IMG/VR virus record: IMGVR_UViG_3300009370_000076
Coordinates: 1 to 37,552 of that record
Strand: one strand, 5' to 3'
From: a virus
Length of the DNA stretch: 37,552 nucleotides
In this document: positions 1-37,552 of the stretch, piece after piece
How positions within the stretch are numbered: position 1 is the stretch's first letter
Layout: the number at the start of each line of letters is the position of its first letter
Notes under the pieces: model-generated
What the model was told of the DNA's origin: nothing
The model's database searches: none
Seen by the model: the letters and a program-made list of their open reading frames with translations, nothing else
Program-made: the position numbers and the translations under genes

Positions 1-618
1 GTCGCGGGGCTCCAGGTGCGTTTTCAAAATATCACCCTCTGCGCGTCCGTCGTATGTATTCTCGATTCCTCCGTTTATATCAGAAGTTAATGTAAGGGTC
101 CAATAATGGTTTGAAAATCCGCCTTCTTTTAGAAACTTGTGATAATTAACAGCAAGGGGGTCCGTGATTCCCTCTCCAAGAGTCGTCACATTCTTCATTC
201 CGCCAATTTTATAAAGTTTGTGTGCGGTCACAAATGTTCTCACTCTAGATGTGTTCTGAACAAGGCACTTTGCCTCTCCCTGTGGAGAAAGTGAGAGGGA
301 TTTTCCAGTAATAACCTTATATTCCTTCTTAAGGAAGTCAGCAATTGCCTGGATTCTTCTTTCGCACTCTTCTTCGAAGCCAACTGCGTAGACAGAAGAC
401 AAAGAGACATTTGCTTCGTAGTTAATCTGGAGCATGTCGCCGACAATTTTCACGCCGAAGCCGTCAGAAACTCGACTATCAACGATTGGGCAGCCCTCTT
501 CTCGACTTAGGCCGATCTTCTTGACATCTCCGGTTACGAAGCGTTCATCGTGAGAACCATCATAAGCATTTGCTGCCGCCTGATTAATCCCTGTAATAAT
601 TTCTAATGTTGTCGCCAT
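1..618 (-). CDS. Phage protein of unknown function, 3' end outside window
   Basis: An open frame runs from an ATG at 618 to the window edge without a stop (206 codons seen), so the C-terminus is missing. The protein begins MATTLEIITGINQAAANAYD and looks soluble: no signal peptide or membrane segment is visible and the composition is mixed alpha/beta. The start is supported by AGGAAA about nine bases upstream. It is the last gene of the run, 14 bases after the stop of the small leader-module protein at 633-992. I do not recognise the family. Position next to small virion-like proteins would fit a structural role, but that is inference only. Confidence 0.8.
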   Translation of the reverse strand, partial: MATTLEIITGINQAAANAYDGSHDERFVTGDVKKIGLSREEGCPIVDSRVSDGFGVKIVGDMLQINYEANVSLSSVYAVGFEEECERRIQAIADFLKKEYKVITGKSLSLSPQGEAKCLVQNTSRVRTFVTAHKLYKIGGMKNVTTLGEGITDPLAVNYHKFLKEGGFSNHYWTLTLTSDINGGIENTYDGRAEGDILKTHLEPRD

Positions 619-632
619 TGTTTAATTTCCTT

Positions 633-992
633 TTATTTATCTTGGTATCCGCCGCCGAACTCATCTCTTTCGAGGCTTTTAGCCAATGTGTGGATGGTTC
701 TATTCGAGCCCTTTTCTCCCATTGTAACATCAATGAGTGCCTGTACTAGATCTTGGGGATTCAAATCTCCGACTCGGTCAAGAAATTGCTGGGCTGCGGG
801 GTCTCCGGACTCTGCGGCTTCACGAGCGGGGCCCATTAGTTCCTCAATCCATCTTGTCGCATGAGTTTCTAGAACTTCTGGAGGCAAAAATGCAGCCTGA
901 TTGATTGGGCAGCCCATCTGCTCGCCTTCGGAAACAACAGCCTCGATTTCTTCTTTAATAATTTTTCTCAATTGAGATTTTGTAAGTTTCAT
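633..992 (-). CDS. Small helical protein with KLTKSQLRKIIKEE leader module
   Basis: A 119-aa protein starting MKLTKSQLRKIIKEE, an amphipathic positively charged helix that is also the exact start of the next protein upstream (996-1337). After residue 22 (VVSE) the two proteins diverge. The remainder is acidic and helical, with no membrane segment. The start has a strong GGAGG about eight bases upstream. It lies 3 bases after the stop of 996-1337. I recall similar leaders on small proteins of marine phages, but their function is not established to my knowledge. A role as an internal head or core protein with a cleavable targeting leader is a hypothesis, based on analogy with the T4 capsid targeting sequence. 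Confidence 0.85.
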   Translation of the reverse strand: MKLTKSQLRKIIKEEIEAVVSEGEQMGCPINQAAFLPPEVLETHATRWIEELMGPAREAAESGDPAAQQFLDRVGDLNPQDLVQALIDVTMGEKGSNRTIHTLAKSLERDEFGGGYQDK

Positions 993-1003
993 AACTTATT
1001 CCT
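949..1003 (-). repeat. Leader-module direct repeat, copy A
   Basis: Fifty-five bases covering the ribosome-binding site, start codon and first 14-15 codons of the gene at 633-992. They match 1294-1348 with only two differences by my alignment. Identity extends through synonymous third positions and the non-coding AGGAATAA, then stops. Confidence 0.9.
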
Positions 1004-1337
1004 CCCTCGTGTCGGCCATTAATTGCTGAATCTTGTCTGCGAGCCTCTCGCGTTGTGACACTGGCGTTTCTTTTCCGGAAATACGCGATACCCGCACATC
1101 GCCACTTGACAGAGCGTGGACGGCCGCGATTAAATTAATCCAATGCTGCTCTTCTGATGTTTGTGGAGACTCTGTACTCTGGCGGCCGTCGAAAGAGTCG
1201 CTAAACGGAGTTCCGCCCAGGTCAACGTCGCCACCCTCCTCCTCACTCCAGTCCCATTTCCCAGTGTTGAAAGCTTCAGAAATAGATTCAAGCTCTTCTT
1301 TAATAATTTTTCTTAATTGAGATTTTGTAAGTTTCAT
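996..1337 (-). CDS. Small acidic protein with KLTKSQLRKIIKEE leader module
   Basis: A 113-aa protein sharing its first 15 residues, and nearly all of the DNA coding for them, with the downstream neighbour at 633-992. The leader continues to ELESISEA, where ISE followed by A resembles a T4-type prohead protease site (I/L-x-E). The body is acidic and rich in Gly, Asp, Ser and Trp near residues 25-50, then helical. The start follows AAGGAATAAATT, the same ribosome-binding context as its neighbour. It begins 3 bases after the stop of the zinc-ribbon gene. Function unknown; probably an internal virion protein if the leader is a targeting signal. Confidence 0.82.
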   Translation of the reverse strand: MKLTKSQLRKIIKEELESISEAFNTGKWDWSEEEGGDVDLGGTPFSDSFDGRQSTESPQTSEEQHWINLIAAVHALSSGDVRVSRISGKETPVSQRERLADKIQQLMADTREE

Positions 1338-1348
1338 AATTTATTCCT
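1294..1348 (-). repeat. Leader-module direct repeat, copy B
   Basis: The matching copy of the 55-base unit at the start of the gene at 996-1337, in the same orientation, 345 bases from copy A. The coding part differs at one silent position (CAATTA versus CAATTG codon context), and the upstream part differs at one base. Confidence 0.9.
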
Positions 1349-1724
1349 TTTGTTGTGGGCGCCAGCCTGCTTTCCAGCGATTTTCTCTGCCTTCTACCCA
1401 TTGTATATAACATTTAAAGCAACAATCAAATTTAGTCATATAAACATTGTCTCGCAAATCAAAAGAATATGAAGAACAAACCGGACAAACTCGATCCTCG
1501 TCTTTACTAAATAGTTTTTTACTTATTAAAATGCCATCAACTTCTACTTTTTCATTCTTTTCTCGGTGTTTTATTTCTTTTTGGTGCAATTCGCGGATTT
1601 GTTGCTGGTATTCCTCTTCTTTCTCGTCAGTCCAATCAGACTTGGGGTGTTTTATAGCCTCTTTTCCATACTTCTTAGAAATGGCGACTTCATACTTGGC
1701 GATTTCGTTTAAATCTTTCTTCAT
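1341..1724 (-). CDS. Small zinc-ribbon-like protein
   Basis: A 127-aa protein starting MKKDLNEIAKYEVA. The N-terminal half is charged and helical. The C-terminal half has CPVC at residues 80-83 and a CC..C group at 101-105, a pattern that fits a four-cysteine zinc ribbon. A longer frame opens at 1793, but the ATG at 1724 overlaps the stop of the preceding gene as ATGA, the usual arrangement here, so I chose the shorter start. No enzyme motif is seen. It may bind nucleic acid or be a small structural protein; the family is not identified. Confidence 0.8.
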   Translation of the reverse strand: MKKDLNEIAKYEVAISKKYGKEAIKHPKSDWTDEKEEEYQQQIRELHQKEIKHREKNEKVEVDGILISKKLFSKDEDRVCPVCSSYSFDLRDNVYMTKFDCCFKCYIQWVEGRENRWKAGWRPQQKE

Positions 1725-2152
1725 TTGTTTACCGCGTAAGATAATCCAACTGTTGCTCCGACTCCGACAACAAATCCTCCGATAATTCCCCACATAAGGG
1801 CGTTCTTACCGGGCTTTTTGGCGATGATTTTGTTTAATTGCTCAATCTCTGTATTTTTTATATTTAGGGTTGTCTCAAATCTTTCTCTTTCTGTGTCAAT
1901 TGTAATATTTAGCTGATCTATTTTTAACTCATATTGGGCTGCCTGTTTATCGAGTTCAAATCCGAGCTTTAGGTCGTATTCTTCTTTCAAAAACTTATTA
2001 TTCGCCAACAATCTTGCCGTCGCCTCTGGATCAAAGAGGGTTCCGGTAAACGGGGCCGGCTGATCTTCCTGAATAAATGTAAATTTGCCATCCGAGGCAT
2101 AAGAATGACTCGAAAAGAGCAGAAAGAAGATCACAAAAAGCCTATTCCACAT
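1721..2152 (-). CDS. Exported coiled-coil protein with C-terminal membrane helix (candidate spanin partner)
   Basis: A 143-aa protein. Residues 1-19 form a signal peptide (MWNRLFVIFFLLFSSHSYA), probably cleaved after SYA. Then comes a QPAPFTGTLF segment, a heptad-like helix about 45-112, and a glycine-patterned hydrophobic segment at 119-140 (WGIIGGFVVGVGATVG). A longer frame opens at 2215, but starting there would put 21 extra charged residues before the signal peptide, so ATG 2152 is preferred. It overlaps the stop of the coiled-coil membrane protein 2142-2543 by 11 bases. Next to a holin-like gene this suggests the outer part of a cell-lysis pair. It has no lipobox cysteine, so it is not a classical Rz1-type o-spanin. 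Confidence 0.75.
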   Translation of the reverse strand: MWNRLFVIFFLLFSSHSYASDGKFTFIQEDQPAPFTGTLFDPEATARLLANNKFLKEEYDLKLGFELDKQAAQYELKIDQLNITIDTERERFETTLNIKNTEIEQLNKIIAKKPGKNALMWGIIGGFVVGVGATVGLSYAVNK

Positions 2153-2543
2153 ACTCAAACCCAAAAGTCTCCTCGATTTCGCGAGCCAACTCTGCTGGCT
2201 GCTCCTCAAAGTCACGGATAAATTCTCTTATATCCTCTTCCTTTCCCTTCTTGAGATCTTCGACAGCTTCATCATATTTGTCCGTCAAATCCTTAAGTTC
2301 CCTCTCATATTCAATAATTGCGGCTTCACGGGCAGCAATTTCCTTCCGGTGGAGTTCTTCGAGTGCTGCTAGTTGCTGTTCATAACTCGTACTCATAACC
2401 TCCATGGATTTTTTTAGAGAGGCATAGTCATTTTTTGTCACGAAAAAGAGGACAAGCATGACGACCAAGCCGACACCTTGCCAATTCTTGACCAAAAAGG
2501 CCCCGAGTGACTTAAATAAGTCTCCAACATTTATGTTGATCAC
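2142..2543 (-). CDS. Membrane-anchored coiled-coil protein, i-spanin-like candidate
   Basis: A 133-aa protein with a short N-terminal tail, one membrane segment at about 21-36 (WQGVGLVVMLVLFFV) and a long charged coiled coil from about 40 to 120. This is the topology of Rz-type inner-membrane spanins, which help disrupt the outer membrane at lysis. The start is GTG at 2543, overlapping the TAG of the holin-like gene as TAGTG; the next in-frame ATG would remove the membrane segment. Its own stop lies inside the next gene. Topology and neighbours support the call, but no family-specific motif is seen, so a general membrane-tethered coiled-coil protein is also possible. Confidence 0.72.
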   Translation of the reverse strand: MININVGDLFKSLGAFLVKNWQGVGLVVMLVLFFVTKNDYASLKKSMEVMSTSYEQQLAALEELHRKEIAAREAAIIEYERELKDLTDKYDEAVEDLKKGKEEDIREFIRDFEEQPAELAREIEETFGFEYVE

Positions 2544-2743
2544 TATGCACCCTTCAATTTAACGATTGCATCAATTACGGATTGACCACCGATGTACAGC
2601 GCGCTTAAAATAAGCCAATCGCCGCTTTCAATATTAGAAGTGAACATCAAAGCTGTGGCCGTTATCCAGACGAGAAGCTTTCTTGAGACGGCCTTTTCCA
2701 AAACCTTGTCGAGGGCGCCCTTTGCCATTTGTGTCATTGTCAT
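2543..2743 (-). CDS. Small two-helix membrane protein, holin candidate
   Basis: A 66-aa protein with a charged amphipathic N-terminus and two hydrophobic segments, about 23-37 (LLVWITATALMFTSN) and 43-61 (WLILSALYIGGQSVIDAIV), then a basic tail (KLKGA). This hairpin fits a class II holin, which opens the inner membrane for the endolysin. The start at 2743 has AGGAG five bases upstream. It is the first gene after the 28-base gap that carries the conserved element at 2760-2775, so it may start a transcript. The two following genes overlap it and each other. No endolysin is seen nearby, so the lysis role rests on size, topology and neighbours. Confidence 0.68.
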   Translation of the reverse strand: MTMTQMAKGALDKVLEKAVSRKLLVWITATALMFTSNIESGDWLILSALYIGGQSVIDAIVKLKGA

Positions 2744-2759
2744 ATATTCTCCTTATCGA

Positions 2760-2775
2760 CTATAAATAGTATTAT
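2760..2775 (-). promoter_or_regulatory. Conserved element upstream of the holin-like gene (possible promoter)
   Basis: The plus-strand sequence CTATAAATAGTATTAT also occurs at 10593-10608. Read in the direction of transcription it is ATAATACTATTTATAG, ending 17 bases before the start codon and followed by an AGGAG. It overlaps the stop codon of the Mre11-Rad50 gene. The core TATTTATA is the reverse complement of the T4 late promoter box TATAAATA. Promoter function is inferred from repetition and constant position. Confidence 0.45.
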
Positions 2776-5700
2776 TGTTGAATAAATGCGTAACCATTTT
2801 TCTTGTCAATTGTGATTTGCATGTCCACGCAGTCCTTGAGACTATCCAAATGAGAGATAAGCAAGACCGTCTTGAAATATGATCGAATAAGGTCCAGAAT
2901 ATCAATGAAACCCTGCATGTTTTCCTCATCCAAGGCTGTACCCGGCTCATCGAGAATGAAGATGTCCGACTTTGGCAGAGATGAAACACTCAAAAGGGAG
3001 AGGCGGATGGCCATGGCTGCAATCGTCTTCTCGGCGCCCGAGCCCATTTCGAGGGGGCGTGGCTCGTGCCTCGGGTGTTTGATAAAAATATCGAGGCGCT
3101 TTCCATCATCCTCAAAAAATACCTCAAACTCAACGATATTTGCCAAGATCTTGGCTATTTCCTCATTGATGACCGGCAATTTGCGCCTGATAACGTCGTA
3201 GGCAATTCCATTTGGGTGCATACAGCGCATATAGAGGTCGTATGCTGAAAATTCCTCCTGTAAGTCCAAGAATTCATCTCGTTGTGTTGTCAGGTTATCA
3301 ACCTTTTGTTCCAGAGACCCGACTGTCTTATATAATGAGAGCATCGAAGTGTTACATTTCGTTATGCTACCTTGGAGATTTTGAGATTTGATCTTTAGAG
3401 TTCTCAAATTTTTTGATAAGTTCTCAAGATTTTCAATAACGTCCTTGTTGAGTTCATATTCTGAAACCTTTTCCTCTAGGCTTTCTATTTCTTTCATCAG
3501 AGACTTAATTAAGGTAGAATTTTTCTCTATTTTCAGTCCGTAGTTCGTAATCTTGTTTGATAGTTCATTTTTCTTATCAAGAAGAGAGTTATATTTGCTG
3601 ATATGATCTTCCACTTCGTCTGGATTGATTTCCTGGATATCATCACTTATATCCTCTATTTGTTCGGAGAGGTTTTCAACCTCACGCTCATTGAGGGGGA
3701 TTGTTGCCTTGGAAACATACGCATCTTTAATGAACTTACACTTTGGATATGATGTTCCGCATGGAATTCCACTCAAGAGTTTTTCCTTGTTTCTATTTCT
3801 CTTAAGCTCTTCTTCTTCGGAGGACAATAAGTTTTCCAGTGTCGCGATTTGATCGAGGAGACTATTCGCTCTCTCTTGCTTATCGAATAAGGATTTTACA
3901 TCAAAATCTCCCACAAATTCAATAACTTTTTGGTATGTGTCCTTATCTTGATCCCTACTAAGATAAAATTCCTCATTTTGATCTGAAATGGAAATCAATT
4001 GATTCTTTTTATCACTCAATTCTTGTTGAACTTTTAAAACATCGATGATTTCAGCGGGAATTGATTTTATTTTTTCATTAATTTCAGATATTTGAGACTC
4101 GCAGCCTCCCATACTGGCTTTCAGGCTCTCGCATGCTGATTTTTTCTTTTCGAGTTTGTTGTTCGCGGTTTCCAAGTCGTCTTGAGCTTCAAGAATCTCG
4201 CTATTATAGTCCCTACCTTCAGACTTTCGAAGGGCGCCTTTTGTATCCGCCGCATCATCTTTGGACAGCTTGAACTTTCTCTCAAAAAACTCAAGATCAA
4301 GAAACTTTGCAAGGATCTCTTTTCTTTTTGTTGACCCCTCCTTGATAAAGGTAAGAGAATCCATCTGAGAGGCCATGGAAGAATATAGGAAGTCATCCAG
4401 GGTTCCAAAAACTTTGCGAATGTTTTTGTCGGTCTGGTTTCTCGTAAGTCCGTTTAGGCTCTCGGTGTCTCCAAAATTGGGATCGTACATGTTGAATTCG
4501 ACGTTGGTCTTTGCTTCCTGTGTTGCTTCTCCCTTCAATTTTCTAGTATATTTCTCCGAGGTTCTATCGATGTAATAATCAGTGTCTCCTATGGAAATTT
4601 TTACCTTGCCCTTTCCGAAATCCCTGTTCTGATTGATGATATTGAGGTTCTTTCGATCGTTCTTGGAGGTTGAATTAAAAATTGTGTACAGAATTGAATC
4701 GATAATGCTGGATTTACCTGAGAAGTTCTTTCCGAAGATACCAACGATTCCCTCTAGGTTATCAAAATTGATACTGTTTTCTTCACCATAATTAAAGAGG
4801 TTGTCCCACTCCACAGAACGAAGGCGCCAATTTATATTTCTTGATACCTCTTCATTCTCTTCTGCAATTTTATTGTATTTTAGATTGAGATCTAGAACTC
4901 TTTTCATCAGCTCGTCATCTACTTCAAAATCTTTCAGATATTCCTTGATGAGTTCTTCTTGAATCTCTATATTTCTCAGATCTTCCGTTTCAAGGCCGTC
5001 TGTAATATTTTGAACATTTCCCCGCTGGCCAGTGGCGCGGTTCAAAAAAGTAATGCTTTCTGGCTTAAAGCGTCGTTTGGCGACCTCTGTGGCCTTTCTC
5101 ATAACGTCTATTGGCAAATTGTTGTTAGAAACGAGGCGAAGGCGCGCCTCTTTCGGAACAACCTTGGATGCATTCCTCGGCATTTTGCCTGTGGATGTTA
5201 ATTCAATTGTTACAAAAGGCCTCGGATTTTTAAGCTCAATATGCCGACAAGTAAAGTTTTCTTTATCTTGGATGTCCCACAATAAAAATCCTTTATCGTT
5301 TGTTTCCCCATGATTTTGTTGAATTGTTGAACCACAGTACCTAATCCTCCCCTCTTCGTCTAATTTTTGATTTGTTTTGTGAATGTCGCCAAGAAAGCCA
5401 TAGTCATGGCCTTCGAAGATTTCAATTGGATGTTCGCCGTGTGTCATGACCCAGCCAGTATCAGTTTTTACTCCAGATACGGATCCATGATATAGGGCGA
5501 TGTTGATTTTGCTCGGATCGGATGGTTCAACCCAGCCTTCTTCGTCGAAAACAGATAGCACGTTGAGGGCCACATTTGCCCCTAGAAGCGTTTCGCCGGA
5601 ATTCTTAAGCAAATGTAGGTTTGGGTGCGCCAAAGCGTCAGCAATGGGCGTTAAGGCGTCCTGGCGGTTGCTATTTTTCAAGTTTCCATCGTGATTTCCG

Positions 5701-5930
5701 AGAATAATGTAGGTTGGAGCAATATTAGCTAGATTGCTAAAGAAAGCAGAACACATCTCCACAAATTCTGGACTGATCTGTGTCTTTGTGTGTGCGATGT
5801 CGCCGCAATGAATGATATAGTCTGGCTTCTCCTTTCTCAAAATGTCGTACAGCTTGTCAAAAACAATCCTGTACTCGTAATGATATTTTAAATTTTTAAT
5901 GTGGGTATCTGCTATGTGGGCAAACTTCAA
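2772..5930 (-). CDS. Fused Mre11-type nuclease and Rad50-type ATPase (gp47-gp46 fusion)
   Basis: A 1052-aa protein that joins two proteins normally made separately. Residues 1-240 are a calcineurin-type phosphoesterase: ADTH (D8, H10), CGDIAH (D44), GNHD (N79, H80, D81), YHGS (H148) and GDIH (H184), as in Mre11/SbcD/T4 gp47. From about 370 it is a Rad50/SbcC/T4 gp46-type ATPase: Walker A GKNFSGKSS at 401-408, long coiled coils about 560-890 around a hook CGTSYPKC (C724, C731), signature GSGAEKT at 963-969, Walker B FILDEP at 991-996 and H1027. The family processes DNA ends for recombination-dependent replication. The start is TTG at 5930 with AGGAG six bases upstream. The frame is continuous with no frameshift sign. 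It lies 9 bases after the primase stop. Confidence 0.95.
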   Translation of the reverse strand: MKFAHIADTHIKNLKYHYEYRIVFDKLYDILRKEKPDYIIHCGDIAHTKTQISPEFVEMCSAFFSNLANIAPTYIILGNHDGNLKNSNRQDALTPIADALAHPNLHLLKNSGETLLGANVALNVLSVFDEEGWVEPSDPSKINIALYHGSVSGVKTDTGWVMTHGEHPIEIFEGHDYGFLGDIHKTNQKLDEEGRIRYCGSTIQQNHGETNDKGFLLWDIQDKENFTCRHIELKNPRPFVTIELTSTGKMPRNASKVVPKEARLRLVSNNNLPIDVMRKATEVAKRRFKPESITFLNRATGQRGNVQNITDGLETEDLRNIEIQEELIKEYLKDFEVDDELMKRVLDLNLKYNKIAEENEEVSRNINWRLRSVEWDNLFNYGEENSINFDNLEGIVGIFGKNFSGKSSIIDSILYTIFNSTSKNDRKNLNIINQNRDFGKGKVKISIGDTDYYIDRTSEKYTRKLKGEATQEAKTNVEFNMYDPNFGDTESLNGLTRNQTDKNIRKVFGTLDDFLYSSMASQMDSLTFIKEGSTKRKEILAKFLDLEFFERKFKLSKDDAADTKGALRKSEGRDYNSEILEAQDDLETANNKLEKKKSACESLKASMGGCESQISEINEKIKSIPAEIIDVLKVQQELSDKKNQLISISDQNEEFYLSRDQDKDTYQKVIEFVGDFDVKSLFDKQERANSLLDQIATLENLLSSEEEELKRNRNKEKLLSGIPCGTSYPKCKFIKDAYVSKATIPLNEREVENLSEQIEDISDDIQEINPDEVEDHISKYNSLLDKKNELSNKITNYGLKIEKNSTLIKSLMKEIESLEEKVSEYELNKDVIENLENLSKNLRTLKIKSQNLQGSITKCNTSMLSLYKTVGSLEQKVDNLTTQRDEFLDLQEEFSAYDLYMRCMHPNGIAYDVIRRKLPVINEEIAKILANIVEFEVFFEDDGKRLDIFIKHPRHEPRPLEMGSGAEKTIAAMAIRLSLLSVSSLPKSDIFILDEPGTALDEENMQGFIDILDLIRSYFKTVLLISHLDSLKDCVDMQITIDKKNGYAFIQQ

Positions 5931-5942
5931 ACTTTTCTCCTA
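5931..5942 (-). promoter_or_regulatory. Strong ribosome-binding site deciding a TTG start
   Basis: In the coding direction TAGGAGAAAAGT precedes TTG at 5930-5928. The TAG is the primase stop codon, so the site overlaps the end of the upstream gene. No in-frame ATG lies near, and the TTG yields the expected N-terminus MKFAHIADTH of the phosphoesterase fold. Confidence 0.8.
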
Positions 5943-6863
5943 TAAATCAAAAATTGCAGATACTAAAGAATCCTCTTCTCTAATAACTGGCGCATCTTGA
6001 CTTAGCTTTTCTACTTCTTCTTTGGACATATCGCCTACGTCCCTCTCATCATCGTATTGTAATTCTCGAACTTCGATGCCGTACTTAAAAAACAATCTTT
6101 TGATGTTATTGGCCTTATATTTTGCATCTGGGTCTAATGCCAACAAAACCGGCGTATTGTTCTGGACTATCTTTTTGAACAGTCTAGATGTTTCTCTAAT
6201 TGTTGAGCCCAAAATAGGAACTGCGTTATCTGCCTTGACAGCATCAAACGCGCCTTCAACAATTGTGACCTCTTTATCAAAATCAACATACAATTCATTG
6301 AATACTATGTCGCGACTGACTGGAGGATTTTTATATCTTCTATACTCGTCTGTAAATGTTCTTGCTATGAAATAATTTAAGTCTCCGTTTTCGTTAAATG
6401 ATGGGATTATGATCCTTCCCTTGAATGGACCATCGGAACAAAAGCCAATTTTCCATTTTAGGATGTCTTTTCTGCTAATACCTCGTTTTTCAAGGTACTG
6501 TAGGGGTACCCTAAAATGAACATTTCCAGTTAAAGTGTGAAAATTTGGAGGCATTTCGATGATTTGCTCGAAATTGTCATCTTCCTCTTCCTCAAAGAGA
6601 TTTCCAAAAGCATTTAGATCTGTTTCCTCACCAGAAAATGCTTTCCAAGACTCTCGATCTTTTTGTGATCCGAACTTGCGAACAAGTCGATAAAGATTTC
6701 TTCCTTTTTCGTCGCAAACCCAGCATTTATAAACACCACGTTGGATGTTGACAGAGAATTTCCTCTTGTGATGCTTACAAAACGGACATTGAAACAAATG
6801 CTCGTTGTTTGACTTGTAAGACTTTCCAAGGAAACCTGTTATAATCGAAAGCTTTTCGTCCAT
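5940..6863 (-). CDS. DnaG-type DNA primase
   Basis: A 307-aa protein with an N-terminal zinc-binding domain (CPFC at 26-29 and CWVC at 47-50) and a C-terminal TOPRIM domain: VEGAFDAVKA (E203, D207) and LALDPDAK (D244, D246). GRIIIPSFNENGDLNYFIAR at about 149-168 matches the start of the DnaG catalytic core. It makes RNA primers for lagging-strand synthesis. It is short compared with bacterial DnaG (about 580 aa) and lacks the C-terminal helicase-binding region, which is usual for phage versions; no helicase is present in the window. The ATG at 6863 has no clear Shine-Dalgarno, only an AT-rich 21-base gap after the RuvC-like gene. Confidence 0.93.
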   Translation of the reverse strand: MDEKLSIITGFLGKSYKSNNEHLFQCPFCKHHKRKFSVNIQRGVYKCWVCDEKGRNLYRLVRKFGSQKDRESWKAFSGEETDLNAFGNLFEEEEDDNFEQIIEMPPNFHTLTGNVHFRVPLQYLEKRGISRKDILKWKIGFCSDGPFKGRIIIPSFNENGDLNYFIARTFTDEYRRYKNPPVSRDIVFNELYVDFDKEVTIVEGAFDAVKADNAVPILGSTIRETSRLFKKIVQNNTPVLLALDPDAKYKANNIKRLFFKYGIEVRELQYDDERDVGDMSKEEVEKLSQDAPVIREEDSLVSAIFDL

Positions 6864-6884
6864 AATAATAATATAACATAAATG

Positions 6885-7400
6885 TTACTGCGTGTCAAGG
6901 ATTATTTTTGATCCTGCGCGAGCAACGACAATCGCATCAGCAATATCGTAGCAGTACTTCTGGACGTTACCGTGTCTGGTGTAAATTATTTCGAACTCTT
7001 CGCTTTCAATAAAATGTTCCATGACAACTTCCTTGGCTTTCTTACCTTTTGCAACCTTTATTCCGCACTTTGACCTTGCTGAAATGGGAGTCACATAGTT
7101 TGGTTCCATATCGAAGAGTTGATAGCACTGCCAGGATACTATTCCGTTAAACCTTTGGAGGACTGACATCGTTTTTGCCGTTGAGCCTCCTCTGCGGAAG
7201 AACATGAGGGCTTGCTCGATAAAGATGTGCTCGATATTGTGATTCTTCTTTATTTCTTTTAGGGAATCTTCTACTTTTTTTGCTTTTTCAAAGAAGTTTC
7301 CAACTTTTCGCAAGTCAATGTACTCCGTATGAACAATCTTGTTATCGTTCATAACGCATACTCCGACTATGCTTGTGCTTATGTCTAGTCCTAATATCAT
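6885..7400 (-). CDS. RuvC-like Holliday junction resolvase / RNase H-fold nuclease
   Basis: A 171-aa protein beginning MILGLDISTSIVGVCV. The RuvC-type acidic set is visible: D6 in GLDIST, E62 in FIEQAL, and D152/D155 in YDIADAIVVA. Length fits RuvC (about 170 aa). Such enzymes cut four-way DNA junctions; in phages they resolve replication branches before packaging. The ATG overlaps the stop of the tail gene 7397-8575 as ATGA, so it is translationally coupled to a virion gene, and primase and Mre11-Rad50 follow. The overall sequence is divergent from cellular RuvC, so another RNase H-fold role cannot be excluded. Confidence 0.85.
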   Translation of the reverse strand: MILGLDISTSIVGVCVMNDNKIVHTEYIDLRKVGNFFEKAKKVEDSLKEIKKNHNIEHIFIEQALMFFRRGGSTAKTMSVLQRFNGIVSWQCYQLFDMEPNYVTPISARSKCGIKVAKGKKAKEVVMEHFIESEEFEIIYTRHGNVQKYCYDIADAIVVARAGSKIILDTQ

Positions 7401-8575
7401 TGCAAGTCTAATTTTAACTTAAAAGTTAGGTCCCTGTCAAGTGTTTTTTTCACGGGCTTTGAAACCGTCGCTATCCCAATGAGGTTCCGGTCTGCATCGT
7501 AGATGCCAACTTTTGTTATATAAGTTGTCTTTTCGAAAGATCCTGTGGGGTCTGGATAGGGGCTTTTTACTGTATTTTTGATGGCTCGCTTCGTTTCATT
7601 AAAAACTGCCGAGTTGAACTCAAATTGACTCGACGAGGCCTCATATTTAATATATGTCGGATTATTTGAGTGATTAAGTTCTGCTTTTTCTGCATGTGCC
7701 AGCATTGTCAGTGTCTCAATGTAGTTGACTCCCTCAAAATCCATTCGATAATTCACATATGGGATAGCCGTACCGGATAAATCATTCATTCCGACTCCGT
7801 AGAACAGCCATGATGAAGGCATCGGGGACGTAGGATCTTCGAGATAGTTGCGATCGACTCCTGGACCTTCAAGGGCCCAGCTTCCCGTCAATAATAGGAA
7901 GCCCTCGTTATATAATGCGATTCCGGCGACCGAGCCGGATCCGGTGCTTCCGGAGGGGCCCACTTGAATTAACTCGCCATTTCTATTAATGTCTTGCAAT
8001 TCTCCGATCAAGGTACCAGAAACATAATATTTTAAGCTTATAGATCCATTTTCTTTGTTTATTGACGATCCATAAAAGATGGAGGGGATGGAAATAAGAT
8101 TTATTGTTTGAGTTGCCTTGTCTCCATAGGAAGAGCTAAATTGATATTGGGGACTCCAATAAGAATATGAACTCATTGCCGACTTGAGCGCGTTTATCCT
8201 CTCTCTACCAATAGATCCTATAATATAATTTCTACTTACACTAGCAGAGAGTGGATAAGACCCAGATAGGGTGTCACCGTACACGAAATCGCTGTTAAAA
8301 GAATTTGTTGAAATCGTTCGGAAGCTTGTAAGGGTGCCATCTTTCGTTATAAATGGATATATGAGGCCGGTTTGGGTTGCATTTCGATCGACATTAAGCT
8401 CAAAAAGGGATTTAAACCCGGTTGGTATATTTGGGACGCTCCCTGTGAAGGCTCCAGAAATTTCCGATGCATTTTGATAGTATACCTTTCCGCCATATAC
8501 ATCAAATTGATTTTTTGGAGAAGTTCTTATCGTATTGTGAAAAATGTCATTATCGCCAAATTTCTTAAGAGGCAT
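7397..8575 (-). CDS. Virion tail-periphery protein with C-terminal YITKVGIY module
   Basis: A 392-aa protein, rich in Ser, Gly, Tyr and Asn with short beta-like stretches, typical of phage fibre or baseplate-periphery proteins. It starts MPLKKFGDNDIFHNTIRTSP after a strong GGAGG eight bases upstream. The last 45 residues (YITKVGIYDADRNLIGIATV, then a Lys-rich turn and KLKLDL) match the end of the next protein upstream, 8592-9584, so the two appear to share a C-terminal domain. No enzyme motif or membrane segment is seen. Probably part of the tail assembly, given its place at the end of the structural run; the exact role is unknown. Confidence 0.75.
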   Translation of the reverse strand: MPLKKFGDNDIFHNTIRTSPKNQFDVYGGKVYYQNASEISGAFTGSVPNIPTGFKSLFELNVDRNATQTGLIYPFITKDGTLTSFRTISTNSFNSDFVYGDTLSGSYPLSASVSRNYIIGSIGRERINALKSAMSSYSYWSPQYQFSSSYGDKATQTINLISIPSIFYGSSINKENGSISLKYYVSGTLIGELQDINRNGELIQVGPSGSTGSGSVAGIALYNEGFLLLTGSWALEGPGVDRNYLEDPTSPMPSSWLFYGVGMNDLSGTAIPYVNYRMDFEGVNYIETLTMLAHAEKAELNHSNNPTYIKYEASSSQFEFNSAVFNETKRAIKNTVKSPYPDPTGSFEKTTYITKVGIYDADRNLIGIATVSKPVKKTLDRDLTFKLKLDLQ

Positions 8576-8591
8576 TCTTTAAACCTCCGAT

Positions 8592-9584
8592 TTAATAATC
8601 GAGCCTCACGCGGAAAATTAATTCGGTCGCGGGATCCTTTTTAAGAGGCTCGGACAATTTGGCGACTGCCAAAAGTTCGTTATCCGGAGAATAGAGGCCA
8701 ACAGTCGTGATATAAGTCGACGGTGGCTGATCTACATTATTATTCTTCACAATAATCTTGCTTTCCGATAGATATGTTTGGTTGGCGCTGTAGTTATATT
8801 CGTTATTTGCTGCGCGACAGAAGTAGATTGTTGAATTTAGTTCTGTGGTATTTTGGAAGTCATTGTCTTCCCAAACTTCTCTGACATTGTCGGCTACGCC
8901 AGTAATCGCTGTTGCGCCTTCCCAGTCAGCGGGAGACCAAACCGTTGTTGAGCCCGAGAACAAGTCCACAGAGGCTGTTAAAACAGCAACTCCCGCTTGA
9001 TAATAAATCAGACCTACGCCTGTTCCGGCTGTTGCAACAGATGATGTATAGAGAATTCCATATTCTCCGGCGGGCGAATTAACTCTGTAATCGTTATTCG
9101 CGCCGTAATCAGAAATTGTAATTTGAGAAGATCCACTATTTAAAACTAGAGTATAAGACTGCTTTTTAATCTCGTCTTTCACCAATAATCGTGAATAATT
9201 GACAAAAACACAAGCATCCATAAAATCTGTGGTTGTACTTACAAAATCACCGTCCGAATCGAACTTTCTAATTGAGCCGGTTTGGTCATATCCTACCAAA
9301 ATTTGGGCCATTTGATTATAAACATTCATCTTTTTGGCGTTCATATCAAAGGCCCCAGAAAGGTCAGAAGAATATCCATATGTGATGTCAAAAATGTGAT
9401 TTGCGGATGAACTCAAATAAGGATAGTCGTAAACACTCTCAAACATGCCGTGTGTATAAGTTTTAATGTTCTCGTCATTATAGGTACCCGATACAACAGA
9501 CCCTGTGATTGGAATTGCCTCATTTAGCAAAGTTCGTGTCATTGCGACATCGTTAGTTAGTAAAGTTTTAAATATTGTAGCCAT
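8592..9584 (-). CDS. Virion tail-periphery protein, C-terminal relative of 7397-8575
   Basis: A 330-aa protein beginning MATIFKTLLTNDVAMTRTLL, rich in Ser, Thr, Asn, Tyr and Val, beta-like, with no membrane segment. The C-terminal 45 residues (YITTVGLYSPDNELLAVAKL, then EPLKKDP and RVRLDY) match those of 7397-8575 closely, while the N-terminal parts are not obviously similar. The start has AAGGAT about six bases upstream and lies 30 bases after the preceding gene. The shared end suggests a common attachment or trimer-forming domain. A tail fibre or baseplate accessory protein is likely from context. Confidence 0.75.
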   Translation of the reverse strand: MATIFKTLLTNDVAMTRTLLNEAIPITGSVVSGTYNDENIKTYTHGMFESVYDYPYLSSSANHIFDITYGYSSDLSGAFDMNAKKMNVYNQMAQILVGYDQTGSIRKFDSDGDFVSTTTDFMDACVFVNYSRLLVKDEIKKQSYTLVLNSGSSQITISDYGANNDYRVNSPAGEYGILYTSSVATAGTGVGLIYYQAGVAVLTASVDLFSGSTTVWSPADWEGATAITGVADNVREVWEDNDFQNTTELNSTIYFCRAANNEYNYSANQTYLSESKIIVKNNNVDQPPSTYITTVGLYSPDNELLAVAKLSEPLKKDPATELIFRVRLDY

Positions 9585-9614
9585 TTTTTATCCTTTGATT
9601 CTTATTTCCGACAA

Positions 9615-10574
9615 TTATGTACACGAATTAGCTGGCGATTCGACGTTTCTCACATATCTAACTGGAATGTCTATTCGAAATCCCGTCGTAAGTCCAGTGA
9701 CTCTTATGATTGAGTCGATGAAGTAGAATTCTGTCACGCCGCCACCAGTTTCTCCATCAAATATACCACCCAAGCGCGTGAAAAAGCTGTTATTATTTTG
9801 TAAATTCGTGCTAACTTGCACCTGAAATTCCAAAATAGAACCTCTTGCTCCTGCTATTACCTGATTATCGCCCGTTGCTGTGCTATTGACAGTATTGTCT
9901 CTAACAAAATTTCTATTAACATTCATAGAAAGATAATAAGAAGCGATTTGGTCGTCATCAATAAAAGATGGTACGGCAAGTGTTGAACCCTTTTTATCAA
10001 TAATCTGCCCGAATCTCGAATCCATTTCAATCAAATATTGATTTTCATAAAATTCACTTGATGGAAGGCCGGTTGATGGGTTGACCTCAACATTATCAAT
10101 TCCCTGGTCTATTCTGACCCAGGAGGCCGGATTTGAGGGATTGTACCCACGGAGGACTCCGTTTTCATTCAAGACCCATCCTGCGTTGTCGTCGCCAAGA
10201 GCACAAGCTGTGTCCTTATCGGAGGCAACGAGAAAGGTGTTAAAAGTGTTATTATATGAATTTCCTGATGTTAAGTTATTGATTTTCATTGTGGGCAAAT
10301 ATAAGTGAGTTTGATTATTCGTATATGTTTGCAGAAAAGAATGCATCTGTGATGTGTTGTTCGTAAACGCTTCCAGAACGGGGGTTTGTAGGATTTGTAA
10401 ATCTTTTTCTCCCTCCGGTTGGGCCCCATCATAGGTGCCATAATTAATTTCATCGTCTCCCAACGCAAATTTTACAATCCTAAAAGATCCATCCCCTCGT
10501 GCAAGTCTTTTTCTGCCGGTGTCGGTCAAGACGGCGTCCAAGATGATGTCTCCGCTATTGTCCAAAAAAGCCAT
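9615..10574 (-). CDS. Virion protein with N-terminal ILDAVLTDTGRKRLARG module
   Basis: A 319-aa protein. Its first 50 residues (MAFLDNSGDIILDAVLTDTG, then RLARG and KFALGDDEINY) form a short module I associate with tail proteins of marine T4-like phages. A diverged copy opens the protein at 17100-18095. The rest is beta-rich with Asn and Ser, ending in a strand pattern (IRVTGLTTGFRIDIPVRYVR). The ATG at 10574 follows GAGAGAGGAGAGA, and the 45-base gap before it holds the conserved element at 10593-10608, so a transcript may begin here. Virion tail role inferred from module and neighbours. Confidence 0.78.
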   Translation of the reverse strand: MAFLDNSGDIILDAVLTDTGRKRLARGDGSFRIVKFALGDDEINYGTYDGAQPEGEKDLQILQTPVLEAFTNNTSQMHSFLQTYTNNQTHLYLPTMKINNLTSGNSYNNTFNTFLVASDKDTACALGDDNAGWVLNENGVLRGYNPSNPASWVRIDQGIDNVEVNPSTGLPSSEFYENQYLIEMDSRFGQIIDKKGSTLAVPSFIDDDQIASYYLSMNVNRNFVRDNTVNSTATGDNQVIAGARGSILEFQVQVSTNLQNNNSFFTRLGGIFDGETGGGVTEFYFIDSIIRVTGLTTGFRIDIPVRYVRNVESPANSCT

Positions 10575-10592
10575 AAGTATTCTCTCCTCTCT

Positions 10593-10608
10593 CTATAAAT
10601 AGTATTAT
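10593..10608 (-). promoter_or_regulatory. Conserved element upstream of 9615-10574 (possible promoter)
   Basis: The plus-strand CTATAAATAGTATTAT is identical over 16 bases to 2760-2775. In the coding direction it reads ATAATACTATTTATAG, ends 18 bases before the ATG and is followed by a purine-rich ribosome-binding site. A TATAAT also overlaps its upstream edge in the coding direction, so an ordinary sigma-70 -10 box is an alternative reading. Confidence 0.45.
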
Positions 10609-10619
10609 AATAATTAAAG

Positions 10620-13211
10620 TTACAAATCATTTTCTACTTTAAAAGTAACATTTAAATCAAGTTTTTTGCCAGTATGCTTGGAAATCAGGCGAATTTTAAA
10701 AGTTTGGCCGTATGACGAATTTCCAAATAACTTGGGAGATATCGTCCCCAAAGTAATATCCGCCTCTTTTCCGAGGGCGCTATTGACGACTAGTCCAGAT
10801 TCCGCGATTAAATTTGAGCCATTGTAATCCAAAGAAGTCTGTGCGAGGGTTGGGATTAGTTGTAGAAATTTCTTAAACTTCTTTGTCTTCATCCTTGGCT
10901 TTTCGTGGGGCTTCATTTCGATCACTTCAACTAGTGGATAAATTGCCCCAGAATCATTCACCATCTGAACTTTATAAATTGGCGATGGATAAGATCTATG
11001 ATTGTGAATATCAACGGACCTTATCATGTAGTAATATTCCTTGTTTGGGGTAACAGCATCCATATGGGACGTATCCCAAGAGTAAATCGTATTAAAAGAA
11101 TCTCTCTGGAGCGTTGATATTGTTGTTCTTAAATTATTTGAGAAATCATCATAAGAAGTTGGCATCATTTCCATTCTATAGATTTCAAAGGCGGCTGTTT
11201 CATCATCTGTTTTATATGTTATCAGAGATTCTGCCGGTAAGCCTCTTGCCAATCGCAATGAATCTATAAAATCAGAATCTTCTGAATTTAGAATGACTGG
11301 TTTATTTTTATACTCACCTATTTGAGCTTGCATATTGACAGTTATTTTGTTATCTATCCCTATGTAAGAAGTAAATTTAACGTCAGGAATCATCGGAGGG
11401 TCATCAAGAATAAAGCCACTAAAACTAAACAATTCCGTTTTTATTAATTCCACCGTTGGCTCTGTGATTACATCAATTTGAAAATATTCTTTGGCAGAAT
11501 CGGCACTTGTTGTACCACCAGCACTGCCCGCTGTTCCGCCACCGTAATCAGAACTATCTTCTCCCTCACTTATGGGGGCTGCGTCGGAGTCATCTACACT
11601 CTCGGCAGAGGCCTCTGTGTCGTCTGTTTTCCCGAAACCATAGATATGACCCCCGCCAAAGGTTCCGGGTTTCGATCCATCTGTTTCTGTATCTGTGGGG
11701 GGTTTATAAGTTGCCATTCCTCCACCGCCAATATTTGCGCTTGGACCTCCGGATGTCGGGGTCCCAGTAACGAGATCTGCGATGCCGCCAATATTTGGGC
11801 CTGCTGTCAGTATTTCTATCGGAAAACTCGAAGTATATGTGTCCGTATCATAATAATACTTTGTGCCGATGACCGCACTAAAGGCGTGAACTTTATAAGT
11901 ATATTCTTTATTGTATTTTACTTGTGTGTCGACATATTCAATTGGGTCTGCCTGATCGATATTCGGAATCCAAATGTTTTGAATTGGCCTTGGAGCGTCG
12001 GGAGAGGTGTATTTTTCCACTAGATAAAAGACTATCTCTGAATAGCTTTTGTCACCTCTGTTAATATCGCTGAATGATCTCAAATTATCCATTATCAAAT
12101 CTTTGACTCTTCCCAAAAATATGGCTGAGGATAACACTTCTTGTAGGGCGCCTGCGGTACCTTTTGCCAAGTTTATTGATTTATTGTCTGGGCCCAAATA
12201 AATTTGATTACTAACTGGTGAAATCTCTGTTAGGGAACTAATAACATCAGAAACATCTCTTGCCCAAGCTAACATATCCAAAGAATCAAGAGTAACCTCC
12301 TCGGCGCCGGAGCCACCCCTCGTTGCTGCCGTTGGATTGACCACCCTCTCCACCATTTGGTATGAATATCCGTTTAGGACTGTTGGACCCACATGTTGAA
12401 TATCTTTGCGCCTACTCATCAAATCTATCAGCGTTAGATCAAGATTTGAGCTATCAAGAGCGTCGTGAAAGCCCGTCATTCTTGAGACTGCTGCGTTGTA
12501 GGGACTTAACTTAACTTCTAGTGGGAAAACTTTGTCGAAACCATTTATTCTCTCCATCTCTTCGTAATTGTCCATGGAAACCATTACATTTTCGTATCTA
12601 TCGTCAGGAGACGGAATATTATTCGCGTAATCGTCAAAATAAGAATCTTGTGGTGGGTCGCCGCCCACCTTTATAACTTCATAAAAGTTAGGAAGAGACA
12701 ATTCGGAAACAGATGGCGGAGAGATCGCGTCTTCAAATCTCTTTTCTAAAAAATTAATAAGGAATTCCTCCTTTACTTCATTTATTCCCATAGATGGATC
12801 GGAGGTAGTTGAAAAATCTTTCGTGACAATAGGACTATAAGTTTGAAAAACAGTGTCCTTATCTGCTGTTGAAATAGAGTTGTGGCTGTCGAAATAAGGA
12901 ATAAATCTAGATTTTACATAATCTTCAAAAGTTGTAACGGAAGAGGTATTAGTGGTTGTACCCGTAGATATATCAATCAGACTTTGCTGAGCCATGTCAA
13001 ATGCTGCCTGCTTAATTACCTTTATTGTCTGCCTTTTTTTGTAAAAATTATCTGGCGATAGTTCGCGGATCGGTGTTGAATATTGTGGACGCATAAGATT
13101 AGGCTGGCCGAAAAAATCTAGTGCAAAATCGTCGAGAGTCCAATAGGAATTGAGATCTCGCCGGAGCGGGTCATTAACGTCTAAAATATAAGTCTTTGTT
13201 TTGTCTGACAT
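10620..13211 (-). CDS. Large virion protein with Fn3-like regions and Gly/Ser linker
   Basis: An 863-aa protein. Two stretches look like the end of fibronectin type III folds: VKYNKEYTYKVHAFSAV near 425-440 and NKEYYYMIRSVDIHNHRSYP near 720-740. Between them, about 477-570, lies a low-complexity Gly/Ser/Asp/Thr linker. The N-terminal 300 residues are mixed and without a recognised fold. The C-terminus (GQTFKIRLISKHTGKKLDLN) is beta-like. The ATG at 13211 comes 3 bases after the stop of the 1275-aa gene. Fn3 domains are common in phage tail and baseplate surface proteins; a tail surface or connector role fits. Confidence 0.75.
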   Translation of the reverse strand: MSDKTKTYILDVNDPLRRDLNSYWTLDDFALDFFGQPNLMRPQYSTPIRELSPDNFYKKRQTIKVIKQAAFDMAQQSLIDISTGTTTNTSSVTTFEDYVKSRFIPYFDSHNSISTADKDTVFQTYSPIVTKDFSTTSDPSMGINEVKEEFLINFLEKRFEDAISPPSVSELSLPNFYEVIKVGGDPPQDSYFDDYANNIPSPDDRYENVMVSMDNYEEMERINGFDKVFPLEVKLSPYNAAVSRMTGFHDALDSSNLDLTLIDLMSRRKDIQHVGPTVLNGYSYQMVERVVNPTAATRGGSGAEEVTLDSLDMLAWARDVSDVISSLTEISPVSNQIYLGPDNKSINLAKGTAGALQEVLSSAIFLGRVKDLIMDNLRSFSDINRGDKSYSEIVFYLVEKYTSPDAPRPIQNIWIPNIDQADPIEYVDTQVKYNKEYTYKVHAFSAVIGTKYYYDTDTYTSSFPIEILTAGPNIGGIADLVTGTPTSGGPSANIGGGGMATYKPPTDTETDGSKPGTFGGGHIYGFGKTDDTEASAESVDDSDAAPISEGEDSSDYGGGTAGSAGGTTSADSAKEYFQIDVITEPTVELIKTELFSFSGFILDDPPMIPDVKFTSYIGIDNKITVNMQAQIGEYKNKPVILNSEDSDFIDSLRLARGLPAESLITYKTDDETAAFEIYRMEMMPTSYDDFSNNLRTTISTLQRDSFNTIYSWDTSHMDAVTPNKEYYYMIRSVDIHNHRSYPSPIYKVQMVNDSGAIYPLVEVIEMKPHEKPRMKTKKFKKFLQLIPTLAQTSLDYNGSNLIAESGLVVNSALGKEADITLGTISPKLFGNSSYGQTFKIRLISKHTGKKLDLNVTFKVENDL

Positions 13212-13214
13212 ATT

Positions 13215-16200
13215 TTATATTTTCCCCTTTTTTGCCATATATAAAGATCTTAGCGCTTCTGGTGGTATATTTTTCTCTCTCATAACACTCTCAAGTCTAT
13301 CCCTCCTTGGGGTGCCTGTATCCCTCCTTGATGTGTTTGTTTGTCTTTGTCGAAGACTTCGAGCTTCACTAACCAAAGTATTTTCGTCTTTTGTTATTAA
13401 AAAATAAACATTAGTCTCCACCATCTGGAGTCCCGGAGGAGCGTCTGGGTCCGACTCTATTCTGCATAAAAGAATATCATTAGAATTATTCTTGCTTCTC
13501 AAGCTACTCATAACTTGGTCCCAGCTTGTTGGAGATTTAAAAATTGGTCGCTTAATCATAAAGTCGCCAGAACTATCTTTTTCATATCCCATAAAAATAG
13601 TTACTCTTGCCATCATTCCATAAATAATTTTTTGTCTTGCAGAACCATAAGTCGAAGAATCTTTTTGGCTTTGTTTCTTTTTCGTCTTAAATATATCTTT
13701 CAACATAGAGGGATTCCCGTCTGCTCTTTTAAAAACTTGACTTAAAGATCCATTATCTGCGAACATGTTCATTAGTGTTTGTGTTAGGGCTTGCCCATCT
13801 GATTCGTTTTTGCATCGAGCAACATCGGCTGATCCATCTCCGGCGGAGTCGCCAGGGCCACACCTACTATCCTGCGAGTCTTTAGACCCGGTAGATTGCC
13901 TGTCATTTTTACCCAGAATCTCAGAAACGGGAACAGCCGGTTTTCCCGTATCTTGCCCCTTTGTTAAAGACTCCTGAACAGACATTGGAGTTTTAGATTC
14001 AAGTATTTCCACACCTGCTGTGGCCACCACCCCGTTAATGATACTCTGATTTTTGCCTATTGTTGTGGACTCGGTCGAAGCAGCAATAACAGTATTCTGA
14101 AAGTTTGTGAATTCTTTTTCTTCCGGCATTGAATCGGCCGTTATCAAAAGCTTTGTTCCGCTCTTGTTGTCTATAACTGTGGGGGTTACGATAAGCATGT
14201 CCTCCGCCACAGTATTTTTGCCTAGTGATTCTGTAGGAGCGTCATTATCCTGCTTGTCGGACTTGAATTTCTTTTTTAGTTTTTGTCTTTCTGAATTTTT
14301 GTTTTCTCTTAATTTCTTTTTCTGTTTTTTCCTTTTTGACCCCGAAGTATCTTCTAAATCCTGCTCCCTACTCTCTTCGAGGTCGGCGCGTGCATCCGAT
14401 TCGGCCCGAGCTTTCGCCCTAGCTTTCGCCCTAGCTTTCGCTGCTCGATCCGAAGCCGCTTCGGATTCCTCCTCATCTGCTTCCGACGCTGCTGTTTCGG
14501 CTGCGATCGCTTCTGCCTCAGCCTGGGCAGCTTCCTGTTGCAAGCGATTCAGCTCTTCTTGATTTATCGTATCGTCCAAAGATTCTTCGTCTTCCACCTT
14601 TATATCATATTCGGCAGCAGGCATCGCATTAAAGCCGGCATCTCCAGCTTCGACAGACAGGGCGCCCACATCAAGAGCATCGATGGATGTGCCCCCATCC
14701 ACCACCGTTTCATAGCCACCAGAATTAGAGCCGGGAGGGACAGTCCCCAGGGAATTCTTAAATCCAATATAATCTAGCGCCGGGAAAGAGGAAAGTCGGG
14801 CGTCAAAGATTTCAATAAAATAATCTTCCAAATTTAAAACAGATACTTTTGAATTTTTAGACACTCCGCGACTCCTTGTTGATAAATTAACTTCCTCAAC
14901 TTGGGCGCTTGATCCCATCATAATTCTTATCTTCTGTGTTATCATATCAAGGATTCCAATAACCTGCAAAATAGATTCGGAGGTTGCCAGCCTTGGATCC
15001 AAGAGACTTCTTAGTGAAAATCTTGCAGCCTTTTCATCAAAAAGATCTACAAAGTCTATTGAGACACTGCTTTCACTTGTCTTTTTCCCAAGGTCTATAG
15101 ATAGGGAGGCCGGCCCACGTTCGAACTTATCATCAAATTTGCTGTCCGCCTGTTGGTTAAAGCTTGCAAAAGAGAGGCCGCCAGGATTTGTCGGCTCTGG
15201 ATCGCGAGGGGAGGAAATTGCTGCTGGTGTTTGAATGACTTGCGTATCTTGAATGTTTCTTGATTTTGTTGTGTAAGAAAAGTCTGAAATCGATTCCATT
15301 GTGTCGACTAAATATTCTGGAACAATTTCCCACGGGTATAGTGTTTCTCTTTGTTCTAGATTTCCTACGAGAAATCCCAATTCAGTTCTTAGGCTGTTTA
15401 TCTCTGACTTTATTGAAAAAGAGTCTCTATTAAAATTCCCGCTTCGAAGTGTTCGAGGCGATCGCCTTCTTCTGGGGGCACGGCTTGAGAAAATAATATC
15501 ATAATAATCCACCACTCCCCCTATTGTTTGATAGCTTTTTTCTGGAATTTGTTTTAGATCATAATATCCCTTCAGATATGTCCTAAGAGTTCTTAATCTC
15601 TTCAGTCGTTCGTTCAAAAATCGGATTGAACCATCTTCCATTTCAATTTGAACGCCGTATTGATAGGCACCGTTTTGAAGGTTGCTGGCTGATTTATCCG
15701 TCACGGCGATGGTTCTAGTGCGTTTTGGTGAATTCTTAAGCGATTGAATTTCCATTATACTGCCGACTGCTTGACTTTTTTCAGTACCCCTTCCAGTACC
15801 GGGCGAGAAAAGTGTAGTTTTTTTAAGAATATTATTATTTTCAGGATTTGAAGCAGTTTCTGCAATTACTTGTATTTCGGGATTTGTCTCGCTGCTATTG
15901 ATTCCCAAAGAAACAGAAGAAAGCCTGTTATATCCTCTAACAGTCTCGACTTTTCTTCTTATAATTTTTAAATTGGTAATTGGAGAGTAGTTAAAAATTT
16001 TCTTTTTTGTCTCTTCTGGTACAAATGGATTTGTTAGAATTTTTCCAAACTTACTCTCCTTAATCAACGCGCGAGGGAAATCAAATTCAAACATAAATCT
16101 ACAATTGTTGTGCATATCTCTTGTTAAAAATGCATTTGAAATATAGGCATCTGGATTTTCTATAGAATTGTCAAAATTGTCTTTGCCCTTGATCGTTATG

Positions 16201-17042
16201 GGAGAAAAATTACTCGGTATTAAATCAAAATTGAGATTTGGTATTTGTTTTAAGATCCTAAAATCTTGGATTTTAGAATTTCTGACTTGTATTCTATCTA
16301 AATCCATCGGCGGTTGTGTTGAGACTAATTTTATTCGACGTCCTCCACGAAGGTTTTGGCGTGTCGCTGTACGATATTTTCCAGCGGCGTCTTGCAAAAC
16401 AGGGCCAGTCCAATATGTACCAGATAAATTTTCTGGAAATGGTGATGTTATAAAATACACATAAGAAGTTGTATTTACTTTTCCCTGCGATATTATACTT
16501 TCTCCAGAAATTGTGCCAACTGTTGGGCCCAGGCTTGGAATATCCGAAATGCCGAGCGACTTAACCAAGCTTTCAAGATCCAAGTAACAAAAAGCGTAAT
16601 AAGAGAGGTGAGAGATATTTTGAGATTCCAGAAGGGCATCATTTTTTTGAAAAGATATATTGCCTTTTTGTGTCCCAATTATATTGAGCCCGGTGCCTTC
16701 TAATAAATTTTTTAGGGGCCCCTTATATATTTTTTTCATTCCTGAGTTTTCTGACAATTTGCCAGTCTCTTGAATTTCTCTTGCTGCGGCGACGTTTGTG
16801 CAGCGGGCGACACAAACGCTCAAGTTCTCCAGAATATCTTCATCATAAGCTTCTGGTGGTATTTCTATATGCATTTTCAAATTCACAATTAAATTTGAAG
16901 AATGGCCAGATCCTTTGTAATCAGACTTCGAGGGTCCTTCATCGAGCGTTATCAGATCAAATAAAACTGTTGGAATTGGAGACTCTCTGTTATCAGATGA
17001 TAAGAGTACTCCAGTAGAAGATGGGGCTGTATCCAGTGCCAA
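13215..17042 (-). CDS. 1275-aa virion protein with charged coiled-coil insert
   Basis: The first 800 residues are mixed alpha/beta. About 820-930 is a low-complexity segment: Ala/Glu-rich helix, a KARAKARAKARA run, then a Lys/Glu run (KRKKQKKKLRENKNSERQKL), predicted to be a long solvent-exposed coiled coil. The C-terminal part (from about 1130) is again globular, ending RSLYMAKKGKI. The start is TTG at 17042 with AGGAA about nine bases upstream; no nearby ATG would keep the N-terminus. The 57-base gap upstream holds a third, weaker copy of the conserved element and a 12-base palindrome. No family recognised; placement among tail genes suggests a baseplate or tail-associated protein. Confidence 0.75.
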   Translation of the reverse strand: MALDTAPSSTGVLLSSDNRESPIPTVLFDLITLDEGPSKSDYKGSGHSSNLIVNLKMHIEIPPEAYDEDILENLSVCVARCTNVAAAREIQETGKLSENSGMKKIYKGPLKNLLEGTGLNIIGTQKGNISFQKNDALLESQNISHLSYYAFCYLDLESLVKSLGISDIPSLGPTVGTISGESIISQGKVNTTSYVYFITSPFPENLSGTYWTGPVLQDAAGKYRTATRQNLRGGRRIKLVSTQPPMDLDRIQVRNSKIQDFRILKQIPNLNFDLIPSNFSPITIKGKDNFDNSIENPDAYISNAFLTRDMHNNCRFMFEFDFPRALIKESKFGKILTNPFVPEETKKKIFNYSPITNLKIIRRKVETVRGYNRLSSVSLGINSSETNPEIQVIAETASNPENNNILKKTTLFSPGTGRGTEKSQAVGSIMEIQSLKNSPKRTRTIAVTDKSASNLQNGAYQYGVQIEMEDGSIRFLNERLKRLRTLRTYLKGYYDLKQIPEKSYQTIGGVVDYYDIIFSSRAPRRRRSPRTLRSGNFNRDSFSIKSEINSLRTELGFLVGNLEQRETLYPWEIVPEYLVDTMESISDFSYTTKSRNIQDTQVIQTPAAISSPRDPEPTNPGGLSFASFNQQADSKFDDKFERGPASLSIDLGKKTSESSVSIDFVDLFDEKAARFSLRSLLDPRLATSESILQVIGILDMITQKIRIMMGSSAQVEEVNLSTRSRGVSKNSKVSVLNLEDYFIEIFDARLSSFPALDYIGFKNSLGTVPPGSNSGGYETVVDGGTSIDALDVGALSVEAGDAGFNAMPAAEYDIKVEDEESLDDTINQEELNRLQQEAAQAEAEAIAAETAASEADEEESEAASDRAAKARAKARAKARAESDARADLEESREQDLEDTSGSKRKKQKKKLRENKNSERQKLKKKFKSDKQDNDAPTESLGKNTVAEDMLIVTPTVIDNKSGTKLLITADSMPEEKEFTNFQNTVIAASTESTTIGKNQSIINGVVATAGVEILESKTPMSVQESLTKGQDTGKPAVPVSEILGKNDRQSTGSKDSQDSRCGPGDSAGDGSADVARCKNESDGQALTQTLMNMFADNGSLSQVFKRADGNPSMLKDIFKTKKKQSQKDSSTYGSARQKIIYGMMARVTIFMGYEKDSSGDFMIKRPIFKSPTSWDQVMSSLRSKNNSNDILLCRIESDPDAPPGLQMVETNVYFLITKDENTLVSEARSLRQRQTNTSRRDTGTPRRDRLESVMREKNIPPEALRSLYMAKKGKI
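14409..14442 (-). repeat. 12-base tandem repeat inside the 1275-aa gene
   Basis: The plus-strand unit AGCTTTCGCCCT occurs 2.8 times in direct succession. It encodes the repeated Arg-Ala-Lys-Ala of the basic helix. Such in-frame repeats can expand or shrink by slippage without breaking the frame. Confidence 0.85.
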
Positions 17043-17061
17043 TTAAATATTTCCTTTTATA

Positions 17062-17070
17062 ATAAATAGT
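17062..17070 (-). promoter_or_regulatory. Weaker third copy of the conserved upstream element
   Basis: Plus-strand ATAAATAGT, shared with 2760-2775 and 10593-10608, lies 20-28 bases before the TTG of the gene at 13215-17042. In the coding direction it reads ACTATTTAT. Position relative to the start codon matches the other two; sequence conservation is partial. Confidence 0.3.
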
Positions 17071-17081
17071 TTGATATCAAA
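17070..17081. promoter_or_regulatory. Perfect 12-base palindrome TTTGATATCAAA
   Basis: A perfect inverted repeat in the 57-base gap between the genes at 17100-18095 and 13215-17042, touching the conserved element. It could be a protein-binding site. It is AT-rich and short, so chance is possible, and it is too weak to be a terminator. Confidence 0.25.
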
Positions 17082-17099
17082 AAGAGGCTTCATTAACAT

Positions 17100-18095
17100 C
17101 TATTCATCCTCACACACGGGGCCGGTTGCGCCGGCGGCATAAGGACTAATAGTAAGCGGAGACGTAATTACATCCTCGCATTCTAGGGGGGTGTCGACAT
17201 AGATTCCTCTTGATTTTACCTTGCTTATTCCCTCACACATATCTGACTTATTTATCTTCGAATCAGCATATAGGTCAAAAAAGAATTCTACAAAAGTGTC
17301 ATCGATTTCCACCTCTTCGGGATCTTCATCGTTTATGACGAGAAGGCCATCTACAATGTTAGATTTTTTTTCTATGAAGGAGAGCGGCATATAGGACCCG
17401 TCAGAGGGCTCCACATAGAAAACTTCTACTTCAAAGTTTTCTTTATCAAATGTGACCCCATCTTCCTCTACCATTAACAATAAATTTTTATTTCCATCTT
17501 TATAGGATATTTGTATTGAAGAGCCGTCTCGAAAAGTTATGCCAGAATCTTCCAGGTCAAAATCTTGTGCAACATTATTGATTGTTTCATTTTCGTCCAG
17601 AACTTTCGTAACATACGCCACGTCCAAATTAACTTGCGGAATTTGTAAATCCTGGTATGTCCCCGTCAGAAGAAATGACGCGCTCAATATCTCCCCCTCT
17701 AGAAGAGTGAGTCTCCAACTCGGCGCGCTGACTGATTGAAGATCCGAGTTCCCCAGCGAATTAACCAGTGAAAATTCTTTTTCTGCTGTTGGTTGTACTC
17801 TTATTCTTTCGGTTTCTGGGATTGTTAGGTCATCACGAGGATCTATATAGACCGAAAAATTACTCTCTATGCCGGAGAAAACATGTTGTGTTCTGTTTTG
17901 TATTGTATTCTCTTGTATTCTCGGCTCGATATCATTTTGGACCTCAGTGATGCCCGCATATTCACCATCATAAAGGATATTATCATCAAAAAATTCATAG
18001 TATACGGGAGTTAAGCGACCCGTTGACAAGAGTTGTTTACCAAATTGTGTTAATTTGATATCCAATACCTCTTCTTTTTTATTGAAAAATGTCAT
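17100..18095 (-). CDS. Virion protein with N-terminal LTQFGKQLLSTG module
   Basis: A 331-aa acidic protein. The first 50 residues (MTFFNKKEEVLDIKLTQFGK, then LLSTGRLTPVYYEFFDDNIL) parallel the start of 9615-10574: a leading aliphatic strand, LT..G..LL..G, then an aromatic strand and an acidic DD..LY. This appears to be the same module, diverged. The rest is strongly acidic (Glu, Asp) and beta-like, with two cysteines near the C-terminus (MCEGISK, PLECEDV) and a third in the last residues. The ATG overlaps the stop of the LamG gene as ATGA. Probable tail component; exact role unknown. Confidence 0.78.
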   Translation of the reverse strand: MTFFNKKEEVLDIKLTQFGKQLLSTGRLTPVYYEFFDDNILYDGEYAGITEVQNDIEPRIQENTIQNRTQHVFSGIESNFSVYIDPRDDLTIPETERIRVQPTAEKEFSLVNSLGNSDLQSVSAPSWRLTLLEGEILSASFLLTGTYQDLQIPQVNLDVAYVTKVLDENETINNVAQDFDLEDSGITFRDGSSIQISYKDGNKNLLLMVEEDGVTFDKENFEVEVFYVEPSDGSYMPLSFIEKKSNIVDGLLVINDEDPEEVEIDDTFVEFFFDLYADSKINKSDMCEGISKVKSRGIYVDTPLECEDVITSPLTISPYAAGATGPVCEDE

Positions 18096-21000
18096 TTATT
18101 TCTTTTCCTTTTCGGACCTTTTCCTCTTTTCGCAACTTTTAATGGGTTTTCTCTGGCTTCCGAGGCGCGCTGATCTACACTACCATCTTGTAATCCCTTT
18201 CCAAATCCAATTTTGGCATCCATGTTAGCAAACTCGACCAAGGAGAAAAAATCATAAGGCCAATTATAACTAACTGGAAATTGTTCTGCCTTTGGACCAG
18301 ATATTGATGATACCTTACTAAAATAGTTAGTATTTGCTCTTTGTTTTACCTTAAAGACCATCCACTGAAGACCATCTCTTATGGGATCGTTTTCACCATT
18401 TCCAAAAGATCCCATAAGCTCATTTGCGTAAAGTTTGTGAGAAATTTCAACCTCTTTTCTGTCAAATTTCTTTCCTCTATCCGGAGGAGCGACATTTTGC
18501 CACATGTATGCAAGATCTGTTTGTGAAAATTGATATTCAAACTCGAAAATGTACATAGAAAATGGCGTAACTTTCCCAAGATTATTGACAAAATCCATAT
18601 TGGGGGGAAGAACAAATTTCTTCATCTTGCTGACCATATCCTTTATTGTATCTGAGATTTTATCTGACGTATCCTCATCTCTATCTAGTTGTGATGACGC
18701 GGCTGATGACGCTGCGCCGGCTGCGGCCCTGACCTTTGCGGCCTTGATATCTGAGTCATTACTGAAAAGGCCCTCATTGTTCTCTATTCCCTTAAGGGCA
18801 GCTTTGACGGCGAGACCCGCCTGTGATACTGCCTTATCCGACGATATAGTGTTCAAATCTCCAAGGGCGCGCCTTATTACATCTTCTGGGATTTCGAAGA
18901 ATTTCTTTTCTCCGTCCTCCAAAATAAAGGGAACAGCGACGATAGCTTCAGACACCGTAAGACTTTCTGCGGTGTTTCCCAGCTTTTTTGATTCCTCGAA
19001 GCCCACTAGCGCGCTTAAATCTTCAAAATTGCTATTTTGGTATACAGACAAATCTATACCAGATATCAATTCTGTTTTGAATGACAAACCACCGGGTTCC
19101 ACTCTTTCTGGGTCTACATAACCTCTCGTGGTCCTCCAGTTTTCCGGGATGGAGTCTACCTCAATATAGACTCCCTTATCTGTCTCTATTGTCCCAAATT
19201 GATGCCACATTCCCCGTGGAACTGATTCCGATCCATTGGTTGGGATGATTAAGGTATTGCTAGCACTAGTGAGGGGCCTTATTGATGTCTCGGAATTAAA
19301 ATTATAATGAGGGGTTTCAAACTTGGGTTCAATAATCCAGCGATCGCCGTCCTTTCCGAGAATATTAAAGGATGCATCCAGTTGCATTGCATATGCATTT
19401 GCGTAAGAAACGTTCATTGGAGAGCTATAATCAAGCTTTGCTGGATTCTCATTTGTACTCCAAATTGCTTGAGCGCGGTTTTTCCCATAGAGGGCCCCAG
19501 ATACAGAACTAGTTACCCCATTCAATAGCGGGTTTGTATCAATTCCCCACAAATTGACTGTTGCCTCGGAAAGTATCTCATCTATTGTAACTTTGCCGCT
19601 CTTTTTTGCCTTCCAAACTATGTCTGCCCAAGATTCCCTACCATAATATGGCGGCGTAAAGGATGGATTTATTCCCATCAAACTATCTGAAGGATATAAA
19701 TCAGTATTATAATATATATTTTCAAGTGCGTTTGGCTTCACTTTATTTTGAAATCCCAGAAAACCGGTGCCGGCGACGGGTGGACCAAAGGCGGAGGGGC
19801 GTGAATACATTGTAAAAGTTTCTCTCAAGCCGGCTGCGTCACCGGTTAAATTGCGAGGATCTTGGTTGATTTCATAAGTAGTGGCCGATGCATTGTGTGC
19901 GTAGGTTCTCCACATTCGAGGCTTATTCATAGTTCTTCTTAATTTAACCCTCATTCCATAAGATGTTCCAGATTCGGCTGTTAAAAATTCGCTTTCTGGC
20001 CGGCTAGATAACTGAGTAAACTCTCCGTTTGGTAAGAAAAATTCCGGAATTGCTGCGAGATAATTATGCATCATTCTTTTATATAATATATCTCCTTCTC
20101 CAGTCCATCTTGCTTGGATATCTATGGACGAACTTGGGTGCGGCTCTAAATCATAAATTTCAATACCGGCGACATATTTTTCCGGCTCGACAGTAGCCTC
20201 AAAGGGAATTCTTAAATCCCAGCTGGCCGTAAATAAAGATCCAGTATCACTATATCTCTTTTGTGTCCCAAGGGCATAATAATCTGTATAATATTTTTCG
20301 AGGCCGCTTTTATATCCTTGATAATTAATCACCTGATATGAACTCGTATAGACCGGGAAATCTACCGCCAAGCCTGATTTAATCGTGTTATAAACGATTC
20401 CGGGTCGGAAAAAGGGCGTCAAAAAAGGCCTGAATCTGGCATTCGTCAGGTTTGAATCAAGGCCAGCGTATTCCATAAAATCACCATAAGATTTTGAAAA
20501 CTGATTTGCAATCTGAAGACTCCTTTCGGATGGGAAAAATCCATCATAAGGAAGGAATTTCATTAGCGCCTTGCACTTCAAAGTAATTGTTGTTGGATCC
20601 GCAAAGCCTTTATGATCCTGCTTGATAACTGAAAAGTGTCTCAAGAAATCTGAATTTGAAAATGTTTCATAGAAAGCGTCCTCGGAACTATTACTTGGAA
20701 TATCCGAAGTTGAGCTTGTCGAGGAACCTTTTATGGCAAACTGGGAAGGATTTGCAGACAAGAAATCGCCCCTTTGTTTGTTAAAATAAAATTCAATTTG
20801 ATCACTTACCAAAAATTCAGGAATTACTGAATATTCTTTATTTTTTAAACGCATATTGACATTATAGTCGTCGTAAGTGTCGTATGATGGTGATTGTGAA
20901 GAACTTATCCAAGAATTATTCTCGACATACCCTGCGAGGGGGCCCGATTCCCATTCGGCTGAGCCAGCGCATGTCTGGATGTTCCCAAGGGGATTTGCAA

Positions 21001-22600
21001 AGGCGCGTTGAGATTTTGGGGCGGACGTATTATTCGGCGTGGGATATAAGTCAAGCCATGCAGCAATGGAGGTGCTAGTTTCTGGTATTGGCATCGTAAG
21101 TGTTCTGTCTTCGTAATCATCAGAAGATGGAAAAGTAGATTTTGGCACTGTCCACCCAAAGTGTGTAACTGAAAAGACAGATCCAAGTGTATGTTTTCTG
21201 TTATAAATAGGGGCGGCTATTAAATCACTCTTGTTTGGGGCGTCGTACCCAGAATTACAGGGCCCCGAATTGAAAAAGTCCATGTTGATGTCGGCGACTC
21301 CAACTAAACCATCTGCGAGATCTCGAACGGGATAACCATCCCCCTTTGGATAGATTGTATTGCCGTCGAGATCTGGCCAAAAATAGGGTACCGCGTTTTG
21401 TAGGCGGGCATCCAAAGTGAGGGGTCCAGGGAGCCCCGCCATGTATGGAATATTAGGATTCCAAGAAGAGGAGCCGGCCGTGTCTGGGCCGCCGGGTTCG
21501 CCTTCGGGGCCCAGAAGCGTGGGGACAGGGGATAATTGCCCCATTCTATAATATCCCACTGGCCTTTGAGCAGTGTTATTAAACACGGGCATTAAGGACA
21601 TATCTGGTGGGCAGCCATCGTTATACATGAGGGCGGGAAGGTCTGTGTCAAGTGTGTGTAAAGAATAATTGAAAATACTTACCTCGGAAATTCCGCCTTC
21701 GAAGACATTGTTTAAGAAAAACTCATCTGGGCCGGCCGATAGTCCGCTTCCCGTTAGGGTGGAAATATCTGTATTATATGAGGCGTCGTTCCCTATTGCT
21801 CCGGTAGATGGGTGTATTTCTCCATAAAAAGGGCTCTTATCTTCGATCTTGTTGGTGGTCTGGGCACCAATTTCAACAAGTGTACCATTAATATAGAGTT
21901 TTATTCTTTCGGCGTGAGTAGATTCCCTGTCGGGAGCCGTAGCGTCATAACAGCATAAGACGTGGGACCACTCACCTAATGAGATTGACACACTAGAGGT
22001 GGCCTGATCAAGAATATAATTTCCAACCACGGCGTCCTGGTAGAGTACAGTTTGGGTACCGACACGCAAATCGGCGCCGGGTCCTGTGGATGTTCCCGTC
22101 AAATAAAGTTGCACCGAACATGTTCCGGCTGTAGGAGTTAAAGGCCTTGCGTGATCGGCAGATAAAAAGGAAACTATATTATATCTCTTTGAGACGCTAA
22201 ATCCCTGGACACTAATATCTGGTTCTTTGGGGTAAATCCAGGCGGAAATACTGTAAGTATTTGGGAGAGTTCCTGTTACCGCGTTCCCGACTGCATATTC
22301 TGCAAATTCTCTGGCGTACTCCGTTTGTGGACCAGTTGACATATAGTAATTATGTAATCTTGCGCCGAAGCGGAGCGGGACGATTATTGGATATGATTCA
22401 ATATTATTGGTACTGCAAGTCATTCCCCACTCGCTCGTGAAGACAGACGACCCAAAACACTGTGAGTAATCATTTTGAAGTTCTCCCGCTGCTCCATCAT
22501 TGGCATTGGAAGAGTTATATACTGGCGCTGTCGTGAAGTCCTCAACTGCGTCGAGGGCCCACATGCTCTGTGAAACCACATATCCTTGTGAATTAGCCAT
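18092..22600 (-). CDS. Giant LamG-domain virion protein (1502 aa)
   Basis: A concanavalin/LamG-type domain spans about 100-310: SISAWIYP opening strand, EWSHVLCCYDA central strand, IKLYINGTLVEIG hairpin and the closing GGISEVSIFNYSLHTL. LamG folds bind glycans or act as adhesive jelly rolls on phage tails. The long remainder, rich in Asn, Ser, Tyr and Pro, has no recognised fold; an Ala-rich helix (about 1280-1310) comes before a basic tail RGKGPKRKRNK. ATG at 22600 (MANSQGYVV) with GGAGA six bases upstream is preferred to the TTG just before it. It is 17 bases after the other LamG giant. A host-surface-binding or tail-tip role is inferred. Confidence 0.82.
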   Translation of the reverse strand: MANSQGYVVSQSMWALDAVEDFTTAPVYNSSNANDGAAGELQNDYSQCFGSSVFTSEWGMTCSTNNIESYPIIVPLRFGARLHNYYMSTGPQTEYAREFAEYAVGNAVTGTLPNTYSISAWIYPKEPDISVQGFSVSKRYNIVSFLSADHARPLTPTAGTCSVQLYLTGTSTGPGADLRVGTQTVLYQDAVVGNYILDQATSSVSISLGEWSHVLCCYDATAPDRESTHAERIKLYINGTLVEIGAQTTNKIEDKSPFYGEIHPSTGAIGNDASYNTDISTLTGSGLSAGPDEFFLNNVFEGGISEVSIFNYSLHTLDTDLPALMYNDGCPPDMSLMPVFNNTAQRPVGYYRMGQLSPVPTLLGPEGEPGGPDTAGSSSWNPNIPYMAGLPGPLTLDARLQNAVPYFWPDLDGNTIYPKGDGYPVRDLADGLVGVADINMDFFNSGPCNSGYDAPNKSDLIAAPIYNRKHTLGSVFSVTHFGWTVPKSTFPSSDDYEDRTLTMPIPETSTSIAAWLDLYPTPNNTSAPKSQRAFANPLGNIQTCAGSAEWESGPLAGYVENNSWISSSQSPSYDTYDDYNVNMRLKNKEYSVIPEFLVSDQIEFYFNKQRGDFLSANPSQFAIKGSSTSSTSDIPSNSSEDAFYETFSNSDFLRHFSVIKQDHKGFADPTTITLKCKALMKFLPYDGFFPSERSLQIANQFSKSYGDFMEYAGLDSNLTNARFRPFLTPFFRPGIVYNTIKSGLAVDFPVYTSSYQVINYQGYKSGLEKYYTDYYALGTQKRYSDTGSLFTASWDLRIPFEATVEPEKYVAGIEIYDLEPHPSSSIDIQARWTGEGDILYKRMMHNYLAAIPEFFLPNGEFTQLSSRPESEFLTAESGTSYGMRVKLRRTMNKPRMWRTYAHNASATTYEINQDPRNLTGDAAGLRETFTMYSRPSAFGPPVAGTGFLGFQNKVKPNALENIYYNTDLYPSDSLMGINPSFTPPYYGRESWADIVWKAKKSGKVTIDEILSEATVNLWGIDTNPLLNGVTSSVSGALYGKNRAQAIWSTNENPAKLDYSSPMNVSYANAYAMQLDASFNILGKDGDRWIIEPKFETPHYNFNSETSIRPLTSASNTLIIPTNGSESVPRGMWHQFGTIETDKGVYIEVDSIPENWRTTRGYVDPERVEPGGLSFKTELISGIDLSVYQNSNFEDLSALVGFEESKKLGNTAESLTVSEAIVAVPFILEDGEKKFFEIPEDVIRRALGDLNTISSDKAVSQAGLAVKAALKGIENNEGLFSNDSDIKAAKVRAAAGAASSAASSQLDRDEDTSDKISDTIKDMVSKMKKFVLPPNMDFVNNLGKVTPFSMYIFEFEYQFSQTDLAYMWQNVAPPDRGKKFDRKEVEISHKLYANELMGSFGNGENDPIRDGLQWMVFKVKQRANTNYFSKVSSISGPKAEQFPVSYNWPYDFFSLVEFANMDAKIGFGKGLQDGSVDQRASEARENPLKVAKRGKGPKRKRNK

Positions 22601-22617
22601 CAATCATCTCCATTTCT

Positions 22618-25600
22618 TTAAAATTTGTCTCTTCCATTTTGTGTCCTCGCCCTTCGACTTCTCATATAAATTTTATTTTTAAAGTTCTTTCTTTTTCTGA
22701 CAGCATCTCTGAATTTGTTTAAGGCTGCCGGGAAGAAGGGTGTATTATAAATAGCTTCCACAAAAGATTTTACTGGCGAGTCTGATTCGAGACCACCATT
22801 TAAATACCACCCCCTTATAACCCCGTAAGCCGTATCTTCTTGTAAACATCCGGTTGATGACCCTCTGTCATCATTTGGGTTTGGATCATCCTGGTTTTCC
22901 AGGCGCACAATTGTTTTGAGGCCAGCTGCGCAATTTGATAATTCCGGATTTAAAAAACCATAAGAATTTATCAAGGATGCGCCTAATTGGATTACTTTTT
23001 GAATTGTCGGATCTGATTCTCCAATTGGTCCACACTCAGCAGTGTCGGCTTTTCTTGATGGAGGAGTGTCAACTCCAAAGGCCCATTGGAAAGGTGTAGA
23101 CACTTGTTGGACTGCCGGCTCATAATAAAATGTGGTTTCCACGTTTTCAACACGGAATGGATATTCCGCGATGGTGCGAGTTATATATCTATCCTGCGTG
23201 CAGCCAATATAATTATTTCTTCTCAGATATCTTGCAATTGGGTGTTGGCCTGTTCTGGATTGCCGGAAAGATGAATTTCCATATGGCCCATATCTATGTA
23301 CATTCAAGCCATTCAGTGTCTTTAGGGTAGAGAGGGATCCTATCGACTGATTTCGATACTTTCCTATCTTTTCATAATTAAATGCTGCCGATTCAATTGA
23401 TGCCTCTAAATCAAAACTTATAAATTCTTTTCCAGAAGGAGATTTATACTTTGCCGAGGTATAGTGCGACGGTATTGGTTCATAAATGTAGTTATTCATG
23501 CCAGCAAAATCAACTGCAAAATTTGTATCACTCAAAAGTGGCCAAGATACAGGTGCCAGAAAGGCATCCGTTAAAGAGGGGACATAATAATTTTTTGGCC
23601 AATATCCAAAAGCTGCCGGGGTTATGGTCTCAACTGAAGAAGTAATCCAGGAATAAGCCAAGTCAGTTGCTGGTATTGGTTTTTGGACATAATAATTATC
23701 ATAGGCGGAAGAAGTTATGACCGTTCCGTCTGCCTGTTGTTTTAGCACTCTCCTGGTATTTCTATTAATCTGGTAAAAAGAACCCGTGCCAACATAATTA
23801 ATCGGATTTTCTGTAGATCCAGGGGAGACACCAGAGACTCCACTATAATAGCCGCCCTTGTTGACGTGTGGTGCAAGGATCCACTTTCTCAAGGGATCTC
23901 TAACTTCGTTATTTCGCCAGTTTAAATCATTATTAGGAGAAAATTCAGCAGCATATCGGTCTAATCCGGGGCCGCCGTTGCTATCCCCCATTGTATCGGG
24001 CCCTCCGGGCGCAGAAAAGCGACAAACAAAAACATGAGCTGTTCTACCCCTTTGTGGCTCTGATGCGTCGAACATGCCGCCGACAAAGGTAGAGGCTGTT
24101 AAATTTGTGTCATCTGGGTCATTGAGTAAGCTCCAAGGGCCGTTTTTTACCCAAGCCCTATTGTTTGCTGTTCTGCCGCCAGCAGCTTGGACAACTTCAT
24201 AAATCTTTCGAAAGTTTCCAATATTAGAATTCAAGGTTCCGGAAACAAATCCCGTTTTAACACCATTAACCTGCTTAATATTTCTTATATTTACGGGACT
24301 TTTTGAAATATTATCTCGGAAGAGCATGGCCCTGGGGCGCCCGATTGGTTGTCTCGCTATTTTAACAACACCCGTAGCTGTCTTTATTTGCCACTGTTCG
24401 GCACGGTTTGTTTGGTTGTCGGTACCGTCATTCAAATCAATGTGACGAGACTGCAATCCTCCGACGAATTTTTCCGTAAATGGACCCTGCATCGGGGTTC
24501 CTATTGTCGCGCCATATGTATCGGTGTGATTATTAGTTATTTCTAGATTATGGCCGAGGGCAGTTATTAGTGGCTCTGAATATGTATTTGTGTAAGATGA
24601 GCTGTAGATACTGAATGGGACGAATCTGTCTCCTTTCCCCGATTTATAATTATATGGATTTTCGGAGTTACTCATACCGGCTTCTGTTGTGTATGCGCCG
24701 TATTTTAATTTTCTTTTTTGGAGAGGATTATCCAAATCGTCGCAAGTATATGGCTCTACATTTCCGGAAGTTATATAAATCCCAGTTGAACCTCCCGCCT
24801 TGTCTACCCATGGTATAATATTTTTGGCATAATTTACTATTTTGTTCTCATAAAAGCTAGATCCTCCAACAAGAATATCTTGTTGCTTGATGCTAAATCT
24901 ATATGGGGTACTGTAGCTTCTATTTAAGACCTGGAGGCTTGCGCTTAAGTAGGAATTACGATTTGAATCGACAACGGCGTCTCCGGAGGTTATTTCCGGG
25001 CCATTTCTTTCTGCCCTCTCGTTCCACCAAAAACAATTTTCAGATTGATCGGAGCTTCCGAGCGGCTTATGGCCGGTTCCCCAATCGTATAATAGCTCGT
25101 TAATAGCGTTTAAGCCACCCTCTAAATCTGGGGTTTTTAGATCAAGTGTTGGGAACTTTGTCCAATATTTATTTCTTTCGAGAACATGACTTTCAACCAT
25201 GGTTCTCATGTTGTCTGAAAATTGAGCAGATGCAGGAATTAACTGATTTAAGAAATTTGACAAAGAATTGTCAATCCACTTATAAAAATCGATATATCTG
25301 TCCAGATCTGGCTCGTTCTGAACCCTTTCAAAAAAGAGTTCTCTTAATTTTGACAATTGCTTGTATTCTTGTCTATATCTATTAACAGGGTCGCCAACCA
25401 GAGTATTGAAATCGACGATTGTTGCAAAAACATTCAATATCTCTTCAGAGATGTTTTGGTACATACTCTTTTCAATCGCGAAAAAGTAATCTATTGGTCT
25501 GGTTGTTAATTTAAAGATATTATCCTGCTCATCAATGTTGATCATGTCTGAACTTTGGATATTTTCTGGTAGTGTTTGTTTCCCGCTGTATATAAATTTA

Positions 25601-28485
25601 GTGTCTAAAACCTTGCTACTATCCGCTGGAAAGAAGTTTCCTCTTCCGGGATGTTGCATTCCAACGACATTGCCAAGCCACTTGTAGTGAGTTCTTTTTT
25701 CTACAGAACCCGATGATAAATCGGGGACGTCAATTCTGCCCGAAGCACTGGATCCCGTCAAGGTGTCGAATGCCCAATTCAGGGCCAATGTTTCCATTTC
25801 CGGAACAATTACACCGGAGAGACTTGTTGGATATAGGTATGTGCTCTTGTCGGGATTTAATACACCAAAGTTTTCGGGATCTCTTGCGTGAGTTTTTATT
25901 ACTTCGTTGTTTAAATTGGATGTCCAATATCTAACAGATCCAAGTTTCACGTCTGTCTTGTCGAGGACTGATCCAGTAAAGTTTGTGTGATGTGCTCCTG
26001 CATAAATTCTTTTTGGTTCGCTAATAAATTTTGTGCGATCAGCAAAAGATAGGGAGGCCGTCAGAAGAAATTCATTGGCCACGATCCCAGCGTCTGAATT
26101 CACACCATATAATTCTATTAAACGATCTGGCGTGGATGTGCCGCTTACTAAATTGAGACCGTAAACTTCTGGTGAAAATCTTAGCGCGATATTCCATTTT
26201 TCGTTGTCGTAGACATCATAAAATAAAGAACTTGTCAGCTGGCCAGAACCGGCGGGGGCGCTATAATCTATTTGAAAATAAATATTCTTTGATTCTAGTT
26301 CTTCCCTGATTGCATATACTTGTATTGTATAGTCTGAGCTGGCCCAAGTGAAATCCCCAGGTGTAGATGGAATAGCAGTATGAAAACCAAACAAAGAAGA
26401 GGTTACAAAATTTGTTGCAAAATATTCTGAATGTGTTTGATCTAATTTTTTCGGAAATATTACTTCAGCCTCAAGAGTGAAAGAAGTACTTCCTTCTCCA
26501 CCTCCGCCGCCGGAAGCGCTTATGAAGGAGAGACTATCAGACCCAAGCCCTATCCCGTGCTGATATATAGAGGCGGCAAATCTATCCGGGTCATTGAAAT
26601 CTATGTATTTCTTTCTTGTCGAATTAACTTCAAAATTATCCCTGAATCTATACATTGAGTTATCGCCGTATAAATTAATTTTTACAAGATCTGTATCTAT
26701 TCCGTAACACCTCATCAGGTTCCTGAAGGATTTCATATTTCCTTTAGATTTATAGATGTATGTTAAATTATTGTAAATATTTTTATAAATTAAGTTTTTG
26801 ATATCCGACAAATCGACGTCGAACTTCATATCCTCATTTCTGTTTGAAATTTGTTCTAAAATTGTCGCGTCAACGAAAATTTCTGATGTTGATAGTCCGA
26901 AGCCCTCAAGAAGTTTGCGGGCAAATGGAAGCGGTTTTGTTTTGCTTCCCGGATAGACAACATCTTTTAATTTTGGATAATTCTCGATTTGAAGGTAGAG
27001 GGTATCTAAATAGCTTGATAAAATTTGACTTAATTTTAATAGTTCTTGACCGGACTCATCATCTTCCTCGATTATCCAGGTGGGCATCGAATAATAGAAA
27101 GAGGCGTTGTTTCTTAAATCATAATTTGATCCGGATCCCTCCAACGCCGTCCTGGCTGAGACGACGTCTGGATGGAAAGAATAAATAATGGGATCTTTAA
27201 ATTCACTTTCTTTTTCGAGATATAAATCGATAGCAGAACCAGTAGACCTGCCCTGCTCTGTGTATCCCTCCCACGTTCCATTTGAGATTCTGCCAGAATA
27301 ATCAAGAGCAACAGAGTCTGTCGCTGTGATTCCCGTGATTCCCTCGTTAAATTTTAAATAAACACCGAGATCTGTATTGGCGTCGTCATTATTGGTGCCT
27401 CCGCCGTATTGCGTGAACCAATATCTGCCAATTTCTTCAGATGTTCTTTGTGTCTTCCAATAGCGGAATTCATCAATTGAACCAGAAAGCTTCCCATAGC
27501 CGTCAGAAGGGAACGAGGCAGCGGCTACGGTGCCCTTTCGAGCGGCGCCTACATTTAATTTTAGGGCGCCCGTTACTTCCGAAATGGTGCCTCCCGCTAT
27601 ATCCTCGTTATAAACAAGATCTCCGTCAAAATAGCCCTTTAAATTAATATTACTACCAGTATTTTTTGCAGAAAATGCATAATGGTGCCACTTTCCATCA
27701 AAAATCTGGTCATCTGTTATTGGAAAAGAACCCACATCGTTGGTGCTTGCGTCGATTGACCCTGACTGAATGAAGAAAAACATTCTAATTGGGAATGCGG
27801 GGTTGGTAAACATTCCAACGCCGGCGGATCCGCTTACGCCGTTCGAAAGCATTGCTGGAATTTCCAAGTCCGTACTTCCCGTCATAAGGGAGCCACTCGG
27901 CTTAAACATCCAGAATTCCATGGTCATACCGTCATCAATATTAAATTTTAAATTTGATTCTCGATTTTTAGCGGGATCGTAGAAATTTGAATTTTCGAAT
28001 GTATTCGAAAGTTCTTTTCCAATCATGCCTCCGGAAGCCGTATGTGGGCCACCAATAACCTGGATATATTCTACGATACTTGGCTTTCCGACTGGAACTC
28101 CGACATCGACAAAATCAGTCGTTGTTCCCCAGCCATTGGGTGAAATCGTCGCATACCCGGTTGTTCTTGGATAAACATTGTCAAAAACATATAAATCCAA
28201 ATACGTCGAGTTATTTAAATATTCTGTACGTTCTTGAAGAGACCCATCATAGGGATACTGGTTGGCGATCCTGTCGAAAGAATCACTATAATATTTTTCA
28301 GCCGAACCAAACTTGGCAAAATTTTCCGGGAGCGCATAATTCTTTTGCGGAATAAACCGATTCTTTTCAACAATCCTCTGCTGGATGTTTCCAGAAGACT
28401 CCACAGACCTTCCGAGATCTTCCATATTTGTAGAAGATACGATAGATTGTGGAATTTGCTTGTCAAAAAGTTTTCTTATGCTCAT
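22618..28485 (-). CDS. Giant virion protein with two LamG-like domains (1955 aa)
   Basis: The first LamG domain, about 180-365, has MTMEFWMFKPSG, GKWHHYAFSAKNTG, LKGYFDGDLVYNED and the closing GSIDEFRYWKTQRTSEEIGR. A second LamG-like region, about 660-860, has FTLEAEVIFPKK, EKWNIALRFSP and the closing GSVRYWTSNLNNEV, after a Gly-rich hinge (GGGGGEGS). The C-terminal 1000 residues are Asn/Tyr/Pro-rich with a basic end (RSRRARTQNGRDKF). The start chosen, MSIRKLFDKQIP at 28485, overlaps the preceding stop as ATGA; an upstream in-frame ATG at 28509 has a weaker context. The next gene downstream is also a LamG giant. Likely a long adhesin or tail-fibre scaffold. Confidence 0.85.
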   Translation of the reverse strand: MSIRKLFDKQIPQSIVSSTNMEDLGRSVESSGNIQQRIVEKNRFIPQKNYALPENFAKFGSAEKYYSDSFDRIANQYPYDGSLQERTEYLNNSTYLDLYVFDNVYPRTTGYATISPNGWGTTTDFVDVGVPVGKPSIVEYIQVIGGPHTASGGMIGKELSNTFENSNFYDPAKNRESNLKFNIDDGMTMEFWMFKPSGSLMTGSTDLEIPAMLSNGVSGSAGVGMFTNPAFPIRMFFFIQSGSIDASTNDVGSFPITDDQIFDGKWHHYAFSAKNTGSNINLKGYFDGDLVYNEDIAGGTISEVTGALKLNVGAARKGTVAAASFPSDGYGKLSGSIDEFRYWKTQRTSEEIGRYWFTQYGGGTNNDDANTDLGVYLKFNEGITGITATDSVALDYSGRISNGTWEGYTEQGRSTGSAIDLYLEKESEFKDPIIYSFHPDVVSARTALEGSGSNYDLRNNASFYYSMPTWIIEEDDESGQELLKLSQILSSYLDTLYLQIENYPKLKDVVYPGSKTKPLPFARKLLEGFGLSTSEIFVDATILEQISNRNEDMKFDVDLSDIKNLIYKNIYNNLTYIYKSKGNMKSFRNLMRCYGIDTDLVKINLYGDNSMYRFRDNFEVNSTRKKYIDFNDPDRFAASIYQHGIGLGSDSLSFISASGGGGGEGSTSFTLEAEVIFPKKLDQTHSEYFATNFVTSSLFGFHTAIPSTPGDFTWASSDYTIQVYAIREELESKNIYFQIDYSAPAGSGQLTSSLFYDVYDNEKWNIALRFSPEVYGLNLVSGTSTPDRLIELYGVNSDAGIVANEFLLTASLSFADRTKFISEPKRIYAGAHHTNFTGSVLDKTDVKLGSVRYWTSNLNNEVIKTHARDPENFGVLNPDKSTYLYPTSLSGVIVPEMETLALNWAFDTLTGSSASGRIDVPDLSSGSVEKRTHYKWLGNVVGMQHPGRGNFFPADSSKVLDTKFIYSGKQTLPENIQSSDMINIDEQDNIFKLTTRPIDYFFAIEKSMYQNISEEILNVFATIVDFNTLVGDPVNRYRQEYKQLSKLRELFFERVQNEPDLDRYIDFYKWIDNSLSNFLNQLIPASAQFSDNMRTMVESHVLERNKYWTKFPTLDLKTPDLEGGLNAINELLYDWGTGHKPLGSSDQSENCFWWNERAERNGPEITSGDAVVDSNRNSYLSASLQVLNRSYSTPYRFSIKQQDILVGGSSFYENKIVNYAKNIIPWVDKAGGSTGIYITSGNVEPYTCDDLDNPLQKRKLKYGAYTTEAGMSNSENPYNYKSGKGDRFVPFSIYSSSYTNTYSEPLITALGHNLEITNNHTDTYGATIGTPMQGPFTEKFVGGLQSRHIDLNDGTDNQTNRAEQWQIKTATGVVKIARQPIGRPRAMLFRDNISKSPVNIRNIKQVNGVKTGFVSGTLNSNIGNFRKIYEVVQAAGGRTANNRAWVKNGPWSLLNDPDDTNLTASTFVGGMFDASEPQRGRTAHVFVCRFSAPGGPDTMGDSNGGPGLDRYAAEFSPNNDLNWRNNEVRDPLRKWILAPHVNKGGYYSGVSGVSPGSTENPINYVGTGSFYQINRNTRRVLKQQADGTVITSSAYDNYYVQKPIPATDLAYSWITSSVETITPAAFGYWPKNYYVPSLTDAFLAPVSWPLLSDTNFAVDFAGMNNYIYEPIPSHYTSAKYKSPSGKEFISFDLEASIESAAFNYEKIGKYRNQSIGSLSTLKTLNGLNVHRYGPYGNSSFRQSRTGQHPIARYLRRNNYIGCTQDRYITRTIAEYPFRVENVETTFYYEPAVQQVSTPFQWAFGVDTPPSRKADTAECGPIGESDPTIQKVIQLGASLINSYGFLNPELSNCAAGLKTIVRLENQDDPNPNDDRGSSTGCLQEDTAYGVIRGWYLNGGLESDSPVKSFVEAIYNTPFFPAALNKFRDAVRKRKNFKNKIYMRSRRARTQNGRDKF

Positions 28486-29957
28486 ACGTTTTCTACCCTG
28501 AATTTCCAAGTATAAGGTTGCTCTACATAGCTATTAACCGTTTCGTCGTAATAGGCTAGCCTTATTCCATAAGAATATCCAGGTTCTAGAAAATCCATTT
28601 TAAAATCAAAGTAATTTCCACTTACATCAAAAGACATTTCTGTTCCCATATTACTTCCGGTGCTAAACGGCAAAACAACTAAATCATCTGTAACCCGGTG
28701 GATTTGATATGACGCGCTCTCTATAATGAGAGTATCATTATATTTGGTTGCTACTGTATAAATAGTTGGGCTCCAATCTTTTTGGCGGACATAAAATCGA
28801 AACCTATTTGATTCATGTGCGTAATAGATTGGCTTGAGATTTGTGATAGAAGTTACCAAATTTGGGTAAGGATTGTGGGTGCTTGCTGCGTACTGTTTTA
28901 CACCAAACTGCCCTACTCTATACAAATCTGTTAGGGTCGTATTATACCACCTATCGTATGCTACACTAGCTGATGTATCTAGGGAAAAAGATGCAGTATA
29001 AATGCCTTTTGAATAATAGCCGCCGGTTATTGTTGTACCTATTTGGTCTCCGCCGCTTGCGCTTGTATACACCTGAACTCTTAAATCTCCGGTACCGATT
29101 TCGGGAATATTTCTTAGGTGGCCACCCATGACATTATAGAGAAACAGCGTCCTAGTATTGTCTGCGGCAGGAACCAGTGTACTGCTGGCATAAAAATTCC
29201 CCCTGTCATCTTTTTTAGAGGAGTTCCAAGCTGCTTCAATTGTTGGGCGACTAAAAAAGAATTCAGACCCTTTTCCAAAAAATTTCTTTGTATAATATGT
29301 GTCCTTGGCGCCATCGGGATTAAAAAGTTGGCTATTTTGGTCGGCGCCAAGGGAGTTTGAAAAATAAGCTTCCTGGCTGGATGTTAGGTGAACTCCGACG
29401 CCGTAATTGTCGATGGTGCCGTCTATCCAATTTTCTACCAAATCAGTAATATCTATTCTTAAATTCTCATTGCCAATTGGAAATGTTTGAGTATAGTTCG
29501 ATGATGTTAAATAATCTCCGCCCTCTCTTGTCCACGGTGTCGATTTTCCTGCATTTACCCAATTCGATCCAATTCCATTATTTGTAACATCTTTATATTC
29601 CTCCATATCGAGGCCTGTACCTTCTTGCCAGGATTGAGAAATTGGCGCCACTACAAGAGTAGCGTCTCTTGGGGTAGTTTGATTGTGTCGGGCGTTATAC
29701 ATATTTAAATAAAAACTAACGGCTCCACTCTGTGGTATGATTTCGTTTGTTCTATCTTGTGAAATCTCATCAATTGGAAACTTTATTAAAATTCTTTCCA
29801 ACTCTGTAGAGCCAGACGAAGCCTGTCCATAAATCGAGAAAACCTCTAGAACATCAGAGGCTCCCATATTTGCGCCCGTTCCTCGTGTTTGTAAATTTTC
29901 ACGAAAAGCATTCGTTATTGTGTTGTCAGCATTTGCAAAATATTTTTTAATGGCCAT
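28482..29957 (-). CDS. DNRLRE-domain virion protein
   Basis: A 491-aa protein whose first 215 residues match the DNRLRE pattern: MAIKKYFANADNTITNAF, ERILIKFPID, PISQSWQEGTG, then W...GGDY and LRIDITDLVENWIDGTIDNY near 167-186. DNRLRE is a beta-sandwich found in surface and carbohydrate-associated proteins and in phage tail proteins. The C-terminal half is beta-rich, ending in an Ig/Fn3-like strand pair (GYSYGIRLAYYDE and YTWKFRVENV). The start overlaps the gp6 stop as TAATG and its stop overlaps the LamG giant, so translation is coupled. Likely a baseplate-attached protein linking gp6 to the fibre giants; that linkage is inferred from order only. Confidence 0.82.
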   Translation of the reverse strand: MAIKKYFANADNTITNAFRENLQTRGTGANMGASDVLEVFSIYGQASSGSTELERILIKFPIDEISQDRTNEIIPQSGAVSFYLNMYNARHNQTTPRDATLVVAPISQSWQEGTGLDMEEYKDVTNNGIGSNWVNAGKSTPWTREGGDYLTSSNYTQTFPIGNENLRIDITDLVENWIDGTIDNYGVGVHLTSSQEAYFSNSLGADQNSQLFNPDGAKDTYYTKKFFGKGSEFFFSRPTIEAAWNSSKKDDRGNFYASSTLVPAADNTRTLFLYNVMGGHLRNIPEIGTGDLRVQVYTSASGGDQIGTTITGGYYSKGIYTASFSLDTSASVAYDRWYNTTLTDLYRVGQFGVKQYAASTHNPYPNLVTSITNLKPIYYAHESNRFRFYVRQKDWSPTIYTVATKYNDTLIIESASYQIHRVTDDLVVLPFSTGSNMGTEMSFDVSGNYFDFKMDFLEPGYSYGIRLAYYDETVNSYVEQPYTWKFRVENV

Positions 29958-31753
29958 TAGGTAACTGCTCCCTTGATATCATTATTCGGAAATTTAATTT
30001 CAAACGCGACGTTGTCTGGCGCCATCACATATCTTCCATCGGCCGACATTAAATCTTCAATATCGACAAAGACATCAGAATAAACTCCGCCATTTTTTGC
30101 AACAATTTTAACTTTTGTCACATCGACGACGCCGATTACGTCATTAACATAATTGTAAACATCTGTTATATAAATCGGCTCGCCTATCATAAGCGGGTCA
30201 CTGAATTTAGAGGCCAATGTTTTAACGCACTCAGTTAGAACATCATATTTGTTGTAATCTAAATCGTGGATTATTTCAAACTCAATGCCCAAATTAACAA
30301 CATAGGCATCCAAAATATCAATTGTATCATTAATCATCTTATTTTTATTGAGCCATGTCTTTACATTGTTCTTGAGCGTAGAACTAGCTTGCGTTAGAAA
30401 TCCAGACGTATCCTCTGAAAGCACATATAAGTTTAAATTTCTCCTAAAAGATCCCTGGTCTTGTAATATCTTGCATCTCTTTACCGCGCCGAACTTGTGT
30501 GGCATTTTATACACCATAGATTCATAGTCGTGTTGGGTGACTGCGCGGTTTTGGGTGGCGAAATAATCAATTGCTCTCACTCTCAATTCCTCTGATGATG
30601 GAGCCGAAACATCCCCAACCATAGGTTCCGGGTTTATACACTCAATGGAAGATTTTATAGAATTGATTATGGAAAAATTTAAGGTCGCGGTGTCCCTGAA
30701 GGAGAAAACAGCCTTCTGAACCTGGATTATCGATGTGGCCGGCGCGTTGACATCTCGGGCCGTATTTATCCGATAAGAAACTGTTAAAGTTGTGTTGGTC
30801 GGTGATATTCCGAACTTATCTGAAAAGATTAATTTTGACGGATCAAAGCTTTCGTCGCTTATATAATCTTTAGCATGGAATTGTAAAACCGTGTTTGACG
30901 GATCTACGGGGGAAGCCTCATCTATTTCGTTGTCTGATCCGTATCCAAACTGTAAATAAGAGGTGGGCCCAACCGTTTCGACAACGAATCTACGAGGAAC
31001 AGAGTAGGGTCTCAAAATTGATGGAACTGACGCGCCGTCCGAGGCTCTGTTAATTACTTCTCGGTAAATAATATCCTGCGACAAGTGGTCTACTTCGTAA
31101 TATTCATTGCCCTCCGAATCAAAAACTGTAATCACCTCGGCCATACGGGGCGCAGATAAAGCCAGCTTTCGAAACCTTTGATAGTTTCCAACATCAAAGG
31201 TTTCCTGGACAAATTTTCCAGAAAGCACCATCCCGGAAGCCTTTACTGCGTAGCTGGTTGGGACTCCAGTATCCGGGCTTGTTCTAGCTGCTACCACTTC
31301 GTTACTTGGATGAGAGAAGTCTACATCGGCAGATAGAATAAAAGATCCTCCGCCAGTTGAAGAGCAAAGAGACCCCCTCTTCAAAATTGGCAAATATCGT
31401 GAATCGGGCCCGAGGCCTGATGTATTTGCTGGAACAATAATGAAGAAGTTAATTACTCCGGAGGTTGTTGGTACTCCCTTGTTCTTATAACCCTGCTGTC
31501 TCGCTAGGCGGATAACGTTGTTATATTCTGCTGCCGAGTCTAAAAAGGATTCGTTTACTTGATAATCTAGATAGAAAGACAAAATATCTCCGACATAAGA
31601 AACGGTATCCATCATTAATGACCCGAAAGCAGCTTCTCCGAAATCTCTATACGACTCGGGATAATATCTTTTTGCGTATTCTACCAGATCTTGCTTAATG
31701 CTGGCGAATTCTCTGCTTGTATATCTGACTGGTGTTTTTTTCTTGTTTGCCAT
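29957..31753 (-). CDS. Baseplate wedge protein gp6-like (baseplate J family)
   Basis: A 598-aa protein of the T4 gp6 / phage P2 gpJ type. The N-terminus shows the typical opening YTSREFASIKQDLVEYAKRY, AAFGSLMMDTVSYVGDILSF and ESFLDSAAEYNNVIRLARQQ. The central part carries SSEELRVRAIDYFATQNRAV followed by TQHDYESMVYKMPHKFG, also typical. T4 gp6 is 660 aa, so length fits. Gp6 dimers form the ring that joins baseplate wedges. The ATG at 31753 follows AGGGGAAAAAGAC, 11 bases after gp25. Together with gp25 it defines the contractile-tail type of the phage. Confidence 0.93.
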   Translation of the reverse strand: MANKKKTPVRYTSREFASIKQDLVEYAKRYYPESYRDFGEAAFGSLMMDTVSYVGDILSFYLDYQVNESFLDSAAEYNNVIRLARQQGYKNKGVPTTSGVINFFIIVPANTSGLGPDSRYLPILKRGSLCSSTGGGSFILSADVDFSHPSNEVVAARTSPDTGVPTSYAVKASGMVLSGKFVQETFDVGNYQRFRKLALSAPRMAEVITVFDSEGNEYYEVDHLSQDIIYREVINRASDGASVPSILRPYSVPRRFVVETVGPTSYLQFGYGSDNEIDEASPVDPSNTVLQFHAKDYISDESFDPSKLIFSDKFGISPTNTTLTVSYRINTARDVNAPATSIIQVQKAVFSFRDTATLNFSIINSIKSSIECINPEPMVGDVSAPSSEELRVRAIDYFATQNRAVTQHDYESMVYKMPHKFGAVKRCKILQDQGSFRRNLNLYVLSEDTSGFLTQASSTLKNNVKTWLNKNKMINDTIDILDAYVVNLGIEFEIIHDLDYNKYDVLTECVKTLASKFSDPLMIGEPIYITDVYNYVNDVIGVVDVTKVKIVAKNGGVYSDVFVDIEDLMSADGRYVMAPDNVAFEIKFPNNDIKGAVT

Positions 31754-31764
31754 GTCTTTTTCCC

Positions 31765-32175
31765 CTAGCTGGACACCGGAAGGCTTAGGACACTTACCGT
31801 ATCCAGCGGAATAATCTCGAAAAGGATGTGTACATAAATCGCGTTTGAATCTGCCACGGAGACAGTATCCCCCCGGTAATCAGATCCGCGCGTATACCTG
31901 ATATCTTTTATAGATATTGTTGTACTCATATATATACCTACTTGTTGATTTATTTTTTCTATTATCTCTTGCTTAACTCCGGGCCCTTCAAGTTCAAAAA
32001 GATATTCTCTTATTCCAACCCCAAAATTTGGATCCATCATCTTTTCGCCCGGATTTGTTAAAATAAGGTTTTTAAAATTTTGTATAAGCGCCTGTTTAAT
32101 TGATTTTGTTAGCCTGAAGGGGCCATCGTTTTGATCGTATATGAGAGGTAATGCTGGTGAAATCCCTATTGCCAT
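31765..32175 (-). CDS. Baseplate wedge protein gp25-like
   Basis: A 136-aa protein of the GPW/gp25 family (T4 gp25 is 132 aa). The family signature is clear: NLILTNPGEKMMDPNFGVGI followed by REYLFELEGP near 36-66, then a helix (IIEKINQQVG) and two strands. Gp25 sits in the baseplate wedge at the base of the tail sheath and helps start sheath assembly. The ATG at 32175 directly abuts the stop of the giant upstream gene. Gp6 follows after 11 bases, the order seen in many contractile-tailed phages. Confidence 0.93.
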   Translation of the reverse strand: MAIGISPALPLIYDQNDGPFRLTKSIKQALIQNFKNLILTNPGEKMMDPNFGVGIREYLFELEGPGVKQEIIEKINQQVGIYMSTTISIKDIRYTRGSDYRGDTVSVADSNAIYVHILFEIIPLDTVSVLSLPVSS

Positions 32176-35100
32176 TTATTCGCACTCCTCTGCTGGTTTT
32201 GGTACCTCAAGGCGCCTTTTCCACCACTTAATATCTTTGTCGGTTGGTATCTTTTCTTTAACTTTAAGATTTTTCCTGGTTCTTTCTTCATTTGTTTCGA
32301 TTTCTTCATTTTCATAAGTCGCATCTCTTGAGTGATAATATCCCTCGAAAAGTCTTCTGAGATTTTTCTTTGTTTTCTTAAAATTGCCTTCCTTGTCCCA
32401 TTTTTTAAATTGGCTTCCCTTGTTGACTTTGTCGCTCCATTCCTCTCCGATCGATAATAGGAATGTTTCTATAGTATAAATAGTAACCAAAGAAAGTAAT
32501 GATTGTAAAGGAATACAATAATTGAAAAGAGTTTTGTACTCGGGAGTATTTATTAACTCCGAAATCATACAATTTATGTCATATTGGTCTATTAGGGATT
32601 CCGTAAGATTTAAATTTCCGTCTATTGGGATTTCGGCAGATGCCACTGGAACTACATAACGGCGGTCGTCTGGGGGTCCAAATTTTAAAGATTTTATTTG
32701 CCCAGCCATCCCATTAGAAATAGATGAGTCAAAAGAGGCCACATCAATGGATCCCTCCATTGACTGGGGCATTACCATGGAAATTCTTAATCCATACAAT
32801 AGTTCCTCGTAATTATCTGCGACTGGGGCGCCGGCGGAGAAAGATCCGGCACCACTTAAATAACCCTTCCACCACTCAAGTCCAAAAATCTGGGGATCCG
32901 TGCCGGAGCCGAGGAAATTACCCCTTGGAATTACTTTTATATATTTCTCAAGAATAAGGGGAAAATATCCGCCAGCATAGGGCTCGGAACTTCCAATAGA
33001 AATAGTATATCCCTGTGGTAAATTTAAAATTTTCGCCGTCGTTGGATCTGTCGGGTTAAGGGGGTCAGTTGCCACGTCCATTGGGCCGTTTTCAGTAATG
33101 GCGCCGGCGACCATCCAATCGGGAGAACCAAAAATCCAACTTTCAAGATTTGGAATAGAGGGTTTAAGGGCTTTGCTGAATAATTCCCCAACCTCCCTTA
33201 TTTGTTCCGCAATATAATGGTTCAATAATATCAAACAATCATCTTCAACTAGGGCGATATGAGCAATCCAAGCATCTTTTAATCTTCCGGGATAAGTTAA
33301 TCTTGGCTTCCGGGGCGGTTTTTTCCACTTCTCTTGTGTATTGTTAATAGATTCCATAGCAGATATTTGTGATGTATTCGGTATTATATCTCCAATGTCT
33401 ACTTTTTTTCCAAAATTTTGAACGACTTCTTCTAAAAATGTATAATAATAATTTTCCCTACTTTGCTTCTTTCTAAAATTTAAACCAGTATCTAATAAGC
33501 CCTGCTTCATGTCGGCAGCAATATAACTTAACAATGTATCATCGTATACTTGCGGAAATTTAGGATCAAATAATGAAAATGATGGAAGACCCCTTAAAAA
33601 GGCTTCCATAACATATAGGCGCACCGTCGATCTTATGGCTCCGTCTACTCCCGCTAAAGATTCTTTTGGCATAATTCTATTAAACGGCTTTTCTAAATCA
33701 ATGGCGCATGCGGCAGGGATATTTAATCTCGGATCGTCTCTTAGTTTGTCGTTATATTCGGATGTTTTTTCCGAAACTGAATTAAAATTTAAAATTGGCT
33801 GCTTTGCGCATTCGACTTCTGGAACTATTTTATTATAAATTCCGAGCCAACCAGAATATTTGGGAGGCTCTACATAAAATGCCGGGTTCTTTTCTGTTCC
33901 TCCATATTGGGTATGGTCCAAGTCAATAACCTTTGCTTCTGCGTTGGAGTCATAACCGAAATTAAATGTTCTCACGTTCTTCGAAATCTTAAGAGCAAAC
34001 TTTTCAATAATTTTGGAAACTAAATATTCATAAAGCTCTGTTGAGAAAAAAGAGTTTCTATCAGAAGATTGGTTAGTTGTATAGGGGGCCCAGCTAGACA
34101 TTAAGAGATTTCCAAAAATATATGCTTGGTTTGTCGTATCAGGGGGGCGGTATGAAGCATTCGGAGAAGATCCCCCAAGATCTATAATTTTTTCCAATAT
34201 ATCTTCACCGTAAGATTGAACGACATTATATTCAAGGGGAGGGCCGAACTTATCGTCTTCAGAATAGATTTTCATATTGATTATTGTATCATTGTCTTTT
34301 TGATAGTTGTAATCAATATTAACGAATTCGGGTGCGCCGGCATCTTTATCCCAGTTATCAAAAGCTAAACTTAAGTTTGGGTTTTTGGACAACGAGAAAT
34401 CTACTTCGAGTCTTCCAGCTAAAATATCCTTCAAATAAGGTGCGACCTCATCTGGGTAATATCCTGTTGGAAATCCCGAAACTAGTTTCGATAAGAGGGC
34501 GTCTGGTCCAGCAGATCCAGAATCATTTACATAAAATCCAAATGGGCCAAGATCGTCGGCAAGCGGGGCGCCAAAAAGTTTAACCCAGAATTCATTATGT
34601 ACCTTAAAACCGGCGCCGTTTGTATCAGAAAGGATCATATTTAGCATCCCCCTCTTTGTCAATAACTCTGTCATGAAAGTAGAATTGATTACATCGTCAT
34701 TTGAGCTAAACAACTCTTGTGTTTGTTTTTTGGTTTCTGGATCTACTCCTGGATAGATGCCGGTCTCTGGGCATGTTGGATCTCCCAGAATATCTAAATC
34801 TCCAAAATAATTTTGATTTAAAGTATCAGCGAGATCTTCAAAGTCGAGGAGAGCCCTGTCTTTTAAGCTATTGAGTTGTTCTTCGCACTGTTCTGGAGTC
34901 ATTCCTTTTTCTGCTAGGATAGAACACCGAATATTGCTAAACATCTCCAAATGTTCCGGACTAGCACAGACAGAGGGGCTAATAGGTTTAAAGGAGGTGG
35001 GTCTAATCTGCTTTCTTATTTTATCTCTGTCAAATACACGACCCAGTCCTGCAAATAGGTTTTTTATGTGGTCATCTGTTGGTAATGCTGCGGCCAGATT

Positions 35101-37552
35101 TGGGATCCCATCAACAATCTGCCTAACATACGCAACGGCTTTTGGAGTGGGGTCTCCATCCAACAACTCTAAAAGCTCTTGTTGGTTGAGGATTGCTGAT
35201 ACCCCGTCCATAAAATCTCCCATATCTTGATCAGTAGGCTTTGGGACTCCTGGAATGTCGAGAGAGCCGAGAGATTCATTTAATTTATTTAAGGCGGCGT
35301 TCAATTCCGCGTCGTTTAAGCTATCGCCGCAAATGTTTTCGGCAACTATTTCTCGGAAATCTGATCCACCTGCTATATCTTTCGCGATACCGGCGGCGTC
35401 CTTCAGAACTTCGCAAGAAGCATTTATTGAAACAGTCAATATTTTTTTAAGTATTGTAGTCATCGCTTTTGCTACTAATTTTTCAAGTGCATCTTCGGCG
35501 GCTTCAATGATAATAGTTTTTATATCTCCCAAAAATGGCCTGACCCTCATTTTTCTTACCACTGGCAGCGTAATCGCATAATGTCCCTTGCAGAAATCTA
35601 ATTCCAGTGTTTTAAGGATGTCGTCAAGAGGTGGGGAAAAAAGAGGAGGAAAAGGACACTCTAAAGTTTCAGAAATTGTATCTTTGAGTAATTCAGAGCC
35701 GGGGATTTTGTCGATAAAAGCCATCATTGCTTGGCCAGAGATTATTTCTTCCTCTATCGCCTTTAAAATGGCGTCTTTTAGGTGCCTAATCGCATTATCT
35801 TGAATATTATCCAAGGCGGTCCCCACGGACCCAGCGTGAGCAAATGGGCCTGCGAATGTTCTTGGGCCAAGGCCCGGTGCAGCGGATACTCTATCTGGTG
35901 GTGCGACCATAATTTCGTTACCATCTGCATCGAGTCGTCCCGTTGGGACCGGATCCGATGATTTGAATTTGTCTTCTTGCTCTTGTATTGTTGTTTTTGC
36001 CCTGGCTTGGAAGGATCTTAATTCTTTAGTCTCCGGGTCGTAATTTCGAGCTTGAGTTGTGCCCTCTTCTTCTGATTTCGCAAGTCTCGACTCTAACGAG
36101 CCAGATGCAGCCGAGTATTCGGAAGAATATTTAACTCCAGCGGCCTGATAGCTTCCTGGTCTGTATCCAGCCTCCCATGGGAGTGGAATTGATGTTATTT
36201 CTGCTACAGAATCTCGGATGAACTGTTGTAGTCCGGGATGAAAGGCAAAAAAGACCTTTTCCATCTCTTTGTCTGTTGCATTTTTTATAAAAGACCTCAC
36301 AAGCATTGACATAGACACTTCAATGTCCAAGCCCTTGATTAAGCAACTGAGAGCGTCCATAGTTAAAGCAGAGAGTCCACAAACACCCAACTTGTTTAGT
36401 ATTTCTGAGTATAATTCTCCCAAATTACTAACTTCGTCTAGTTTATGTTCCAAATCTCCAAAAATTGCATCGCCGGTGAAGATTTCTCTTAACTCTGCGT
36501 CCTTCCACCTCTCTTCTATATCCTTGAATACCTTATATTTCGCATCTCGTTGCTCTTTTCCCTCAATTGTGAGGCATGTTTTTTGTGGAATTGATTTAAA
36601 AAACAATTCCGGGAACGACAAGGCTGTGCCTGCCACCTCGGAACCAAGAATAACTGCCGGCTTTAATAGATTAGCAACCACTTCTCCCGTATTGCAGTCA
36701 TTTTCATCAATAAACTCCTGGGTCATTGTTAAATCTTGGCCTATAGTTTCCTCAATTCTCGGGAAATAATAGGTTTTTAGGAACAAATCGACCACCATGG
36801 GACTATCTGCTGTGACATTTTCATATATTGATGGCGCATTCGCGATGAAAGCTAGTGTTGTCGAGTAATTTGCCACTGACTGCTTCAAAAAAGACTTCCA
36901 ACCTGCTCCACCTTCGACAACTCCCTCCTTATTTGTGCCTAGTTCGACCGGTTCACAGCCTATATTGTTTGCCTTTATATATTCGATGCCCTCGAAAGAT
37001 TCCTTGAATCCTATTTCGACTGCTTCAAGAACGCCATTTTTCTTTCTTGTGGGGTTAAATTTAAAATTTTGGTCCTTTAAAAGATCGATTAAGATTTTTT
37101 TGAACTGCCTTATTCGATCTCCCTCCTTCTTTAACATAATATCTTGAGGAAGGCCGGATAATTCACGCTTATATCTTAAAATTTCATATTGTTCAGAATA
37201 TTTGTTTCCTATCGCTCGACTAACTATGTTTAGCATGGACCCATTGCTGCGTATGTCTTTTGACGTTAGAACGACATTCAGGGGAAACTCTGAAGAATCT
37301 GTTGTCTCGTCTGATTCTTTGCTTTCTTTGCTTTCAATCGCGGTGGTGGCGTCATAAGGAAGTTTAATAAGGACTTTTACCTTGGATCTGTTCCTAAAAT
37401 CAACAAAATAGTCAGTAGTAATTTGAGAAACAAGGGATAGAACTATATCATCTGTAGATTCTTTGCCCACAAAGTCTAAGATTAGCTTTATTCCTGGCTC
37501 TATTTGCTCATTGACAATTGCTGTTGCTGGCCTCTCACTGACATTTTCATAT
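32176..37552 (-). CDS. Giant protein of unknown function upstream of gp25, 5' end outside window
   Basis: The frame is open to the window edge: upstream of the GTG at 37470, 27 further sense codons (YENVSERPATAIVNEQIEPG and on) can be read, so the true start lies outside and the protein exceeds 1790 aa. Roughly the first 800 residues seen are helical, with many single cysteines (for example VCGLSALTMDALSCLIKG). The middle is mixed, and the C-terminal 90 residues are highly charged (GNFKKTKKNLRRLFEG and ERTRKNLKVKEKIP). No signal peptide or clear membrane segment is seen. Directly upstream of gp25 it is probably a large baseplate component. A tape-measure role is less likely because no long uninterrupted helix is seen. 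Confidence 0.75.
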   Translation of the reverse strand, partial: YENVSERPATAIVNEQIEPGIKLILDFVGKESTDDIVLSLVSQITTDYFVDFRNRSKVKVLIKLPYDATTAIESKESKESDETTDSSEFPLNVVLTSKDIRSNGSMLNIVSRAIGNKYSEQYEILRYKRELSGLPQDIMLKKEGDRIRQFKKILIDLLKDQNFKFNPTRKKNGVLEAVEIGFKESFEGIEYIKANNIGCEPVELGTNKEGVVEGGAGWKSFLKQSVANYSTTLAFIANAPSIYENVTADSPMVVDLFLKTYYFPRIEETIGQDLTMTQEFIDENDCNTGEVVANLLKPAVILGSEVAGTALSFPELFFKSIPQKTCLTIEGKEQRDAKYKVFKDIEERWKDAELREIFTGDAIFGDLEHKLDEVSNLGELYSEILNKLGVCGLSALTMDALSCLIKGLDIEVSMSMLVRSFIKNATDKEMEKVFFAFHPGLQQFIRDSVAEITSIPLPWEAGYRPGSYQAAGVKYSSEYSAASGSLESRLAKSEEEGTTQARNYDPETKELRSFQARAKTTIQEQEDKFKSSDPVPTGRLDADGNEIMVAPPDRVSAAPGLGPRTFAGPFAHAGSVGTALDNIQDNAIRHLKDAILKAIEEEIISGQAMMAFIDKIPGSELLKDTISETLECPFPPLFSPPLDDILKTLELDFCKGHYAITLPVVRKMRVRPFLGDIKTIIIEAAEDALEKLVAKAMTTILKKILTVSINASCEVLKDAAGIAKDIAGGSDFREIVAENICGDSLNDAELNAALNKLNESLGSLDIPGVPKPTDQDMGDFMDGVSAILNQQELLELLDGDPTPKAVAYVRQIVDGIPNLAAALPTDDHIKNLFAGLGRVFDRDKIRKQIRPTSFKPISPSVCASPEHLEMFSNIRCSILAEKGMTPEQCEEQLNSLKDRALLDFEDLADTLNQNYFGDLDILGDPTCPETGIYPGVDPETKKQTQELFSSNDDVINSTFMTELLTKRGMLNMILSDTNGAGFKVHNEFWVKLFGAPLADDLGPFGFYVNDSGSAGPDALLSKLVSGFPTGYYPDEVAPYLKDILAGRLEVDFSLSKNPNLSLAFDNWDKDAGAPEFVNIDYNYQKDNDTIINMKIYSEDDKFGPPLEYNVVQSYGEDILEKIIDLGGSSPNASYRPPDTTNQAYIFGNLLMSSWAPYTTNQSSDRNSFFSTELYEYLVSKIIEKFALKISKNVRTFNFGYDSNAEAKVIDLDHTQYGGTEKNPAFYVEPPKYSGWLGIYNKIVPEVECAKQPILNFNSVSEKTSEYNDKLRDDPRLNIPAACAIDLEKPFNRIMPKESLAGVDGAIRSTVRLYVMEAFLRGLPSFSLFDPKFPQVYDDTLLSYIAADMKQGLLDTGLNFRKKQSRENYYYTFLEEVVQNFGKKVDIGDIIPNTSQISAMESINNTQEKWKKPPRKPRLTYPGRLKDAWIAHIALVEDDCLILLNHYIAEQIREVGELFSKALKPSIPNLESWIFGSPDWMVAGAITENGPMDVATDPLNPTDPTTAKILNLPQGYTISIGSSEPYAGGYFPLILEKYIKVIPRGNFLGSGTDPQIFGLEWWKGYLSGAGSFSAGAPVADNYEELLYGLRISMVMPQSMEGSIDVASFDSSISNGMAGQIKSLKFGPPDDRRYVVPVASAEIPIDGNLNLTESLIDQYDINCMISELINTPEYKTLFNYCIPLQSLLSLVTIYTIETFLLSIGEEWSDKVNKGSQFKKWDKEGNFKKTKKNLRRLFEGYYHSRDATYENEEIETNEERTRKNLKVKEKIPTDKDIKWWKRRLEVPKPAEECE

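Follow-up and report, generated by a model that had tools for sequence, protein, structure and literature searches.

The window, by which we mean the whole 37,552-nucleotide stretch of IMG/VR virus record IMGVR_UViG_3300009370_000076 that was analyzed, contains a gene that is a genuine Mre11-Rad50 fusion of a tailed phage, and the virus that carries it is a marine virus of bacteria that makes the nuclease and the motor as one protein. It is likely that the only Mre11-Rad50 machine detected for this phage is the product of this gene, a single chain that would dimerize, adopt a canonical geometry and function in recombination. Fusions of this kind are already known, both from the many further forms found here and from the analysis of Yoshida, Claverie and Ogata (2011; PMC3175470), which described them in Mimivirus (R555), a Bacillus phage (0305phi8-36), plasmids and marine viral metagenomes. 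The 13 fusions in that study did not form one clade, and aquatic viral homologues were abundant, with phage primase genes nearby (Yoshida et al., 2011; PMC3175470).

The minus strand from position 5930 to 2772 is a single frame of 1052 codons and the plus strand of the same interval contains stops throughout (Table 1). The first-pass annotation had correctly placed one uninterrupted frame at 2772-5930, leaving its strand unstated. A Shine-Dalgarno-like sequence, TATAGGAGAAAAGTTTG, precedes the TTG start codon and overlaps the stop codon with which the upstream primase gene ends. This TTG (window 5928-5930) is retained in most close relatives, with GGAG directly upstream, and a primase-like gene also lies upstream of the fused gene in the relatives L046, L052 and L053.

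Table 1. Positions in the window of the fused gene, its predicted parts and its upstream neighbors
Feature	Position	Strand	Remarks
Fused Mre11/SbcD-Rad50/SbcC gene	2772..5930	(-)	1052 aa; start TTG 5930-5928; stop 2774-2772
Mre11-type calcineurin-like nuclease domain	5226..5930	(-)	residues 1-235; Pfam Metallophos, motif conservation, fold match
Capping domain (~236-300) and helix-loop-helix (321-358)	4857..5225	(-)	ends just before the Rad50 half
Rad50 ATPase lobe I	4293..4832	(-)	residues 367-546; Pfam AAA_23; Walker A 400-407 GKNFSGKS
Antiparallel coiled coil	3219..4292	(-)	arms 547-721 and 732-904; predicted secondary structure
Apex hook CGTSYPKC (C724-x6-C731)	3738..3761	(-)	loop central between the arms
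Rad50 ATPase lobe II	2775..3218	(-)	residues 905-1052; signature 963-969, Walker B 990-995, H1027; Pfam SMC_N
DNA primase (phrog_47)	5940..6863	(-)	adjoins the fused gene on its upstream side
RuvC-like Holliday junction resolvase	6885..7400	(-)	phrog_159, E 1.5e-16

Elsewhere in the window, two adjacent small proteins (633-992 and 996-1337, minus strand) have the N-terminus MKLTKSQLRKIIKEE in common, and a 1503-aa open reading frame with a lectin-like Laminin_G_3 domain (18092-22603, minus strand) lies in a group of very large proteins (1275, 1963 and at least 1764 aa) that are probably tail or baseplate components. Of these three, the 1275-aa protein was scanned and had no family match, and Rfam and tRNA scans of the whole window returned no match.

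Profile searches recognize both halves of the fused protein, with Pfam matches to Metallophos (4e-12, residues 1-154), AAA_23 (1e-10, residues 376-628) and SMC_N (3e-13, best stretch 817-1037), and PHROG matches to SbcC-like (1e-49) and SbcD-like (8e-31) families. The metal-binding motifs of SbcD/Mre11 (D8, H10, D44, N79-H80-D81, H148 and H184) are present, as are all of the SbcC/Rad50 ATPase motifs (Walker A, the SG.E signature S964-G965-A966-E967, Walker B, D-loop and H-loop). The first-pass annotation was right that every nuclease and ATPase motif it named is there, but its positions need adjustment, since Walker A lies at 400-407 (not 401-408) and Walker B at 990-995 (not 991-996). In the alignment of the window clade, positions 182, 184, 402, 405, 406, 964, 965, 967, 968, 994 and 995 are invariant in 115 of 115 rows, and D8, H10, D44, the NHD triplet, H148 and H1027 do not vary among the rows with a residue at the position concerned. 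One of the invariant residues, Asp182, occupies the place where the usual HxH pair has its first His (apparently equivalent to H206 of Pyrococcus), a substitution absent from the first-pass annotation.

Relatives of the protein are numerous in IMG/VR, where a scan with the protein itself recovered 51 loci and a scan with the alignment recovered at least 584 stretches encoding a relative, among 600 listed; nearly all of the best 80 of these ≥584 span the whole query. Among the matches listed, one frame holds the nuclease part as well as both ATPase lobes in 114 relatives, and not one of these 114 shows a split or stop at the nuclease/ATPase junction. The 10 relatives with fewer parts are every one cut by contig ends or N gaps. 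The first-pass annotation had regarded a frameshift or stop between the halves, or close homologues all split there, as fatal to a fusion; the relatives give no such refutation, with a stop or split in 0 of 114. Because the window is a 37.5 kb virus fragment, copy number was checked in relatives and not in the complete genome to which it belongs. Ten relatives, 139-204 kb in size, each contain exactly one SbcD-type and one SbcC-type match, and the two matches share an open frame. The fused chain is thus the sole Mre11-Rad50 detected in these ten genomes, nine of which also encode a RecA homologue.

A cellular origin was considered and rejected. A scan of cellular genomes gave only a handful of matches: the phage gene itself within metagenome-assembled genomes (L125, L126, L127 and L128), and short archaeal matches at the nuclease motif region. 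In L127 (CP070664, a metagenome-assembled WOR-3 genome), N runs flank a phage segment that contains the primase, the resolvase and the fused gene within a 2.8 Mb ‘chromosome’, which is probably a chimeric scaffold. Plasmid sequences gave no match to the fused gene at E 1e-5. In the 484-kb phage LR756508 (L053, 5001-9154), the Mre11 part is interrupted right after GDIHK by ~0.9 kb that carries a 305-aa open reading frame resembling a homing-endonuclease-type insertion; the interruption has no Rfam match and is possibly an intron or intein.

The window protein shares with the fusions of Yoshida et al. (2011) the presence of both domains on one chain, nuclease first, and it retains between its halves the capping and helix-loop-helix region together with linker residues. 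Single-gene forms also occur in public phage records, including Microcystis phage Mel-JY01, Vibrio phages 1.031.O and Va2, Rhizobium phage RHph_Y65, E. coli phage IME392, Acinetobacter phage Ab1-TPeters, Thermus phage phiLo, Cobetia phage Carin-5, Xanthomonas phage XacN1 and a 735-kb huge phage (LR756501). Where annotated, they are mostly named after one half or generically. The distant forms from Vibrio, Acinetobacter and Cobetia phages have weak support from the window-clade profile and were assigned by motifs and annotation as well. Split forms were found in T4, a T5-like Vibrio phage, Enterococcus and Staphylococcus Herelleviridae, cyanophage S-PRM1 and an Erwinia jumbo phage.

The first-pass annotation had proposed mapping which lineages have fused and which have split forms, and a 30-taxon tree now provides such a map. 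The window clade (12 taxa, support 100/99) is all-fused and stands apart from a Vibrio/Rhizobium/Thermus group and from XacN1; with the exception of Mel-JY01 and the 735-kb phage, the cultured and huge-phage single-gene forms listed above fall outside it. The fused or split label changes five times on this tree, at least four of these changes being forced by supported branches, in agreement with the earlier report that 13 fusions did not form a single clade (Yoshida et al., 2011).

One of the label changes separates Listeria phage LMTA-57 (L139, 2417-5446), which appears ‘fused’, from its split sister P61 (L157, 1297-4327), the two differing by one missing A in a homopolymer; because of this one-base indel LMTA-57 is not a firm independent fusion, and its fused state may be a sequencing error. 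Yersinia phage YerA41 (L152, 1402-4439) has a third arrangement, in which the nuclease and first ATPase lobe form a chain of 827 aa and the last lobe is a separate protein of 185 aa; its sister, Cobetia phage Carin-5, encodes a single 995-aa chain. The partial genome of Rhizobium phage RHph_TM39 (L146) contains the nuclease and first ATPase lobe twice in tandem (443 aa, and within a protein of 815 aa), reflecting either a duplication or an assembly fault.

The junction between the two halves was analyzed with an AlphaFold2 single-chain model built from 31 rows, which had a mean pLDDT of 81 and a pTM of 0.54, a value that leaves the relative placement of the halves unfixed. Residues 1-298 match known nuclease and capping domains (7dog_B, Z 23.2, rmsd 3.7, 276 aligned; 4tug_E, Z 22.9, to residue 306), and residues 366-1052 match SbcC/Rad50 structures with Z of 24-29 (7yzo_D, Z 29.3, rmsd 3.4, 352 aligned). 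The best viral structure match of the fused protein is a full-length Tupanvirus chain (E 6e-58), and the top viral matches are Tupanvirus and other giant-virus chains. Helices are predicted at residues 321-335 and 339-358, the expected site of the Mre11 C-terminal helix-loop-helix, and in profile comparisons this segment weakly resembles the C-terminal regions of the split Staphylococcus phage and T4 Mre11 proteins (i-Evalue 0.04-0.06). In the model an 8-residue loop (359-366) then links the second helix to strand 1 of Rad50 at residue 367. For the separate Thermotoga maritima complex, the distance between the Mre11 and Rad50 termini was given as ~28 Å and the linker needed was estimated at 9-12 residues, leading to the argument that a fusion with such a linker is compatible with the known arrangement (Yoshida et al., 2011; PMC3175470). 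Eight fully extended residues span ~28 Å, the gap in the separate complex, so that on the model a cis arrangement of the fused chain appears feasible though tight. The first-pass annotation had suggested that fusion fixes a 1:1 ratio of the subunits, which necessarily follows for a single chain, and that it forces a distinct geometry. The latter is neither supported nor required, because the predicted helices are as expected of the usual helix-loop-helix and are followed by a loop close to the 9-12 residues estimated for 28 Å.

As an alternative explanation, an error of sequencing or assembly that merged two separate genes can be dismissed with near certainty for the window clade: such errors can occur, as the missing base in the A run of LMTA-57 illustrates, but 114 intact fused relatives exist and no two-gene version is found within the clade. 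The chain could also be a mere precursor from which cleavage releases an Mre11 and a Rad50 part, and residues 301-311, which lead from the capping domain to the helix-loop-helix, have a pLDDT below 50, as in flexible stretches; this is nonetheless very improbable, given that the single-frame arrangement is kept without exception in the window clade. A trans arrangement, close to the idea in the first-pass annotation, would have the Mre11 helix-loop-helix of one chain dock at the base of its partner's Rad50 coil, producing a domain-swapped obligatory dimer with a geometry unlike that of separate Mre11/Rad50 complexes. The 8-residue loop does fall just below the length estimated for cis, but the reach of eight extended residues plus fraying of helix ends would leave little distortion needed, and we regard the trans arrangement as unlikely.

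The coil apex is the part of the protein that departs from expectation. The two predicted coil arms (547-721 and 732-904) have almost the same length, and the short loop where they meet contains C724 and C731, which identifies this loop as the apex. In the literature the Rad50 apex is a CxxC motif, conserved across all forms of life and viruses. This usual zinc-hook motif is not present at the window apex, which has CGTSYPKC (Cx6C) instead. Across the 115 members of the window clade, three apex types are found: type I (Cx6C in 93 and Cx7C in 6; typically [VI]PCGxxxxxCKFIKDA), type II (CxxC in 12; HEYDPxCxYC[CS]ENxFVKDA) and type III (CxC in 4; DPGFxxGCKCLHEAE), with Cys731 invariant in the alignment. 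The split and distant single-gene proteins examined have a CxxC hook, as do all of the listed cultured and huge-phage single-gene forms, and the CxxC loop of Mel-JY01 has a type II appearance; in YerA41, where the gene is broken in the coil, a motif search found no CxxC. A tblastn search for the type I hook elsewhere found no match even at E 10, which is uninformative given the short, composite 60-aa query. No description of a Cx6C or CxC Rad50 apex was found in the literature covered, which includes few subscription papers, so that this absence is weak evidence. Because the apex is not CxxC, metal bridging cannot be assumed from homology; with its two cysteines and a longer Cx6C loop, the apex probably still holds a shared metal.

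Trees restricted to the nuclease, linker and ATPase segments place seven hook-type changes on a quick tree of 115 members and eight on a careful tree of 45 members, of which six to seven are forced by supported branches (bootstrap ranges of hook changes, 7-7 for type II and 8-8 for type I). In the sister pair L069 (type I) and L079 (type II), head windows are 89-97% identical and the linker segment 75%; central coil windows are only 20-50% identical and the hooks differ. Type II loops of different lineages are 67-89% alike, and the surrounding coil windows are mostly 5-45% alike. Coils also diverge fast when the hook is the same (L059/L072), so these data show that a short cassette has been replaced but do not show why. 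We tentatively suggest that the hook may be a replaceable part, with CxxC, Cx6-7C and CxC swapped at least six times between very similar heads, serving as a pairing-specificity or metal-tuning module. The apex could more specifically be a variable pairing module in which loop swaps and fast coil change keep the protein from dimerizing with that of a co-infecting phage or with the host SbcC, or evade a coil-recognizing host factor. The number of forced switches, the contrast between very similar heads and divergent coils in L069/L079 and the likeness of type II loops across lineages are in keeping with such a module, but relaxed constraint plus recombination would explain them too, the fast coil change of L059/L072 needs no hook switch, and we consider this explanation rather unlikely.

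T4 gp46/47 and SbcCD act in ATP-gated end processing that feeds recombination-dependent replication. By analogy, two fused chains joined at the Mre11 part, at the ATP-closed heads and at the coil apex would be equivalent to the usual 2:2 complex while needing a single gene product, and each Mre11 helix-loop-helix would most likely dock on its own Rad50 coil base in a canonical geometry. ATP-gated nuclease action may then open DNA ends and so supply the phage RecA homologue with 3' single strands. These would feed recombination-dependent replication and repair, in which the adjacent primase and RuvC-type resolvase would also take part. Such a role is supported by the genomic context, with RecA in relatives and a primase gene and a RuvC-type resolvase gene nearby.

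For the most part, the fusion extends the known picture, by adding a large marine phage clade in which the fused form is the only form, and by showing exchange between the fused and the split state across the phage tree. It also means that phage genes labeled ‘coil containing protein’ or ‘SbcC-like’ can encode both subunits, and profile libraries name such genes by one half. The hook result would carry more weight if it holds biochemically, as a natural set of closely similar heads with different hooks would allow a direct test of the purpose of the zinc hook, which has so far relied on mutants and artificial hinge swaps. In addition, a fixed-ratio single-chain complex is a convenient object for structure work.

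Compared with known systems, the window protein resembles T4 gp47/gp46 and SbcD/SbcC in its domains, gene order (in E. coli sbcD precedes sbcC with a 4-base overlap), catalytic motifs and presumed role in end processing and recombination-dependent replication. These systems consist of two proteins with a CxxC hook (CPTC, CPLC), whereas the window encodes one protein with Cx6C, and, unlike T4 gp47 and SbcD, its Mre11 half has Asp for the first His of the HxH pair. Its counterparts among known fusions are R555 and the marine viral homologues, in which the Mre11 half likewise precedes the Rad50 half on one chain. With the marine viral fusions it shares an aquatic viral origin and nearby phage primase genes. 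With R555, known here by description, it differs in length (1052 versus 1351 aa) and in belonging to a tailed phage, but has in common the GDxxH and Asp-for-His206 substitutions described for R555 (Yoshida et al., 2011; PMC3175470), the first of which also occurs in split phage Mre11.
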